This document shows positions 1 through 64,000 of a stretch of 64,000 nucleotides of DNA, in pieces. Each line of letters starts with the position of its first letter. Positions within the stretch are counted from its first letter, which is position 1. The DNA lies in contig NZ_CP007032.1 of the NCBI RefSeq assembly GCF_000231405.2, forward strand, positions 806,001 to 870,000, read 5' to 3'. This DNA is from Desulfitobacterium metallireducens DSM 15288. Lineage in GTDB: Bacteria; Bacillota; Desulfitobacteriia; Desulfitobacteriales; Desulfitobacteriaceae. The position numbers and the translations under genes were made by a program. The notes below the pieces were generated by a model. It worked only from the letters and a program-made list of their open reading frames with translations. It had not been told where the DNA came from and did not search any database.

Positions 1-555
1 TACCAGCCAGTATTGAGTTCTAGGATCAAGTCCATTTGTGGGTTCATCAAGAAAAAGAATATCAGGATTGACAGATAGCACACTAGCTAATGCAACCTTT
101 TTCTTCTCTCCTCCGCTTAAATGGTAGGGTGGGCGGTCAAGTAAGTGAGTAATGCCTATGAGTTCCGCGATATCCTGGATGCGTTCAGAAGTGACTTCGG
201 GAGAGAGTCCCGCTTGGAGCGGAGCAAAGGCTAGTTCATCGCGGACCGTCGCTGAAAACAGCTGAGCATCTGAATTTTGAAAGATAAAGCCTATTCTTTG
301 ACGAAACTCTGAGAGAAAAGTTCGTTCCTGCAAGGACTTCTCTGTAACTTCTCTGCTAAAAGCGATAAGGGTTCCTGAGGCTGGATGAAGCAAGCCACTG
401 AGTATCTTGAGTAGGGTGGATTTTCCGCATCCGTTAGCCCCAAGAATAACAACGCTTTCTCCTGGAAAGAAACTTAACGAAATATCTGAAAGAACATTTT
501 CGTGTTGAATATAAGCATAGGAAAGATGACTGAGCTCAAGAATGGGAGCTTGCAT
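1..555 (-). CDS. ECF/CbiO-type ABC transporter ATPase, cut by the window edge
   Basis: This is the N-terminal 185 codons of an ATP-binding subunit of the energy-coupling-factor (CbiO/NikO/EcfA) family, which powers uptake of metal ions or vitamins at the membrane. Walker A (GANGCGKST) is at about residues 39-47, the Q-loop Gln at 93, the LSGGE signature at 146-150 and Walker B (ILFLDEP) ends near residue 172. The QNSDAQLFS stretch after the Q-loop is typical of CbiO. The ATG at 555 lies inside the end of the upstream CooT-like gene (20-bp overlap), so the two are probably translationally coupled. A CooT-type partner suggests nickel or cobalt as substrate; that is inference, since no permease subunit is visible. 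Confidence 0.9.
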   Translation of the reverse strand, partial: MQAPILELSHLSYAYIQHENVLSDISLSFFPGESVVILGANGCGKSTLLKILSGLLHPASGTLIAFSREVTEKSLQERTFLSEFRQRIGFIFQNSDAQLFSATVRDELAFAPLQAGLSPEVTSERIQDIAELIGITHLLDRPPYHLSGGEKKKVALASVLSVNPDILFLDEPTNGLDPRTQYWLV

Positions 556-763
556 GGGCAGCCTCCGCAGGAATAGGAACGTGTTCTAAAAGAATACGAT
601 GATTAAGAAGCGTCATGTCCATAATCCGTGCTCGAAGAAATTTTTGCTTTCCGAAAATATCGACAAGCTTAAGCCCATCTTCAAAAGGCTCAATGATATC
701 TACCGCTTCCATGAATAAAATCTCGTCTTCTCCCTCTTTTAGATAGGCATTGGCTTCACACAT
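536..763 (-). CDS. CooT-family small nickel-binding protein
   Basis: This is a 75-residue protein beginning MCEANAYL, the N-terminal signature of the CooT family (small nickel-binding accessory proteins; Cys2 is the metal-binding residue in characterised members). A GGAGG ribosome site lies 8 bases before the ATG. It is the first gene of a leftward operon with a CbiO-type ATPase. CooT proteins are known from carbon monoxide dehydrogenase nickel insertion in Rhodospirillum, but many anaerobes carry copies away from cooF/cooS genes. Here the neighbour suggests nickel handling coupled to import. The family assignment rests on the N-terminus, length and context only. Confidence 0.75.
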   Translation of the reverse strand: MCEANAYLKEGEDEILFMEAVDIIEPFEDGLKLVDIFGKQKFLRARIMDMTLLNHRILLEHVPIPAEAAHASSHS

Positions 764-783
764 AACACAATTCCTCCATTTAA

Positions 784-841
784 AAAGACCATAGAGGTCC
801 CATATTTTACTACGGATGAGACCTCCATGGTCTTTTTTTTA
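784..841 (-). promoter_or_regulatory. Terminator-like hairpin in the cooT/cbiO leader
   Basis: A 13-bp imperfect inverted repeat (GACCATAGAGGTC / GACCTCCATGGTC, one mismatch) is flanked by A and T runs. Read leftward, it forms a stem followed by a T run and then the cooT ribosome site about 10 bases later, so it is placed to attenuate the cooT-cbiO transcript. Read rightward, it is also terminator-like, but no rightward gene precedes it. I recognise no known riboswitch core. The rest of the interval up to 1070 holds only AT-rich sequence with no clear feature. Confidence 0.5.
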
Positions 842-1070
842 TTCTCTTGACTATCTTTATTCTCCATCCCTTTACTTTTTCCTGCTACGTCTGATATTAT
901 AGATGAAATCTTAAGACTTTTCTGAAATAATGTTTTTGAACTTCGATACCTGATTTTTTCCCAGCCTTTTTAGCCATTTTTATGTTATCTATACTAGGTA
1001 AATGATATGATAAGGTGGAAGAAAAGGGCAATAAAGATAAAGAAGATCAGTGATAAAGGAGAGGACGGGT

Positions 1071-1616
1071 TTGCACCAATCGCCAGAGATTTATTATTGG
1101 TTTGAAAGCATAGAAACAAAGGGATTTACCTGGAATTTGACCGTGGCTTCGACGTCGCAAGGAGTGTGTTGGGTAGGCTTGGGCGAGCCAGAGGATGAAG
1201 AGCAAACTCTTAAAGCTCATTTCAAACGTTGGATTCCTGAAGCTGTATTATTAAACCGAAGAGAGTTTAATGTTCAGGTACTCGAGCAACTCAATGAATA
1301 CTTTGTAGGTCAACGACAGGATTTTACGCTTTCGCTTTATCCGTTAGGAACTCCATTTCAACTCAGCGTTTGGGAGGAGCTAAAGAAGATCCCTTATGGT
1401 GAGACGTGTAGTTATGGTGATATCGCTCGACGATTGGGGAACCCAAAGGGTCAAAGAGCGGTGGGAATGGCTAATCATAATAATCCCATTGGAGTCATCG
1501 TTCCCTGTCACCGGGTCATCGGTAAAAACGGAGACTTGACAGGGTATGCTGGAGGAATTCATCTGAAGGAGCGTTTACTTGCGCTGGAGAAGCTCGATCA
1601 GAGAATACACGAATAG
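1071..1616 (+). CDS. ogt: Methylated-DNA-[protein]-cysteine S-methyltransferase
   Basis: This repair protein removes methyl groups from O6-methylguanine and O4-methylthymine in DNA by irreversible transfer to its own cysteine. The PCHRV active-site motif is present near residue 147, followed by the conserved GYAGG and a helix ending in LLALE. An N-terminal Ada/Ogt-like ribonuclease-H-fold domain precedes it. I prefer the TTG start at 1071, because AAAGGAGAGG lies 6-8 bases upstream. An in-frame GTG at 1050 has no ribosome site. The product is 181 residues, a normal Ogt length. The next gene follows 10 bases after the stop. Confidence 0.93.
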   Translation: MHQSPEIYYWFESIETKGFTWNLTVASTSQGVCWVGLGEPEDEEQTLKAHFKRWIPEAVLLNRREFNVQVLEQLNEYFVGQRQDFTLSLYPLGTPFQLSVWEELKKIPYGETCSYGDIARRLGNPKGQRAVGMANHNNPIGVIVPCHRVIGKNGDLTGYAGGIHLKERLLALEKLDQRIHE

Positions 1617-1626
1617 AGGGAGGAAG

Positions 1627-2046
1627 ATGAATGTGGAAGGGAAAAATATTTTTAATGGGGTCGAACATATTGGTATAAAAACCCTCAATATAGAGGAAGG
1701 AATTCGATTTTATACAGAGGTACTTGACTTTGAGCTTTTATATAGGAAGAAACCGGGAGACTCTGAACTTGCCTTTCTTCGACTGGGAGGAACGGTCATA
1801 GAACTCGTTGAAATCAAAGAGGGACAGCGTTTTGAGGACGGATGGGTTAATCATCTTGCCTTCACTGTATCGGATATCAATAAGGCTGTAGCATGGTTAA
1901 AACAAAATCAGGTTACACTCCTTCAGGAAGAGCCTAAATCAATTGGCGACGGAAGATATAATTTCTTTTTCCGTGGGCCATCTGGAGAAAAGTTGGAGTT
2001 GTTTCAAGAATTGAAGATTGCCTTTGAACATTTTCCAGATGTCTGA
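1627..2046 (+). CDS. VOC-family (glyoxalase-like) protein
   Basis: This is a 139-residue vicinal-oxygen-chelate protein with two beta-alpha-beta-beta-beta modules. It begins with VEHIGIKT, has IELVE near the end of the first half, NHLAFTV at the start of the second and EKLELFQ at the end. These supply the His-Glu-His-Glu metal site of glyoxalase I or methylmalonyl-CoA epimerase. The true substrate cannot be decided from sequence. The ATG at 1627 is preceded by GAGGGAGGA. It is probably co-transcribed with the upstream ogt gene. Confidence 0.85.
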   Translation: MNVEGKNIFNGVEHIGIKTLNIEEGIRFYTEVLDFELLYRKKPGDSELAFLRLGGTVIELVEIKEGQRFEDGWVNHLAFTVSDINKAVAWLKQNQVTLLQEEPKSIGDGRYNFFFRGPSGEKLELFQELKIAFEHFPDV

Positions 2047-2109
2047 TAATCTTAGGTAGGATTTCCTTCCTATTAAAATCGTTTTATTAAAGGGTGTGAT
2101 CATGAAGAG

Positions 2110-3069
2110 ATGGGATTTGCACGGTTTTCTGCCTGGCAAAATGGGGAGAAGCGGTATAATACGTTGAATAAACATCTGCGAGAGACTTTTGGTGAAAAAG
2201 TTTTTAAGGTTTCTTTAGACGGTGGCTTTACTTGTCCGAACCGAGATGGAACTAGAGGTTGGGGTGGGTGTATCTATTGTAGTTCTCGTGGTTCTGGAGA
2301 TTTTGCTGGAGAAGTCTCACATTCAATAGAACAACAATTTGTCGAAGTTAAAGAAAGAATGTGTAAAAAATGGCCCAAGGCTAAGTACTTAGCCTATTTT
2401 CAGGCCTATACCAATACCTATGCACCGGTTTCTAAACTTCGCGAGGTCTATGAAGAAGCCCTATGTCAAGAGGACGTTGTCGGGATATCTATTGCAACTC
2501 GTCCGGATTGTTTGCCTGAAGAAGTGTTAGATTACCTGGAAGAGCTTAATCAAAGAACCTATCTTTGGGTTGAGCTTGGGCTACAGAGTATTCACGATCG
2601 AACAATGAATTGGGTTAGAAGAGGGCATACCTATGATGAGTTTTTAGCGGGAGTTGCAGCTCTTCATGATCGGGGAATACGTGTTTGCGTCCACGTTATT
2701 CTAGGCTTTCCAGGAGAAACGTATGAGGATATGATGGCGACAGCTCAGGCGGTGGCAGCGCTACCTGTTCAGGGAATTAAGATCCATTTACTCCATATTA
2801 TCAAAGGAACTCCCTTAGCAAAGTTATATGAAAGGGAGTCGTTTCCTCTACCTACGTTTGAAGAGTATGTTAGCCTTGTTAGCGATATTCTTGAAGTATT
2901 ACCCCCGCAAATGATCATTCACCGTTTGACAGGTGATGGAGCGCCTGATGATCTAATTGCTCCTTTATGGAGTCGTAAAAAATGGGAAGTCTTAAATGCA
3001 ATAGATCGGGAATTACTAAAGAGGGATACCTGGCAAGGTAAATCCTTTAGCAAAGATCTAGAAACATAA
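2110..3069 (+). CDS. YtqA/TIGR01212-type radical SAM protein
   Basis: This is a 319-residue radical SAM enzyme of the YtqA/YhcC group. The cluster-binding cysteines have the unusual wide spacing typical of the group: a first Cys in FTCPNRDG, then GGCIYC about ten residues later. The barrel motifs SIATRPDCL and GLQSIHD follow. YtqA-type proteins are widespread in Firmicutes; a tRNA-related role has been proposed for relatives, but the reaction is not inferable here. The ATG at 2110 has AAAGGGTGTG about 12 bases upstream. The gene faces the leftward aminomutase gene. Confidence 0.85.
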   Translation: MGFARFSAWQNGEKRYNTLNKHLRETFGEKVFKVSLDGGFTCPNRDGTRGWGGCIYCSSRGSGDFAGEVSHSIEQQFVEVKERMCKKWPKAKYLAYFQAYTNTYAPVSKLREVYEEALCQEDVVGISIATRPDCLPEEVLDYLEELNQRTYLWVELGLQSIHDRTMNWVRRGHTYDEFLAGVAALHDRGIRVCVHVILGFPGETYEDMMATAQAVAALPVQGIKIHLLHIIKGTPLAKLYERESFPLPTFEEYVSLVSDILEVLPPQMIIHRLTGDGAPDDLIAPLWSRKKWEVLNAIDRELLKRDTWQGKSFSKDLET

Positions 3070-3074
3070 AAAAT

Positions 3075-3102
3075 AAAAAAGTAAGGGCCTAAGATGGCCC
3101 TT
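3075..3102 (-). terminator. Intrinsic terminator of the aminomutase gene
   Basis: Read leftward, a 7-bp GC-rich stem (AAGGGCC / GGCCCTT, 3083-3102) with a 6-base loop is followed by a T-rich run. It lies 19 bases past the stop of the minus-strand gene. Confidence 0.8.
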
Positions 3103-3120
3103 AACTCATGTGCATTTTAA

Positions 3121-4362
3121 TTAGTAGTTAGGGTAGTGAATAATATTTCCCTCCCAGGTTCGCAGGGTAGCCTCTTCATCATCTAAGGAAAGTAGATACT
3201 GGGGTAGAATTGGCGTTTTTCCTTTTCCACCAGGAGCATTAATTATATAGGTAGGAATGGCTAAACCGGAAGTAAATCCTCTGAGCTTTTCCATAATATC
3301 TAGACCATTTTCAATTTTAGGAATAAAATGATGTGTGCCCTTGACATGTTTCGCATGAAAGATATAGTATGGACGAACTCGAATTTTCAAAAGCTCTTGG
3401 TTTAACCGTATCATTATATCGGGTGTATCATTAATATTTTTCAGAAGCACAGCTTGATTCCCTAAAACTACTCCGGCAGAAATAAGCTTATCCGCAGCCT
3501 TTTTGGCTTCTGCTGTAACTTCCTTAGGATGATTAAATTGGGTGTTGATATAAATCGGCGGATACTGCGCTAAAATGGAGCACAGTTCATCGGTGATCCG
3601 CATGGGAAGGGTGACGGGGACCCGGGTACCAATCCGCTTGATTTCTACATGAGGAATGGAGTGTAATTCTTCGAGAAGCCAATGGAGCGTAAGGTCGCTT
3701 AACATCAAGGCATCTCCACCTGTAATTAAGACATCACGAATTTCTGGATTGGCTCGGATATAGTCTAAAGCGGCTTGGAGTTGAGCACGGGTCTCGTGGC
3801 TATCGGTTTCACCGATATTTCTGCGTCTTTGGCAATGACGACAATACATAGCACAGAGATTGGTGACATTGATAATTAACCGATCGGGATATCGTCGTGT
3901 AATGCAAGGAGCAGGATTGGTAAAAGCTTCACCCATAGGGTCTTCTTCTCCGGTTAAATCCAGTAGTTCCTCGATCCGTGGAAGACCTTGTAAACGGATA
4001 GGATCCCATGGGTTAGAAGAGTCCATTAAGCTTAAATAATAGGGGGAAATAGCCCATCGATAGGTTCTTCCGACTTCAAGGATATCTTGTGCTGCTTGCT
4101 CAGTTAGAGGCAAGAGTTCTTGCAAGATCTGCAAATCCGTAATCCTGTTTTTCATCTGCCAGTGCCAATTTTCCCAATCCTCAAGAGTAGCCTTAAAGGT
4201 TGTAAGGATTCGATCTCGACTTTGAAGGTATTCATCCTTTAAAAGAAAACCTGTAGGAATTTTCTCTTTACGATTCATGTAAGGTATGGCCTTTAGCTTT
4301 AGCTCATTTGCACGATGTAAGGATTGCAATCTTTCATTTAATTCTTTTGATTCTACTGCCAA
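3121..4362 (-). CDS. eam: KamA-family aminomutase, probable glutamate 2,3-aminomutase
   Basis: This is a 413-residue radical SAM, PLP-dependent aminomutase. The cluster motif is CAMYCRHC and the PLP lysine is predicted at K382 in PGGKGKTP. Lysine 2,3-aminomutase binds its substrate side chain with two aspartates 37 residues apart. Here the aligned residues are K338 (in FHAKHVKG) and N375 (in YIINAPGG), also 37 apart. That is the Lys/Asn pair reported for glutamate 2,3-aminomutase. The predicted product is therefore beta-glutamate, a compatible solute. The start is TTG with AAGGGGG upstream. Transcription passes through a cyclic-di-AMP riboswitch, which fits an osmotic role. Lysine as substrate is less likely. 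Confidence 0.82.
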   Translation of the reverse strand: MAVESKELNERLQSLHRANELKLKAIPYMNRKEKIPTGFLLKDEYLQSRDRILTTFKATLEDWENWHWQMKNRITDLQILQELLPLTEQAAQDILEVGRTYRWAISPYYLSLMDSSNPWDPIRLQGLPRIEELLDLTGEEDPMGEAFTNPAPCITRRYPDRLIINVTNLCAMYCRHCQRRRNIGETDSHETRAQLQAALDYIRANPEIRDVLITGGDALMLSDLTLHWLLEELHSIPHVEIKRIGTRVPVTLPMRITDELCSILAQYPPIYINTQFNHPKEVTAEAKKAADKLISAGVVLGNQAVLLKNINDTPDIMIRLNQELLKIRVRPYYIFHAKHVKGTHHFIPKIENGLDIMEKLRGFTSGLAIPTYIINAPGGKGKTPILPQYLLSLDDEEATLRTWEGNIIHYPNY

Positions 4363-4401
4363 TGAATTTCCCCCTTTTTATGTTGTACTTATCTTTTGGG
4401 A

Positions 4402-4575
4402 AATTAAAAGGAGCCTATAGTGGCCCCTAAGAGATCGAATGTGCTGATTAATAAAATCAGTACTTCTTGTGCGAGCTAGCTTACGAGGTTAGCTGACGGA
4501 TTCGAGCGCACGCTCTACGCATAAGATGCGATTCACCCCAAAAAGTGGTTCCCCCGTTTCCCCTTAGGAATTAGG
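4402..4575 (-). promoter_or_regulatory. Cyclic-di-AMP riboswitch (ydaO/yuaA class) with terminator
   Basis: Read leftward, the aptamer carries the class hallmarks in order: CGGGGGAACCA, GGGGTGAATC, a variable stem, then AATCCGTCAGCTAACCTCGT. It is followed by a terminator hairpin (GGGGCC / GGCTCC, at 4427-4410) with a TTTTAATTT tail. The terminator lies about 40 bases before the aminomutase start. In known members, ligand binding favours termination, so high c-di-AMP should shut off beta-glutamate synthesis. Confidence in the class is high; the exact aptamer edges are approximate. Confidence 0.95.
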
Positions 4576-4607
4576 CCTTATTTAATTTTTATTATTTGTA
4601 ATTGATT

Positions 4608-4642
4608 ACCAACAACTTTATAATAACATAAAGGTTGTTACC
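4608..4642. promoter_or_regulatory. Inverted repeat overlapping the promoter, candidate operator
   Basis: ACCAACAACTTTAT and ATAAAGGTTGTTACC form an imperfect inverted repeat (one bulged base) that covers the -10 box and spacer of the leftward promoter. Related words (ATTACC, GGTAAT) recur at 4598-4609 and about 4670. The divergent gene encodes a BusR-like repressor, which makes this its likely binding site. That is inference from position. Confidence 0.5.
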
Positions 4643-4648
4643 AGTCAA
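4620..4648 (-). promoter_or_regulatory. SigA-type promoter of the riboswitch-aminomutase transcript
   Basis: On the minus strand TTGACT (4648-4643) and TATTAT (4625-4620) are separated by exactly 17 bases. Initiation would fall near 4612, just upstream of the c-di-AMP aptamer. Confidence 0.85.
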
Positions 4649-4718
4649 TGGGATTGAAGAGTTAATAATTGGTAATGATATTTTATGAGTTAAATGTTTC
4701 AAGGAGTGAATTGTAGAA

Positions 4719-5318
4719 ATGGAACAGTCACGTTATCAAGAGATCGCCCTCGAAATTGCCCATTCTATCGTTATGAGTGAATATCAAGAAGGGGAAAGAA
4801 TACATGGACGGTCGACGTTGGCGGGTCGATTCAATGTTTCTCCAGAAACCATTCGCCGCGCTATTGCAATCTTGCAAAATGCAGGCGTTGTTATGGTGAA
4901 TCAAGGGATCGGAATTACGGTAACCTCAAAGGCTCAAGCCGAAAAGTTTTTGAGAGCGTTTGATCAGAAAACGGAAGTTCATGTGTTTCTTTCGGAATTA
5001 AATGAGTATATGGAGAAACGCAGGCAACTTGATTTAAAAATTGAGGGACATTTGAATAAAATTTTACTATATACAGATCGTATGATGTCTCGCTGGATGG
5101 ATGTAGCAGAAGTCGAAGTGGGCAAAGATTCAGTAGCGGCAGGGCAAACCCTGACCCAACTCAAAATTCGAGAACGGACAGGCCTTACCGTTGTCGCAGT
5201 TGTCCGAAAAGGGATTGAACAATTCTCTCCGAATTCTGGATTTGTAATTGAGAGCGGAGATGTACTTCTAGTTGTGGGGGCAGAGCAGGGAAGAGAAAAA
5301 CTCCAAGAAATACTTTAA
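4719..5318 (+). CDS. BusR-like regulator: GntR-type HTH plus RCK_C domain
   Basis: The 199 residues divide into a winged helix-turn-helix of GntR type (about 1-70, with GRFNVSPETIRRAIAIL as the HTH), a helical linker (75-125) and an RCK_C/TrkA-C domain (about 128-199, ending ESGDVLLVVGA). This is the architecture of BusR, the cyclic-di-AMP-responsive repressor of osmolyte uptake in lactococci and streptococci. The RCK_C segment LKIRERTGLTVVAV parallels the c-di-AMP-binding loop of KtrA (LNLRAKYGISVMAI in this window). It is transcribed away from a c-di-AMP riboswitch. Its likely targets are the shared intergenic region and perhaps other osmotic genes. The 97 bases after it show no clear signal. 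Confidence 0.85.
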   Translation: MEQSRYQEIALEIAHSIVMSEYQEGERIHGRSTLAGRFNVSPETIRRAIAILQNAGVVMVNQGIGITVTSKAQAEKFLRAFDQKTEVHVFLSELNEYMEKRRQLDLKIEGHLNKILLYTDRMMSRWMDVAEVEVGKDSVAAGQTLTQLKIRERTGLTVVAVVRKGIEQFSPNSGFVIESGDVLLVVGAEQGREKLQEIL

Positions 5319-5424
5319 TGAATACAGGAAGTCGCACCTCACTGTCGAACTCTTAACTTTATTAAAGTGTAACTAGAGCTATCGCTATCGCTAAGTTTTC
5401 TTTAGAAATTGAGGGATGCGACAG

Positions 5425-6717
5425 ATGACTTGGATTTTCTTGTTGGTTTTAGGAGCAGAGGTTGTGATGAGTATAGCCTCGCAAAATCTTCGGCTTCTTC
5501 TCGTTTTTCTGATCGGGAATATGCTTTACTTGCTTCTTTACACTGAGTATCAACGACGGCGGATTCGGAGTTTGACCACTGAACGCAATGTGGAAGTCAG
5601 CTTCAAGATTGCCCACGAAACGCTTCCTTATCTTCGAAGAGGTCTTAATGCGCAGAATGCTGAATTTATGGCTAAAATTATTCAAGAGATCGGTCAAGTC
5701 GCTGCAGTTTCAATTACAGACTGTACGAAGCAATTGGCTTATTTAGGTGTAGGCTGTGACCAACATCATCCTGGGGATAAGATCTTGACGGCAGCAACCC
5801 AGGAAGTGATTCGGACAGGAAATTATAAAATCGTCCGAACACAAAAGGAATTAAATTGTCCGCGTCAAAATGTTTGTGATTGTCCTATTGCAGCTGCAGT
5901 AGTGGTGCCTCTGCATTCTCAAGGAAAAGTTGTTGGCACGGTGAAACTCTATGAAACTAAAGATGGGCACCTGTCTCCTGATTTGATCCGGCTTGCTTTA
6001 GGAATGGCCCAACTTCTTAGTCTTCAGATCGAACTGGCTGAATTAGATCATCAGGCTAAGCTGGCGACAGAAGCTCAACTTGATGCTCTGCAGGCTCAGA
6101 TCAATCCCCATTTTTTCTTTAATGTGCTGAACACGATTATTGCAACGAGTCGAACTAACCCGAACCGTGCACGTCGTTTACTTATATATCTTTCGGAATT
6201 CTTCCGCTGGGCAATGAAATCAAAAGGAACCCTGATTCCCCTGGAGGAGGAGCTGAAATTTGTACATACTTATTTGATTCTGGAAAAAGCTCGCTTTGGT
6301 CGAAAGCTACAGGTCAAGAGCCAGATCCCGAAAGAGCTCATGAAAGCGGTTATTCCGCGTTTAAGTTTGCAACCCCTGGTGGAGAATGCTGTAAAGCATG
6401 GGATTACGCCTAAGATTGGAAAGGGTACAGTATGGATCCAAGCGGAAGTAAAAGAGAGTGAACTGTACTTTTATGTACGGGATGATGGCATGGGGATTCC
6501 TCAGGAACGACTTTCAGAGGTATTGAAACCAGGGGTAGGTTCAGGTAATGGTGTTGGTATGGCGAATGTTCATGAGCGACTTCGGGGGTTGTATGGTGAG
6601 GAATACGGGTTGCAGATAGAGAGTGTACTGGGTCAGGAAACGACGGTAATCATGCATTTGCCGTTAATGTTTATGCCCATTGATGGAGGTTTTAAAGCCG
6701 ATGTATCCGGGAGTTGA
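5425..6717 (+). CDS. LytS-like sensor histidine kinase
   Basis: This is a membrane-anchored kinase of the LytS/YehU family. Two N-terminal hydrophobic segments (about residues 1-40) are followed by a GAF-like domain containing several cysteines (CDCPIAAAVVVPL). The His-kinase motif is QINPHFFFN, with the His as phosphoacceptor. The ATPase boxes are LVENAVKHG (N box) and DDGMGIP, then GNGVGMANV. The ATG at 5425 has GAGGG 9 bases before it; an earlier in-frame ATG at 5416 touches that site and is unlikely. Family members usually pair with a LytTR response regulator, but none is adjacent. Its 3' end overlaps acpS by 17 bases. Confidence 0.85.
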   Translation: MTWIFLLVLGAEVVMSIASQNLRLLLVFLIGNMLYLLLYTEYQRRRIRSLTTERNVEVSFKIAHETLPYLRRGLNAQNAEFMAKIIQEIGQVAAVSITDCTKQLAYLGVGCDQHHPGDKILTAATQEVIRTGNYKIVRTQKELNCPRQNVCDCPIAAAVVVPLHSQGKVVGTVKLYETKDGHLSPDLIRLALGMAQLLSLQIELAELDHQAKLATEAQLDALQAQINPHFFFNVLNTIIATSRTNPNRARRLLIYLSEFFRWAMKSKGTLIPLEEELKFVHTYLILEKARFGRKLQVKSQIPKELMKAVIPRLSLQPLVENAVKHGITPKIGKGTVWIQAEVKESELYFYVRDDGMGIPQERLSEVLKPGVGSGNGVGMANVHERLRGLYGEEYGLQIESVLGQETTVIMHLPLMFMPIDGGFKADVSGS

Positions 6718-7057
6718 TATTATTAAAATAGAACGCTTTGCCAAAGCGTGTGAACGTCAGCCTAAGATACGCGAAAGATTGTTTACAGAGCGCGAGCGAG
6801 CTGATCTAAGTGACCGACCGACTTCCAGTTGGGCTGCTCGTTTTGCAGGGAAAGAAGCAATATTGAAGAGTATGGGAACTGGACTCGCAGGGCTTTCTTG
6901 GCATGATGTGGAGATATTAACAGAGATAAGCGGCGAACCTCATGTGTATTTAAGTTCTAAGGCTGAAGGCGTTGTACAGAAACGTGGGGGCTCAATGGTT
7001 CGTTTAAGCTTATCGCATGAACAGGAATATGCCATCGCTATGGCTGTTTTGTGCTAA
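6701..7057 (+). CDS. acpS: Holo-[acyl-carrier-protein] synthase
   Basis: This enzyme transfers 4'-phosphopantetheine from CoA to the serine of acyl carrier protein. The metal-binding Asp lies in GVDIIKIERF and the Glu in FAGKEAILKSMGTG, both family hallmarks. With the ATG at 6701 (GGAGG 11 bases upstream) it is 118 residues, as usual for AcpS. Upstream in-frame starts would add residues not seen in the family. It overlaps the end of the kinase gene and is followed closely by nnr and alr, an order common in Firmicutes. Confidence 0.93.
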   Translation: MYPGVDIIKIERFAKACERQPKIRERLFTERERADLSDRPTSSWAARFAGKEAILKSMGTGLAGLSWHDVEILTEISGEPHVYLSSKAEGVVQKRGGSMVRLSLSHEQEYAIAMAVLC

Positions 7058-7081
7058 TTGTCTAAGAGGGAGGCGGAAGAA

Positions 7082-8653
7082 GTGAGAGTCGTCAGTGCTC
7101 AGCAAATGCGAGAAATCGAGAAACAAGCGATTGGAGTTTATGGAATTCCCAGTTTGCTGTTGATGGAAAATGCAGCTCTAGCCGTCGTCCAGGAAATTCG
7201 ACAAACCGCTACTCAAATGATTTTTAAGGAAAGTTGTAAGACGATCATTCTCGTGGGAAAAGGAAATAATGGAGGAGATGGTTTAGCGATTGCTCGACAT
7301 CTCTTGATTTCAGGAATGGATGTTACCGTTTTCTCTTTTGCCAAAACGGAAGAATTCCATGGCGATGCAGCTCTGAATTGTCACTTATATCAAAATGCAG
7401 GCGGCCGATTTTTCCTGATCGAGGGTGAAAAACAACTCCGATTCACGCGTTTAGCGTTACATCAAGCGGATATTATTGTGGATGCTATTTATGGAACAGG
7501 ATTACGTGGGGCTCTTCCAAGCCTAGTGGAAGAGTTCGTGGAAGAGGTTAATCAAACTCAGGCCTATGTTATAGCGGTCGATATTCCAAGCGGGGTTGAA
7601 GCAGATACCGGAAAGATCTACAGGAGTGCTATCCGCGCGCAGACAACAGTGACCTTTGGACTTCCAAAGCTGGGGCATTTTATGGCTAAAGGACCGGAGT
7701 ATGCAGGCCGTGTGATCGTTGACCCGATCTCCATTCCAGATCAATTTCTCACCCAGGAGGAAGTTTCCACCTTTGTTTTGACGGATGATGAGGTGAAAAC
7801 GTTTTTGCCGGTAAGGACACTTCAAGGACATAAAGGCACGCATGGCAAAGGCGTATTGGTTGCCGGATCCACAGGTATGACAGGAGCGGCAATTTTAGCC
7901 GGTAGATCTGCTTTGCGAAGTGGAATAGGGCTGTTACAGATCGTTACCCCACGAAGCATCGCTTCTCAGATGGACTTAGGAATCACTGAAGCAACGATCT
8001 GGTCAGTAGAGGGAGAAAATACGCTAGGTAATCAAGCGTGGCCGGTGATTTCAGAAAAATGCCGAACTGCTCAGGCCTTGGCGATTGGACCCGGGCTTGG
8101 CCAGAACACGGATTTCATTCCGGTTCTCGAGGAAGTCTTGCGCACGATTGAATTCCCCGTTTTATTGGACGCGGATGCTTTGAATTTGGTCGCTCAAGGA
8201 CCCGAGATTTTGGGGTGGCGACAAGGTAGAGGATCGTTAATAATGACGCCTCATCCAGGGGAAATGGCAAGACTATGTGACTGCTCAGTTCAGGAAATTG
8301 AAAATAATCGCTTAGAAATTGCAGTTACCAAAGCGGTTGAATGGGGAGTTGTTCTTGTCTTAAAAGGGGCAGTCACTGTGATTGCAAGTCCTGATGGACG
8401 AGCCTTCCTTAATCCAACAGGAAATCCAGGGTTAGGAACGGGAGGAACAGGGGATGTTTTAACCGGCAGTATTCTGGCCTGGTTAGCCCAAGGGGTACCT
8501 CCTTTAGAAGCAGCCTGTTTAGGTGTGTATCTGCATGGAAAGGCAGCTGACGAATTAGCCCGAGATTTTGGTTGGTCAGGGTTTACAGCGACAGAGGTTG
8601 CTGACCAGTTGGTTAAAGCACGGCGGTCTCTAGAGTTGATTGAAAAAGGATAG
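7082..8653 (+). CDS. nnr: Bifunctional NAD(P)H-hydrate epimerase / ADP-dependent dehydratase
   Basis: This metabolite-repair enzyme restores NAD(P)H from its hydrated forms. The N-terminal YjeF_N epimerase domain (about 1-215) has GKGNNGGDGLAIARHL and DAIYGTGLRG. The C-terminal YjeF_C kinase-like dehydratase (about 230-520) has HKGTHGKGVLVAGS, TPHPGEMARL and the GNPGLGTGGTGDVLTG anion hole. The GTG start at 7082 follows GAGGGAGG by 9 bases and gives 523 residues, normal for the fusion. It sits between acpS and alr in one operon. Confidence 0.93.
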   Translation: MRVVSAQQMREIEKQAIGVYGIPSLLLMENAALAVVQEIRQTATQMIFKESCKTIILVGKGNNGGDGLAIARHLLISGMDVTVFSFAKTEEFHGDAALNCHLYQNAGGRFFLIEGEKQLRFTRLALHQADIIVDAIYGTGLRGALPSLVEEFVEEVNQTQAYVIAVDIPSGVEADTGKIYRSAIRAQTTVTFGLPKLGHFMAKGPEYAGRVIVDPISIPDQFLTQEEVSTFVLTDDEVKTFLPVRTLQGHKGTHGKGVLVAGSTGMTGAAILAGRSALRSGIGLLQIVTPRSIASQMDLGITEATIWSVEGENTLGNQAWPVISEKCRTAQALAIGPGLGQNTDFIPVLEEVLRTIEFPVLLDADALNLVAQGPEILGWRQGRGSLIMTPHPGEMARLCDCSVQEIENNRLEIAVTKAVEWGVVLVLKGAVTVIASPDGRAFLNPTGNPGLGTGGTGDVLTGSILAWLAQGVPPLEAACLGVYLHGKAADELARDFGWSGFTATEVADQLVKARRSLELIEKG

Positions 8654-8670
8654 CCTGAGGAGGAAACACG

Positions 8671-9786
8671 ATGGAGAATGCACGCCCAGTATGGACTGAA
8701 GTGGATTTAAGTGCTCTAAAACGAAACTATGAACGGATTAAAACCTATACGAAAAGTGAAATCATGCCGATTGTTAAAGCGGATGCTTATGGGCATGGTG
8801 CGATTCCTGTAGTAAAAGTTCTTTTTGAGGCAGGGGCTCGCCGGTTTGGCGTAGCTCTGCTGGAGGAAGCTCTGGAAATAAAACGATCATTTCCTTCCGC
8901 TAAAGTGATGACAATTGGATATATGTCTACTGATTTTGCACGGACGATTGTTGAAGAGGATATTATAAGTGGTGTTTATCAATATGCTCAGGCGGAATCT
9001 TTGTCAAGGGCAGCTACTGACCTAGGGAAAAATGCGACAATTCATTTTAAAATCGATACGGGTATGGGTCGAATCGGCTTTCGAAAGGAGACCTATGAGG
9101 AGATCCTTCAGATAGCCAAACTTCCGAATCTTTATATCGAAGGGATTTATACTCATTTTGCGAATTCTGATCAGCTTGATTTGAGTTTTGCTCGGGAACA
9201 ACTAAAAACATTTTTGAATGTTTGTGAGCGCTTGCAAGCCCAGGGAATCGACATTCCGATTCGACATGCAGCCAATAGTGCAGCTATACTTCAGTTTCCT
9301 GAAGCTCATCTCGATTTGGTTCGTCCGGGTATTATTCTTTATGGTTTGCCACCCTCTAGTCAAGTCGGGGGTAATGAAGGATTTGAGCCAGTCATGACCT
9401 GGAAAGCTAAGATTGCTCATATTAAGGAAATTCAGGCAGGAGAGACAGTAAGTTACGGGCGCACATTTAGGGCCGCTTATCCTACCCGCGTGGCCACGCT
9501 ACCTGTGGGTTATGCAGATGGGTTAAATCGCGCGCTCTCTAATCGCGGGGAGATGTTGGTCAAGGGCAGACGGGCTGCGATAATTGGCCGGATCTGTATG
9601 GACCAAACGATGTTAGATATTACCAGGATACATGGGGTTGATGTGGGAACTCCAGTAACCCTATTAGGCTCTGATGGGTATGAACGGATTGATGCCACAG
9701 AGATGGCTAAATGGTTAGAAACGATTAACTACGAAGTGCTTTGTGATATTTCAAAGCGTGTTCCTCGTGTATATATTGAGAAATAA
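8671..9786 (+). CDS. alr: Alanine racemase
   Basis: This PLP enzyme interconverts L- and D-alanine for peptidoglycan synthesis. PLP lysine K36 lies in VKADAYGHG, the second catalytic tyrosine is in VSYGRTF, and RICMDQTMLDI is the conserved substrate-binding segment. It is 371 residues, the normal length. A GAGGAGGAAA ribosome site precedes the ATG. It is the last gene of the acpS-nnr-alr run. In Bacillus subtilis the next genes are the MazEF pair ndoAI-ndoA, but here they lie 15 kb away. Confidence 0.96.
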   Translation: MENARPVWTEVDLSALKRNYERIKTYTKSEIMPIVKADAYGHGAIPVVKVLFEAGARRFGVALLEEALEIKRSFPSAKVMTIGYMSTDFARTIVEEDIISGVYQYAQAESLSRAATDLGKNATIHFKIDTGMGRIGFRKETYEEILQIAKLPNLYIEGIYTHFANSDQLDLSFAREQLKTFLNVCERLQAQGIDIPIRHAANSAAILQFPEAHLDLVRPGIILYGLPPSSQVGGNEGFEPVMTWKAKIAHIKEIQAGETVSYGRTFRAAYPTRVATLPVGYADGLNRALSNRGEMLVKGRRAAIIGRICMDQTMLDITRIHGVDVGTPVTLLGSDGYERIDATEMAKWLETINYEVLCDISKRVPRVYIEK

Positions 9787-9816
9787 AGGATTTTTAATGT
9801 GCGGGGTTAAATTGCT

Positions 9817-11205
9817 GTGGAAAACAAAAAGCATATTGGGTCGATAGACGGCCTTGTTCAAGCCATGGACCGTTTCTTTAAGAACCTTACTCCTCCTCGC
9901 GTTCTTGTTATAGGATTTGCTATCGTTATTCTTCTGGGAGCATTAATTTTGACCTTGCCTGTTGCAACAGTAGATGGGCAGGGTTTAAAGTTTTTAAATG
10001 CTCTCTTCACTGCTACCTCGGCTGTTTGTGTGACGGGGCTTATCGTTGTCGATACGGGGACAACCTTTACCTTATTTGGACAACTCGTGATTCTTTCCCT
10101 TATTCAAATTGGTGGCTTGGGCTTCATGACGTTTGCAACCTTCTTTGCTATAATCTTGGGACGTAAAGTGACTCTCAAGGAACGACTCCTTCTTCAGGAA
10201 GCCCTTAATCAGGTTTCGTTAGAAGGCGTTGTTCGGTTAGCAAAGTATGTACTTCAAGTGACGTTCGCCATTGAAGCTGCAGGAGCACTTATTTTAGCTG
10301 TTCGCTGGTCTTTCGACATGAGTTGGACGAAAGCGATTTATTATGGAATCTTCCATGCTGTATCCTCATTTAATAATGCTGGATTTGACTTGTTTGGTGA
10401 GTATTCCAGCATTACTCGCTATGTTGGGGATCCTATTGTGAATATAACGATAATGTTGCTCATTATCTTTGGAGGTTTAGGTTTTACCGTATTATCGGAC
10501 TTATACATGCATAAAGGGAAAAAGATGATGCTTCATACGAAAATGGTGTTGAGTATGACCGGAATTCTAATTTTTGCGGGTGCAATTCTTATTTTTCTTA
10601 TCGAATTTAGCAATCCCAAAACGCTAGGTTCGCTCGATCCAATGGCAAAAATTTTATCTTCCTTGTTCCAGTCAGTAACGGCACGAACTGCAGGGTATAA
10701 TACTTTGGACATGACCGGGTTGAGAAGCACGACCCTTCTGATCATGATTATCCTCATGTTTATTGGAGCTTCTCCTGGATCAACGGGTGGTGGTATTAAG
10801 ACAACCACCTTTGCCTCTGTGAGTTTGTATGTGTTCAGTTTGTTTCGGGGAGAATCTTTTGTAACGTTTAAAGAACGAAGTATTGCAACAGATGTTATTC
10901 AAAAAGCAGTGGCCGTTGTTATTATGGCTTTGGTATTAGTTTTGGTCGTGACTGGAGTTTTAACGCTTACGGAAAAAGCAGATTTTCTAACTTTACTTTT
11001 TGAGACGACTTCAGCCTTTGCTACTGTGGGGCTAACGGTGGGGCTTACGCCTACGTTAACGAATATGGGTAAGTTAATGATTATCTTTACAATGTTTGCT
11101 GGGCGGGTTGGACCTTTAACCCTTGTTTTTGCTCTATCCCATAAGCGCAATGGACCACAACAAAAGCATATCAAATATCCAGAAGAAAAAATTATGATTG
11201 GGTAG
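9817..11205 (+). CDS. ktrB: KtrB-type potassium transporter, membrane subunit
   Basis: This is the potassium-conducting subunit of a Ktr/Trk system, about 462 residues with the four membrane-pore-membrane repeats of the family. Selectivity-filter-type segments are visible as TSAVCVTGLI, FNNAGFD, TARTAGYNT and FATVGLT. A glycine-rich stretch, GASPGSTGGGIKTTTF, lies in the third repeat region. The length and partner gene fit KtrB rather than TrkH. The start is GTG with only a weak ribosome site (GGGG about 12 bases upstream). The KtrA gate subunit follows after 20 bases. Confidence 0.92.
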   Translation: MENKKHIGSIDGLVQAMDRFFKNLTPPRVLVIGFAIVILLGALILTLPVATVDGQGLKFLNALFTATSAVCVTGLIVVDTGTTFTLFGQLVILSLIQIGGLGFMTFATFFAIILGRKVTLKERLLLQEALNQVSLEGVVRLAKYVLQVTFAIEAAGALILAVRWSFDMSWTKAIYYGIFHAVSSFNNAGFDLFGEYSSITRYVGDPIVNITIMLLIIFGGLGFTVLSDLYMHKGKKMMLHTKMVLSMTGILIFAGAILIFLIEFSNPKTLGSLDPMAKILSSLFQSVTARTAGYNTLDMTGLRSTTLLIMIILMFIGASPGSTGGGIKTTTFASVSLYVFSLFRGESFVTFKERSIATDVIQKAVAVVIMALVLVLVVTGVLTLTEKADFLTLLFETTSAFATVGLTVGLTPTLTNMGKLMIIFTMFAGRVGPLTLVFALSHKRNGPQQKHIKYPEEKIMIG

Positions 11206-11225
11206 AAACAGGAGGGAGACCTGAG

Positions 11226-11873
11226 ATGCATAAACAATTTGTCGTTATTGGTTTAGGACGCTTTGGAACGAGCGTGGCACGAACATTGAGTTCTCTAGGT
11301 CATGACGTTTTAGCAATTGATATGAAGGAAAATGCTGTTCAGGCCATTATGAACGAAGTAACCCACGCCGTTCAAGCCGATGCTCGCGAGGAAGAGAATT
11401 TAAGAGCTTTGGGTGTTCGTAATTTTGATGTGGCTGTTGTCGCGATCGGAGATGATCTCCAGGCTAATATTTTAATTACGTTAATGTTGAAAGAAATGGG
11501 AATAGAGTATGTGGTTGCCAAAGCTCAAACCAATTTGCATGGCAGGGTTCTAGAGAAAGTCGGAGCGGATAAAATCATTTATCCGGAAAAGGATATGGGA
11601 GTCCGGGTCGCCCATAATCTTGTTACAGCGAACATTATGGATTTTATTGAACTTTCCCCCGACTACAGTATTGTGGAAATCCTTACCCCTTATAAGTTCA
11701 TTGGTAAATCACTGGGAGAATTAAATTTACGTGCGAAGTATGGAATTAGCGTAATGGCGATTAAAAACGGGAAAAAGGTTGAGGTTGCCCCAGGTGCGGA
11801 TGCAAGGATTCAAGAAAGGGATATTCTTGTGGTTGTGAGTAGCAATAAAGCCATTGAAAAGCTTCCGGAATAG
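11226..11873 (+). CDS. ktrA: KtrA/TrkA-type potassium channel gating subunit
   Basis: This is the cytoplasmic ring protein that gates KtrB. The N-terminal RCK_N Rossmann domain has GLGRFGTSVA for nucleotide binding. The C-terminal RCK_C domain (about 140-215) includes LNLRAKYGISVMAIKNG, which matches the loop that binds cyclic-di-AMP in KtrA of other Firmicutes. It is 215 residues, typical of the family. A GGAGGGAGA ribosome site precedes the ATG. Regulation by c-di-AMP is established for the family and inferred here. Confidence 0.93.
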   Translation: MHKQFVVIGLGRFGTSVARTLSSLGHDVLAIDMKENAVQAIMNEVTHAVQADAREEENLRALGVRNFDVAVVAIGDDLQANILITLMLKEMGIEYVVAKAQTNLHGRVLEKVGADKIIYPEKDMGVRVAHNLVTANIMDFIELSPDYSIVEILTPYKFIGKSLGELNLRAKYGISVMAIKNGKKVEVAPGADARIQERDILVVVSSNKAIEKLPE

Positions 11874-11982
11874 GGAAAGTCTAATAATCGGCTCATCTCT
11901 TGTTTATATATTGTATACATTGCATAAAACAGTTGAATTTTAGTGTGCTCTTATGTTAAGTTAAATTTAATTCAATATTGTA

Positions 11983-12048
11983 GAGCAAAGGCGCTCAAAG
12001 GAGTTTTGTACCCCCTGATTTAGGTACATTCTCTTTGGGTGCTTTTTT
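11983..12048 (+). promoter_or_regulatory. gltB leader: ANTAR-type hexaloop hairpin overlapping a terminator
   Basis: GAGC-AAAGGC-GCTC (11983-11996) is a four-base-pair hairpin with a hexanucleotide loop having A at position 1 and G at position 4, the pattern recognised by ANTAR-domain antiterminators. Its 3' arm (GCGCTC) is also the start of a longer terminator stem that pairs with TTCTCTTTGGGTGC and ends in TTTTTT (12043-12048). The two folds are mutually exclusive, so stabilising the hexaloop should allow read-through into gltB. The usual second hexaloop of a dual motif is not clear. The likely ligand is the ANTAR protein encoded at 19687. Confidence 0.7.
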
Positions 12049-12078
12049 GTTTATAAATACCAATGAAGGGTGAGGAAT

Positions 12079-15000
12079 ATGCAAAGTTATGGTTTGCCAA
12101 TGCAACAAGGACTTTATGATCCAGCATTAGAACATGATGCCTGTGGTATGGGATTTGTCGTTAATATCAAGGGTAAGAAGTCTCATGAAATTATAGATGA
12201 AGCTTTAACGGTACTGGAAAATCTAAATCATAGAGGGGCAAGCGGAGCTGATGAAAATACAGGTGACGGCGCAGGAATTCTGATTCAGATCCCGCATGAT
12301 TTCTTTATTAGAGAATGTGATGTTCTGGGGTTCGATTTGCCAGAAAAAGGCGACTATGGCGTAGGAATGATTTTTGCTCATAAGTATGATGATTTCAGAA
12401 AAACACAGATGGAAACCTTTGAAAAAATTGTGCAAGAGGAAGGACAAAAGATCCTCGGCTGGAGAGAAGTTCCTATCGATAAGACCACAATTGGGGAAAG
12501 TGCAAAAGCGGTTATGCCTCGATTCTTGCAGGTTTTTATCGAAAAAAGTGAAGCGATCAAGGACGAAATGGAGTTTGAAAGAAAGCTTTATATCATCAGA
12601 AAACGGGCGGAAAAGGCTATTGTCCCGATGTGTGAAGATAAGGGTGGAACCTTCTATGTAGCGAGTCTTTCTTCAAAAACCATCGCCTATAAAGGCATGC
12701 TGACAGCAGAGCAACTCCGGAATTTCTATCTTGATCTTTCCGACCTTGATTTTGTATCAGCATTAGCTATGGTTCATTCAAGGTTCAGTACAAATACCTT
12801 CCCCAGCTGGGAGAGGGCACACCCTAACCGCTATATTGTTCACAACGGGGAAATCAACACGATTCGCGGGAACGTGAATTGGATGAAGGCAAGACAGAAA
12901 TCAATGGATTCCCCTCTTTTTGAGGATATTACAAAAGTCTATCCTATCATTGACGAGTCAGGGAGTGACTCGGCGATGTTCGACAACGCCCTTGAATTCC
13001 TTCACCTTACCGGAAGGTCACTTCCTCACGCAGTGATGATGATGATCCCAGAGCCCTGGGAAAAAAATAATCTGATGTCTAAAGAAAAAAAGGAATTCTA
13101 TGAATTCCATGACTATTTAATGGAGCCCTGGGATGGTCCTGCGGCTATGGCTTTTACTGATGGAACGGTTATTGGCGGCGTACTGGACCGCAACGGCCTC
13201 AGACCTTCTCGCTATTATGTGACCAAAGATGATAAGGTAGTACTGGCTTCAGAAGTAGGAGTCATTGATATCAAGCCTGAAAATGTTCAATATAAAGGCC
13301 GGTTAGAACCAGGAAAAATGCTCCTTATTGATATTGAGGCTCAGCGAATCATTTCTGATGAAGAAATCAAGCAAAGCGTATCCTTGATGCAGCCCTATGA
13401 AGAATGGAATAATAGACATATTGTGAAGCTCAACGATCTACCGGCTGTAGAAATAAAAAGCGAAAAAGTTTCGGAAGACCTTATCAAACAGCAAAAAGCA
13501 TTTGGATATACGTTTGAGGATATCACAAAAACCCTTCAACCCATGGCGGTCGAAGGCAAAGACCCTGTAGGTGCAATGGGCATAGATTCACCGCTCGCTG
13601 TACTATCTGAGAAACCCCAAATGTTGTACCTTTATTTTAAACAGCTATTTGCTCAGGTCACAAATCCTCCAATTGATGGGATCAGGGAAGAGATTGTGAC
13701 CTCAAGCAGTGTGTTGCTAGGTGACACTGGAAATTTACTAGACCCTGATCAGTTTAATTCTGCAAGTCTTTTTCTAGAACATCCGATTTTGACGAATGAG
13801 CAACTTAAGACGATTAAACATTTGAATAATGATCAATTTAAGACTGTGACAATTTCCATCCTCTATAAAGCTTCGGAAGGGGCAAGAAAGATGGGAAAAG
13901 CACTAGAGCGGATCTTCAGAGAAGCGGATAAAGCGATTAGCGAAGGCGCTAATATCATTATTCTCTCAGATCGAGGGGTAAATAAAGAGTTAGCAGCCAT
14001 CCCTGCCCTTTTGGCGTCTTCAGGACTTCATCACTACCTGATCAGCAAAGAGATTAGAACTAACATTGGAATTGTGTTGGAATCAGGAGAACCGAGGGAA
14101 GTTCATCATTTCTGTACCCTTATAGGCTATGGCGTTACCGCAATCAATCCGTATCTCGCTTATGAAACGATCAAGGATCTTTCGGAAAAGGACTTACTTG
14201 ATGGACTTAGTTATGAAGAAGGTCAAAAGCACTTCATTAAAGCTTCTGTCAAAGGCATTCTCAAAGTCATTTCGAAAATGGGTATTTCGACAGTTCGGAG
14301 CTATCATGGAGCTCAAATCTTTGAGGCGGTCGGGCTGAAAAAAGATCTCATCGATAAATATTTCACAGCGACACCTTCACGAATGGAAGGCATAGGACTT
14401 GAAGAAATCGCAGCAGAAAATCAGATGAGACATGATAGTGCCTTTGATGAAAATTTACTCTATACGGATTCCCTTGAAGTGGGAGGATACTTCCAATGTA
14501 AAGAGGATGGAGAGACTCACCTTTACACTCCAGAAACGATCTATATGCTTCAGAGGGCATGCCGAGAAGAGAACTACTCGCTGTTCAAGGACTTTTCAAA
14601 AAAGATCAACGATGAACAAATATATACTTTAAGAAATCTCCTCGCTTTCAAGTACAATGCCGGAGATACCATTCCTATCGAAGAAGTAGAATCGGTGGAT
14701 TCCATTGTTAAACGATTTAAGACTGGAGCAATGTCATATGGTTCAATCAGCAAGGAAGCTCATGAATGCCTAGCTATTGCGATGAATCGACTTGGCGGAA
14801 AGAGCAACACGGGTGAAGGCGGAGAGGACAGCGAACGTTTCAAGGTTCTGCCTAATGGCGATTCTAAGAAGAGTGCAATTAAGCAGGTTGCATCTGGACG
14901 TTTCGGTGTCACCAGCAATTACTTGGTGAATGCCCAGGAAATACAAATCAAAATGGCTCAGGGAGCAAAACCGGGTGAAGGTGGGCAACTTCCGGGACCT

Positions 15001-16644
15001 AAGGTTTATCCGGAAATTGCTAGGGTAAGGCATTCTACCCCAGGCGTCGATCTTATTTCACCACCACCGCACCATGATATTTATTCCATTGAAGACCTAG
15101 CTGAGCTCATCCATGATTTAAAAAATGCGAATCGTGATGCACGAATCAATGTTAAACTCGTTTCTGAAGTCGGTGTTGGAACGATTGCTGCAGGGGTAGC
15201 CAAAGGAAAAGCGGATGTCATTCTGATCAGCGGTTACGATGGTGGAACTGGGGCTTCTCCAAGAACGAGTATTAGAAATGCAGGACTTCCCTGGGAACTT
15301 GGACTTGCTGAGGCGCATCAGACTTTGGTACTGAACAAGCTGAGAGACCGAGTGGTTCTTGAAACAGACGGAAAGTTGCTTACAGGTAGGGATGTTGTCA
15401 TTGCGGCAATGCTTGGAGCTGAGGAATACGGATTTGCAACAACACCGCTGATTGCCCTGGGATGTGTCATGATGAGGGTTTGTAACCTTAACACTTGTCC
15501 TGTAGGCATAGCGACTCAAGACAAAGATTTAAGGAAGAACTTCACAGGAAAACCAGAGTATGTTGAAAATTTCATGCGGTTTATCGCTCAGGAAATGCGT
15601 GAAATCATGGCTAAACTAGGGTTTAAAACAATTCGCGAAATGGTTGGACGTGCCGATAAACTTAAAACTAAAGAGAATGTGAAGCATTGGAAGGCTTCGC
15701 GTCTGGATCTATCCCAAATTCTTTATCAACCTTATGCGGGAGCTGAAGTTGGTCGATTCAATACCCAATCTCAGAACCATATGCTGGAAAAATCATTGGA
15801 TGTTAAAAAACTACTGAGAATCTGTAAACCTGCTCTGGAGAATAAAAAACCCATTAAAGCTAAATTAAAGATTAACAATGTTGATCGCGTTGTCGGAACA
15901 GTCATAGGAAGTGAAATTTCGAAGCGATATGGAGAAGAGGGACTTCCTGAAGATACGATTAAGCTCACCTTTGTAGGCTCGGCAGGACAGAGTTTTGGGG
16001 CCTTTATCCCGAAAGGAATGTCTCTTGAACTTGAAGGAGACGCTAACGACTATTTAGGAAAAGGCCTTTCAGGGGGTAAAATTGTTGTTTATCCACCGAA
16101 GACTGCTGATTTTGAGCCTGAGAAAAATATCCTGATCGGAAATGTTGCTTTCTATGGAGCAACTTCAGGTGAAGCCTATATCAATGGGATAGCAGGCGAA
16201 AGGTTCTGTGTAAGAAATAGCGGAATTCAGGCGGTCGTTGAAGGTGTGGGTGAACATGGTTGCGAGTATATGACCGGTGGTAAAGTGGTTATCCTGGGTA
16301 AAACAGGAAGGAACTTTGCGGCTGGAATGTCGGGTGGGGTAGCCTATATTCTGGATTTTGACGAGATATACTGCAACAAATCCATGGTACTTTTAGAAAA
16401 ACCTGAATCTGAAGAAGAACTCAATGAAATTAAGGAACTGATTCAAAAGCATGTTGAGCATACGGGTAGTCGCCAGGGCAAGAAGATTCTTAAAGATTGG
16501 GAAAACTATTCTCTGAGATTCACAAAGGTAATACCGAAAGATTACAAACGTATGCTTGAAAACATTGATAAAGCTCACAAGGCAGGTTTAAGTGGCGAAG
16601 AAGCCTTGATGGCCGCCTTTGAAGAGAACTTTAAAAAGGCTTGA
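12079..16644 (+). CDS. gltB: Glutamate synthase large subunit
   Basis: This subunit takes the amide nitrogen of glutamine and transfers it to 2-oxoglutarate. The N-terminal glutaminase nucleophile is Cys22 (EHDACGMGF), exposed after removal of a short propeptide. The central and FMN-binding domains follow ([30 protein letters not shown]). The 3Fe-4S cysteines are in [20 protein letters not shown], and a C-terminal GXGXG beta-helix domain closes the protein. The length of 1521 is normal. I prefer the ATG at 12079; the GTG at 12070 lies against the ribosome site. It pairs with gltD 48 bases downstream. Confidence 0.96.
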
Positions 16645-16692
16645 GAGTTTAAGAAGACTGGAGATTCTTAAGGAAATTAAGGTGGGACTAAA

Positions 16693-18177
16693 ATGGGAAA
16701 AGCAACTGGATTTTTAGAGTATAAAAGAATGAATCCGCGGAAACGGCCGCCAGAAGAACGGATCAAAGACTGGAAAGAACTAAAGTTGCCGATGGATCCT
16801 GAGGATGTAAAAAATCAGGGTGCTCGCTGTATGAACTGCGGAGTTCCTTTCTGTCATGGCGGGGTAATGTTAAAAGGAATGGTTTCAGGTTGTCCTCTGC
16901 ATAATCTTATTCCAGAATGGAATGAACTGATTTATAAAGGACAATGGAAGGAAGCTTATCAAAGGCTGTCAAGAACCAGCCCTTTTCCAGAATTTACGTC
17001 AAGAGTGTGTCCAGCGCCTTGTGAAGGGGCATGTACTGAAGGCCATATTATGGAGTCTGTTACGATTAACAATATTGAATATGAGATTATCGAGAAAGCC
17101 TTTGCTGAAGGTTGGGTCGCCCCTAAAAAGGCGAAAGCCACCGGTAAGAAAATCGCAATTGTCGGTTCTGGTCCTTCGGGGTTGTCAGCTGCCTATTTTT
17201 TAAATGCAGTGGGACATGACGTAACGGTTTATGAAAGAAATGACAGAGCGGGCGGATTGATGATGTACGGGATCCCTAATATGAAACTTGATAAAGGTAT
17301 CGTGGAACGTCGCCTCAAGCTTCTGAAGGAATCGGGAATCCAATTCGTACTGAACACAGAGATCGGTAAAGATATCTCTGCGCAGGAATTGGTGGACACG
17401 AACGATGCTGTGGTGCTATGTACAGGAGCGACTAAGGCGCGGGGACTTGATGTTGAAGGTAAAGACCTCAAGGGAGTTTACTTTGCAGTAGATTTTCTCA
17501 AAGCTAACACCAAAAGCCTTCTTGATTCTCAGCTACTGGACGGAAACTATATCAGCGCTAAAGATAAGAATGTGATCATCATTGGCGGAGGGGATACGGG
17601 AACAGACTGTGTAGCTACCTCGATAAGGCATGGTTGTCAGAGTGTTTACCAGTTTGAAATTATGCCCGAGCCTCCTGCAAAGAGAATTGAGGAATCAAAT
17701 CCCTGGCCCGAATGGCCAAAGAAGCTAAAAGTTGACTATGGTCAAGAAGAGGCCATAGCCTTGTATGAACAGGATCCGAGAAATTACCTCATCTCCACAA
17801 AAAAAATTGTAGGCAATGAGTTGGGCGAGGTCAAAGAGGTTCACACGGTAAAGATCACTTGGGTCAAAAATGACTCGGGTCGTTTAGTTCCTCAAGAAAT
17901 TCCTGGCAGCGAAAAAGTGTGGCGTGCTGATTTGGTGCTTCTCGCTATGGGATTTCTAGGTCCAGAAGATATAATTCCCCACGAGCTTAAACTTGAGAGG
18001 GATTTGAGGAGCAATTTGAAAGCGGAATTCGAAGTGTTTGAGACAAATGTTGAGAAGGTATTCGCTGCCGGCGATACAAGAAGGGGTCAGAGCCTCGTTG
18101 TTTGGGCACTTCAAGAAGGTAAGCTTGCCGCAAGGGAAGTCGATAAATACCTCATGGGTAAAAGTGTTATTAAGTAA
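16693..18177 (+). CDS. gltD: Glutamate synthase small subunit (NAD(P)H-dependent)
   Basis: This 494-residue flavoprotein passes electrons from NAD(P)H to the large subunit. N-terminal cysteine clusters (CMNCGVPFCH, CPAPCEGACTEGH) bind two 4Fe-4S centres. The FAD motif is IVGSGPSGLSAAYF and the nucleotide motif IIGGGDTGTDCV. A C-terminal AAGDTRRGQSLVVWA segment completes the FAD site. It follows gltB as one transcription unit, and a strong 14-bp hairpin lies just after it. Confidence 0.96.
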   Translation: MGKATGFLEYKRMNPRKRPPEERIKDWKELKLPMDPEDVKNQGARCMNCGVPFCHGGVMLKGMVSGCPLHNLIPEWNELIYKGQWKEAYQRLSRTSPFPEFTSRVCPAPCEGACTEGHIMESVTINNIEYEIIEKAFAEGWVAPKKAKATGKKIAIVGSGPSGLSAAYFLNAVGHDVTVYERNDRAGGLMMYGIPNMKLDKGIVERRLKLLKESGIQFVLNTEIGKDISAQELVDTNDAVVLCTGATKARGLDVEGKDLKGVYFAVDFLKANTKSLLDSQLLDGNYISAKDKNVIIIGGGDTGTDCVATSIRHGCQSVYQFEIMPEPPAKRIEESNPWPEWPKKLKVDYGQEEAIALYEQDPRNYLISTKKIVGNELGEVKEVHTVKITWVKNDSGRLVPQEIPGSEKVWRADLVLLAMGFLGPEDIIPHELKLERDLRSNLKAEFEVFETNVEKVFAAGDTRRGQSLVVWALQEGKLAAREVDKYLMGKSVIK

Positions 18178-18193
18178 GGCAATTAAGTAAGTA

Positions 18194-18234
18194 GGAAGCT
18201 CGTAGCATTATAGATAAAGGTGCTGCGGGCTTCC
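18194..18234 (+). terminator. Strong hairpin between gltD and glnA
   Basis: GGAAGCTCGTAGCA and TGCTGCGGGCTTCC form a 14-bp stem (with G-T pairs) around a 13-base loop. The tail CTGTTAATATC has few T residues, so it may be a weak terminator or an RNA-processing/attenuation site. A TATAAT (18246-18251) follows it and may serve glnA. Confidence 0.5.
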
Positions 18235-18317
18235 CTGTTAATATCTATAATGGAAGGGTAAGACAAAGTATGATAGACTTATAAAAAACCTAAAGAAGGC
18301 TGAAAGGAGTAACCCTA

Positions 18318-19652
18318 ATGCATTTTTCAAAAGAGGATTGCCTAAAATTTGTGGAAGAGAATGACGTTCGATTTATACGTCTGCAGTTTACAGATATTTT
18401 TGGTAGAATGAAAAACATAGCAATTACCGATAAACAACTTTCAAATGCCTTTGAAAATGGTATTATGTTTGACGGATCCTCAGTTGCTGGTTTTGCTGGC
18501 GTTGAAGCCTCTGATATGTTGCTTTTCCCGAATCCGGAGACATTTACGGTCATGCCTTGGAGACCTCAGCAGGGAAAGGTTGCTCGAATCATTTGTGATA
18601 TCAAAAAACATGATGGAACGCAATTTGAAGGGGATCCCCGCTATATTCTTAAACGGACTTTGCAAAAGGCGGAGCAGCTCGGTTATGTCTTTCAAGTCGG
18701 ACCTGAATGTGAATTCTTTTTATTCCATACTGACGATGAAGGTAGGCCAACGACGATTACGCATGATACAGCGAGTTATTGTGATTTAGCACCTATTGAT
18801 CTAGGAGAAAATGCACGCCGTGAGATGTGTTTAACACTCGAGGAGATGGGTTTTGAAATCGAAGCCTCACATCATGAATCGGCTACGGGTCAGCATGAAA
18901 TCGATTTCCGATATACGGATGCTTTGACTGCAGCAGATAATATTATGACGTTTAAATTGGTTGTTAAAATCATGGCTCAACATAATGGCCTTCATGCCAC
19001 ATTTATGCCTAAGCCGCTTCCTGGTGTGAGCGGTTCAGGAATGCATATTAATATGTCTTTAACACAAGATGGGATAAACTTATTTGATAAGGATAAGGAA
19101 GAAGATCAAAGTGATATCTCTGATACGGCAAAACAATTCGCGGCTGGACTATTGAAACATATTAAAGGGATTACGGCCATTGCTAATCCTCTCGTGAATT
19201 CATATAAACGTTTAACGCCAGGATTTGAAGCCCCTGTGCATATTGCGTGGGCGCCGATGAACAGAAGCCCTCTCTTGCGCGTTCCTACTCCCCGTGGAGA
19301 GGGAACTCGGCTTGAACTCAGAAGTCCTGATCCGACGTGCAATCCTTATTTGACATTGGCCTTACTTTTGGAAGCTGGGCTTGAAGGATTGAACAAGGGT
19401 CTAAAGTTACCTAAGCCTGTGAATGTCAATATTTACAATCTTTCTCCACAGCAAGAGAAACGTTTAAAAATCGATCGATTACCTTCGAACCTTTTCGTAG
19501 CTCTTGAGGAAATGAAGAAAGATCAGCTTATTCGCTCGACCGTAGGTGACCATATTTTTAATAAGTATTACTCAGCAAAAATGTCGGAATGGGAAGACTA
19601 TGATAACGCGATTCACCCCTGGGAGATTAATAAGTATTTGAAATCCTTTTAG
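18318..19652 (+). CDS. glnA: Glutamine synthetase, type I
   Basis: This enzyme makes glutamine from glutamate, ammonia and ATP. It is 444 residues, the size of the GSI-alpha class of Firmicutes. MFDGSSVAGF, GPECEFFLF, HHESATGQHEIDF, NGLHATFMPKP and the glutamate loop region NRSPLLRVP are all present. The short form fits feedback control rather than adenylylation. A GAAAGGAG site precedes the ATG. The ANTAR regulator 34 bases downstream parallels the glnA-antiterminator pair known from solvent-forming clostridia. Confidence 0.96.
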   Translation: MHFSKEDCLKFVEENDVRFIRLQFTDIFGRMKNIAITDKQLSNAFENGIMFDGSSVAGFAGVEASDMLLFPNPETFTVMPWRPQQGKVARIICDIKKHDGTQFEGDPRYILKRTLQKAEQLGYVFQVGPECEFFLFHTDDEGRPTTITHDTASYCDLAPIDLGENARREMCLTLEEMGFEIEASHHESATGQHEIDFRYTDALTAADNIMTFKLVVKIMAQHNGLHATFMPKPLPGVSGSGMHINMSLTQDGINLFDKDKEEDQSDISDTAKQFAAGLLKHIKGITAIANPLVNSYKRLTPGFEAPVHIAWAPMNRSPLLRVPTPRGEGTRLELRSPDPTCNPYLTLALLLEAGLEGLNKGLKLPKPVNVNIYNLSPQQEKRLKIDRLPSNLFVALEEMKKDQLIRSTVGDHIFNKYYSAKMSEWEDYDNAIHPWEINKYLKSF

Positions 19653-19686
19653 GAGTAACGTGCCCTGCACAAAGGGGGGATTTTAG

Positions 19687-20259
19687 ATGAGCGCAGGGAG
19701 TGTTCTTATCGTTTGTGGAAAAGCTGAAGTTGCACGTAGTATGGAAGCGATGCTAATAAAAGAAGGGTTTTATCCTGTAAGCTGCGCTCATTCGGCAAAT
19801 GAGGCACGCCGACAGTTTTTTTATATTCAACCCGATTTAATGATTATCAGTACCCCGCTTCCGGATGAGCCGGGGATAGATCTAATCTTTGATGCTCATG
19901 AAAAGACTTCAGCAGGAATCGTTGTTATTGCACGTCCTGACCAGCTGGTAAATATGCAGGAAAACTTAGAAAAAACAGGAGCCTTGATCCTCCCTAAACC
20001 GATCAATAGTCTTACCTTGCGTCAGAGTGCTCGTTTTGCTTTGTCTGTAAGAAATTCGATGAGTCAACTCAAAAATGAGCGTGATGATTTAAAAAAACGC
20101 ATGAATGAACGAAAAATTATTGAACAAGCTAAGTGGTTGCTTGTGGAAAAGGAGATGATGAGCGAACCTGAAGCATTACGCCACATTCAGAAAAAAGCGA
20201 TGGATTTAAGACTTCCGCAGGTTCAGGTAGCAGAAGAGGTTATAAAAAAAAATAAATAA
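19687..20259 (+). CDS. ANTAR-domain antitermination regulator with degenerate receiver
   Basis: The 190 residues have a receiver-like domain (about 1-120), a coiled linker and a C-terminal ANTAR RNA-binding domain (about 130-190; IIEQAKWLLVEKEMMSEPEALRHIQKKAM). The receiver lacks the phosphoacceptor aspartate: Ser55 stands in its place in LMIISTPLPDEPG. The acidic pair near the first strand is replaced by Cys10-Gly11, while Lys104 is kept. Phosphorylation is therefore unlikely, and control may come through protein contact or a small molecule. Its position after glnA and a matching RNA target ahead of gltB suggest nitrogen control of glutamate synthesis. Confidence 0.88.
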   Translation: MSAGSVLIVCGKAEVARSMEAMLIKEGFYPVSCAHSANEARRQFFYIQPDLMIISTPLPDEPGIDLIFDAHEKTSAGIVVIARPDQLVNMQENLEKTGALILPKPINSLTLRQSARFALSVRNSMSQLKNERDDLKKRMNERKIIEQAKWLLVEKEMMSEPEALRHIQKKAMDLRLPQVQVAEEVIKKNK

Positions 20260-20260
20260 A

Positions 20261-20309
20261 AGGCTAAACCCTCGTCAGTTGGATGTTGGATGAGGATTTA
20301 GCCTTTTTT
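20261..20309. terminator. Bidirectional intrinsic terminator
   Basis: AGGCTAAACCCTCGTC pairs imperfectly with GATGAGGATTTAGCCT, with T runs on both sides. It separates the rightward ANTAR gene from the leftward carbonic-anhydrase-like gene. Confidence 0.85.
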
Positions 20310-20320
20310 AAATTCAGATT

Positions 20321-20839
20321 TTAGCGTACTTCTTTATTCCTTTGGTGTTCTTTTGCATTTTGGGCATAGCCCTGGGCTGTTTCATGAAGGGAAGCGATTT
20401 CTGCTGGGGTTAACTCTCGAATGACCTTAGCCGGCGACCCCATAAGCAAAACACGGGGCGGAAAAGTTTTGTTTTCTGTGATGAGCGAGCCCGCAGCGAC
20501 CATAGTTTCTTCTTCAATCACGGATCCATTCATAACGATAGATCCCATTCCAATTAATGATGCATGCTTAATCGTACAACCATGAAGGATGACGGAGTGG
20601 CCGACGGTAACCTCATCCTCAAGCGTTAAGGGTTGGCCCTCGTTAACATGAAGCACACTTGAGTCTTGAATATTGCACTTTTTACCGATGGTAATCGGGG
20701 CCATGTCGCCACGGATGACCGTATTGTACCAAACGCTCGATTCATCTCCGATCTTGACATCACCGATCACCTGAGTTCCTTTAGCCATAAACACGGAATT
20801 TCCCAGATTAGGCGTTTTTTCTTTAAATTTGAAAACCAT
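20321..20839 (-). CDS. Gamma-carbonic-anhydrase-like hexapeptide protein
   Basis: This is a 172-residue left-handed beta-helix protein of the gamma carbonic anhydrase/YrdA family. Hexapeptide repeats run from about residue 10 to 130. Zinc-site histidines are plausible in SSVLHVNEG, TVGHSVILHGC and the segment between them. The family includes true carbonic anhydrases and proteins of unknown role, so the activity is not certain. AAGGAG lies 8 bases before the ATG. It appears to be a single-gene unit. Confidence 0.85.
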   Translation of the reverse strand: MVFKFKEKTPNLGNSVFMAKGTQVIGDVKIGDESSVWYNTVIRGDMAPITIGKKCNIQDSSVLHVNEGQPLTLEDEVTVGHSVILHGCTIKHASLIGMGSIVMNGSVIEEETMVAAGSLITENKTFPPRVLLMGSPAKVIRELTPAEIASLHETAQGYAQNAKEHQRNKEVR

Positions 20840-20874
20840 AAACTTCTCCTTCTAAATTAAAAATTCGTTTTAAC

Positions 20875-22257
20875 TCAGTCCATACATTGAGCTTGCAGCA
20901 CATCTAGAGATTGTACAACTTTTTCAGAAGCTTGCTCCATTTTCTCTAGTATTTGTTCCGCCCTAGAGATATTGCCTTGTTCATAAGCGAGAGCTGCATC
21001 ACGAGCTAAGTCATGGACCTGCTTATGAGGAATTTCGATTTGTTTGAATGCGGGAAGAGATCGAAGGTTATCGGCATCCTGGCTGTCTACCCAATGGCCT
21101 AAACGACATTCATGATGATTTCCGACATCAGAGGATTTGAGATGTTCAAATCCGAGGACCATGTTATATACTCGCCATGTCCAAAGCAAGTGGTCTGTCT
21201 TAAAGAGTTCTAGGGATTGTCGGGTTTTAATTTCAGATAGCTGTCCTATCTGCATGGTTCGAACTTTTTGTAAGTCCTTACTAATATCATAAACTCCTTG
21301 CCCTGTGGCTTTTACGATTTTCTCGATTTCTTCTGCTTCTGTCGCGATAGTAGCGATATGGCTCACCGATTCTTCTATTGCGGCACTTTGTTCTTCACTG
21401 CCTGCAGCAATATTGTGAATATCTTCTGTAATAGACCCAAAGTTATTGATGATACCTTGCAAGGATTCTGCAGCCTGCTGCATGATGCTTTTTCCATTTT
21501 GCATGGCTTCGGCAAGCGTAGAAATATTCCGCGCTGTTTCACGTGAGTTTTGACTTAGTCCTGAGATTTTTTCTCGAATATCGGTTACCGAAGTTTTGGT
21601 ATGCTCTGCTAGCTTACGGACTTCATCAGCGACGACTGCAAAGCCACGCCCTTGCTCGCCCGCACGTGCTGCTTCGATGGCAGCATTCAGAGCAAGTAGA
21701 TTTGTCTGGTCAGCAACCCCTGCGATCACTCCTACGATTTGTTCGATTTCCTGCATGGAGAGAAGCACATCTTGTACTTGCTGACTAACTTTTGCGAAAT
21801 CATCAAAGGACTGTTCTACAAATTGAATGGCTTGCTGGATTTTCTCTCCGCCTAAAAGCGCCGTTGATGCTGCTTGTTCCACAAAAGTTGCCGAGTTACT
21901 GGCAGAAGTAGCGACCTGATTTGCGGCAGCTCCCATTTCTTCGGCTTGAGCAGACATATTATCTAAATGATTTGTCTGTTCAGTAACATTGATAATCATT
22001 TGTCGAATAGAGGTCATGTTCGTTAGATTTTGCACGGTTGCATCGAGATTTGCTAAACTAGAGGAAGCGGCATCCTGGCGCTCGCTAATGACGCGATTTA
22101 AGATTTCTACTACAGGGTATAGGGGACTCGATGCAGAAATATCCGTTTTGATGAGCTCTGTAAAATTACAATGGCTTAAACATTCATAGAGTTTATGATA
22201 ATCAGAGCTTTCCTCAGGGATTGATGCAGGGTTAACCGATCGATTAAAAAGAGACAT
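20875..22257 (-). CDS. Soluble chemoreceptor with C-terminal CZB domain
   Basis: This 460-residue methyl-accepting-type signalling protein has no membrane segments. The conserved receptor hairpin is present ([21 protein letters not shown]). The C-terminal ~110 residues form a chemoreceptor zinc-binding (CZB) domain: a His in [19 protein letters not shown] and [12 protein letters not shown] domains bind zinc and in known cases sense zinc or hypochlorous acid through the Cys. The N-terminal ~90 residues are unassigned. It probably signals to CheA in a cytoplasmic array. No other chemotaxis gene is nearby. Confidence 0.88.
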
Positions 22258-22393
22258 ATAATCACGTCCTTCAATAAATATAAATAGGATAAATTCTATA
22301 GTGATTCTTGATTATTTCTACAAAGTAATTTATTTCCCTGCCGATGTATAAAACCTAAAAAAATATTTATAAGTTAGAGTTAGGTTTAGATTT

Positions 22394-22417
22394 TAACTCT
22401 AACTCTAACTCTAACTC
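22394..22417. repeat. Four tandem TAACTC hexamers
   Basis: There are four perfect copies of TAACTC (22394-22417). They are preceded by AGTTAGAGTTAG (about 22372-22383), which is complementary to the repeat and could fold with it. It lies about 100 bases upstream of murT. Between 22258 and 22517 I see no gene. Confidence 0.9.
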
Positions 22418-22517
22418 AAAGTGATACTTCTTGAAGATGTATTCCGTTTTTGGTTGATAAGCCTGCCCGAAGAGTGCTAAAATTGGTAAAGCAATGAAAC
22501 GTGAAGGAGAAACGTTT

Positions 22518-23912
22518 GTGAAGCGGACATGGCGATTTTGGGGAGCCTTATGGGCGGGCAAGAAGATAGCTTTGCTCCTTAAACTCCTCGGGAAAAAAGG
22601 AACCACTTTACCGGGTAGGGTGGCACTCAAAATTAATCCTCAAATCATACGAGATCTCGCTGCCGAGTATCAAGAAGGCATTGTCATTGTTACGGGAACG
22701 AATGGTAAGACGACGACAGCGAATCTTTTAGCTCAAATTTTGCGAACCTCAGGTAAGAATTTTGCATTTAATCAAGCTGGGGCAAACTTAGTGACGGGAA
22801 TTACCGGGGCACTTTTATTTAATACAAGCTGGTTGGGAAAGACAAAGGTTCATCTCGCCTTGCTTGAAGTTGATGAAGCCACGGTTCCTAAGCTCTGTGA
22901 ACAAGTTCAGCCTGAAGTGGCTATTATCACTAATTTTTTTCGTGATCAACTGGATCGGTATGGAGAGCTCGATACGACGATTAAGCTCGTGAAAAACTCG
23001 CTTCCTGCAGAAACCTATCTTATTTTAAATGCAGATGACCCTCTCGTCGCTCAATTTGGGATAGCCCGTCAACATGCGCTTTATTTTGGGGTAGATAAGA
23101 CCCCCGAAAGCAAAACTCAGAGCACAGAGACAAGAGAAGCAAGATTTTGTCCTCAGTGTGGTGCTCCTCTGGATTACTCCCTATTTCATTATGGTCAACT
23201 CGGAATATACCGCTGTCCAGAATGTGATTTTGCGCGACCTAAAGTGCAGGTTTTAGCACAAGATGTCCACCCTGAGGAGGCTGACCTTAAATTTAGAGTC
23301 GGGGTAACCGAATATGCGCTAGCGCTTCAAGGGTACTACAATCTTTATAATGCATTAGCTGCTATTACAGCCGCAAAGCGTTTGGGTATTCGGGAACAAG
23401 AGATTGAACGGGGAATCCGTCAGTTTATTCCCCAGGCTGGACGTATGGAACGATTTGAGTTGCCAGGAGGAAAGATTACTCTAACCCTGGTGAAGAACCC
23501 GACAGGGTTTAATCAAGTGCTTCAAACGGTCTTTAGCACGGATGCAAAGCAGGTTAGGCTGTTGATCATCATTAACGATTTAGCTGCAGATGGACGCGAT
23601 ATTTCATGGCTTTGGGATGTCCAATTTGAAATTCTAGGTGAGCATGTCGATCAAATTCAGGAGATTACTTGCTCAGGGTTAAGAGCGGAAGATATGGCTT
23701 TACGTTTGAAATATGCGGGGGTTCCGGTGGAGAAACTGAAGATTGAACATACCATAGAGAATGCCGTAGAACAGTTACAGAGCGTGGGTACGAGAGAAGA
23801 ATCGGTTTTTATTTTTCCGACATATACTGCGCTTTTCCCGGTACGTGAGATTCTCAAGAAAAGGGCTGTGAACGCAGAAACACAGGTGAGGAGGGAAAAG
23901 AGTGAAGCTTAA
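22518..23912 (+). CDS. murT: Lipid II isoglutaminyl synthase, MurT subunit
   Basis: This Mur-ligase-like subunit activates the alpha-carboxyl of the D-glutamate in lipid II so that GatD can amidate it. The ATP loop is VTGTNGKTTTANLL. A four-Cys zinc-ribbon insertion (CPQCGAP...CPEC) typical of MurT lies near residues 208-235, and the C-terminal DUF1727 region has NPTGFNQVL. The GTG at 22518 follows AAGGAG by 8 bases; the earlier in-frame ATG at 22494 has no ribosome site. Its 3' end overlaps gatD by 11 bases. Confidence 0.93.
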   Translation: MKRTWRFWGALWAGKKIALLLKLLGKKGTTLPGRVALKINPQIIRDLAAEYQEGIVIVTGTNGKTTTANLLAQILRTSGKNFAFNQAGANLVTGITGALLFNTSWLGKTKVHLALLEVDEATVPKLCEQVQPEVAIITNFFRDQLDRYGELDTTIKLVKNSLPAETYLILNADDPLVAQFGIARQHALYFGVDKTPESKTQSTETREARFCPQCGAPLDYSLFHYGQLGIYRCPECDFARPKVQVLAQDVHPEEADLKFRVGVTEYALALQGYYNLYNALAAITAAKRLGIREQEIERGIRQFIPQAGRMERFELPGGKITLTLVKNPTGFNQVLQTVFSTDAKQVRLLIIINDLAADGRDISWLWDVQFEILGEHVDQIQEITCSGLRAEDMALRLKYAGVPVEKLKIEHTIENAVEQLQSVGTREESVFIFPTYTALFPVREILKKRAVNAETQVRREKSEA

Positions 23913-24666
23913 GATTGGCCATCTCTATCCTGATTTACTGGACCTTTATGGGGATAGAGGAAATATCTTGACCTTAACGCAACGTGCACAGTGGCGAGGA
24001 ATTGAGGCTAAGGTCCAAAGGGTTTCTCTTGGGGATCCCCTTGATTTTTCGAAGATCGATATTTTATTTATTGGCGGAGGATCGGATCGCGAACAGGATA
24101 TTCTTGTTGAAGATTTAATGAAGAGAAAACAGGAATTTAAAGCTGCAATCGAAGATGGCTTGGTTGTGTTGGCCATTTGCGGAGGGTATCAACTATTAGG
24201 GCAATACTATCAAATGGCTGGAGGAAAGAAAATTCCCGGATTAGGGTTTCTTGATCTCTGGACTGAAGCGGGATCTAAACGGTTAATTGGTAATGTCGTG
24301 GTCAAATTAGAAAACGGATTAAATGAGCAAAGCGCACAATTATCGATAAAGCCACTAGAGACCTTGGTTGGGTTTGAAAATCATTCAGGCAAAACTTTTT
24401 TAGGAAACGGTCTAGCATCATTGGGACAGGTCCTATATGGGAATGGAAATAACGGTGAAGATGGTGCTGAAGGCATGCATTATAAAAATGTCTTCGGTAC
24501 ATATCTCCATGGGCCACTTTTGCCGAAAAATCCGCATTTTACAGATCTACTGATTGCCCTAGCTTTCGAACGGTCTGGAAGCTCGGGTAAGCTCGCGGCT
24601 TTGGATGACCAGCTTGAATTATTGACTCATCAAACTATGGTTCAACGAATATTAAACAGGAGCTAA
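23902..24666 (+). CDS. gatD: Lipid II isoglutaminyl synthase, GatD glutamine amidotransferase subunit
   Basis: This is a class I-type glutaminase that feeds ammonia to MurT, giving D-isoglutamine in the peptidoglycan stem. The nucleophile is Cys93 (LAICGGYQLLG), and a catalytic histidine is likely in TYLHGPLLPKNP. GFENHSGKTFLG is a family hallmark. The GTG start overlaps the murT stop and AGGAGGG lies upstream. The 254-residue length is normal. Confidence 0.93.
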   Translation: MKLKIGHLYPDLLDLYGDRGNILTLTQRAQWRGIEAKVQRVSLGDPLDFSKIDILFIGGGSDREQDILVEDLMKRKQEFKAAIEDGLVVLAICGGYQLLGQYYQMAGGKKIPGLGFLDLWTEAGSKRLIGNVVVKLENGLNEQSAQLSIKPLETLVGFENHSGKTFLGNGLASLGQVLYGNGNNGEDGAEGMHYKNVFGTYLHGPLLPKNPHFTDLLIALAFERSGSSGKLAALDDQLELLTHQTMVQRILNRS

Positions 24667-24803
24667 GTATATCAATTAAGCTATACTCACATACTATAGG
24701 TGTTGATGGATGAATCTTTATAATAAATCCCCTTTTCCATTAATTACATTTGGATAAATCGAGCTATATAGCCCTTTTTGCCTTGTCTACAGGGCTAGCT
24801 TCA

Positions 24804-24833
24804 TTGACACCTTTTGCAGTTATTGTCTATAAT
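24804..24833 (+). promoter_or_regulatory. SigA-type promoter of mazEF
   Basis: TTGACA (24804-24809) and TATAAT (24828-24833), both perfect consensus, are separated by 18 bases. Confidence 0.88.
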
Positions 24834-24837
24834 GAAG

Positions 24838-24853
24838 TATAGCTATGGCTATA
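24838..24853. promoter_or_regulatory. Palindrome after the mazEF -10 box, candidate autoregulatory operator
   Basis: TATAGC-TATG-GCTATA is a perfect 6-bp inverted repeat right after the promoter, where the ribbon-helix-helix antitoxin would be expected to bind. Confidence 0.6.
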
Positions 24854-24869
24854 AGACTTGGGGGTGCTG

Positions 24870-25148
24870 ATGTTGGCGGAAAGTAAGCGGATTATGATAA
24901 GTCTGCCAGAAAGTTTGCTTGCGGAAGTGGATGGGATAGTTACCTTAGAGAAGAGAAATCGCAGCGAATTTATTCGAGAGGCTATTAATAGTATTCTTCA
25001 CGAACGACGGAAGAAGGGAATCCGCGAGCAAATGATCAAAGGCTACAAAGAGATGGCTCAACTCAATTTGGCTATTGCTAAAGAATTGTCTTCTACAGAA
25101 GAGGAAGCTAGTCAGTATTTTATTGAGAAACATATGGAGTGTCAGTGA
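24870..25148 (+). CDS. mazE: MazE/EndoAI-type ribbon-helix-helix antitoxin
   Basis: This 92-residue antitoxin has an N-terminal ribbon-helix-helix DNA-binding domain ([18 protein letters not shown], then [10 protein letters not shown]). Its acidic C-terminus ([13 protein letters not shown]) would fill the active groove of MazF. It resembles Bacillus EndoAI more than Escherichia coli MazE. The ATG at 24870 follows GGGGGTG. It overlaps the toxin gene by one base, so the two are translationally coupled. Confidence 0.9.
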
Positions 25149-25498
25149 TGATTATAAAGCGCGGGGAAATTTACTACGCAGAACTTAACCCCGTCGTCGG
25201 CTCCGAGCAAGGCGGAACACGTCCCGTCTTGGTGATTCAAAATGATATCGGAAATCAGTTTAGTCCGACGACTATCATTGCGGCGATCACTTCTCAGATT
25301 GCGAAAGCTAAACTCCCCACTCATGTTGAAGTTCGTGCAAAACGGAGTGGACTCGAACGAGATTCAGTTATTTTAACCGAGCAAATTCGGACCATTGATA
25401 AAAGTCGTTTAAAAGAGAAAGTAGCAGTGCTGGACGAAGAAGTTATGCTGAGAGTAGATCAAGCGATTGAAATTAGTTTGGGATTAACGGATATCTGA
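25148..25498 (+). CDS. mazF: MazF/EndoA-type mRNA endoribonuclease toxin
   Basis: This 116-residue endoribonuclease closely follows Bacillus EndoA. It begins [13 protein letters not shown], with [24 protein letters not shown], and [13 protein letters not shown] carrying the conserved Thr/Arg cleavage residues. Bacillus EndoA cuts at UACAU, and similar specificity is likely but unproven here. The ATG at 25148 lies 8 bases after GGAG, which itself lies within the antitoxin gene. Confidence 0.93.
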
Positions 25499-25527
25499 TT
25501 TAAAATGTATATCAATAAAAAATACCT

Positions 25528-25567
25528 AACAGCGTGGGGATGTCTTAAACCGACGCTGTTTTAATTT
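25528..25567 (+). terminator. Intrinsic terminator after mazF
   Basis: AACAGCGT and ACGCTGTT form an 8-bp stem followed by TTAATTT. Confidence 0.75.
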
Positions 25568-25603
25568 CTAGTGTTGAAAAAGAGAAGTAAGGGGGAGTTA
25601 GAA

Positions 25604-26308
25604 ATGGCTCGGAAACCGATTGTTGGAATCACGGTCGCTCATTGTACAGAAGAATTGAAAACGTTTCCGCGTGAATTTTATGTTGAGAGGATCAGAAAGT
25701 CAGGGGGTCAACCTCTCTTACTCCCACCCGTACAAGGAGAAGAGGAGGCCCAAGAAGTCCTTCATTTCCTGGATGGCATAATCTTTACGGGTGGGGGTGA
25801 CATCGCTCCCGTCTTTCTCGGTGAGCAGCCGAAACGAGGAATTGAAAGTTGTATTCCTGAACGAGACCAGGGAGAGCTTCTTTTAGCTTGGTACGCCATG
25901 CAGTCCGATTTCCCGGTTCTCGGAATTTGTCGAGGAATTCAGGCCCTGGCAGTGGCTGCAGGCGGGAAGATTTTCCAAGATATACGTTCAGAATGCCCTC
26001 TCTCATTTGAACATAATCAAACTGTTCCTCGTGAATATATGTGGCATGAGGTGGAGGTCCTTGATTCACAGCTCAAACAAATAGTGGGTAGTGAAAAAAT
26101 TCAAGTCAATAGTTTACATCATCAGGCGGTATCTATTGTACCCGATGGTTTTATCCAAAATGCTGTTGCATCGGATGGGATTATAGAGGGGATTGAAAAG
26201 ATCGGGGCCAAATTTTGCATGGGTGTTCAGTGGCACCCAGAAGTGCTACGGACAGAAGAGCATAGTCGCAAGCTTTTCGAGGGCTTTGTTCAGGCTTGTA
26301 ACGCTTAA
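25604..26308 (+). CDS. Class C26 glutamine amidotransferase-like hydrolase (PuuD type)
   Basis: This 234-residue member of the gamma-glutamyl-GABA hydrolase family cleaves gamma-glutamyl amides. The nucleophile Cys is in LGICRGIQALAVA and the catalytic His and Glu in GVQWHPEVL. FTGGGDIAP near residue 65 is typical. The ATG at 25604 follows AAGGGGGAG. There are no other polyamine or GABA genes nearby, so the substrate is open; gamma-glutamyl derivatives are expected. Confidence 0.85.
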   Translation: MARKPIVGITVAHCTEELKTFPREFYVERIRKSGGQPLLLPPVQGEEEAQEVLHFLDGIIFTGGGDIAPVFLGEQPKRGIESCIPERDQGELLLAWYAMQSDFPVLGICRGIQALAVAAGGKIFQDIRSECPLSFEHNQTVPREYMWHEVEVLDSQLKQIVGSEKIQVNSLHHQAVSIVPDGFIQNAVASDGIIEGIEKIGAKFCMGVQWHPEVLRTEEHSRKLFEGFVQACNA

Positions 26309-26325
26309 ACTTCGCTCAAATGAGA

Positions 26326-26370
26326 AAAAATCGGGTAGCTCAGCAATTTGAACTGAGCTACCCGATTTTT
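26326..26370. terminator. Bidirectional terminator, perfect 18-bp stem
   Basis: The stem AAAAATCGGGTAGCTCAG / CTGAGCTACCCGATTTTT has a 9-base loop. It serves both the rightward hydrolase and the leftward ilvE gene. Confidence 0.93.
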
Positions 26371-26394
26371 GTTTACTGGTACTGAATATAACTC

Positions 26395-27462
26395 TTATTT
26401 TACTTCTTCCATCCAGTTAAACTGATCTGCGATTTTATTGGATTGAACGCCAGTAATATAGTCAAACAATTTTTGAGCAAATTCGCCTGTTTGATTGTTA
26501 TTGATTACGATTTTTTGACCTTTCCAAGAAAGTTCACCCACTGGCGAGATAACAGCAGCTGTTCCTGAGCCAAAAACTTCTTCTAATTGACCCTTAGCAT
26601 GGGCTTCAAAGACTTCTTCGATTGAGATCTGACGCTCGGTGACTTTTAGGCCCCAGCTCCGGCATAGTTCGAGGACCGTTTTACGGGTAATTCCCCCTAA
26701 AATACTTCCGTTTAGTGCAGGAGTGATGATTTCCCCATTGATTTTAAAGAGAATGTTCATCGTTCCTACTTCTTCGATATATTTACGCTCAACTGCATCT
26801 AACCATAGAACTTGTCCAAAACCTTCGGCATAAGCTTCTTGTTGAGCGGCTAAACTCATTGCGTAATTGGCTGGGGTTTTAGCTTCCCCTAATCCTCCTT
26901 TGGTCGCTCTTACATACTTATCTTCTACTTTAATACTGACAGGATTAAAGCCTGTTGCATAGTAAGCTGCGACTGGAGAGAGGATAATGAATAATCTATA
27001 GCTGTCTGCGACTTTAACTCCAAGATGGGGTTCATCAGCAACGACAAAGGGCCGGATATAAAGGGAGGTACCAGGTTGATTAGGAACCCAGTCTTTTTCT
27101 AAAGTTAATAATTGAATTAAGGCATCATGGATTTGTTCAACATCCATTTCCGGGATGCAAAGATGCTTTGCAGAGCGATTGAATCGATTTAAATATTCGT
27201 AGGGCCTAAAGATATTGACTCGATTATCTGCCGTTTTAAACGCTTTCATGCCTTCAAAGATAGCTTGCCCATAATGGAACACAATCATCGCGGGTTGAGC
27301 TTCTAAACCGCCATAAGGAATAATTCGTGGAGAATGCCAGCCCTTTCCAGATGTATAGTCCATTACGAACATATGGTCCGTAAAAATCTTACCAAAACCA
27401 AGTGCCTTATCAGTAGGTAAAACTCCAACTTTTCCTACTTTATTGACTTGAATTTCTGTCAT
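26395..27462 (-). CDS. ilvE: Branched-chain amino acid aminotransferase
   Basis: This PLP aminotransferase performs the last step of leucine, isoleucine and valine synthesis. It is of the longer BCAT type (355 residues). The PLP lysine is in GEAKTPANYAMSL, with EVGTMNILF and GSGTAAVISPVG characteristic of the group. AGGAGG lies 7 bases before the ATG. It is a single gene with its own AT-rich upstream region. I saw no T-box leader there. Confidence 0.93.
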   Translation of the reverse strand: MTEIQVNKVGKVGVLPTDKALGFGKIFTDHMFVMDYTSGKGWHSPRIIPYGGLEAQPAMIVFHYGQAIFEGMKAFKTADNRVNIFRPYEYLNRFNRSAKHLCIPEMDVEQIHDALIQLLTLEKDWVPNQPGTSLYIRPFVVADEPHLGVKVADSYRLFIILSPVAAYYATGFNPVSIKVEDKYVRATKGGLGEAKTPANYAMSLAAQQEAYAEGFGQVLWLDAVERKYIEEVGTMNILFKINGEIITPALNGSILGGITRKTVLELCRSWGLKVTERQISIEEVFEAHAKGQLEEVFGSGTAAVISPVGELSWKGQKIVINNNQTGEFAQKLFDYITGVQSNKIADQFNWMEEVK

Positions 27463-27587
27463 AATACAGCCTCCTAACCTCTCGCTTATTATATATTATA
27501 TAAAGTTTAATCCTTTGCAATAAAAACTGCAATAGTTTTCGCTTTTTAATTGTATTTTCTTGTATTTTCACGTCCAAACTTCGTGGA

Positions 27588-29795
27588 CTATTGCAAGCCT
27601 AAACGTTTCAATTTTTTCCAAAGCCCTGTACGTGTAATTCCTAGGAAGTGAGCTAGAGCCGTCTTATTCCCTCCAAATTCAGTGAGAAGATGTTCTAATT
27701 TATCTTTCTCAGTTTCAGATGAGCTTTCAGGTGTAGAACGAAAATCGGGGGGGAGGTCCTTCGCCTGAATTATTTCAGACTCTATAAAAACAAAAAGGCG
27801 ATTGATAATATTCTGAAGTTGACGTACATTTCCTGGCCAGCTATATTGCAGTAAGAGTTCGCGAGCACCTTGAGAGAAGGTTTTGGGATGAACGCCATGT
27901 CGTTCAGCAAGGTCTTTAAGCATATGATCAGCAAGTTCAATGATGTCATTTGCACGTTCACGTAAAGCGGGGAGCTGGATTTCAATTGAATTAAGGCGAT
28001 AGAGTAAATCTTCGCGGAATTTATCATCCTGAACCATTTGTTTGAGATCTCGGTGAGTGGCAGAGATAATTCGGACATGAACAGGGATAGGTTTAGTTGA
28101 TCCGAGAGGTTCTACTTCTTGTTCTTGGATTACGCGTAAAAGCTTCGCTTGAAGTTCGGGGGAAAGTTCGCCAATTTCATCAAGAAATAAGGTACCGCCA
28201 TCAGCAAGGAGAATTTTGCCGCGCTTTCCCCCTTTTAAACCACCGGTAAAGGCTCCCTCCTGATAACCAAAAAGTTCAGACTCAAGCAGGTTTTCTGGAA
28301 TTGCTGCTGAGTTCACAACGATAAAGGGACCGACGGCAACTTTACTGCTTTGATGAATGGCTTTGGCAAAAAGCTCCTTACCGGTTCCAGTTTCCCCTGT
28401 GATAAGGATCGGAAATTCGTATTGAGCGGCTGTAGCCGCTCGGTGAATTGTCTCCTGCATCACTTGAGAAGTTCCAATAATATTTTGAAATCCGAGATGG
28501 ATAGCTTGACAGGGTTTACGGTGCTTAGCAGGCGATGGTTTCAGCATGGGCTGAAGGGGAACTTTTTCAAAAATGAGATTTAATTGCTCGGTGAAGAATT
28601 TAAATAAACCGGCAGTAAAGGAAGTGAGTGCTCTTTCATCTAAACAAACCGCGCCTAATGCAGCAACTATTTCTCCATTATTGATTATGGGGGAGTAAAC
28701 GATTGAGGTAAAACCTTTGCCAATGAGGTGAGCCGCATCTGAATAGTGAGGGTCTGTTAAATTAAAGGAAACGATGGATTGATTCTGAAGCATTTCCCTC
28801 ATTCCCGTATCGGGAATCAGGATCCAATCGCTACTATCGAGAGATTCCCTCCCCGCTTCTGCTAGGCATAGCCGTTGCTTCTTTTTATCATCAAGGAGGA
28901 AAATAGCGACATGATCCATTTCGGCAGTGATTCTCAACTTTTCACAGTACTCCCCGAGAAAATCTTTAATATTTGTTTCGTTCACAAGAGCGACGACAGC
29001 TTGAGAGAAAGCTGTAGAGGATAGTTTTTTATATTCGTGTTGTAATGCAAGACCGGAGTGAAAGAAGACTTGAGCAATGAGCTTGGCTAGCTGGACAAGA
29101 CAAAAGGCATCTTCTAGTTGAAAACGTCCAACTTCTGAGCTTGCCAGCAGCATGGCTCCAACAACCCCATGATCAAAAAGAATAGGAACCCGCAGAATAG
29201 ATTTGAACCCGGCTTGAGAGAGAAGGGGGTCCTCAAAGAAGCCGCTGCTGGTTTGCCCCAGATCGTATACGAGATGGGGAGCTTCGTTTTTAAAAATCCA
29301 GCCGAGCCCAGAGTCCTTAATTTCAGAGTAGGCGGTATGGACCGTTCCCTCAATATTAACACCGATGGAGTATTCATATGTGTATTTGCGAAGTTGAGGA
29401 TCAATTCGTAATAAGTCAAAACGTTCGAAGGTTATAGCATCGGATATAAGAGCAACAATGCGATCAACCACGTCATGAGGATCTGCTGGAAAATCTTCAA
29501 TACTTTGTTCAAACATAGAGGGCGAATTGCTTGTAAAATCAGGTTCATCTCCTAGAAGAAGTAATGAGTTGGGTGAGCCTTCAACTTCAAAATATTGAAT
29601 ATACAGGGCTTTATTATTGGAACCTATCCGCGAAGTTAATTGCTCCTCCTTCAATGTTTTCAGAAGGGTGGGGAGCTCCTGTGAATCTAAAAACTGAAGA
29701 AATTCACTGGCTTTTTTATTCTTCCGTAGAATCTGATTATCGGCGTTTAAAACAATGATGCCAAAAGGAATAGCTTCGAAAAGTCTATCTTGCAT
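27588..29795 (-). CDS. Sigma-54-dependent transcriptional activator with PAS/GAF sensors
   Basis: The 735 residues are arranged as an N-terminal PAS-like segment (about 1-80), two GAF-type sensor regions (about 100-260 and 270-420), an AAA+ domain (about 433-665) and a Fis-type HTH at the end (NKTALAHFLGITRTGLWKKL). The AAA+ domain has Walker A GETGTGKE, the sigma-54 contact loop GAFTGG and Walker B GTLFLDEIGEL. It therefore activates RpoN promoters in response to a small ligand. The target is not evident: I found no convincing -24/-12 promoter before ilvE or the cystine transporter. It is orphan in this window. Confidence 0.9.
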   Translation of the reverse strand: MQDRLFEAIPFGIIVLNADNQILRKNKKASEFLQFLDSQELPTLLKTLKEEQLTSRIGSNNKALYIQYFEVEGSPNSLLLLGDEPDFTSNSPSMFEQSIEDFPADPHDVVDRIVALISDAITFERFDLLRIDPQLRKYTYEYSIGVNIEGTVHTAYSEIKDSGLGWIFKNEAPHLVYDLGQTSSGFFEDPLLSQAGFKSILRVPILFDHGVVGAMLLASSEVGRFQLEDAFCLVQLAKLIAQVFFHSGLALQHEYKKLSSTAFSQAVVALVNETNIKDFLGEYCEKLRITAEMDHVAIFLLDDKKKQRLCLAEAGRESLDSSDWILIPDTGMREMLQNQSIVSFNLTDPHYSDAAHLIGKGFTSIVYSPIINNGEIVAALGAVCLDERALTSFTAGLFKFFTEQLNLIFEKVPLQPMLKPSPAKHRKPCQAIHLGFQNIIGTSQVMQETIHRAATAAQYEFPILITGETGTGKELFAKAIHQSSKVAVGPFIVVNSAAIPENLLESELFGYQEGAFTGGLKGGKRGKILLADGGTLFLDEIGELSPELQAKLLRVIQEQEVEPLGSTKPIPVHVRIISATHRDLKQMVQDDKFREDLLYRLNSIEIQLPALRERANDIIELADHMLKDLAERHGVHPKTFSQGARELLLQYSWPGNVRQLQNIINRLFVFIESEIIQAKDLPPDFRSTPESSSETEKDKLEHLLTEFGGNKTALAHFLGITRTGLWKKLKRLGLQ

Positions 29796-30091
29796 ATTTC
29801 CACTCCACTTGATGTATATTTTGAAATTGAGATTATATCAATATCGAACAAGAATACTAAAATAAGCTTAGTTACATTATAACACTAATACGACATTGCA
29901 TTGCTTTTTCCCTTCATTACGACCGTTAACTCTGTAAACTTTATTATTTGATAGTTAACACTATTGTATAAGTTAGAAGTTTTAAAAGCGATGAAATTAA
30001 ATTTCTATTGCGATTTATAAACAAAGAAAGTATAATACATATATAACATATATGTTTAGTAGGAATAATAATATGAAGTGAGGTATTTAGC
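29796..30091. other. AT-rich divergent intergenic region with promoter elements
   Basis: This stretch contains no ORF of note. A TATAAT (30031-30036) is followed by ACATATAT (30037-30044) and the palindrome ACATATATGT (30047-30056). These probably form the promoter and a regulatory site of the cystine transporter gene. Confidence 0.5.
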
Positions 30092-31498
30092 GTGGATTTA
30101 TTGCATGTTTTATTGAATGTCATTATCATGCTCAGTCTTATTTATGGAATTGTATGGATGAAAAAGAAAAAACGATATTCATTTACAGTGAGAGTTTTTA
30201 CAGCCTTAATTCTGGGTATTTTGTATGGAGTGATTCTTCAATATGCTTATGGAGCAACGTCAACTATTGTTAAAGAGGCGAATACCTGGTTTGTTCTTGT
30301 AGGGAATGGCTATGTCAGGTTATTAAAGATGACAGTTATTCCGCTTATTTTTGTGGCGATAACTTCAGCTATTATTAATCAAGATTCCAAGAACTTAGGT
30401 AAAAAAGCGGGAACTATTATTGCCATACTTCTGATTACGGCAGGAATTGCGGCAGCAGTAGGTGCAGGAACGGCCGGTACCTTTGGCTTAGATGCAAGTT
30501 CCATTCAAGTTGGAATGCAGGAAACACAGGCTGGAGAGAAAATGGTTAGCACATTGGCTGACTTCCAACAGAAGACAATTCAGGATCAATTCCTAGAGAT
30601 CATTCCGACAAACCCGTTCTATGCACTTACAGGGCAAGGTAGCAATGCCACTTTATCCGTTGTATTTTTTGCAGCCTTAGTCGGAATAGCCACAGTCGGC
30701 CTTCGTAAGACGAAACCGGAATCAGCGGAGCTATTTACAAAGTTTTTGAATGCCTTTCATGATGTCGTCATGCGGATCGTAACGCTGGTTCTTCGGCTTA
30801 CCCCTTATGGTGTTCTAGCGCTCATGACGAAGTTCGTTTCGACAAGTAATGTCAGTGAAATTCTTCGTTTATTGCAGTTCGTTTTAGCTTCGTACACAGC
30901 AATTCTTATTATGTTTGGTATTCATCTGATTATCCTTGCCGTTTTTGGACTCAATCCTAATACCTATTTAAAAAAGACGGTACACGTGCTTACTTTTGCC
31001 TTTACCTCTAGAACGAGTGCAGGAACTCTTCCTTTAACGGTTGAAGCCTTAACAGATAGGCTTGGAGTTTCCAATGGAGTTGCGAATTTATCGGCTTCTT
31101 TTGGAACGAGTATTGGGCAAAATGGGTGTGCAGGGATTTACCCAGCGATGTTAGCTGTAATGATAGCGCCTGCCGTAGGAATTGATCCGATGACACCCGC
31201 TTTCCTTTTCAAACTCGTCATAGTAGTTGCCTTAGGTTCCTTCGGTATTGCGGGTGTAGGGGGTGGAGCAACTTTCGCAGCCCTTACCGTTCTTTCAATT
31301 ATGGGGTTACCTGTAGGACTTGTTGGCTTACTGATTGCCATTGAGCCACTCATTGATATGGCAAGGACTGCGCTCAATGTGAGTGACTCAATGGTTACAG
31401 GGCTAGTATCTTCTAAGGTTTTACACGAACTAGACAAAGATAAATATAATGATAGGAATGCAGGATCATCAACAGGGGATACAGCTCTTGAATTTTAA
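30092..31498 (+). CDS. tcyP: TcyP-type sodium/L-cystine symporter
   Basis: This membrane carrier of the dicarboxylate/amino acid:cation symporter family (DAACS) is 468 residues with about eight to ten membrane spans plus re-entrant loops. The sequence of the first 150 residues (WFVLVGNGYVRLLKMTVIPL) and the later TSRTSAGTLPLT and GTSIGQNGCAGIYPA segments fit TcyP, the Bacillus cystine symporter. The start is GTG with GTGAGG 8 bases upstream. Adjacent larE uses cysteine sulfur only indirectly, so the link between them is suggestive. A strong terminator follows. Confidence 0.85.
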   Translation: MDLLHVLLNVIIMLSLIYGIVWMKKKKRYSFTVRVFTALILGILYGVILQYAYGATSTIVKEANTWFVLVGNGYVRLLKMTVIPLIFVAITSAIINQDSKNLGKKAGTIIAILLITAGIAAAVGAGTAGTFGLDASSIQVGMQETQAGEKMVSTLADFQQKTIQDQFLEIIPTNPFYALTGQGSNATLSVVFFAALVGIATVGLRKTKPESAELFTKFLNAFHDVVMRIVTLVLRLTPYGVLALMTKFVSTSNVSEILRLLQFVLASYTAILIMFGIHLIILAVFGLNPNTYLKKTVHVLTFAFTSRTSAGTLPLTVEALTDRLGVSNGVANLSASFGTSIGQNGCAGIYPAMLAVMIAPAVGIDPMTPAFLFKLVIVVALGSFGIAGVGGGATFAALTVLSIMGLPVGLVGLLIAIEPLIDMARTALNVSDSMVTGLVSSKVLHELDKDKYNDRNAGSSTGDTALEF

Positions 31499-31528
31499 GT
31501 CGATTGATGTAAAATGAAAGTGGTATTT

Positions 31529-31562
31529 AAAACAGGGGTGTTATGTTTTCCCCTGTTTTTTC
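31529..31562 (+). terminator. Intrinsic terminator after tcyP
   Basis: AAACAGGGG and CCCCTGTTT form the stem, followed by a T run. Confidence 0.85.
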
Positions 31563-31618
31563 TTTACCCAGGGAAAGCATTGGAGACATAGGAAGAAGGA
31601 AATATGGAGGAGTTTTCA

Positions 31619-32440
31619 GTGAGTATGACTTTGGATTTAAAATTAACGAAGCTAAAAAATATATTGAAAGATATGGGTTCTGTTCTAATTGCTTATTCAG
31701 GCGGTGTGGATAGCTCTTTTTTGGCTAAGGTTGCATTTGATATGCTAGGGGAGAAAAGTCTGGCCGTAACAGCAACTTCGGAAACATACCCAGAATGTGA
31801 ACTAGACGAAGCGATTACAACTGCAAAAACGATTGGAATCAATCATCTTGTGATCCATTCGAACGAACTCACGGACCCTAATTTTAGAAAGAATCCTCAA
31901 GATCGTTGTTACTATTGCAAATCTACACTTTTCTTGAAATTAAAAGCGATTCAAGTAGAGCAAGGGATTAGCATTGTAGTAGATGGAGCGAATCTTGATG
32001 ATCTCCAGGACTATCGACCGGGTCATCGAGCAAAAGAGGAGCAAGGTGTTCGTAGTCCACTTCAGGAAGTGGGAATGACTAAAGAGGATATTCGACTTTT
32101 ATCAAAAGAACTTGGCCTTTCTACTTGGAATAAGCCGTCCTTAGCCTGTTTATCTTCACGGATACCTTATGGGGAGGAAATTACAGTAAAGAAGTTAAAA
32201 ATGATTGACCAAGCAGAGACTGTTCTACGTCAACTTGGTTTCAAAGAACGACGAGTTAGGTATCATCAGGAGATTGCCCGAGTTGAGTTGCCACGTCAGG
32301 ATTTCGCCAAGCTCACGGATGCTGTAATTGAGGAGATAGTAACGCGTCTGAAGGGGTTAGGATTCACTTATGTTACATTAGATTTGCAAGGTTTACGCAG
32401 TGGAAGTATGAATGAAGTATTAAAAGAAGAGGGTATGTAA
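31619..32440 (+). CDS. larE: LarE-type ATP-dependent sacrificial sulfur transferase
   Basis: This PP-loop enzyme (SGGVDSSFLAKVA) activates pyridinium dicarboxylate mononucleotide and donates sulfur in making the nickel-pincer cofactor of lactate racemase. Its sulfur-donor cysteine fits ACLSSRIPYGE near residue 180. Another Cys pair, CYYCK, lies near residue 100. The GTG at 31619 follows GGAGGAG by 6 bases; an ATG at 31604 with GAAGGA upstream is also possible. The larA, larB and larC genes are not in this window, so the target enzyme is unknown. Nickel-related genes lie at 0-0.8 kb. Confidence 0.85.
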   Translation: MSMTLDLKLTKLKNILKDMGSVLIAYSGGVDSSFLAKVAFDMLGEKSLAVTATSETYPECELDEAITTAKTIGINHLVIHSNELTDPNFRKNPQDRCYYCKSTLFLKLKAIQVEQGISIVVDGANLDDLQDYRPGHRAKEEQGVRSPLQEVGMTKEDIRLLSKELGLSTWNKPSLACLSSRIPYGEEITVKKLKMIDQAETVLRQLGFKERRVRYHQEIARVELPRQDFAKLTDAVIEEIVTRLKGLGFTYVTLDLQGLRSGSMNEVLKEEGM

Positions 32441-32460
32441 TTTCATTAATAGGAATACAA

Positions 32461-32490
32461 TAAAGCTCAGACCTAACGGTCTGAGCTTTA
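32461..32490. terminator. Bidirectional terminator
   Basis: TAAAGCTCAGACC and GGTCTGAGCTTTA form a perfect 13-bp stem with a TAAC loop, between converging genes. Confidence 0.88.
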
Positions 32491-32510
32491 GCTATTTATA
32501 TTCGAATAAA

Positions 32511-33263
32511 TTACTTCTTAAGCAGATCGCGTACCACTTCCCCAGCGATGAGTAAACCGACGACCGGCGGCACAAAGGAAATACTCCCGGGGATTTGTCG
32601 TTTCAATGCACAATGAGCATCTCCACCCGGACAAATACAATTATTCCGGCAATCTGATTCAATAGACAAGGGTTCTTGAGGTAGGTCAGGAGAATAGACG
32701 ACCTTTACGCCCTTAGTAATCCCCTCTTTTCTGAGCAACTTCCGAACGGCTTTAGCGAGCGGGTCTCCACTCGTTTTAGATATATCCGTGATTTTGTAAT
32801 TGTTGGCGGACAAGCGATTTCCTGCTCCCATGCTGGAAATGAAAGGAATATCTCGCTTAAGGCATTCTTTGACTAAACTCACTTTGCCTGAGACAGTATC
32901 GATTGCATCTACAACATAATCGGGTTTGCTCCCTAAGAATTCGTCTGCTTTCTCTTCGTTGTAAAATTCTTTGCGGGCATCCACTTTGGCTTGAGGGTTA
33001 ATTTGAGCAATTCTTTCCTTCATGACGTCCACTTTGGCTTGACCGATTGTCGAATAGAGGGCATGGAGTTGGCGATTGATGTTAGTTAAGCAAATCTCAT
33101 CATAGTCCACTAGGGTTAAACGGCCAACTCCGGCACGGGTAAGCGCTTCAACAGCATAAGAGCCAACGCCACCGACACCAAAAACCATGACATGGCTCTG
33201 ATTTAACCGTTCTAGCCCTTGAGCGCCTATGAGTATTTCTGTGCGGGAAAATTTGTGTTGCAT
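32511..33263 (-). CDS. tcdA: tRNA threonylcarbamoyladenosine dehydratase
   Basis: This E1-like enzyme dehydrates t6A37 in tRNA to its cyclic form. The ATP-binding motif is FGVGGVGSYAVEAL, and DYDEICLTNINRQ and DAIDTVSGK are typical of TcdA/CsdL. A cysteine-rich insertion (CRNNCICPGGDAHC) lies near residue 215. GGAGGAAA precedes the ATG. The genes that make t6A (tsaE, tsaB, tsaD) lie 6 kb away in the same window. Confidence 0.9.
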   Translation of the reverse strand: MQHKFSRTEILIGAQGLERLNQSHVMVFGVGGVGSYAVEALTRAGVGRLTLVDYDEICLTNINRQLHALYSTIGQAKVDVMKERIAQINPQAKVDARKEFYNEEKADEFLGSKPDYVVDAIDTVSGKVSLVKECLKRDIPFISSMGAGNRLSANNYKITDISKTSGDPLAKAVRKLLRKEGITKGVKVVYSPDLPQEPLSIESDCRNNCICPGGDAHCALKRQIPGSISFVPPVVGLLIAGEVVRDLLKK

Positions 33264-33504
33264 ATGTTTCCTCCAAGTTTGTTTAAGAAAAGTTCACTTT
33301 TTTATTATAACTTAAAAAGGAGAATATTTTACTCTTAGGATTTTTTTTGTCGATAATATAATTTTTTACAAAAAATTCACCAAAAGTTCACAAACATCTT
33401 GTATAATATAAAAAGGTTGTCATCCGACAATGTGAAAATAATTATTTGCCCTTAAGCAATAGCGAAGCCTAAAAGCTAAATCAAGGATAATTTGGAGGTC
33501 CCAG

Positions 33505-34914
33505 ATGAAGAAGTTTAGTCTCAGCTTGTTTCTTAAGAATAAACCTTGGCTACATAGTAAAGAATGGTGGAAATCACCTAAAGTTATCGTTGGAACGTTG
33601 ACCGTGTTTCTCTTTTTAGGGAGTGGAGGTTATTATCTCGCAAGTTCATCGTCGGCAGCATATCTTGTGATAAATGGTGAACAAGTGGGAATTGTTGTGA
33701 ATGAGAAAAGTGGACAGGATCTGATTCAATCCGTTTTAGAAGAAAAGGGTGCGTCGCTTGGAGTTATTGCGAAAACCCATGATAAAATTGTGTTTGAACC
33801 GGCTCGAATTAACAAAGATGAATTTCAACCTGTTACTGAGGAAGAGATACAAGCGAAGTTATCCACTTATATTGAGGCGGGTGCAATAACGATTGCAGAT
33901 CAGCCAACTTTTGTTCTTCCAACTTTGGAAGAGGCTCAAAAACTCTTGCAATCGTATCAAGACAGCTTTAATAAACCAAGTGATTCCAATCAAATCACTG
34001 AGGTATCCTTTGAAGAAAATGTTGGCACTCAAATCGTGGAAGTTTCTCCTGACAAAGTTTTAACCCCGGAACAGGTTTTAGAAAAGCTTAAGCAAGGGAA
34101 TATCCAAAAGATAGAGTATACCGTTCAATCCAATGACTCATGGTGGCTTATCGCTCGTAAGAACAATATGTTAACCATGGAGGTTCTTGCGGCAAATCCG
34201 GGAACCACTTTAGATACGAAGATAAAACTAGGACAGAAAATTAATCTAGAGAAGGTTACTCCCTATTTAACGGTGGTCAGCACGGGAACGCGTACGGATC
34301 AAGAGACTCTTCCTTTTGACGTGGTCTCTAAAACGGACAGTAGTCTAAGCAGTGGACAGACTAAGATTGCACAAGCTGGAAGTGATGGACAGAAAGATGT
34401 CACATATACATACGTTCAGAAGAATGATAAGATCGTAAGTAAAAGTATTGTCGATGAAAAAGTGACTAAAGAACCTGTAGACCAAGTCGTTGCCAAAGGA
34501 CCTCAAAAGACCGTTTACGTTGCTTCAGCTTCACGCGGTAGCGGGAGAGTTTCTGGGCTAGGTTGGCCTTTGAATTCACACATTAACTCCTATTACGGTT
34601 ATCGCTCGGGAAGCATGCATACGGGGATTGACCTCGCAGGTCATCTAGGAGATCCGTTTGTTGCTGCTGCTTCTGGGAAAGTGGTAAGTGCGGGCTGGGG
34701 TGGCAGTTATGGCAATATGATCGTGATTGATCATGGAAATGGGGTAAGCACACGTTATGCCCATTCATCAAAGTTACTCGTTTCGGTAGGTGAAAGCGTA
34801 ACGAAAGGCCAAACGATCGGATTGGTGGGTTCAACAGGGAATTCGACAGGCCCTCACCTTCATTTTGAAGTTATGATCAATGGGGATACAGTGAATCCTT
34901 TAAATAATCTTTAA
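33505..34914 (+). CDS. LysM-G5-M23 peptidoglycan endopeptidase
   Basis: This 469-residue secreted or membrane-anchored wall hydrolase has one N-terminal membrane segment (about 27-45). It is followed by an unassigned region, a LysM domain (about 208-250, YTVQSNDSWWLIARKNNM), a G5 domain (about 252-335) and a C-terminal M23 zinc peptidase (about 355-469). The zinc ligands are in HTGIDLAG and HLHFEV, with YAHSSKL between them. The G5-M23 arrangement suggests trimming of peptide bridges during growth or sporulation. A TATAAT at 33402-33407 is the likely -10 box, and a small TTGTC-GACAA hairpin lies in the leader. Confidence 0.9.
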   Translation: MKKFSLSLFLKNKPWLHSKEWWKSPKVIVGTLTVFLFLGSGGYYLASSSSAAYLVINGEQVGIVVNEKSGQDLIQSVLEEKGASLGVIAKTHDKIVFEPARINKDEFQPVTEEEIQAKLSTYIEAGAITIADQPTFVLPTLEEAQKLLQSYQDSFNKPSDSNQITEVSFEENVGTQIVEVSPDKVLTPEQVLEKLKQGNIQKIEYTVQSNDSWWLIARKNNMLTMEVLAANPGTTLDTKIKLGQKINLEKVTPYLTVVSTGTRTDQETLPFDVVSKTDSSLSSGQTKIAQAGSDGQKDVTYTYVQKNDKIVSKSIVDEKVTKEPVDQVVAKGPQKTVYVASASRGSGRVSGLGWPLNSHINSYYGYRSGSMHTGIDLAGHLGDPFVAAASGKVVSAGWGGSYGNMIVIDHGNGVSTRYAHSSKLLVSVGESVTKGQTIGLVGSTGNSTGPHLHFEVMINGDTVNPLNNL

Positions 34915-34941
34915 ATTCTTTGTCTTAAGAATGAATTGGTT

Positions 34942-34970
34942 AAGCTCTTCCTAAATAGGAGGAGCTTTTC
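34942..34970 (+). terminator. Intrinsic terminator after the M23 gene
   Basis: AAGCTCTTCCTA and TAGGAGGAGCTT form a 12-bp stem followed by TTTTC. Confidence 0.85.
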
Positions 34971-35059
34971 TGGTTCTCAAATGGGACTTTATTTAACCTC
35001 TACAGGTAAAAGTGTTATAATTAAAAACTGAGAACTTTTAGTAAGGAGGGCTACACCCC

Positions 35060-37225
35060 TTGGAATTTGCCTCATTAATTGCTCAAGAGCTGAATTTAAG
35101 ACCCAATCAAGTGAAGGAAGCGATACAGTTACTCGATTCAGGAAATACAATTCCATTTATTGCCCGCTATCGTAAAGAGGCGACGGGTGAACTTGATGAG
35201 AATGCGCTGCGTAGTATTGTTGAGCGTTTGGAATATCTCAGAAATTTAGAACACCGGAAGACAGAAGTGCTTAGAATAATCGAGGAACAGGGAAAGTTGA
35301 CGGCAGAGCTTACAGCACAAATTCATAAGGCACAGATTCTTCACGAAGTGGAAGATCTTTACCGGCCTTATAAACAAAAACGTCGTACCCGCGCAACGAT
35401 TGCGAAGGAAAAGGGGCTGGAACCTCTTGCAACTTGGATTCTAGCACAAGCTCCTGATGGACGTCTTGAGGAAGAAGCTTTAAACTATATTAACCCGGAA
35501 CTTGGAGTAGAGACAGTTGAAGATGCTTTAGCAGGGGCTTCGGATATACTCGCCGAGATTATTTCCGATGATGCGAATTTGCGCAAAAGAATTCGCGCAA
35601 CGACCTTTCGCTTAGGAGATATTGCTACCTCCAGTAAAAAAGCGGATGAACGATCTCCCTATGAAATGTATTATGATTATCGGGAACCTGTGCGCAAAAT
35701 TCCACCGCACCGGATTTTAGCCTTAAACCGGGGAGAGAAGGAAGAATTTTTAACGGTTAAGATTGAAGTCCCCATGGGAGAGGTACTACGGCTGATTCAG
35801 GCAGTCTATGTAAAGAATGGTCCTTGTGCATCTGTTGTTGATCATGTAGCTGAGGATGCGTATAAACGCTTAATTGCACCTTCAATTGAGCGAGAAGTAC
35901 GTGGAGAGCTTTCAGAAAAAGCGGAAGAGCAAGCGATTAATGTCTTCGCTGCAAATTTGCGTCAGCTCCTTCTACAACCACCTGTTCGAGGTAGAGTTGT
36001 GCTTGGACTAGATCCCGGTTTTCGAACAGGATGTAAATTCGCAGTAGTTGATGATATAGGAAAATTGTTACAGGTAGGGGTTATTTATCCTCATCCGCCC
36101 CAGAATAAGAGAGAGGATGCTAAACGCATTATTCGCGAAGCCATAGAGAAATATCAGGTTGATATTATAACGATTGGAAATGGGACGGCCTCCAGAGAAA
36201 CAGAAGAGGTCGTAGCTGAGCTCCTTAAAGAAAGCGGAATTCATTCTGAATATATCATTGTTAGTGAAGCCGGTGCTTCCGTCTATTCGGCCTCCAAGCT
36301 TGCAGGAGAGGAATTTCCTGATTTCGATCTTTCCTTGCGTAGCGCAGTTTCAATTGCGCGCCGCTTACAGGATCCTCTGGCTGAACTGGTTAAAATCGAA
36401 CCGAAGGCGGTTGGTGTCGGGCAGTATCAACATGATGTTCAGCCTAAACGTTTAGATGAATCCCTGCAGGGCGTTGTCGAATCGGCTGTTAACACAGTTG
36501 GGGTTGATTTGAACACAGCCTCAGCTTCATTGTTACAATATGTTGCTGGCTTGAAGCCAACTATTGCCAAAAATATTGTGGCTTATCGAGAGGAGAACGG
36601 AAAATTCGCGAAGCGCGCTCAGCTTAAAAAGATCCCCCGTCTTGGGGAGCAAACCTTTATTCAATGTGCAGGATTTATTCGGATACCCGGTGGTGAGAAC
36701 CCCTTAGAAAATACTCCGGTTCATCCTGAGTCCTATGCATTGGCAGAGAATATCTTGCACAAAGCGGGCTTCACCTTGGGTGATTTAGAAACACGTCCGG
36801 CTGAAGTCAGAAAGGTTATTGCTACGCTTAAGGCGGAAGAGTTAGCTGAAGAATTTAAGGCAGGGGTACCTACTGTTAAGGATATTCTAGATGCGTTACA
36901 ACGCCCGGGCCGTGACCCGAGAGAGGATCTTCCTCGACCAAAACTCCGCCGAGATGTAACCCATCTTGAGGATCTAAACGAAGGAATGATTCTCGAGGGA
37001 ACCATCCGGAATATCGTGGATTTTGGAGCGTTCGTTGATATTGGCGTCAAACATGATGGGTTAGTTCATATCTCTCAAATCAGTCAAAAGTTTATTAAAC
37101 ATCCGATGGAAGTACTGTCCGTTGGGGATATTGTTAAAGTTCGAGTACTGAGCATTGATAAAGCTCGGGAGCGGGTAGGACTCTCGATGAGAGATATCCC
37201 AGAAAACGCACAGGTTTCGATTTAA
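35060..37225 (+). CDS. tex: Tex-family RNA-binding transcription accessory protein
   Basis: This 721-residue conserved nucleic-acid-binding protein has an N-terminal helical Tex domain (FIARYRKEATGEL), a YqgF-like RNase-H fold (about 320-450, LGLDPGFRTGCK), helix-hairpin-helix motifs (about 490-560) and a C-terminal S1 domain (about 640-715, GAFVDIGVKHDGLVHIS). The biochemical role is poorly defined; it is linked to transcription and RNA metabolism. TTG is the start, with AAGGAGGG upstream. EamA follows within 25 bases. Confidence 0.93.
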   Translation: MEFASLIAQELNLRPNQVKEAIQLLDSGNTIPFIARYRKEATGELDENALRSIVERLEYLRNLEHRKTEVLRIIEEQGKLTAELTAQIHKAQILHEVEDLYRPYKQKRRTRATIAKEKGLEPLATWILAQAPDGRLEEEALNYINPELGVETVEDALAGASDILAEIISDDANLRKRIRATTFRLGDIATSSKKADERSPYEMYYDYREPVRKIPPHRILALNRGEKEEFLTVKIEVPMGEVLRLIQAVYVKNGPCASVVDHVAEDAYKRLIAPSIEREVRGELSEKAEEQAINVFAANLRQLLLQPPVRGRVVLGLDPGFRTGCKFAVVDDIGKLLQVGVIYPHPPQNKREDAKRIIREAIEKYQVDIITIGNGTASRETEEVVAELLKESGIHSEYIIVSEAGASVYSASKLAGEEFPDFDLSLRSAVSIARRLQDPLAELVKIEPKAVGVGQYQHDVQPKRLDESLQGVVESAVNTVGVDLNTASASLLQYVAGLKPTIAKNIVAYREENGKFAKRAQLKKIPRLGEQTFIQCAGFIRIPGGENPLENTPVHPESYALAENILHKAGFTLGDLETRPAEVRKVIATLKAEELAEEFKAGVPTVKDILDALQRPGRDPREDLPRPKLRRDVTHLEDLNEGMILEGTIRNIVDFGAFVDIGVKHDGLVHISQISQKFIKHPMEVLSVGDIVKVRVLSIDKARERVGLSMRDIPENAQVSI

Positions 37226-37249
37226 TCGGCCCGAGAGGAGAAACGAAGG

Positions 37250-38161
37250 GTGTTAGACGAGAAAAATAAGCAGAGAATTATCGGAGAAGGAGCAGTTTTA
37301 CTCTCAGCGGTATGTTTTGCCATGACGTCCATGTTGATTAAAACTGCCTTTAGCTTAGATTTAAGCCCCTTACAGATCTTGGCACTCCAGTCCTGGATAG
37401 CGTCTCTCTTGCTCTTGCTATATGGCTTGATATTTAATCGTAAGATATTTGTTGTTTCAAAACGCAACGCGGTTATATTAGTGTTTCAGGGTTTAATAGG
37501 AAGTTTAGGAACGAGCCTATTTTATGCCTATGCTTTGCTTTATTTACCGGTATCTGTGGCAACCCTTTTACTCTACCTCTATCCTGTGCTGGTCTTAGGA
37601 GCAGGAGTTGTGTTTTTACATAAAAAAGTCGGATTGATGGAAAAAACCGCCTTGGCCTGCACATTTGTAGGAACGACTCTGGCCAGTGGCAGCTTTTCCG
37701 GCTTCGAAGGGATTCCTTTACTCGGTGTACTTCTGGGCATCATTGCTGCAATCACTTACGCGTTCTTTAATGTCGTAGGTGAAGTTGCTTTGCAAGAGGT
37801 TTCACCCTTAACGGCGATGGCCTATTCTCAATGGTTTTCTTCATTAGGGTTGATTTTCTATTTAAAAGGGAATATTCTTCAGTTACCTTGGTCTAACCTG
37901 GATATCTGGGGGATTGGTCTAGCCTTAGCGACTATCGCTTCTATCGTTCCCTTTTATTTAATCATGTTTGGAATTCAAAAAGTAGGGTCAGATCGAGCAT
38001 CTATTTTAAGTACCTTTGAGTTACCGGTCACGTTTGTTATGGCTGCACTTATTTTGAAGGAAATTCCAAGATTAGCTCAATGGGCTGGTGGCGGATTTGT
38101 TTTAGTTGGAATTATTTTACTTAATTGGAGGAGTTCTCATGAACGCGAACAAACAGGCTAG
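37250..38161 (+). CDS. EamA/DMT-family permease
   Basis: This 303-residue integral membrane protein has ten predicted spans in two EamA repeats, as in drug/metabolite transporters. Substrates of the family include amino acids, nucleosides and cations, and none can be assigned here. The GTG start lies 9 bases after GAGAGGAG. It overlaps the following amidohydrolase by 23 bases, which suggests coupling and perhaps a shared substrate. Confidence 0.85.
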   Translation: MLDEKNKQRIIGEGAVLLSAVCFAMTSMLIKTAFSLDLSPLQILALQSWIASLLLLLYGLIFNRKIFVVSKRNAVILVFQGLIGSLGTSLFYAYALLYLPVSVATLLLYLYPVLVLGAGVVFLHKKVGLMEKTALACTFVGTTLASGSFSGFEGIPLLGVLLGIIAAITYAFFNVVGEVALQEVSPLTAMAYSQWFSSLGLIFYLKGNILQLPWSNLDIWGIGLALATIASIVPFYLIMFGIQKVGSDRASILSTFELPVTFVMAALILKEIPRLAQWAGGGFVLVGIILLNWRSSHEREQTG

Positions 38162-39317
38162 TTTATTAGTTCAAAATGGCCGGATTAAGACTATGGCTGG
38201 GCAGGAATTTATCGGGAGTATTTGGATCGAAGAAGGTCAAATTAAGGCCCTTGGGAAAAAGCTTGAGGTGCCCGCAGAAGTTCAAAGAATTGAAGCGAAG
38301 GGAAAATGGGTGCTCCCGGGATTTATCGATGCCCATACCCATGTTGGAATTGGTGAAGAAATTTACCAAACAGAAGGGGACGATTTAAACGAAATGACGG
38401 ATCCCCTCACTCCGGAACTTCGGGCAATTGATGGAATCAACCCAGAAGATGAAGGGTTTAGAGATGCTCGTTTAGGAGGAGTAACGACTGTTTTTGCAAC
38501 ACCGGGCAGCGGCAATGTCATTGGCGGCACGGGTGTAGTGCTCAAAACGGTCGGTAATATTGTAGATCGGATGATTATCCGTGAACCTGCAGGATTGAAA
38601 GTTGCCTTTGGGGAGAATCCAAAATCCGTGTATGGTGAGCAAAAGAAAATGCCCATGACCCGGATGGGAACGGCAGGACTTCTTCGTCAAGCTCTAGTTG
38701 ATGCTCAAACCTATCTGGAAAAGTGTGAAGAAGGCAAAACAGATTTGGAAAAGAAGCCGGAGCGGGATTTGGGTTATGAAAATATCGTCCGTGTTCTAGA
38801 ACGAGAGATTCCTTTGCGGGCGCATGCTCATCGTTCAGATGATATTATGACTGCGATCCGAATTGCACAGGAGTTTGATGTTGATTTAGTCATAGAGCAT
38901 TGTACGGAAGGCCATAAGATTGCTGAGGAATTGGCTGAATATGGATATCCTGCTACAGTAGGACCGGCAATGGTTAATCGGGCCAAAGTTGAGTTAAAAG
39001 AGAAATCCTTTAAGACTCCGGGAATATTAGCACGCGCAGGGGTTAAGGTAGCCATCATAACCGACCACTCGGTAACTCCGATTGAGCGATTACCGTTATG
39101 TGCTGCTCTAGCGGTTAAAGATGGGATGGATCCAGAAGACGCATTGAAGGCGATTACGATTAACCCTGCCGAAATACTTGGAGTTGCTGATCGCGTGGGT
39201 TCCTTAGAAGTGGGTAAAGATGCAGATGTAGTGATCTGGAGTGACCATCCTTTTACGATGCAAGCGCAACCTGAGATTGTTATCATTAATGGTCAAATCG
39301 TTAAACCGGAAGGGTGA
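38139..39317 (+). CDS. Amidohydrolase (metal-dependent, imidazolonepropionase-like)
   Basis: This 392-residue member of the amidohydrolase superfamily has the N-terminal metal motif DAHTHVGIG, and histidines in RAHAHRSDD and VIEHCTEGH further along the barrel. The late aspartate is in IITDHSV, and a C-terminal LEVGKDADVVIW marks the composite beta-sandwich. The ATG at 38139 follows GGAGG by 7 bases. The substrate is unknown; hydrolysis of a cyclic amide or a dipeptide is typical. It overlaps the permease gene upstream. Confidence 0.85.
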   Translation: MNANKQASLLVQNGRIKTMAGQEFIGSIWIEEGQIKALGKKLEVPAEVQRIEAKGKWVLPGFIDAHTHVGIGEEIYQTEGDDLNEMTDPLTPELRAIDGINPEDEGFRDARLGGVTTVFATPGSGNVIGGTGVVLKTVGNIVDRMIIREPAGLKVAFGENPKSVYGEQKKMPMTRMGTAGLLRQALVDAQTYLEKCEEGKTDLEKKPERDLGYENIVRVLEREIPLRAHAHRSDDIMTAIRIAQEFDVDLVIEHCTEGHKIAEELAEYGYPATVGPAMVNRAKVELKEKSFKTPGILARAGVKVAIITDHSVTPIERLPLCAALAVKDGMDPEDALKAITINPAEILGVADRVGSLEVGKDADVVIWSDHPFTMQAQPEIVIINGQIVKPEG

Positions 39318-39321
39318 ACCG

Positions 39322-39810
39322 ATGGATTACACGTTTAAAAGTCAGAACAAAGAGGCAACGCTAAAGTTGGGACAATCTCTCGGTCATATTTTGCAAGGGG
39401 GAGACATTCTCTGTCTTGAAGGAGATTTGGGTGCGGGTAAAACGGCTTTAGCGCAAGGAATTGCAGTAGGGTTAGGACTTACGGCGGCGGTAACCAGCCC
39501 GACCTTTACTTTCATTCAGGAATATGCGACTTCGTTACAAGATAACCTTCGGCTTGTTCATATGGACCTTTATCGTTTGCAACATCCGGAAGAAGTCGAA
39601 GTGATAGGCGTTGAAGATGCGTTTCAAACGGATACCATCTGCCTTATTGAGTGGCCCAAGATTGCAGAAGATTACCTCCCCGAGGATCGCTTGGATATCC
39701 ATATTCAAGGAAGTGGAGAGGATACGCGTATTTTTACCTTCCGTTTTCAAGAAGAAAGCTGGCAGGAACGTCTTGATCGGCTTTTTTCCATTCTAAAGGA
39801 TGATCATTAG
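39322..39810 (+). CDS. tsaE: tRNA t6A biosynthesis ATPase TsaE
   Basis: This small P-loop ATPase works with TsaB-TsaD to transfer the threonylcarbamoyl group onto A37 of tRNA. Walker A is [23 protein letters not shown] is switch-like and HMDLYRL is conserved. The ATG at 39322 gives 162 residues, and GGAAGGG lies just upstream. It starts the tsaE-tsaB-rimI-tsaD operon, a standard arrangement in Firmicutes. Confidence 0.94.
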
Positions 39811-39829
39811 GGAGAGGTTAGGATAAACG

Positions 39830-40552
39830 ATGAAGTATCTCACGATTGACACAACGACAAAAGTCACTGCACTGGGGTTAGGAGAAGAGGGGCGACTTGT
39901 TGCTGAAGGCTTTTTGCATACCACGAAGACGCATTCTGAACGGTTGATACCCATGCTGGACCAATTACTAGGAGCAGCGGCTTGGAAACTTCGAGATATA
40001 GATTTTATCGGAGTTGTGCGCGGACCAGGTTCATTTACAGGGATTCGTATTGGAATTGCCTCAGCCCAAGGTTTAAGTGAAGTTCTTAACGTTCCATTAA
40101 TCGGGGTACTCTCTTTGGATGCTCTGGCTTGGGCTGGCTATGGACGAAGTGAAGCGATCGTTCCGATTCTTGATGCACGTAAAAATGAATGGTACACGGC
40201 CGGGTATTATTGGGATGGATCGTCTCAAAGACCGGGCTGTCGGGTCCAACCCCATGCAATTGAACCCCAGCGCTGGCTAGAAGAATGTGCCCGCTTGGAT
40301 TGCCCGGTCCTATTTGTCGGCGATGCGGTTTCTCGCTACAAGGAACTGATTTCAGAAAAATTAGGAGAGCGTGCTGTACTCCTTCCCGATTATTTAGCTT
40401 TGCCTAGAGGTGCTTTTGCTGTTCAGGAGGTTTGGAAACGCTGGAGAGAGGAAGTTCAAGGAGAAAGCGTAGAGCCTTATTATCTTCGGCTTTCCGAAGC
40501 TGAAGTAACCTGGGCCAAAAAAGAGGAGGCGCGTCTTAAAAACAATGGATAG
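39830..40552 (+). CDS. tsaB: tRNA t6A biosynthesis protein TsaB
   Basis: This ASKHA-fold partner of TsaD is 240 residues. It starts MKYLTIDTTTKVTALGL and contains RGPGSFTGIRIGIASAQGL, the family hallmark, and ILDARKNEWYTA. It overlaps rimI by 8 bases. Confidence 0.94.
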   Translation: MKYLTIDTTTKVTALGLGEEGRLVAEGFLHTTKTHSERLIPMLDQLLGAAAWKLRDIDFIGVVRGPGSFTGIRIGIASAQGLSEVLNVPLIGVLSLDALAWAGYGRSEAIVPILDARKNEWYTAGYYWDGSSQRPGCRVQPHAIEPQRWLEECARLDCPVLFVGDAVSRYKELISEKLGERAVLLPDYLALPRGAFAVQEVWKRWREEVQGESVEPYYLRLSEAEVTWAKKEEARLKNNG

Positions 40553-41042
40553 CATCGGGATAAGTGGAGAACCGTTTGCGCAGGCCATTGTTCGTCTGAT
40601 GAAGGAAGATGACCTTGAGCGCATCATGAAGATTGAGCATGCGTCTTTTCCAACGCCGTGGTCGCCTCAAGCTTTTATAACGGAATTGACGGAAAATGAA
40701 TACGCCCGCTATTTTTGCCTCGAAATAGGCGAGAAAGTTATCGGCTATATGGGTTTATGGTTTATTTTAGAAGAGGGGCATATTACAAATGTCGCGATTG
40801 CTCCTGAATTTCGGGGGCAACGTTTCGGAGAACTCTTGATGCGTTCGGTTATGCAGCGAATGCAAGTTGAGGGAATGGAACGGATGACATTAGAGGTTAG
40901 AGCGAGTAATTATACAGCACAGAGACTCTATGAGCGCTTAGGTTTTGTGCTGGCTGGAAGAAGAAAAGGATACTACTCCGATAATCGGGAGGATGCCCTA
41001 ATTATGTGGGTTGAGCTCGATTCAATGGGAGCTAAGGGCTAG
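40545..41042 (+). CDS. rimI: Ribosomal-protein-alanine N-acetyltransferase RimI
   Basis: This GNAT acetyltransferase of 165 residues acetylates the N-terminus of ribosomal protein S18 in characterised species. The CoA loop is APEFRGQRFGELLM, with LEVRASNYTAQRLYERLGF near the C-terminus. The ATG overlaps tsaB. Its place between tsaB and tsaD is common in Firmicutes. Confidence 0.92.
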   Translation: MDSIGISGEPFAQAIVRLMKEDDLERIMKIEHASFPTPWSPQAFITELTENEYARYFCLEIGEKVIGYMGLWFILEEGHITNVAIAPEFRGQRFGELLMRSVMQRMQVEGMERMTLEVRASNYTAQRLYERLGFVLAGRRKGYYSDNREDALIMWVELDSMGAKG

Positions 41043-41045
41043 GAG

Positions 41046-42074
41046 GTGAGTCTAATCGCGAATTCAGATGTTCTAATTTTAGGTGTAGAATCAAGCTGTG
41101 ATGAGACTTCGGCCGCAGTTCTTCGGAATGGGCAGGAGTTATTAAGCCACATCATTTCCTCTCAGATTAGTACCCACCAAAAATATGGCGGTGTTGTCCC
41201 GGAAATTGCTTCTAGGGAGCATCTTTTGCATTTCCGAGGGGTTGTACGGCAAACCTTAACTGAGGCCGGAGTCAATTTTTCCGATCTTTCAGGGATCGCT
41301 GTGACCTATGGTCCGGGATTGGTCGGGTCTTTATTGGTTGGAGTTGCAGGGGCAAAGGCGATGGCCTATGCTGCAGGGTTGCCCTTGATAGGGATTAACC
41401 ATCTGGAGGGGCATATTTATGCTAATTTCCTTAATACCCCGGATTTGACCTTTCCGTTACTGGCCTTGCTCGTTTCTGGCGGACATACCCATCTCGTTTA
41501 TTTTGAAGGCCATGGACATTTTCAAGTGCTGGGGCATACCCGAGATGATGCAGCAGGGGAGGCTCTCGATAAAATTGCACGTGCGTTGGGGTTAGGGTAT
41601 CCTGGCGGACCTCAAATTCAAAAGGCTTCTTTATCAGGGAATCCGCATGCTTTCGAATTCCCCCGGGCAATGTTGGAACCCGGAAGCTTGGATTTTAGCT
41701 TCAGCGGGATGAAATCAGCAGTTCTCAACACGTTGAATTCAGCGCGAATGAAAGGTGTTGAACTGAGTGTGCCCGATCTTGCAGCCTCCTTTCAGCAAGC
41801 TGTAGTCGATGTGCTCGTTCGGAAAGCCTTACTGGCTTTAGAGCGGACCGGTGCTAAGACGCTTGTGCTTGCTGGTGGAGTTGCCGCCAATGCGTTATTA
41901 AGAGAACGTCTGACTGCAGAGCTTCTGACAAAAGAGATTCGCTTTGTGTATCCGCCTCCAATTTTATGTACGGATAATGGGGCAATGATTGCAACAGCAG
42001 GCTATTATCATTATCTCGTTCGTGATTTTGCGCCTTGGAATCTTAATGCTATCCCCGGATTGAATTTAGTTTAA
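41046..42074 (+). CDS. tsaD: tRNA N6-threonylcarbamoyladenosine synthase TsaD
   Basis: This metalloprotein catalyses the final step of t6A formation. Metal-binding histidines are in ASREHLLHF and GGVVPEIA precedes them; GVESSCDETSAAV, SGGHTHLVY and AGGVAANALLRERL are present. It is 342 residues, a normal length. The start is uncertain: GTG at 41046 has AAGGG 7 bases upstream, but the perfect AGGAGG (41041-41046) overlaps it and would instead serve an in-frame ATC at 41055. A terminator follows at once. Confidence 0.94.
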   Translation: MSLIANSDVLILGVESSCDETSAAVLRNGQELLSHIISSQISTHQKYGGVVPEIASREHLLHFRGVVRQTLTEAGVNFSDLSGIAVTYGPGLVGSLLVGVAGAKAMAYAAGLPLIGINHLEGHIYANFLNTPDLTFPLLALLVSGGHTHLVYFEGHGHFQVLGHTRDDAAGEALDKIARALGLGYPGGPQIQKASLSGNPHAFEFPRAMLEPGSLDFSFSGMKSAVLNTLNSARMKGVELSVPDLAASFQQAVVDVLVRKALLALERTGAKTLVLAGGVAANALLRERLTAELLTKEIRFVYPPPILCTDNGAMIATAGYYHYLVRDFAPWNLNAIPGLNLV

Positions 42075-42097
42075 GAATAGGTAATTGGAGATTACGT

Positions 42098-42147
42098 AAG
42101 AATCGGCATACCCAATGACATTGAATTGGGTATGCCGATTCTTTTGT
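42098..42147 (+). terminator. Terminator of the tsa operon, perfect 19-bp stem
   Basis: AAGAATCGGCATACCCAAT pairs fully with its complement at 42125-42143, with an 8-base loop and a T-rich tail. Confidence 0.93.
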
Positions 42148-42201
42148 TTTGCAGAGTTTTGGGTAAGGGGCTAGGACTTTCGGGAAAGGGTAAACGTGTT
42201 C

Positions 42202-42376
42202 TGTGGATAGAAAAAGCTGTGGATAATGTGGATAAGTCTGTGAATAACTGAAAAAAGCGAGTTTGAGGCGTTTACTCACAAGTGGGGATAAGCGGATAAC
42301 TTTATGCACAGGGGCTGTGGATAATGTGGATAAGTAGGCGGAATACTGTTTTCTTAGCAATATGCCTTGGGGATAA
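42202..42376. promoter_or_regulatory. Cluster of DnaA boxes
   Basis: Six sites match TTATNCACA exactly. Five are in reverse orientation (42218-42226, 42227-42235, 42239-42247, 42316-42324, 42325-42333) and one is forward (42302-42310). One-mismatch sites lie at 42202-42210, 42272-42280, 42283-42291 and 42368-42376. A 22-base unit with two abutting boxes is repeated at 42216-42237 and 42314-42335. There is no gene here. This is a DnaA-binding regulatory locus rather than the replication origin, since dnaA/dnaN are absent. Confidence 0.88.
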
Positions 42377-42512
42377 CTTCAACCGAACACGTGTTATCCC
42401 AGCGGCTAAGAAGTTAGGTTAAAAAGTTATTTGGACAAGAGAAGGAATTTTCGAGGTCATGCCGAAAATTTATATTTGTAAGAGATTGAATTTTGAAAAA
42501 AGTGGTGATTTT

Positions 42513-43103
42513 ATGCACACTAAACGTGCGGCTCGCGAAATCGCTTTAGGTCTGCGGTCTGTGCTTACGAGGGAAGAACATGAAGAAAAAAGTCGAAAAA
42601 TTCACTCAATTATTACTGCACTGGAAGAATTTCAGAAAGCAAGGACGGTTATGTCCTTTCTGAATTTTAGGGATGAAGTGGATACAACCTTACTTGCTGA
42701 GAAGATTATAGAATCCGGAAAACATTTAATTTTGCCTCGTTGCGCACCTGAAGGCGTTTTAATACCTGCAGAAATCAACGATCTTAGGATAGATATCGAA
42801 CCTGGAAAATGGGGAATTAGAGAGCCGAAAAAAGAGAACTTAGTGACGGCTAATCCAGAGGATATCGACCTTATCCTTATTCCGGGAGCAGCTTTTGATC
42901 GGCAGGGCAATCGATTGGGTTATGGAGGCGGATATTACGATCGTTTCTTAAATCGACTGCGTCCTGAAACGCCCAAAATTGCACTTGCTTTTGCATGCCA
43001 AATTTTACCGGAAGTTCCGGTTGATCCGTATGATTTAAGGATAGATGCGCTTGTTACGGAGGAAGGAATTCTCTGGTTTAAATCATCATCTTATCAAACA
43101 TAA
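42513..43103 (+). CDS. 5-formyltetrahydrofolate cyclo-ligase
   Basis: This enzyme converts 5-formyl-THF to 5,10-methenyl-THF with ATP. The C-terminal GYGGGYYDRFL motif and LILIPGAAFDRQGNRLG are diagnostic. I prefer the ATG at 42513 (196 residues; N-terminus HTKRAAREIALGLR fits the family). An upstream ATG at 42459 would add 18 residues unlike the family. The gene lies between a DnaA-box cluster and the formate dehydrogenase operon, a plausible one-carbon link. Confidence 0.9.
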   Translation: MHTKRAAREIALGLRSVLTREEHEEKSRKIHSIITALEEFQKARTVMSFLNFRDEVDTTLLAEKIIESGKHLILPRCAPEGVLIPAEINDLRIDIEPGKWGIREPKKENLVTANPEDIDLILIPGAAFDRQGNRLGYGGGYYDRFLNRLRPETPKIALAFACQILPEVPVDPYDLRIDALVTEEGILWFKSSSYQT

Positions 43104-43138
43104 ATTTACAATACGTAACTGCAAAGGGAGGGAAATGA

Positions 43139-43621
43139 ATGGGTGTGGAGTGTAAAGATCTCGTGGATCCAAAAGAGGAGAAACTCGACCAAGTGATCGC
43201 ACAGTACAAATCAGAGAAGGGTGCTTTGATTCCGGTGCTTCAACAGGCCCAGGCTATTTACGGTTATCTGCCTGAACATGTCTTAAAACGCGTTAGTCGT
43301 GTGTTGAAAATCCCAATTGCTAGAATTTACGGCGTGGTTACTTTTTATGCCCAATTTCGATTAGCTCCGATGGGACGTAATGTGGTCAGTATCTGCTTAG
43401 GTACAGCCTGCCACGTTCGTGGGGGGGCCAAAGTGTTGGACAGGATCGAAGATGAACTTAAGGTCAAAGACGGGGAAACAACGGAAGATGGACGGTATAC
43501 TCTGGAAATCGTGAATTGCATGGGAGCATGCGGTTTAGCACCTGTCATCGCGGTGAATGGAGAAGTTCATGGGCGTTTAATCCCAGAGCAAATTCCTAAA
43601 ATCCTCGCGAAGTATGAGTAG
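43139..43621 (+). CDS. NuoE/HydC-like [2Fe-2S] subunit of formate dehydrogenase
   Basis: This 160-residue thioredoxin-fold ferredoxin subunit has the NuoE cysteine pattern: CLGTACHVRGG, then CMGACGLAP about 37 residues later. The N-terminal helical part (ALIPVLQQAQAIYGYLP) is typical. With the next two genes it forms an NAD(P)-linked soluble formate dehydrogenase. GGGAGGG lies 6 bases before the ATG. Confidence 0.92.
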   Translation: MGVECKDLVDPKEEKLDQVIAQYKSEKGALIPVLQQAQAIYGYLPEHVLKRVSRVLKIPIARIYGVVTFYAQFRLAPMGRNVVSICLGTACHVRGGAKVLDRIEDELKVKDGETTEDGRYTLEIVNCMGACGLAPVIAVNGEVHGRLIPEQIPKILAKYE

Positions 43622-43633
43622 GGAGGAGAAGGA

Positions 43634-45424
43634 ATGATGACTAAGAAAAAAGTATTGGTTTGTGCAGGGACAGGGTGTGCCTCGTCGGGAGCACGTCAAA
43701 TTGTTGATTTACTCAATCAGGAGATTTCTCAGCAGGGATTAGCGGATCAAGTCGAGATTGTTCCAACGGGGTGTCACGGTTTCTGCGAACAAGGGCCTAC
43801 TTTAATTATTGAGCCCGAACAGACGTTGTACACTTTGGTCAAGCCGGATGATGTTCCTGAAATTGTAAAAAAAGAGTTCGCTCAGGATGAACGAGTAGAG
43901 AGATTGCTTTATGTTGATCCTCTGACTGGGCAACACGCAACAACCTTTGCTACAACGCAATTTTTTGCCAAGCAAAATCGGATTGTTCTTAAAAATTGCG
44001 GTTTTATTGATCCAACGAAAATTGAGGACTATCTATCCAATGAGGGTTATGAGGGCTTCAAAAAAGCGCTTCAGCAAATGACTCCAGAACAAGTCATTGA
44101 AGAAGTTAAAGCAGCAGGTTTGAGAGGACGCGGGGGCGCAGGCTTCCCGACGGGTTTGAAATGGAGTTTCTGTAAAGATGCTGCAGGTGATAAAAAGTAT
44201 GTTATCTGTAATGCCGACGAAGGTGACCCTGGGGCTTTTATGGATCGGGGGGTCTTAGAAGGAGACCCCCACTCTGTTATTGAGGGGATGCTCATTGGAG
44301 CGTATGCTATCGGTGCGGATGAAGGATACGTCTATTGTCGTGCAGAATATCCGCTCGCGATTAAAAATCTGGGGATCGCGATTAAACAAGCCGAAGAATC
44401 AGGATATCTTGGCGATAATATATTAGGAACTAAGTTTAATTTTCACTTAAAGATTCGCGAAGGAGCAGGAGCATTTGTTTGTGGCGAAGAGACTGCACTC
44501 ATGGCTTCAATTGAAGGTAAGCGCGGAATGCCAAGGGTTAGACCTCCTTTCCCAGCACAAAGCGGCTTGTGGGGTAAACCAACCAATATCAATAATGTGG
44601 AAACCTGGTCGAATGTTCCTCACATTTTAAGGCATGGCGCCAAATGGTATGCTCAAAACGGAACGGAAAAAAGTAAAGGAACCAAAATTTTTGCCTTAAC
44701 AGGTAAAGTCAATAATACAGGCTTGGTCGAAGTTCCAATGGGTATGACCTTACGGGAAATCATTTTCGACATCGGCGGCGGAATTCAGAATGGCAAGAAA
44801 TTTAAGGCAGTTCAGATCGGTGGACCTTCAGGTGGTTGTTTACCCGAAGAAATGTTAGATTTACCGGTCGATTATGATACTTTAACCAAGGCCGGAGCCA
44901 TGGTGGGCTCAGGTGGATTAGTTATTATGGACGAAACCACGTGCATGGTCGATATTGCTCGCTTCTTCTTAAACTTCTCCCAAAGTGAATCATGCGGAAA
45001 ATGTACCCCTTGTCGCGAAGGCAATAAACGCATGTGGGAAATTCTCGACCGGATTACGCGTGGAGAAGGAAAAGAAGAAGATTTGGATACTTTGGAACAA
45101 TTGGCTTTGACCGTAAAGGAAACGTCGCTCTGTGGTTTAGGGCAAAATGCCCCAAATCCGGTCTTAGCGACTCTGAAATATTTCCGAGCTGAGTTTGAAG
45201 CACATATCCGTGATAAGAAGTGTCCTGCACATGCTTGCAAGGCTCTCTTAGATTATTCAATCGATCCCGAAAAATGTAAGAAGTGTGGACTTTGTTCTAA
45301 GAATTGCCCTGCCAAATGTATCACTGGAGATAAAGATACCCCTTATGTTATCGACAATAAGGCCTGTATTCGTTGCGGAACCTGTTTGGAAAAATGTAAA
45401 TTTGGGGCAGTGATGCAAGCATAG
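43634..45424 (+). CDS. NuoF/HydB-like NADH-binding flavin subunit
   Basis: This 596-residue diaphorase subunit has an N-terminal [2Fe-2S] thioredoxin-like part (CAGTGCASSGA and PTGCHGFCEQG), the FMN/NADH domain (GLRGRGGAGFPTGLKW, ADEGDPGAFMD), the 4Fe-4S motif SCGKCTPCREG and a C-terminal pair of ferredoxin clusters (CKKCGLCSKNCP, CIRCGTCLEKC). This layout occurs in electron-bifurcating hydrogenases and formate dehydrogenases, so ferredoxin as a second partner is possible. It links FdhA to NAD(H). The start is ATG 43634 or 43637. Confidence 0.93.
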   Translation: MMTKKKVLVCAGTGCASSGARQIVDLLNQEISQQGLADQVEIVPTGCHGFCEQGPTLIIEPEQTLYTLVKPDDVPEIVKKEFAQDERVERLLYVDPLTGQHATTFATTQFFAKQNRIVLKNCGFIDPTKIEDYLSNEGYEGFKKALQQMTPEQVIEEVKAAGLRGRGGAGFPTGLKWSFCKDAAGDKKYVICNADEGDPGAFMDRGVLEGDPHSVIEGMLIGAYAIGADEGYVYCRAEYPLAIKNLGIAIKQAEESGYLGDNILGTKFNFHLKIREGAGAFVCGEETALMASIEGKRGMPRVRPPFPAQSGLWGKPTNINNVETWSNVPHILRHGAKWYAQNGTEKSKGTKIFALTGKVNNTGLVEVPMGMTLREIIFDIGGGIQNGKKFKAVQIGGPSGGCLPEEMLDLPVDYDTLTKAGAMVGSGGLVIMDETTCMVDIARFFLNFSQSESCGKCTPCREGNKRMWEILDRITRGEGKEEDLDTLEQLALTVKETSLCGLGQNAPNPVLATLKYFRAEFEAHIRDKKCPAHACKALLDYSIDPEKCKKCGLCSKNCPAKCITGDKDTPYVIDNKACIRCGTCLEKCKFGAVMQA

Positions 45425-45441
45425 AGAGAGGAGTGAAATCC

Positions 45442-48120
45442 GTGGAATGGCTAACTGTATCAATTAATGGGAATGATTATAACGTACCCAAAGGGAGCAC
45501 AGTCTTAGAAGCATGTCGCATGAACGACATTCCGGTTCCGACGCTTTGTCAAGATCCAGAGCTCACTAATGCAGGAGCTTGTCGCTTGTGCGTGGTTGAG
45601 ATTGATGGAATGCGGAATCTTCCGCCTTCCTGTGTGACCCAAGTAACTCAAGGTATGACTGTAAGGACGCATACCGATAAAGTCAGAAAGGCACGTAAGA
45701 CCATTCTTGAACTTTTAGTGGCTAATCATCCGTTAGACTGTATGACCTGTCAAAAGATGGGGAATTGCTCGCTCGCTGAGTACGCTTATGAGTATGGAGC
45801 AACAGGTGAGAAATATGCAGGAGAGCGGAGAGAGCTCCCTATTGATGATAGCAACCCCTTTATTTTAAGAGATCCGAATAAATGTATTCTGTGTGGAAAA
45901 TGTGTTCGTGCTTGTGAGGAAATGCAGGGACAGTCTAACCTGGATTTCTTCAAGCGCGGTTTTAATGCCCAAGTTGGACCCGCTTTTGGCTTGCCTTATA
46001 GTGAGTCGGAATGTGTATTTTGTGGAGACTGTGTTGCAGTATGCCCTGTCGGAGCTCTCACAGAGAAGCAGATGGTTGGGAAAGGCCGTCCTTGGGAAGT
46101 GGAGAAGGTCCAAACGACCTGCCCTTTCTGTGGAACAGGGTGTAATTTTGACCTCAATGTTAAGGATGGGAAAGTTATCGGGGTCACTTCGAACCCAGAG
46201 GCTCCCGTGAATGGAAAAGCACTCTGTGTGAAGGGCCGTTTTGGCTATGATATGATTCATAGTCAGAACCGCTTAACTACCCCACTTATCAAAAAGGAGG
46301 GGGAATTCGTCGAAGCGAGTTGGGAGGAAGCCCTCGATTTAGTCGCTTCCCGTCTGGGTGAGATAAAAACGCAATATGGAGCTGACAGCATAGGAGCGTT
46401 GAGTTCAGCTCGATGTACAAATGAAGAAAACTTCCTGATGCAAAAATTCATGCGCGCGGTGGTCGGAACGAATAACGTTGACCACTGCGCCCGGACCTGA
46501 CACGCTCCTACTGTAGCCGGTCTGGCTACTTCATTTGGATCTGGAGCGATGACGAATTCTATTAATGAAATACCGAATGTCCAAGTTATGTTTGTGATTG
46601 GTTCAAATACGACGGAAGCTCATCCCGTGATCGGGACGAAGATGAAACAAGCTTTAGCCCGGGGAGCTAAGCTTATTGTAGCCGACCCACGCCGTATCGA
46701 GCTTGCCGATCGTGCAGACGTTTGGATGCGTTTACGCCCAGGAACAGATATTCCGCTCATCAATGGGATTATGAATATCATTCTGGAAAAAGGCTGGGCT
46801 GACCAAAAGTTCATTGAAGAGCGGACGGAAGGCTTTGATACTTTTGTCGAAAATCTCAAGAAATTTTCGCCTGAAGCCGTGAGTAAAATTACGGGTGTAC
46901 CTGTTGAACAAATGGTTGAAGCGGCTCAGATGTATGCCACAGCTGAACGAGCCCAAATTTTCTATACTCTTGGAATTACTGAGCATACCTGTGGCACAGA
47001 TAACGTCATGAGTCTTGCAAATCTATCGTTATTAACGGGGAATATTGGGAAAGAAAGTTCTGGGGTTAATCCATTGCGCGGGCAAAATAACGTGCAAGGA
47101 GCCTGTGATATGGGGGCATTGCCCACAGATTATCCGGGTTATCAAAAAGTTTCGAGTGCGACGGCACGCGTAAAATTTCAAGAAGCCTGGGGTGTTCCTT
47201 TAAATCCAAACCCTGGTTTTAAGATTCCTGATATGTTCGAGTCCGCGCTTGAGAAGAACTTAAGAGCGATGTATGTCTTCGGAGAAGATCCGATTCTTAC
47301 CGATGCAGATGCGAATCACGTTCGTAAGGGTTTACAAGCGCTTGATTTTCTCGTTGTCCAAGATATCTTCATGTCTGAGACGGCTCAATTAGCAGACGTG
47401 ATTTTACCGGGTACGAGCTTTGCAGAAAAGACAGGAACCTTCACCAATACGGAACGTCGCGTTCAAATGGTGAATCAAGCCATTGAACCCATTGGAAATA
47501 CTAAGGTTGATTGGAAGATCATCTGTGAAATTGCAACGCGGATGGGTTATCCCTTCACCTACGAATCCACGGCTGAGGTGATGCAAGAAATTGCCTCCTT
47601 AACTCCTTCTTATGCCGGAATTTCCCATGCTCGACTTGGACAGAAAGGACTGCAATGGCCAGTACCGAATGCTGAACACCCAGGAACAAAATTCCTACAT
47701 GAAGGTCAATTTTCACGAGGTAAAGGTCTCTTCAGGTCGATTGCATATCAGCTGCCTGATGAACTCCCTGATGAAGAATATCCCTTCTTGTTGAGTACCG
47801 GTCGCAAGCTTTCACACTATAATATTATGACACGTAACTCGGAGGCACTTGAAGCCTATTCGCCGGAAGAGTATGCTGAGCTTAATCCGAAGGATGCAGA
47901 CCGTCTAAAAGTTGAGGATGGGGGAAAAGTTAAAGTAGCATCACGACGGGGAGAGTTAGAAACTAAAGTAAGGGTTACAGATCGTGTCCCTGCGGGTATG
48001 ATTTTTATGACCCTCCACTACAAAGAGTCCCCAACCAATGTCTTAACCAATGGTGCATATGATAAAGTAACCAAGACTTACGAATATAAAGTTTGTGGAG
48101 TCAAGGTTGAGCGAGCGTAG
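45442..48120 (+). CDS. fdhA: Formate dehydrogenase catalytic subunit, selenoprotein
   Basis: This molybdenum or tungsten bis-MGD enzyme oxidises formate to CO2 or runs in reverse. One reading frame runs from GTG 45442 to TAG 48120 if the in-frame TGA at 46498-46500 is read as selenocysteine (residue 353). The context CARTUHAPTVAGL is the active site of Sec formate dehydrogenases, including the His after Sec. The N-terminus carries NuoG-like clusters: a [2Fe-2S] set (PTLCQDPELTNAGACRLC), CILCGKCVRAC and CVFCGDCVAVCP, then a 4Fe-4S site CPFCGTGC. The length of 892 is near that of acetogen FdhA. A naive caller would split it in two. Confidence 0.95.
46498..46535 (+). promoter_or_regulatory. UGA selenocysteine codon and bacterial SECIS hairpin
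   Basis: The TGA (46498-46500) is followed 12 bases later by the stem GTAGCC / GGCTAC (46513-46518 and 46524-46529) with apical loop GGTCT. GGUCU in the loop and a distance of about 18 bases match the fdhF SECIS of Escherichia coli, the SelB binding site. Confidence 0.92.
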
Positions 48121-48243
48121 TTAAGAAAAAAGCTCCTATGTTTTTGCATAACGGGTTCCGTTTGGAGATTCAGAATTACAAATCGCGTTTAAAATTACGC
48201 TTGAAATCACAGTCAAAAACGCAGAAATTCATAAACACATTAA

Positions 48244-48279
48244 ATGACCACTAATATTTGTTTTAGTGGTCATCTTTTT
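48244..48279 (+). terminator. Terminator of the formate dehydrogenase operon
   Basis: ATGACCACTAA and TTAGTGGTCAT form an 11-bp stem followed by TTTTT. Confidence 0.9.
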
Positions 48280-48378
48280 ATGCCCTAAATAATAAATTAA
48301 ACATTGAATTGAAAATAATTCACTCTGTTTTGAAATATATTCCAAAATGTGATATAAATAACAAGGAGGTACGAATTG

Positions 48379-49512
48379 ATGAATACATTTTTTTCGGTAT
48401 TATCCATAATCAGTATGCTTATGATTATAAACTTAACTTTCCTTTTATTGAGGTATGTCAAAGAGATACCAGCGTTTGGACAAAACAAATTATTACCTCA
48501 TCGGGACAATTATCCATCACTATCTATTGTGATTCCTGCTTGTAACGAAGAACTTTTTATTGAACAGACTGCTAGACGACTATTAAATCAAGAGTACCCG
48601 AATTTAGAGGTCGTCGTTGTTAATGACCGTTCAACTGATAATACAGGAGCAGTTCTCGAAAAGCTGAATGCTGAATATCCTCAACTAAAAGTTATAACGA
48701 TTAAGAATTTACCTGAAAACTGGCTAGGTAAAACTAATGCAATTTATCAAGGAGTGAAGAATTCATCAGGAGAATGGCTACTTTTCACCGATGCTGATGT
48801 CTTATTTGCTCCAGGGAGTTTAAAAGAAACTGTTGGTTATGCGGTTGAACATAATCTTGACCATCTAGGGATTGCTCCCGATATTTACTATGGAAGTGCA
48901 TTCTATCGTGCCTTTATTGGATACGTAGCTATTACTGTTACAATGCTACTCATGTTTTCGAAAAAAGGTGGAATGGGTGCATTCAATCTCGTAAAAAGAT
49001 CGGTATATGACGCGGTTGGAGGGTATCAATCGGTAGCCATGAAGGTTGTTGACGATTTATCTTTTGGAGAAGTCATTGTAGACAAAGGTTATAAACAAAA
49101 ACTCGGACGCTCTAATAAAGGGTTTATCACTGTAAAATGGTATAATAATCTTAGAGAATTATTTAGAGGATTTGAAAAGAATCAGTTTGCTTCGGCAAAA
49201 TATAGCGTGGCTATGGCTGTAAGTATGATTCTTTTTGTTCTTCTGATTAATGTTTATCCCTTTATTGGGCTATTCTTAGGGCCAATCTGGGCAAGAATTT
49301 TATGTGGTATTTCTATTTTAAATTGGATCATTGTCTATAACGACTTAGCGAAAAAAAATAATGTTTCTCCAAGTTTTGTTATATTCCATCCATTATGTGC
49401 TTTATTTGAAATTGGTGCGGTTTTAAATTCAATGTTTAAAACATTAAGCAAAGGTGGCGTTGAATGGAGAGGTCAATTTTACTCAATTAAAGAATTAAAG
49501 AAGAATATTTAG
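48379..49512 (+). CDS. Family 2 glycosyltransferase, membrane-bound
   Basis: This 377-residue processive-type GT-A enzyme has an N-terminal membrane helix, SIVIPACNEE at the start of the catalytic domain, VVVNDRSTDNT and the FTDADVLF metal motif. Two or more C-terminal membrane helices follow. It resembles CrtQ/HpnB-type transferases that glycosylate terpenoid or lipid acceptors. The ATG at 48379 lies 9 bases after AAGGAGG. The gene is more AT-rich than its neighbours. The acceptor is unknown. Confidence 0.8.
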   Translation: MNTFFSVLSIISMLMIINLTFLLLRYVKEIPAFGQNKLLPHRDNYPSLSIVIPACNEELFIEQTARRLLNQEYPNLEVVVVNDRSTDNTGAVLEKLNAEYPQLKVITIKNLPENWLGKTNAIYQGVKNSSGEWLLFTDADVLFAPGSLKETVGYAVEHNLDHLGIAPDIYYGSAFYRAFIGYVAITVTMLLMFSKKGGMGAFNLVKRSVYDAVGGYQSVAMKVVDDLSFGEVIVDKGYKQKLGRSNKGFITVKWYNNLRELFRGFEKNQFASAKYSVAMAVSMILFVLLINVYPFIGLFLGPIWARILCGISILNWIIVYNDLAKKNNVSPSFVIFHPLCALFEIGAVLNSMFKTLSKGGVEWRGQFYSIKELKKNI

Positions 49513-49665
49513 GTAGAAATTACGTTAGTAGAATTGTAATAAAATTAGTTATCTTTATATAAATGGTAGATGAATTGTTTGCTAAATTCATTTACCTATT
49601 TGTTTGTATCTACTCTAACGGAAATAAACCTTCAACATAGTTCTTCAAATAAGGGGGGCGGGAAG

Positions 49666-51156
49666 TTGGCTAAGAAAATTCTTATTATCGGAGCGGGAAT
49701 CGGAGGCTTGTCGGCGGGATGTTACGGACAAATGAACGGTTACGACACAGAGATTTACGAAATGCATGATATCCCCGGCGGGCTATGTACTTCGTGGTCA
49801 AGAAAGGGCTATACCATCGACGGTTCAATCTATTATCTGTTGGGGTCTAACGCGAGTAACCCCATTTATGATTACTGGACGGAAGTCGGGGCTTTTCAAG
49901 ATAAGGAATTGATTCAGCACGATGAATTTTACCGAGTTGAGGGAGAAGATGGTCGCACCTGTATTCTGTATAGCGATTTACACCGTTTGGAAGAACATTT
50001 GTTATCACTATCCCCTTTGGACAAAGATCTGATTCAAGAAATGATCCGAGTCGCTCTTTTGTTTACGACCATCCCAAATCCGACCGAAAAACCCTATGAT
50101 CTCTATTCTTGGCTAGACTGGCTAAAAATGTTCTACAAACTCCACCCCTATTTTAAGGATTTTCAAAAATATGCCCAAATTACTTTAGGTGATTTTGCCG
50201 ATCAATTTAGGGATCCCCTCATCCGTGAAACCTTGAAGTGTTTTCCTCCAACTTATCAGGGAATGTCTCTGTTCTTTTGCACTTTAGCGTCTTATCATAA
50301 TCAGGATGCCGGTTACCCTCTGGGAGGATCTCGGGAGTTTAGCAAGTCCATCGCCAAACACTATACGGATTTAGGCGGAAAGCTCCATTATAAGGCTAAA
50401 GTGGATCGAGTTTTGGTCAAGAACAATCAAGCGGTAGGAATCCGGCTCAGTGATGGAACGGAAGTGTGTGGAGATTATATTTTGCCCGCGATAAACAGCT
50501 ATTCAACCATGTTTGACCTGCTCGGGGGGCGCTATGTTAATCAAAAACTCAAAGGTTATTATGAGACCCTTCCCACGTTGACTAATGTGCAAGTTGCACT
50601 CGGTGTCGATTATGACTTAAGTCAAGAACCTCACTTTCTCGGTGTAAAATTGCCCGAACCTGTCACTCTGGGCGGGATGACCATTCAATATGTTTTTTTG
50701 AAACATTATGGTTATGACACGTCCCTAAGCCCTTCAGGAAAGTCTTTGGTGCTTTCGTTCTTTGAAGCTTCTTATGATTATTGGAAAAACCTTGCCGATA
50801 ATCCCGAAGCATATGCTGCGGAGAAAAAGAAGTTTTCTGATTTAGTGATTCAAGCCTTGAATCAGAAATATCCCGTTTGTAAGGGTAACATAGAGATGGT
50901 AGATGTTGCTACTCCCTTGACGTATGTCCGTTATACCGATACGTGGAAAGGGGCCTACATGTCCTGGATTGAGATGACAAAAACCGGTTTCCTGCGTGTT
51001 TCACGGACATTACCCGGACTTGAAAATCTTTATATGCTTAGTCAGTGGACGAACCCGCCAGGAGGTTTACCTAGTGCTTTAGTATCTGGCCGCTGGGCAA
51101 TCCAGATTTTGTGTAAGAAAGATAAGAAGGCGTTTACAACTACAAAGACCAAGTAA
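49666..51156 (+). CDS. CrtI/phytoene-desaturase-like FAD oxidoreductase
   Basis: This 496-residue flavoprotein of the CrtI/carotenoid isomerase type has the N-terminal FAD motif IIGAGIGGLSAGCYGQ, followed by EMHDIPGGLCTSW. The C-terminal WTNPPGGLPSALVSGRWA is the second FAD-contact segment. A TTG start at 49666 follows AAGGGGGG by 7 bases; upstream residues in the frame look non-coding. No phytoene or squalene synthase is nearby, so a carotenoid role is unproven. Such proteins are common in Clostridia as unassigned oxidoreductases. Confidence 0.82.
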   Translation: MAKKILIIGAGIGGLSAGCYGQMNGYDTEIYEMHDIPGGLCTSWSRKGYTIDGSIYYLLGSNASNPIYDYWTEVGAFQDKELIQHDEFYRVEGEDGRTCILYSDLHRLEEHLLSLSPLDKDLIQEMIRVALLFTTIPNPTEKPYDLYSWLDWLKMFYKLHPYFKDFQKYAQITLGDFADQFRDPLIRETLKCFPPTYQGMSLFFCTLASYHNQDAGYPLGGSREFSKSIAKHYTDLGGKLHYKAKVDRVLVKNNQAVGIRLSDGTEVCGDYILPAINSYSTMFDLLGGRYVNQKLKGYYETLPTLTNVQVALGVDYDLSQEPHFLGVKLPEPVTLGGMTIQYVFLKHYGYDTSLSPSGKSLVLSFFEASYDYWKNLADNPEAYAAEKKKFSDLVIQALNQKYPVCKGNIEMVDVATPLTYVRYTDTWKGAYMSWIEMTKTGFLRVSRTLPGLENLYMLSQWTNPPGGLPSALVSGRWAIQILCKKDKKAFTTTKTK

Positions 51157-51210
51157 AGTTTTATATATGGAAATGTGTATCTATTGGTAGTCTTATACTT
51201 AATTACAAAT

Positions 51211-51245
51211 AGTCACGATTTGGTAGTCAAGTCGTGGCTGTTTTT
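51211..51245 (+). terminator. Terminator after the CrtI-like gene
   Basis: AGTCACGA and TCGTGGCT form an 8-bp stem with a 13-base loop and a T run. Confidence 0.7.
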
Positions 51246-51434
51246 CGTTGCTAATGTCTATGTTAAAAATACGTTAATGTTTTTGCATAGGAGTTTTTCC
51301 TTGCTAGTACGCCCAGCGTCGTTTAATATAACTCTGTTTCGCTTTTAAATGTTGCTTTCAAGAAAAATAGAGTATATCATTTTTTTAGCAGTGTATCATT
51401 TTTGACATGGGGAGGGGGCTTTAAAATTTTAGAG

Positions 51435-52028
51435 ATGACAGGCATTGTGCTTGCAGGTGGGAAGAGCTCACGCATGGGTAAAAATAAAGCCTTTTTAGAA
51501 TTTGATGGGAAGCCCTTAATCGAAAAAAATTTAGCTATTCTCGAAACGCTTTTTAGTGAGGTTTTGATAAGTAGTAATACGCCTGAACTTTATAAGAGTT
51601 ATCAAGAAAAAGTCGTTCAAGATCGATATTCTGGCAGTGGACCCTTTGGGGGGCTTCATGCTTGCTTGGAAGAATCGCGTACCGAGTATGCGTTCTTTGT
51701 CGCCTGCGATATCCCAATCTTGGATCCTGCGCTTATTCAATATATGGCCTCCTTGACTGAAGGGTATGAGTGTGTTGTTCCAAGGACAGAGGATGGAATG
51801 CATCCCTTGTTTTCTTTCTATAATAAATCATGTCTCCCTAAAATAGAGGATTTTCTGAAAGTAGGGCACTTTAAAGTGATTGACCTATTTCCTTTTTTAT
51901 CTGTTCGATATGTGGAAGAAAAAGAACTCGCTCGTTTTGGTGACCCTCGGTTGCTGATGTGTAATGTGAATACACCTGAAGAGTGGTCTGGATTTCAAAA
52001 TAGATTTATGGAAAATGTAAAAAAATAA
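51435..52028 (+). CDS. mobA: Molybdenum cofactor guanylyltransferase
   Basis: This enzyme attaches GMP to molybdopterin, giving the MGD form used by formate dehydrogenase. The N-terminal loop GIVLAGGKSSRMGKNKA is diagnostic, and ACDIPIL holds the metal aspartate. The ATG at 51435 gives the classical N-terminus (197 residues), but its ribosome site is unclear: the GGGGAGGGGG at 51409 is 16 bases away. A TTG at 51402 has no site at all. Confidence 0.92.
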   Translation: MTGIVLAGGKSSRMGKNKAFLEFDGKPLIEKNLAILETLFSEVLISSNTPELYKSYQEKVVQDRYSGSGPFGGLHACLEESRTEYAFFVACDIPILDPALIQYMASLTEGYECVVPRTEDGMHPLFSFYNKSCLPKIEDFLKVGHFKVIDLFPFLSVRYVEEKELARFGDPRLLMCNVNTPEEWSGFQNRFMENVKK

Positions 52029-52139
52029 AGAGGAATTTGTAGGTTAAACGCGAATTAAGTATTATTAAAATAATATTTTATAAAGATCAAAAACTATGTA
52101 TAATAGAAATAGACATCTAAACAAATGATTAAGTTAAGT

Positions 52140-52316
52140 GAATATCTTGCTCCGAAACTAGATAACCTAAGGCCTTTTTTAAGGTGACGGTGACTAGGCT
52201 AGTGTTTATACACTCGGGTATTGTCGGAAACGATAATATCTCCTATTGGAAAGGAGTCTGTTAAGGCAAAGCGGGAATACTCCGCGGTTAAAACAGACCG
52301 CGGAGTATTTTTATTT
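52140..52316 (+). promoter_or_regulatory. Probable Moco riboswitch with intrinsic terminator before moaA
   Basis: A structured leader carries segments like those of the molybdenum-cofactor RNA: CTCCGAAAC near its start, AAGGTGACGG, CGGAAAC, and the hairpin CTCC-TATTGGAAA-GGAG, then AAGGC. It ends in a perfect terminator (AATACTCCGCGGT / ACCGCGGAGTATT, 52276-52309, with a T-rich tail). TATAAT at 52099-52104 is a likely -10 box. Its placement before moaA fits. I cannot separate it from the tungsten-cofactor variant, and its edges are approximate. Confidence 0.72.
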
Positions 52317-52355
52317 TATCGATTTTTAAACGCCTTGATGGAAAGAGGGATTAAA

Positions 52356-53327
52356 ATGCAAGACCAATTTCAACGGCGAATTGAATATCTACGTATCTCC
52401 ATCACAGATCGCTGTAATCTACGGTGTCAGTACTGCATGCCTGCTACGGGTGTTCAATGGATACCTCATGAAGATATTCTAAGTTTTGAGGAAATTTATC
52501 GCTTGGTTAAATTGAGTACGCATCTCGGTTTTAAACGTTTTCGCCTTACAGGTGGGGAACCCCTTGTGCGAAAAGGACTAGTTGATTTCATCAGTCAAGT
52601 TTCTCAAGTTCCTGGGGTCGAGGATTTAATGCTAACGACGAATGGAATACTCTTGCCGGAAATGGCCTTTGATTTGAAAGCGGCAGGCTTGAATCGTGTC
52701 AATATTAGTTTAGATACCTTTGATCCAGACCGTTTTAGGGAAATAACGCGTGGCGGAGATGTGAACAAAGTATTTCAGGGGATTGCTCGTTCCTTAGAGG
52801 TTGATTTAAAACCAGTAAAATTAAATGTTGTGGTTGTTCGCGATTTTAACCTGCATGAATTACCGAAGTTTCTTGAACTCGCTCAGAAATATCCCATCCA
52901 TGTTCGCTTTATCGAGCTTATGCCGATTGGGGTCAGTTCTGATCAACGCAACGAATTCGTCCCGATTGCTGAAATGAAGGAAATTCTGGGGTTACAAGGA
53001 TTGGAACCTGAGAAGAAAGAGTTTGGTGGTGGACCGGCTGAGTATGTATCACCAGAGGGCTTTCAGGGAAACGTTGGATTTATTAGTGCGTTAAGCCGGC
53101 ATTTTTGTAGCACCTGTAACCGTATGCGCTTGACGGCTGACGGAAAATTACGGCCCTGCTTGCATAGTCCGAAAGAAGTTGATTTACGTCAAGCCTTGCG
53201 AAATGGAAGTACTGATGAAGAACTTTTACAGATATTAGAACAAGCCATCTGGAATAAACCAGCGGAACACCATATGAATGAGGAAGCATGGCAAGGGAAT
53301 CGCGTGATGTCACAGATCGGAGGATAA
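52356..53327 (+). CDS. moaA: GTP 3',8-cyclase
   Basis: This radical SAM enzyme starts Moco synthesis from GTP. The N-terminal cluster motif is CNLRCQYC, and the C-terminal cluster CSTCNRMRL with a third Cys in LRPCLHS. The usual GG end is present (SQIGG). The ATG at 52356 follows AAAGAGGG, giving 323 residues. Longer in-frame starts would run into the riboswitch terminator and are rejected. moaC follows two bases later. Confidence 0.95.
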
Positions 53328-53329
53328 AG

Positions 53330-53797
53330 ATGGAACTCACACATTTTGATGAAAATGGCCGGGCGAGGATGGTCGATGTCAGTGACAAAGGAGAAACGAG
53401 ACGCGTAGCTGTTGCACGCGGAAAAGTTGAAATGCAACCGGAAACCCTCGAGCGGATTCGTCAGGGGCAAATTGCTAAGGGAGATGTTTTAGCTGTTGCC
53501 CAAGTGGCGGGTATCATGGGGGCTAAACAGACGTCAAACTTGATACCGATGTGTCATCCTTTGGGAATTACGGGTGCAGAACTAAATTTTGAAATTGTCC
53601 CTCCGGGAACAATAGAAATCGAGGCCACGGTTAAAGTCACGGGGAAAACGGGAGTTGAAATGGAGGCCTTAACGGCCGTCAGTGTTGCTGCATTAACCAT
53701 TTACGATATGTGTAAGGCAATCGACAAAAGGATGAAGATTGGCGAAATCCGCCTTATGGAAAAAGAAGGCGGAAAGAGCGGACATTTTGTACGTTAA
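53330..53797 (+). CDS. moaC: Cyclic pyranopterin monophosphate synthase
   Basis: This enzyme forms cPMP from the MoaA product. [30 protein letters not shown] and the C-terminal GGKSG are family hallmarks. The ATG at 53330 follows CGGAGG and gives 155 residues. It is part of the moaA-moaC-MOSC-mogA operon. Confidence 0.95.
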
Positions 53798-53825
53798 TAA
53801 GAGTTATAATAAAGGGGATAGAATA

Positions 53826-54260
53826 ATGGCTAAAATTATTGCAGTATGTACCAGCGAACGTAAAGGTATGCGTAAGAAAAACGTAGGTGAAGGAACTTTA
53901 AAAGTGAAATTCGGAATCGAAGGGGATGCCCATGGTGGGGATTGGCATCGCCAAGTGAGTTTGCTCGCGATGGAAAGCATTAAAAAGATGCAGGACAAAG
54001 GACTGGATGTAGGTCCTGGCGATTTTGCAGAGAATTTAACCACAGAAGGAATTGATCTAGTGAGCTTACCCATTGGCACAAAACTTAAAATCGGCGATGC
54101 GGGTGTAGGTGAAGTGACTCAGATCGGTAAGGAATGTCATGCCAAATGTGCGATCTATTATCAAGCTGGAGATTGCGTAATGCCTAAAGAAGGAATTTTT
54201 ATCAAGGTCTTAGAGGGAGGCCAAGTACGGGTGGGAGATAGTATTGAGGTGATGAATTGA
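53826..54260 (+). CDS. MOSC-domain protein
   Basis: This 144-residue stand-alone MOSC domain belongs to a fold that binds sulfur or Moco intermediates and is related to Moco sulfurase C-termini. It has GIEGDAHGGDWHRQVSLL and GPGDFAENLTTEG, both characteristic, and cysteines in GKECHAKCAIY. AAGGGG lies 8 bases before the ATG. Its stop codon overlaps the mogA start (TGATG). Its exact step in Moco handling is not known. Confidence 0.9.
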   Translation: MAKIIAVCTSERKGMRKKNVGEGTLKVKFGIEGDAHGGDWHRQVSLLAMESIKKMQDKGLDVGPGDFAENLTTEGIDLVSLPIGTKLKIGDAGVGEVTQIGKECHAKCAIYYQAGDCVMPKEGIFIKVLEGGQVRVGDSIEVMN

Positions 54261-54760
54261 TGTTCAGAGTCGGTGTAATCACGGCTAGCGATAAGGGCTC
54301 TCGAGGAGAAAGAGAAGACCTCTCAGGTGCGCTCTTAAAGGAATTAGTCAAGGAGATTGAGGGAGAAGTCGTGGCATATGTCGTTCTCCCAGATGAGCAA
54401 CAACAATTAGCTCAAAAGATGCGGGAATGGGCTGATGAGCTGAGTTTAGATCTGATCTTAACCACCGGTGGAACGGGTTTTTCTTTGCGAGATGTAACAC
54501 CAGAGGCGACCAAGGATGTCGCAGACCGCATGGTTCCTGGAATTGCGGAAGTAATGCGCTATGAAAGTTATAAGATTACGCCTAAAGCCATGCTCAGTCG
54601 AGCGGTTGCGGCTTTGCGAAAACGCACCCTCATTGTGAATATGCCAGGTTCTCCGAAAGCGGTTAAAGAATGTTGGCAGGCTATCGCGCCCGCTTTACCC
54701 CATGGAATTCAAATTCTCAAAGGGGAAGCCAGTGAGTGTGCTACGCCCATAAACTCCTAA
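54260..54760 (+). CDS. mogA: MogA/MoaB-type molybdopterin adenylyltransferase
   Basis: This 166-residue enzyme adenylates molybdopterin before metal insertion. ITASDKGSRG starts the fold, LTTGGTGFSLRDVTPEAT is the active loop and NMPGSPKAVKECW is the C-terminal motif. The ATG overlaps the MOSC stop, with GAGGTGA upstream. moeA, moaD and moaE are not in the window. Confidence 0.93.
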   Translation: MFRVGVITASDKGSRGEREDLSGALLKELVKEIEGEVVAYVVLPDEQQQLAQKMREWADELSLDLILTTGGTGFSLRDVTPEATKDVADRMVPGIAEVMRYESYKITPKAMLSRAVAALRKRTLIVNMPGSPKAVKECWQAIAPALPHGIQILKGEASECATPINS

Positions 54761-54831
54761 AAGTGCTTGTCACCCCTGTCCGGTTTACGCATACAGTATA
54801 GTAGGCGAACCGGGAACGGGGTGATTTTATT

Positions 54832-55653
54832 TTGAAGGCAATCGCTTTTGTAGATTATGAAAATATCTGGACGGGCTTGTTAGATAGGGGATACGAGTTA
54901 ACCCCGGAAATTTTGATGCAAGCGATCCAAACCTATGCGGAGAGAAATGATCTCAGTATTACTGGAATTTACCTTTATGCTAACTTTGATCGCGAAGAAT
55001 TTTGGAGAACCCAGACGTCCTTCGAAAAAACCAACGTTTTTACACGCCATGTGTTTGGTAAAAATAATTATGCAAACACCGAGTTGAGAAAAAATGCTGC
55101 CGATGTCGAACTTATTCTTGAGGCTCAAGAAATTTTGATCACCCGGACCTCGACGTTTGATACGTTTCTCCTGTTTACTGGTGATGGTGATTTTTTACCC
55201 CTAGCGCGAAAAATCCGAGCATGGGGTAAAGACGTTCGAGTGATGGGCGTCAATGGAAGCACACATCATGTTTTGCAAGCGTTTGGCGGATCAAATTTCT
55301 TTGAGGAATTTTTGAACCATGAGCTCGGGTATAAACCAGACCAGGATCTGGAACGAGGAATTCAGATTCTCGCCCAGCTTCAGTTAAGTATGGCTTATGT
55401 CGCCTCAACAAAGGCTCGATTAGCGTTGACTGAAGGGCTGCATCGGTCAATATCTCAAGTGAAAGAACTCATTCGATTTGCATTAAGGGAAAAAGTTTTC
55501 CTTGAGCGAGAATTTTCAGATGCAAGTCTAAAAATCGGGAAAACCAAAATATATTTGCTCAATCTCGAAAATGAACGCGTTCAGAATGTCCTAGGGGATA
55601 CCCTGAGCGAAATCCGAGCACGGTATGTCAAGATAGGTGTAATCTCAAGCTAA
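54832..55653 (+). CDS. NYN (PIN-like) domain protein
   Basis: This 273-residue protein has an N-terminal NYN nuclease-like domain. FVDYENIW carries the first acidic residue, ADVELILEA the middle and FTGDGDFLPLARKI the last, together forming a PIN-type metal site. The region after about residue 175 is helical with a possible winged-helix end (YLLNLENERVQNVL). NYN proteins are likely RNases, but the target is not inferable. TTG start with GGGGTG 8 bases upstream. A long hairpin covering 54769-54823 lies before it. Confidence 0.82.
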   Translation: MKAIAFVDYENIWTGLLDRGYELTPEILMQAIQTYAERNDLSITGIYLYANFDREEFWRTQTSFEKTNVFTRHVFGKNNYANTELRKNAADVELILEAQEILITRTSTFDTFLLFTGDGDFLPLARKIRAWGKDVRVMGVNGSTHHVLQAFGGSNFFEEFLNHELGYKPDQDLERGIQILAQLQLSMAYVASTKARLALTEGLHRSISQVKELIRFALREKVFLEREFSDASLKIGKTKIYLLNLENERVQNVLGDTLSEIRARYVKIGVISS

Positions 55654-55728
55654 CTTTTAGATATTTTAGTGGGGCTGTTGCATGAACAATGTAGCGGCCC
55701 CTTGTGCTTCTACGAAAGCTAAATATGT

Positions 55729-55759
55729 AAAAAGCCGGTTAGGAGATACTCCTAACCGG
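55729..55759 (-). terminator. Terminator of the small Gly-rich gene
   Basis: Read leftward, CCGGTTAGGAG and CTCCTAACCGG (11 bp, 3-base loop) are followed by CTTTTT. Confidence 0.88.
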
Positions 55760-55766
55760 GAAGAGG

Positions 55767-56018
55767 TTATTGGCTAACAAAGGTGATTTGACGAAGAGGA
55801 ATTCGCACAACCGGACGAAGACCATCGATTGGATTTCCAACATTGGAGAAAAGCTGCGCATTGGTTAAGGTCGCTACTCCATCTTGTAGTCCACCAAAGT
55901 TTCCAATCCAGAACGAAGAGTCCATGCCAATTCTCAGTTGAGCACCAATGGGATACGTGTCAAATAAACCAAGAATAAAGGGTCTGCAGTTGAATCCTCC
56001 AAGTCCTCCAAAGCTCAT
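55767..56018 (-). CDS. Small Gly-rich protein of unknown function
   Basis: This 83-residue protein begins MSFGGLGGFNCRPF. It has no recognised domain and no clear signal peptide or membrane helix. It is rich in Gly, Phe and Leu, with one Cys. The gene looks real: AAGGAG lies 8 bases before its ATG and a strong terminator follows directly. A structural role, such as in the spore coat, is possible but only a guess from composition. Confidence 0.65.
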   Translation of the reverse strand: MSFGGLGGFNCRPFILGLFDTYPIGAQLRIGMDSSFWIGNFGGLQDGVATLTNAQLFSNVGNPIDGLRPVVRIPLRQITFVSQ

Positions 56019-56371
56019 AATAACATTCTCCTTTTCTTTGGATTGGCCGTCGGAACGACCTCCTAGAAGATTAGAGCGGAGAGGATTAAAAGCTTTGTTA
56101 GAAGGAATCTCCCTTTGCTAACCAAGACTTTCTATTTCTAATTTAGTGTATGATCAAATGTCAAAAAAGTTCAAGTAGAGGGAACAGATCACGAATAAAA
56201 CTTGACCGGCTTGGTTAATATAGGAGTTAGAGCAGGTGGGGAGACCTTGAAATTCATGTTATATAAATAACGCAGTAAGATGGAGATATTCGAAGGTATA
56301 AATGGATAAATTCGAATATTCAACGATATTGACGTTTTGCAACGCTTGATTTCATCTTCGCCCTTGCATAT
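56019..56371. other. Intergenic region upstream of groES without a gene
   Basis: I see no convincing ORF. A 9-bp inverted repeat, ATATTCGAA / TTCGAATAT, lies at 56286-56294 and 56311-56319, about 70 bases upstream of the CIRCE element. It could be a second operator or chance. Confidence 0.4.
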
Positions 56372-56413
56372 TATAATACTTAGATGTTAGCACTCGTTAC
56401 GAGTGAGTGCTAA
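56372..56413 (+). promoter_or_regulatory. groESL promoter with CIRCE element
   Basis: TATAAT (56372-56377) is followed by a perfect CIRCE: TTAGCACTC (56387-56395), nine bases, then GAGTGCTAA (56405-56413). CIRCE is the binding site of the HrcA heat-shock repressor. Confidence 0.97.
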
Positions 56414-56453
56414 CAAAAAATAATAAAATAATCTTAAGGAGGGAATTTCTTCA

Positions 56454-56738
56454 ATGAACATCAAACCTTTGGGCGATCGCGTCGTTATTAAAGCACTTCC
56501 ATTAGAGGAAAAAACAAAAAGCGGAATCATCATGCCGGATACGGCTAAAGAAAAGCCAATGGAAGGTGAAATTGTAGCAGTTGGACCTGGAAAAATGGAA
56601 AAAGGTGAGCGTGTTGCTCTCGATGTTAAAGTCGGAGACCGCGTGATTTATTCCAAATATGCGGGTACCGAAGTTAAATATGATGGCGAAGAATATCTAA
56701 TCCTGAAAGAGAGCGATATTTTAGCAATTGTAGGCTAA
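56454..56738 (+). CDS. groS: Co-chaperonin GroES
   Basis: This 94-residue lid of the GroEL chamber begins [15 protein letters not shown], with a mobile loop around [18 protein letters not shown] and [19 protein letters not shown] near the end. AAGGAGGG precedes the ATG. It is controlled by the CIRCE element just upstream and followed by groL. Confidence 0.97.
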
Positions 56739-56760
56739 TTATTTAAGATGTAAATCATAA

Positions 56761-58425
<1,665 letters not shown>

Positions 58426-58489
58426 CGTCACGAAAGTGTCACTCAATTAAGTAAAAAAATATCCACACCGCGCAGGTATGGATAAGGTT

Positions 58490-58534
58490 AGAGGTTTCTC
58501 ATAAGTTCACTGAACTTATGAGAAACCTCTTTTT
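58490..58534 (+). terminator. groESL terminator, about 19-bp perfect stem
   Basis: AGAGGTTTCTCATAAGTTCA pairs with its complement at 58511-58530, followed by TTTT. Confidence 0.95.
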
Positions 58535-58569
58535 ACATTGCTTGTTTGTGCCCCTTTGCAATAGACAGA

Positions 58570-58809
58570 CTAATTCATAATAACAATAAGCGTAAAAATA
58601 AGGATCAAGACGGGAAGAAGTTCGATTAGAGTTATTCCAATAAATGAAAGATTTATAATCGAGTTATCCATAGGTTTGATTTTCGTGACTCCTTGAATGA
58701 TCTTTTTCTCCGCAGTCAAAGCACCAATGATTGATATCACTAATGCAATAATACAACCGATAACAGTTGCTTCATGTGTAGACATTTGACGTGTTGCATC
58801 TCTTTTCAT
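58570..58809 (-). CDS. Orphan ATP-synthase subunit-c-like membrane protein
   Basis: This 79-residue hairpin protein has two membrane helices (about 14-33 and 52-78) joined by a polar loop (EKKIIQGVTKIKPMDNS). The second helix has ITLIELLPVLILIF, which matches the ion-carrying helix of F-type c subunits; Glu63 falls at the ion-binding position. The first helix lacks the usual glycine repeat. No other ATP-synthase gene is nearby. No clear ribosome site precedes the ATG at 58809; translation from the ATG at 58785 is possible. Confidence 0.55.
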   Translation of the reverse strand: MKRDATRQMSTHEATVIGCIIALVISIIGALTAEKKIIQGVTKIKPMDNSIINLSFIGITLIELLPVLILIFTLIVIMN

Positions 58810-58986
58810 AATTATATAGTTTCTGACAGGAAACGACTTAGTAATAATATATTTTTATATTCTATTACTAATCTTTTGAAAATTCAATACTTTAGAACTA
58901 ATTTTGTATAAGAGTTGATCAGAAGCAGGGTAATAATGAACGATGGAGAAATGTTATTTAAACGAAAAAAGTAAAGGAATATTAAA

Positions 58987-59910
58987 ATGACGATGAAGAT
59001 TAGAACGATTGGGATCATAGGTTTAGGTGCGTTAGGAACAATGTATGCAACGTATTTTACCGATAAATTGCCAAAAGGTGATGTTCGTGTTATTGCCACA
59101 CAAAGTCGGATTCGGAAATATGAGGGAACGGGCATCTATAGTAATGGAAAACGTTATGATTTTAATTATGTTTTACCTGAAAGTCAGCAACAGCCTGTTG
59201 ATTTATTGCTTTTCTGTGTAAAATTCAATCAATTAGAACAGGCGATTGAGGATGCAAAGCATCAAGTAGGAGAACATACAACTATTCTATCCGCCTTAAA
59301 TGGAATATCCAGTGAAGAAATCATCGGCAAGACCTTTGGCATGGAAAAGATGCTTTATTGCGTTGCCCAGGGCATGGATGCCGTGAAGATTGGAAACAAA
59401 GCGATTTATCAAAACATGGGGATGTTGTCTTTTGGGGAGAAAGACAATTCAAGTTGGTCAGATAAAGTAACAGCTGTTGCCCAATTTTTTGATTTGATGA
59501 ATTTCCCTTATGAGGTTCCCCTGAATATGGAGCATCGAATGTGGGGAAAATTTATGCTCAATACAGGAGTAAATCAGACAGTCGCTGTATTTTCAACAAA
59601 TTATGGAGCAATTCAAGTTGAAGGTGAGCCTAGAAATGTAATGATCGCGGCAATGAAGGAGGTTATCACACTTTCGCAAAAGATCGGTATCAATCTAGGG
59701 CAGGATGATTTGGAGTATTGGTTACATGTCCTCGAAACATTAAATCCCTTGGGGATGCCTTCGATGCGTCAAGATATGGTAGCCAAGAGGCGGACAGAGG
59801 TAGGGCTATTTTCTGGAACAACTATCGCTTTAGGAAAACGATATCAGGTACCCACTCCTGTTAATGAATGGCTATATCAAAAGGTACAGGAGATGGAAAC
59901 GGATTTTTAA
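58987..59910 (+). CDS. Ketopantoate reductase family protein
   Basis: This 307-residue NADP-dependent reductase of the PanE/ApbA family converts 2-dehydropantoate to pantoate in pantothenate synthesis. The nucleotide loop is GIIGLGALGTMYATYF; KFMLNTGVNQTVAVF holds the catalytic Lys and Asn region, and PSMRQDMVAKRRTEVGLF is the C-terminal hallmark. AAAGGAA lies 7 bases before the ATG. Paralogues with other substrates exist, so panE itself is not certain. Confidence 0.85.
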   Translation: MTMKIRTIGIIGLGALGTMYATYFTDKLPKGDVRVIATQSRIRKYEGTGIYSNGKRYDFNYVLPESQQQPVDLLLFCVKFNQLEQAIEDAKHQVGEHTTILSALNGISSEEIIGKTFGMEKMLYCVAQGMDAVKIGNKAIYQNMGMLSFGEKDNSSWSDKVTAVAQFFDLMNFPYEVPLNMEHRMWGKFMLNTGVNQTVAVFSTNYGAIQVEGEPRNVMIAAMKEVITLSQKIGINLGQDDLEYWLHVLETLNPLGMPSMRQDMVAKRRTEVGLFSGTTIALGKRYQVPTPVNEWLYQKVQEMETDF

Positions 59911-59999
59911 ATAATTTATCTCTTTAAAAAATTTATTAGGAATAGGGCAACCTATTTTCTACATAAAGTGTGATAAGAACTCCGCCAGGGGGGCTGAAC

Positions 60000-60662
60000 A
60001 TGAAGAAGAGGGGTCTGTTGTTAATCATCCTTATCAGTACCGTGTTAGTTGGGGGAATCATGGGTCGCCTTTTATGGAAACCCAACCCCGCAGAGTTGTT
60101 GACACACGGCTTAGAAAACCTGAACCAAGCGACCTCTTTTCGCTATAGCATCACCCAACATCAGTGGGTAGAGGGAAAAGATCGCGTACTAACTCAGATT
60201 CTAGGAGAAAAGGACGGTGGAAACACTCATATTTCAGGGCAGCTTGTGGGCACAGAAGTTGAGATGATTGTTGTCGGAGAAGGGTTCTATCTCAAAGACC
60301 CACTGGGTAAACGATGGGTCCGGTATCCCAGTGTCCCAGCTACCCAAGAAGTTTTCCTGGCGGAGCTCAATCCAATTACTTCTTTGCAGTTCAAAGAGCT
60401 TGGCGAGGTGATGCTTAAGGGTCAAGAGAAGTTAAACGGCGAGAACGTTTGGGTACTTCAGCTTCAACCCAGTGTACAAAATCAGATCATGGAAGATTTT
60501 TGGACCGATTTCAACTATATGGTGTATATCAGTGGAAAAAATAAAACGATTCGAAGGGTGACAATTCAATCGAACAATAAAGCGAATAATGAGCCTATGA
60601 CGATGACTTTAGATTTTTCGGATTTTGGTAAAGAGATTAAAATTCGACCTCCAAATTTATAG
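60000..60662 (+). CDS. Membrane-anchored LolA/LppX-like protein
   Basis: This 220-residue protein has one N-terminal membrane helix (about 5-22) and no lipobox cysteine. The rest is an extracellular beta-rich domain. Its pattern (LENLNQATSFRYSITQ, then successive strands, GENVWVLQLQP) resembles LppX/LolA-fold lipid- or precursor-binding proteins, but similarity is weak. The ATG at 60000 follows a GGGGGG site. Function is unknown. Confidence 0.7.
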   Translation: MKKRGLLLIILISTVLVGGIMGRLLWKPNPAELLTHGLENLNQATSFRYSITQHQWVEGKDRVLTQILGEKDGGNTHISGQLVGTEVEMIVVGEGFYLKDPLGKRWVRYPSVPATQEVFLAELNPITSLQFKELGEVMLKGQEKLNGENVWVLQLQPSVQNQIMEDFWTDFNYMVYISGKNKTIRRVTIQSNNKANNEPMTMTLDFSDFGKEIKIRPPNL

Positions 60663-60668
60663 GAACTA

Positions 60669-60697
60669 AGCCCGGGCTAACAACCCGGGCTGTTTCT
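60669..60697 (+). terminator. Intrinsic terminator after the LppX-like gene
   Basis: AGCCCGGG and CCCGGGCT form an 8-bp GC stem followed by GTTTCTT. Confidence 0.8.
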
Positions 60698-60771
60698 TGC
60701 GCCATAAAGGGTTTTTCCGTACTTTATCCGTACTTTAATTAAATATTAAGGGAGTAATGTTCGAAAAAAGT

Positions 60772-60800
60772 TTGACTCCCCTGAGCTCGTCTGCTATAAT
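60772..60800 (+). promoter_or_regulatory. SigA-type promoter of hpt
   Basis: TTGACT (60772-60777) and TATAAT (60795-60800) are separated by 17 bases. Confidence 0.9.
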
Positions 60801-60831
60801 TCTAAAATGAGTTTTAGTGGAGGTGGCCGTG

Positions 60832-61368
60832 GTGGAAGATCAAATTAGTAAAATCCTGTTTAGCCGTGAAGAACTCCTGAAACGGATTGCTGAATTAGGT
60901 GAAGAGATTACCCGTGACTATCAAGGGAAGAATCTGTTAGTTTTAGCTATTCTTAAAGGGGCTGTACCTTTTATGGCGGATTTAATCCACCAAATTAAGA
61001 TCCCGTTGGCTTATGATTTCATGGCCGTTTCCAGTTATGGAGCATCAACAACATCTTCTGGCGTTGTTCGGATTATGAAAGACTTAGAGCGGAGTGTTGA
61101 AGACGTCCATATTTTAATTGTTGAAGATATTGTTGATACGGGATTAACCTTGAAATATCTTAAAGAAAATTTAACTGCCCGCAATCCTGAAAGTGTCAAA
61201 ATTGTGACCTTATTAGATAAACCCGATCGGCGAAAAGTCGATGTTAAACCGGATTATAATGGGTTTAAGATTCCTGATGAATTTGTTGTCGGTTATGGCT
61301 TAGATTTTAATGAGCAGTATCGGAATCTTCCCTATATCGGTATTTTGAAGCCAGAAGCTTATCAATAA
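60832..61368 (+). CDS. hpt: Hypoxanthine phosphoribosyltransferase
   Basis: This enzyme salvages hypoxanthine (and guanine) to the nucleotide using PRPP. The PRPP motif is [11 protein letters not shown], and [11 protein letters not shown] and [14 protein letters not shown] follow as expected. GGAGG lies 8 bases before the GTG at 60832, giving 178 residues. Nearby GTG codons at 60817 and 60829 are less well spaced. It is followed by guaA, another purine gene. Confidence 0.95.
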
Positions 61369-61435
61369 TCCTAAAAATAGATTATAATAGAATAGATAGA
61401 GTTTAAAAGACCTTGTTATGAGGGTTAAGTAAATG

Positions 61436-61467
61436 CTGACGGTTAGAATAAGATCGTCAGTTATTTT
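61436..61467 (+). terminator. Weak hairpin between hpt and guaA
   Basis: CTGACG and CGTCAG form a 6-bp stem with a 13-base loop and TTATTTTC tail. It may end hpt or attenuate guaA. The leader lacks the purine riboswitch core. Confidence 0.45.
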
Positions 61468-61493
61468 CTATTTTATAAAAGGGTGGTTAGTAT

Positions 61494-63029
61494 ATGTCAC
61501 AAGAATTAGTACTGGTCTTGGATTTTGGTGGCCAATATAACCAATTGATCGCCCGCAGAGTACGGGAGGCCCATGTATATTCTGAGATGATTTCGTATAA
61601 AACTCCCATAGCTGAAATACGTGCTCGAAATCCCAAAGGCATTATCTTTTCGGGTGGCCCTGCTAGCGTAAATCAGGAAGGTGCACCAGAAGTTGATCCG
61701 GCGATTTATGATTTAGGAATTCCGATTCTCGGAATTTGTTATGGTATGCAATTGATGACGATTCAACTCGGGGGTAAGGTGGAACATCCAGAGGTTAGAG
61801 AATATGGGAAAGCGCTTCTTCAGGTCGATGAACCTAAGGGCATTTGGGAAGGCCTTGGTGGGGAACGTCAGTGTTGGATGAGTCATGGTGATTCAGTTGT
61901 GACTTTGCCTGAAGGGTTTAAAGTCGCAGCACATACCGAACATACGCCAGTCGCAGCGATGATCAATGAAACTCGACAGTTCTATGCGGTGCAGTTTCAT
62001 CCGGAAGTTAAGCATACACCAGACGGACAAAAGATGTTGGAACACTTTTTGACGGATATTTGCGGATGTAAAGGTGATTGGACGATGGGCTCCTTTATCG
62101 ATACACAAGTTAAACAAATCCGTGAGAAGGTTGGAGATCGTCGTGTGCTTTGCGCTTTGAGCGGTGGAGTGGATTCTTCGGTAGCTGCCGTCCTCGTTCA
62201 TAGGGCGATTGGGGATCAACTGACCTGTGTCTATGTCGATCATGGTTTTATGCGCAAAAATGAATCGGTTGAAGTGAAAAAGATTTTTACGGAGCAATTT
62301 CATTTAAATCTCGTCTTTGTTGATGCTAGTGAGCGGTTTATGAGTAAGGTAGAAGGGATATCTGATCCTGAAACCAAACGTAAGAATATCGGAAACGAGT
62401 TTATTCGCCTTTTCGAAGATGAAGCTCGCAAATTGGGCAAAATTGACTTCCTCGTTCAAGGAACGCTCTATCCTGATATCGTCGAAAGCGGTACAGATAC
62501 CGCAGAGACCATTAAATCGCACCATAATGTCGGTGGACTTCCAGAGGATATGGAGTTCGATCTTATTGAACCTTTACGCATGCTATATAAGGATGAGGTT
62601 AGGGAAGTCGGAGCAAAATTAGGAATTCCTGACGAAATTGTCAGCCGCCAACCGTTCCCAGGCCCGGGACTTGCGATCCGGATTTTAGGAGAGATAACTC
62701 TGGAAAAATTAGATCTCTTGCGTGAAGCTGATGCCATTATTATCGACGAAGTACGAAAGGCAGGGCTTTATAAGGACATCTGGCAAACCTTCGGGGTTCT
62801 ACCCTCGACCATCAAAAGCGTAGGCGTTATGGGTGATTCACGCACCTATGCATACCCGATTATCGTTCGTGCAGTAACCAGTGAAGATGCCATGACAGCC
62901 GATTGGGCGAGACTGCCGTATGACTTGATGGAGAAGATCTCCACTCGTATTGTCAACGAAGTTAATGGGGTCAACCGTGTCGTCTATGACATCACCTCCA
63001 AACCCCCTGGCACGATTGAGTGGGAATAG
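61494..63029 (+). CDS. guaA: GMP synthase (glutamine-hydrolysing)
   Basis: This enzyme converts XMP to GMP with glutamine and ATP. The N-terminal glutaminase has GICYGMQLM (nucleophile Cys) and VQFHPEV. The ATP-pyrophosphatase domain has the [13 protein letters not shown]-loop. The C-terminal dimerisation domain contains [12 protein letters not shown] and ends KPPGTIEWE. It is 511 residues, the normal length. AAAAGGGTGG precedes the ATG. Confidence 0.97.
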
Positions 63030-63054
63030 TCTGTGGCTCACCACTGAATAATGT

Positions 63055-63098
63055 AACCAAGCATCCGACTTTAAAGTAGTCGGGTGCTTGGTTTTTTT
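63055..63098 (+). terminator. guaA terminator
   Basis: AACCAAGCATCCGACT and AGTCGGGTGCTTGGTT form a 16-bp stem (one G-T pair) followed by a seven-T run. Confidence 0.95.
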
Positions 63099-63166
63099 AG
63101 GCAATTATTTTAAAGAAATCTGCTCATATGCTGGATAACTAAAGATACAAGTATAGAAATAAATAA

Positions 63167-63216
63167 TTGACATATATTTTATTTATAACATATATTATTA
63201 TAAATAAAATATATGT
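63167..63216. promoter_or_regulatory. Promoter inside a 19-bp perfect inverted repeat
   Basis: TTGACA (63167-63172) and TATATT (63191-63196) are separated by 18 bases. Nearly the whole promoter lies within a perfect inverted repeat: 63170-63188 pairs with 63198-63216 around a 9-base centre. It reads ACATATAT from both outer ends, with another copy at the centre. Confidence 0.75.
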
Positions 63217-63230
63217 TATGGGGTGATGTG

Positions 63231-64000
63231 ATGAGTTGGTTGTTAGAAATTGTGTTAACCTTAGGTGGCATAACCCTCACAATTAACCTCTTCTTGTTAG
63301 TGCGTTACTATAATGGAAAGAGGCATATAGTAGAAGCGAACAACTTATTAAAGATAAATAAATTAAGACTCCCTCAAGTTGAAAAGTTGGAGATTTTACC
63401 ATTAGTGGATTATGAAACAGATTCCCCCGAATTAAAGACAGAGGCTGGTTTATCATATCTTGTAAAAGCCGAGAATGAACAAATTTTATTTGATGTTGGC
63501 TATAACAAAAAGGCCGAAGACCTTTCACCCCTTTTGCAGAATGCTATTAGGCTAAATATTGATTTAAGTCAGATAGAGGCCCTAGCTATAAGCCATAACC
63601 ACGCTGATCACGTAGGAGGAATAAATTTTAAAGACAATAAAGTAGAATTAAGTAAAGGTACTTTAATAAATTTTCAAGAAAAACCCTTATTTGCTCCCAT
63701 TGAGTTGACATGTGAAACGACTCAATCAATAACTGTCACAGAACCAACTCTCCTAACTAAATCAATCGGCAGTACGGGGCCGATAAAAGTGCAACTTTTC
63801 ATGTTTGGCGAAACTAATGAGCAATCGTTATTGATTAATGTCAAAGATAAAGGAGTCGTTTTGATCTCCGGCTGCGGTCATCCACAAATCATAAACATGG
63901 TAAAGATTGCAGGAGAGATTACCGACAAGAAGATATATGGAGTTGTTGGTGGATTACATCTTTTCAAAGATAAACCAAATGGTGGAATATTAGCAAAGAT
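63231..64000 (+). CDS. MBL-fold metallohydrolase with N-terminal membrane helix, cut by the window edge
   Basis: At least 256 residues are visible. One N-terminal membrane helix (about 5-25) is followed by a metallo-beta-lactamase domain with the zinc motif SHNHADHVGG near residue 123, a later SGCGHPQI histidine and VVGGLHLF. The layout resembles proteins annotated as 7,8-dihydropterin-6-methyl synthase-like hydrolases, often with unknown role. GGGGTG precedes the ATG at 63231. The gene continues beyond 64000. Confidence 0.85.
   Translation, partial: MSWLLEIVLTLGGITLTINLFLLVRYYNGKRHIVEANNLLKINKLRLPQVEKLEILPLVDYETDSPELKTEAGLSYLVKAENEQILFDVGYNKKAEDLSPLLQNAIRLNIDLSQIEALAISHNHADHVGGINFKDNKVELSKGTLINFQEKPLFAPIELTCETTQSITVTEPTLLTKSIGSTGPIKVQLFMFGETNEQSLLINVKDKGVVLISGCGHPQIINMVKIAGEITDKKIYGVVGGLHLFKDKPNGGILAK

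Follow-up and report, generated by a model that had tools for sequence, protein, structure and literature searches.

Can one second messenger hold a single gene off twice, through a protein at initiation and an RNA at termination? The question is raised by an intergenic region of Desulfitobacterium metallireducens DSM 15288, which we analyzed within a window of 64,000 nucleotides (the whole stretch of DNA studied; NZ_CP007032.1, positions 806,001 to 870,000). An earlier note, made from the letters of this stretch alone, had proposed that a c-di-AMP riboswitch and a divergently encoded BusR-like repressor both silence an aminomutase gene from this region. In S. agalactiae and L. lactis, BusR, a GntR-RCK_C repressor activated by c-di-AMP, controls the glycine-betaine importer busA. 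Here, we present evidence that a single osmotic signal probably keeps the gene, eam, switched off at two steps.

The aminomutase gene (3121..4362, minus strand, TTG start) is specifically one for glutamate 2,3-aminomutase: its product scored 698 bits against the equivalog model TIGR04368 (curated cut-off, 650), but 455 against the model of lysine 2,3-aminomutase (AblA), which is under the cut-off of 525. The enzyme makes beta-glutamate, a compatible solute that protects against salt. In front of eam, as had been proposed, lies a predicted c-di-AMP riboswitch aptamer of the ydaO/yuaA type (4462..4587, minus strand), supported by a match to RF00379 over the full model length (85.4 bits; gathering score, 38 bits). 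Sequence and folding also support an intrinsic terminator 3' of the aptamer (4409..4428, minus strand), with a 7-pair stem, a 6-nt loop, and a T-rich tail, which would provide the expression platform; the stem recurs in the minimum-energy fold (z = −3.2 for the region). A consensus scan supports a candidate promoter of the riboswitch–eam transcript at 4620..4648 (minus strand), with a −35 box TTGACT (4648-4643), a 17-bp spacer, and a −10 box TATTAT (4625-4620). This promoter appears to be of the sigma-70 type, with transcription expected to start at about 4613. In addition, a second riboswitch class was present in the window: a molybdenum cofactor riboswitch (RF01055, 47.6 bits, 52138-52272, plus strand) precedes a moaA-like radical SAM gene, whose called open reading frame (52221-53327) begins within the aptamer, so that its true start is probably further down.

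Divergent from eam, and proposed as its repressor, is a GntR-RCK_C regulator of 199 residues (4719..5318, plus strand; Pfam GntR and TrkA_C). The BusR architecture ascribed to it was borne out, in that an N-terminal GntR winged helix is combined with a C-terminal RCK_C domain and the protein matched BusR over its full length by phmmer. Only two PDB chains were full-length relatives, namely 7b5t (S. agalactiae BusR, E = 4e-25) and 7wjg, deposited as a GntR-family regulator. The AlphaFold model, made from a two-row alignment, was confident for the winged helix only, and the helix at 71-123 had low confidence. Downstream in the window is a gene for a LytS-like histidine kinase (5416-6717, plus strand), which stands between the regulator and acpS genes in some genera and is missing there in others (e.g., L012-L037 except L035). 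A few kb downstream of the regulator, a K+ transporter gene (TrkH/KtrB-like) and a KtrA/TrkA-like gene (9817-11873, plus strand) are possibly a further point of c-di-AMP control.

For the protein's contact with DNA, we compared the operator-binding residues shown by BusR mutation (K36, R38, R53, K54, G70, and G72). Y13, R38, R53, G70, and G72 of BusR were invariant across the 56 clade members, K54 was replaced by Arg, and K36 corresponded to His in the regulator, as it does in 16 of 21 lactobacillal BusR proteins. At the level of sequence, which supports both the family assignment and this comparison, the DNA-contact residues of BusR are kept in kind in all 56 members. The ruler segment, from the recognition helix to the RCK_C motif, measured 110 residues in every one of the 56 and 111 in lactobacillal BusR, and this near-equal length would fit a ruler for an almost equal operator. 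In the phylogenetic tree, the eam-linked regulators formed a single clade (100/99) within a larger R-type group, which was split (100/99) from the W-type group that includes BusR. We file the regulator as a member of an R-type sister clade of BusR that presumably works like BusR, not as BusR proper, because the residues of the BusR ligand pocket and autoinhibition patch are replaced.

The earlier note had also reported an inverted repeat at 4608-4642 over the −10 box and spacer of the riboswitch promoter. The repeat is real: its bounds correctly bracket the dyad AACAAC-N17-GTTGTT (4611..4639, on neither strand in particular), centered at 4625 with half-sites at 4611-4616 and 4634-4639, in which a second dyad (CTTTAT/ATAAAG) is nested at a half-base offset. 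Within the eam promoter, the CAAC-N17-GTTG core reaches from the spacer through the −10 box to the predicted start of transcription, which falls in the left half-site. Read as RAC-N23-GTY, the dyad has the form of a BusR-type bipartite operator, one base longer than the published GAC-N22-GTC (PMC8517857); one BusR footprint in S. agalactiae overlaps the −35, −10, and +1 positions (PMC5919688). Across the whole genome, the strict dyad pattern matched two sites only, at the eam locus and inside dnaK. A wider regulon sought with this pattern yielded no site besides the dnaK match, which was taken as chance.

Both spacings occur at BusR-family loci. When the S. agalactiae genome was searched for BusR operators with GACA-N20-TGTC, the hits numbered 21, compared with 11 in the control, and the single site inspected in detail fell within a coding region; the pattern being too loose, we used BusR loci from the order of S. 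agalactiae (lactobacillal), with the operator beside busR, as the control set. Most of these loci carried GTGACC...GGTCAC-type sites containing GAC-N22-GTC, 96-197 bp downstream of busR, and one (L115) carried GACAAC-N17-GTTGTC, that is, GAC-N23-GTC, the same N23 form as in the window. RACAAC-N16/17-GTTGTY, a form into which the window operator fits, was found at several loci of Clostridial homologues of the regulator (L055, L057, L067, and L078). Distant Clostridial homologues adjoin opu-type glycine-betaine transporter genes (L056, L057, L063, L066, L067, L068, and L077), a Na+/H+ antiporter gene (L060), an aminomutase gene (L064), or genes without an obvious osmotic function (L055, L058, and L059). 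The aminomutase of L064 scored best as lysine 2,3-aminomutase, just below the cut-off (ablA-like). There, the BusR-type gene is followed by the lysine-2,3-aminomutase-like gene (5362-6495 of that locus) and then a D-Ala-D-Ala-ligase-like (ATP-grasp) gene (6514-7551), and L064 is possibly another osmolyte locus under the same kind of regulator.

Homologous loci were collected from a search of 150 related genomes, and their comparison was strongly positive for conservation of both the repeat and the gene pair. The divergent eam/regulator pair was kept in most regulator-bearing genomes of two families of the order. CAAC-N17-GTTG occurred in 50 of the 56 regulator upstream regions, far above chance (6-8 for the best dyad of equal length in ten shuffles), and was exact in 45 of the 47 pairs with both genes (degenerate but in the same phase in L045 and L048), counts that lack independence because the locus sequences are related; by genus, the exact dyad was present in 12 of the 13 genera having the pair. 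The distance from the dyad varied from 83 to 350 bp to the regulator start and from 37 to 364 bp to the eam start, and its register to the promoter hardly shifted. In fact, the flanking block GTCAA (plus strand), which is the TTGAC of the eam −35 box on the minus strand, lay at a fixed offset in 40 of the 45 exact sites. This pattern supports a coupling in which the putative operator belongs to the eam promoter and the two are locked together.

Such coupling bears on two other readings of the dyad. It could serve the regulator's own promoter, so that autoregulation is its role and any effect on eam incidental; in the window, a candidate plus-strand promoter (4596..4624, TTGTAA-17-TATAAT), found by consensus scan only, overlaps the operator, and five regulator genes with no adjacent eam retain the dyad. 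However, this promoter is doubtful because its −35 region is not kept in relatives, the register of the dyad is fixed to the eam −35 and −10 boxes and not to the regulator gene, and the dyad is missing at four other eam-less loci. In addition, DNA remnants of eam were detected at three of the five dyad-bearing loci (L011, L018, and L029), so we regard autoregulation of this kind as very improbable. In these three, short eam remnants with promoter and operator still stand beside the regulator gene, apparently a recent loss of beta-glutamate synthesis. That the repeat is conserved promoter sequence and no protein site at all is suggested by the conservation of the −35 and −10 boxes themselves, but the invariant CAAC/GTTG bases occupy the spacer and the surroundings of the start site, for which a promoter has no sequence requirement, and they match the BusR-family operator form at unrelated genes. 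Moreover, L072, which has eam and no full-length regulator match, lost the dyad and kept a TTGACA promoter, on which ground we reject a mere promoter sequence as a reading of negligible probability. Two further loci complete the picture: L071, from a third family, has eam and the riboswitch, with neither a full-length regulator match nor the dyad, and L073, in a 76% complete genome (G015), has eam, riboswitch, and operator with the regulator not found, an exception to the pattern.

Repression of eam by the regulator through the dyad at 4611-4639 is thus very probable, because the conservation of the operator, its BusR form, the DNA-contact residues, and the ruler length all point to it. Of the binding proposed by the earlier note, the part concerning the site stands, since the repeat fits a BusR-family operator and is conserved with the gene pair; that both locks answer to the same ligand we infer.

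The ligand question turns on the RCK_C domain. BusR relies on N157, W159, H160, P181, and F182 for its c-di-AMP pocket and its autoinhibition patch (PMC8517857). The equivalents are replaced throughout the clade, with that of P181 kept in 4 of the 56 members, and the ligand or the activation mechanism may therefore differ. In KtrA, the c-di-AMP contacts include Arg169 (PMC7288161), the equivalent of which is invariant in all 56. The clade RCK_C domain also shares Thr at 175 with BusR and is hydrophobic at 163, 168, and 176; position 170 is Glu, and position 191 is Ala in most members. Binding of c-di-AMP by the regulator appears plausible because of the KtrA-like invariant Arg, the shared Thr, and the hydrophobic positions, despite Glu 170 and the frequent Ala 191, and we consider c-di-AMP the probable ligand. 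A diadenylate cyclase was found in this genome and in 65 of the 74 genomes searched, which shows only that the ligand exists there.

The competing view is two-input control, in which the R-type RCK_C domain makes the repressor answer ionic strength, K+, or some other ligand, and only the RNA reads c-di-AMP. The loss of the BusR pocket and autoinhibition patch in the clade and the separation of R-type and W-type RCK_C domains on the tree favor it, as does the reported response of L. lactis BusR–DNA binding to ionic strength (cited in PMC10243994). On the other hand, KtrA, for which c-di-AMP binding is proven, likewise carries Arg where BusR has Trp, this Arg is invariant in the clade, and the shared Thr and hydrophobic positions are kept as well. 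In addition, R-type homologues adjoin glycine-betaine transporter (L056 and L066) and ablA-like (L064) genes, as expected of osmotic c-di-AMP control. We hold two-input control to be the less likely reading.

The two locks are unevenly distributed. The riboswitch was present in 18 of the 47 pairs and in one more at a contig end (L074), 19 of 48 in total. Every one of these loci comes from the same family as the window; in the second family, pair and operator occur but the riboswitch does not. The double lock on eam put forward in the earlier note is thus present in the window with both of its elements, but the arrangement is not universal: it is limited to part of the group, and the lock formed by operator and protein is the constant element. 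One locus (L032) has a riboswitch-like sequence under the Rfam threshold at the eam leader, with the operator intact; it is apparently a decayed c-di-AMP aptamer. Either lock may have been acquired first, as L071 has the riboswitch without the regulator. On balance, we lean toward c-di-AMP being read twice on one transcript by unlike sensors, of which the protein lock would be the older or the more stable one and the RNA lock would occur in certain lineages only.

We propose the following mechanism, which as a whole we think fairly likely. The regulator would act as a BusR-type repressor, a tetramer with a coiled-coil ruler of fixed length that binds the bipartite operator at 4611-4639 and thereby blocks RNA polymerase at the eam promoter. 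Any transcript getting past this first lock would meet the riboswitch, whose ligand-bound form would favor the terminator at 4428-4409. Both locks would shut beta-glutamate synthesis while osmotic pressure is not limiting, and a drop in c-di-AMP under hyperosmotic stress would open both. Binding itself, the tetramer, the direction of control (repression by the protein, an OFF switch in the RNA), and c-di-AMP rather than, or besides, ionic strength as the ligand are what we infer in this scheme.

Earlier work has described the control of solute uptake by BusR-type proteins, aminomutase genes under c-di-AMP riboswitches, and c-di-AMP riboswitch doublets. In keeping with the novelty presumed for the combination, our literature search, which covered openly accessible journal papers, found no report that joins a BusR-type repressor to a c-di-AMP riboswitch on the same transcript, and none of a BusR-type regulator of eam. 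The gene eam is mentioned in PMC9337991 only as an occasional Na+ riboswitch target. Through the present locus, BusR-type control would reach beyond the import of solutes, as in lactic acid bacteria, to their synthesis, and would do so throughout an anaerobic Clostridial order. The approximately 48 loci form a natural set, some with the RNA sensor and some lacking it while the protein operator stays, so that the reason why cells stack two sensors on one gene becomes directly testable. Should the R-type RCK_C domain bind c-di-AMP, it would offer a second sequence signature for recognizing such regulators; if it does not, the eam locus is a two-input gate.

Among known systems, ablA of Dehalobacter carries tandem Na+-I and c-di-AMP riboswitches (PMC9337991) and resembles the window in the OFF control of an osmolyte aminomutase gene by a c-di-AMP riboswitch and in having two sensors per transcript, but its sensors are both RNA with different ligands, whereas the window has a protein at initiation. 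Doublet c-di-AMP riboswitches (77 cases; PMC9481103) likewise read the same second messenger twice per transcript, but both readers are RNAs, where an RNA and a protein are proposed here. BusR has been studied in lactic acid bacteria, which appear to be without c-di-AMP riboswitches (PMC10243994), unlike the window locus with its riboswitch downstream. The regulator shares with BusR the GntR winged helix, long helix, and RCK_C domain, the DNA-contact residues, a ruler within one residue, a bipartite three-turn operator across the promoter, and an osmolyte target. It differs from BusR in presumably acting on solute synthesis (eam) rather than import, in an operator spacing of N23 rather than N22, and in an R-type RCK_C domain (Arg-Glu) without W159, P181, and F182. 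A further parallel is the E. coli trp operon, where a repressor and attenuation make initiation and termination answer the same metabolic state, as proposed here; there, however, the signal is an amino acid, not a second messenger, and attenuation works through charged tRNA, not a riboswitch.
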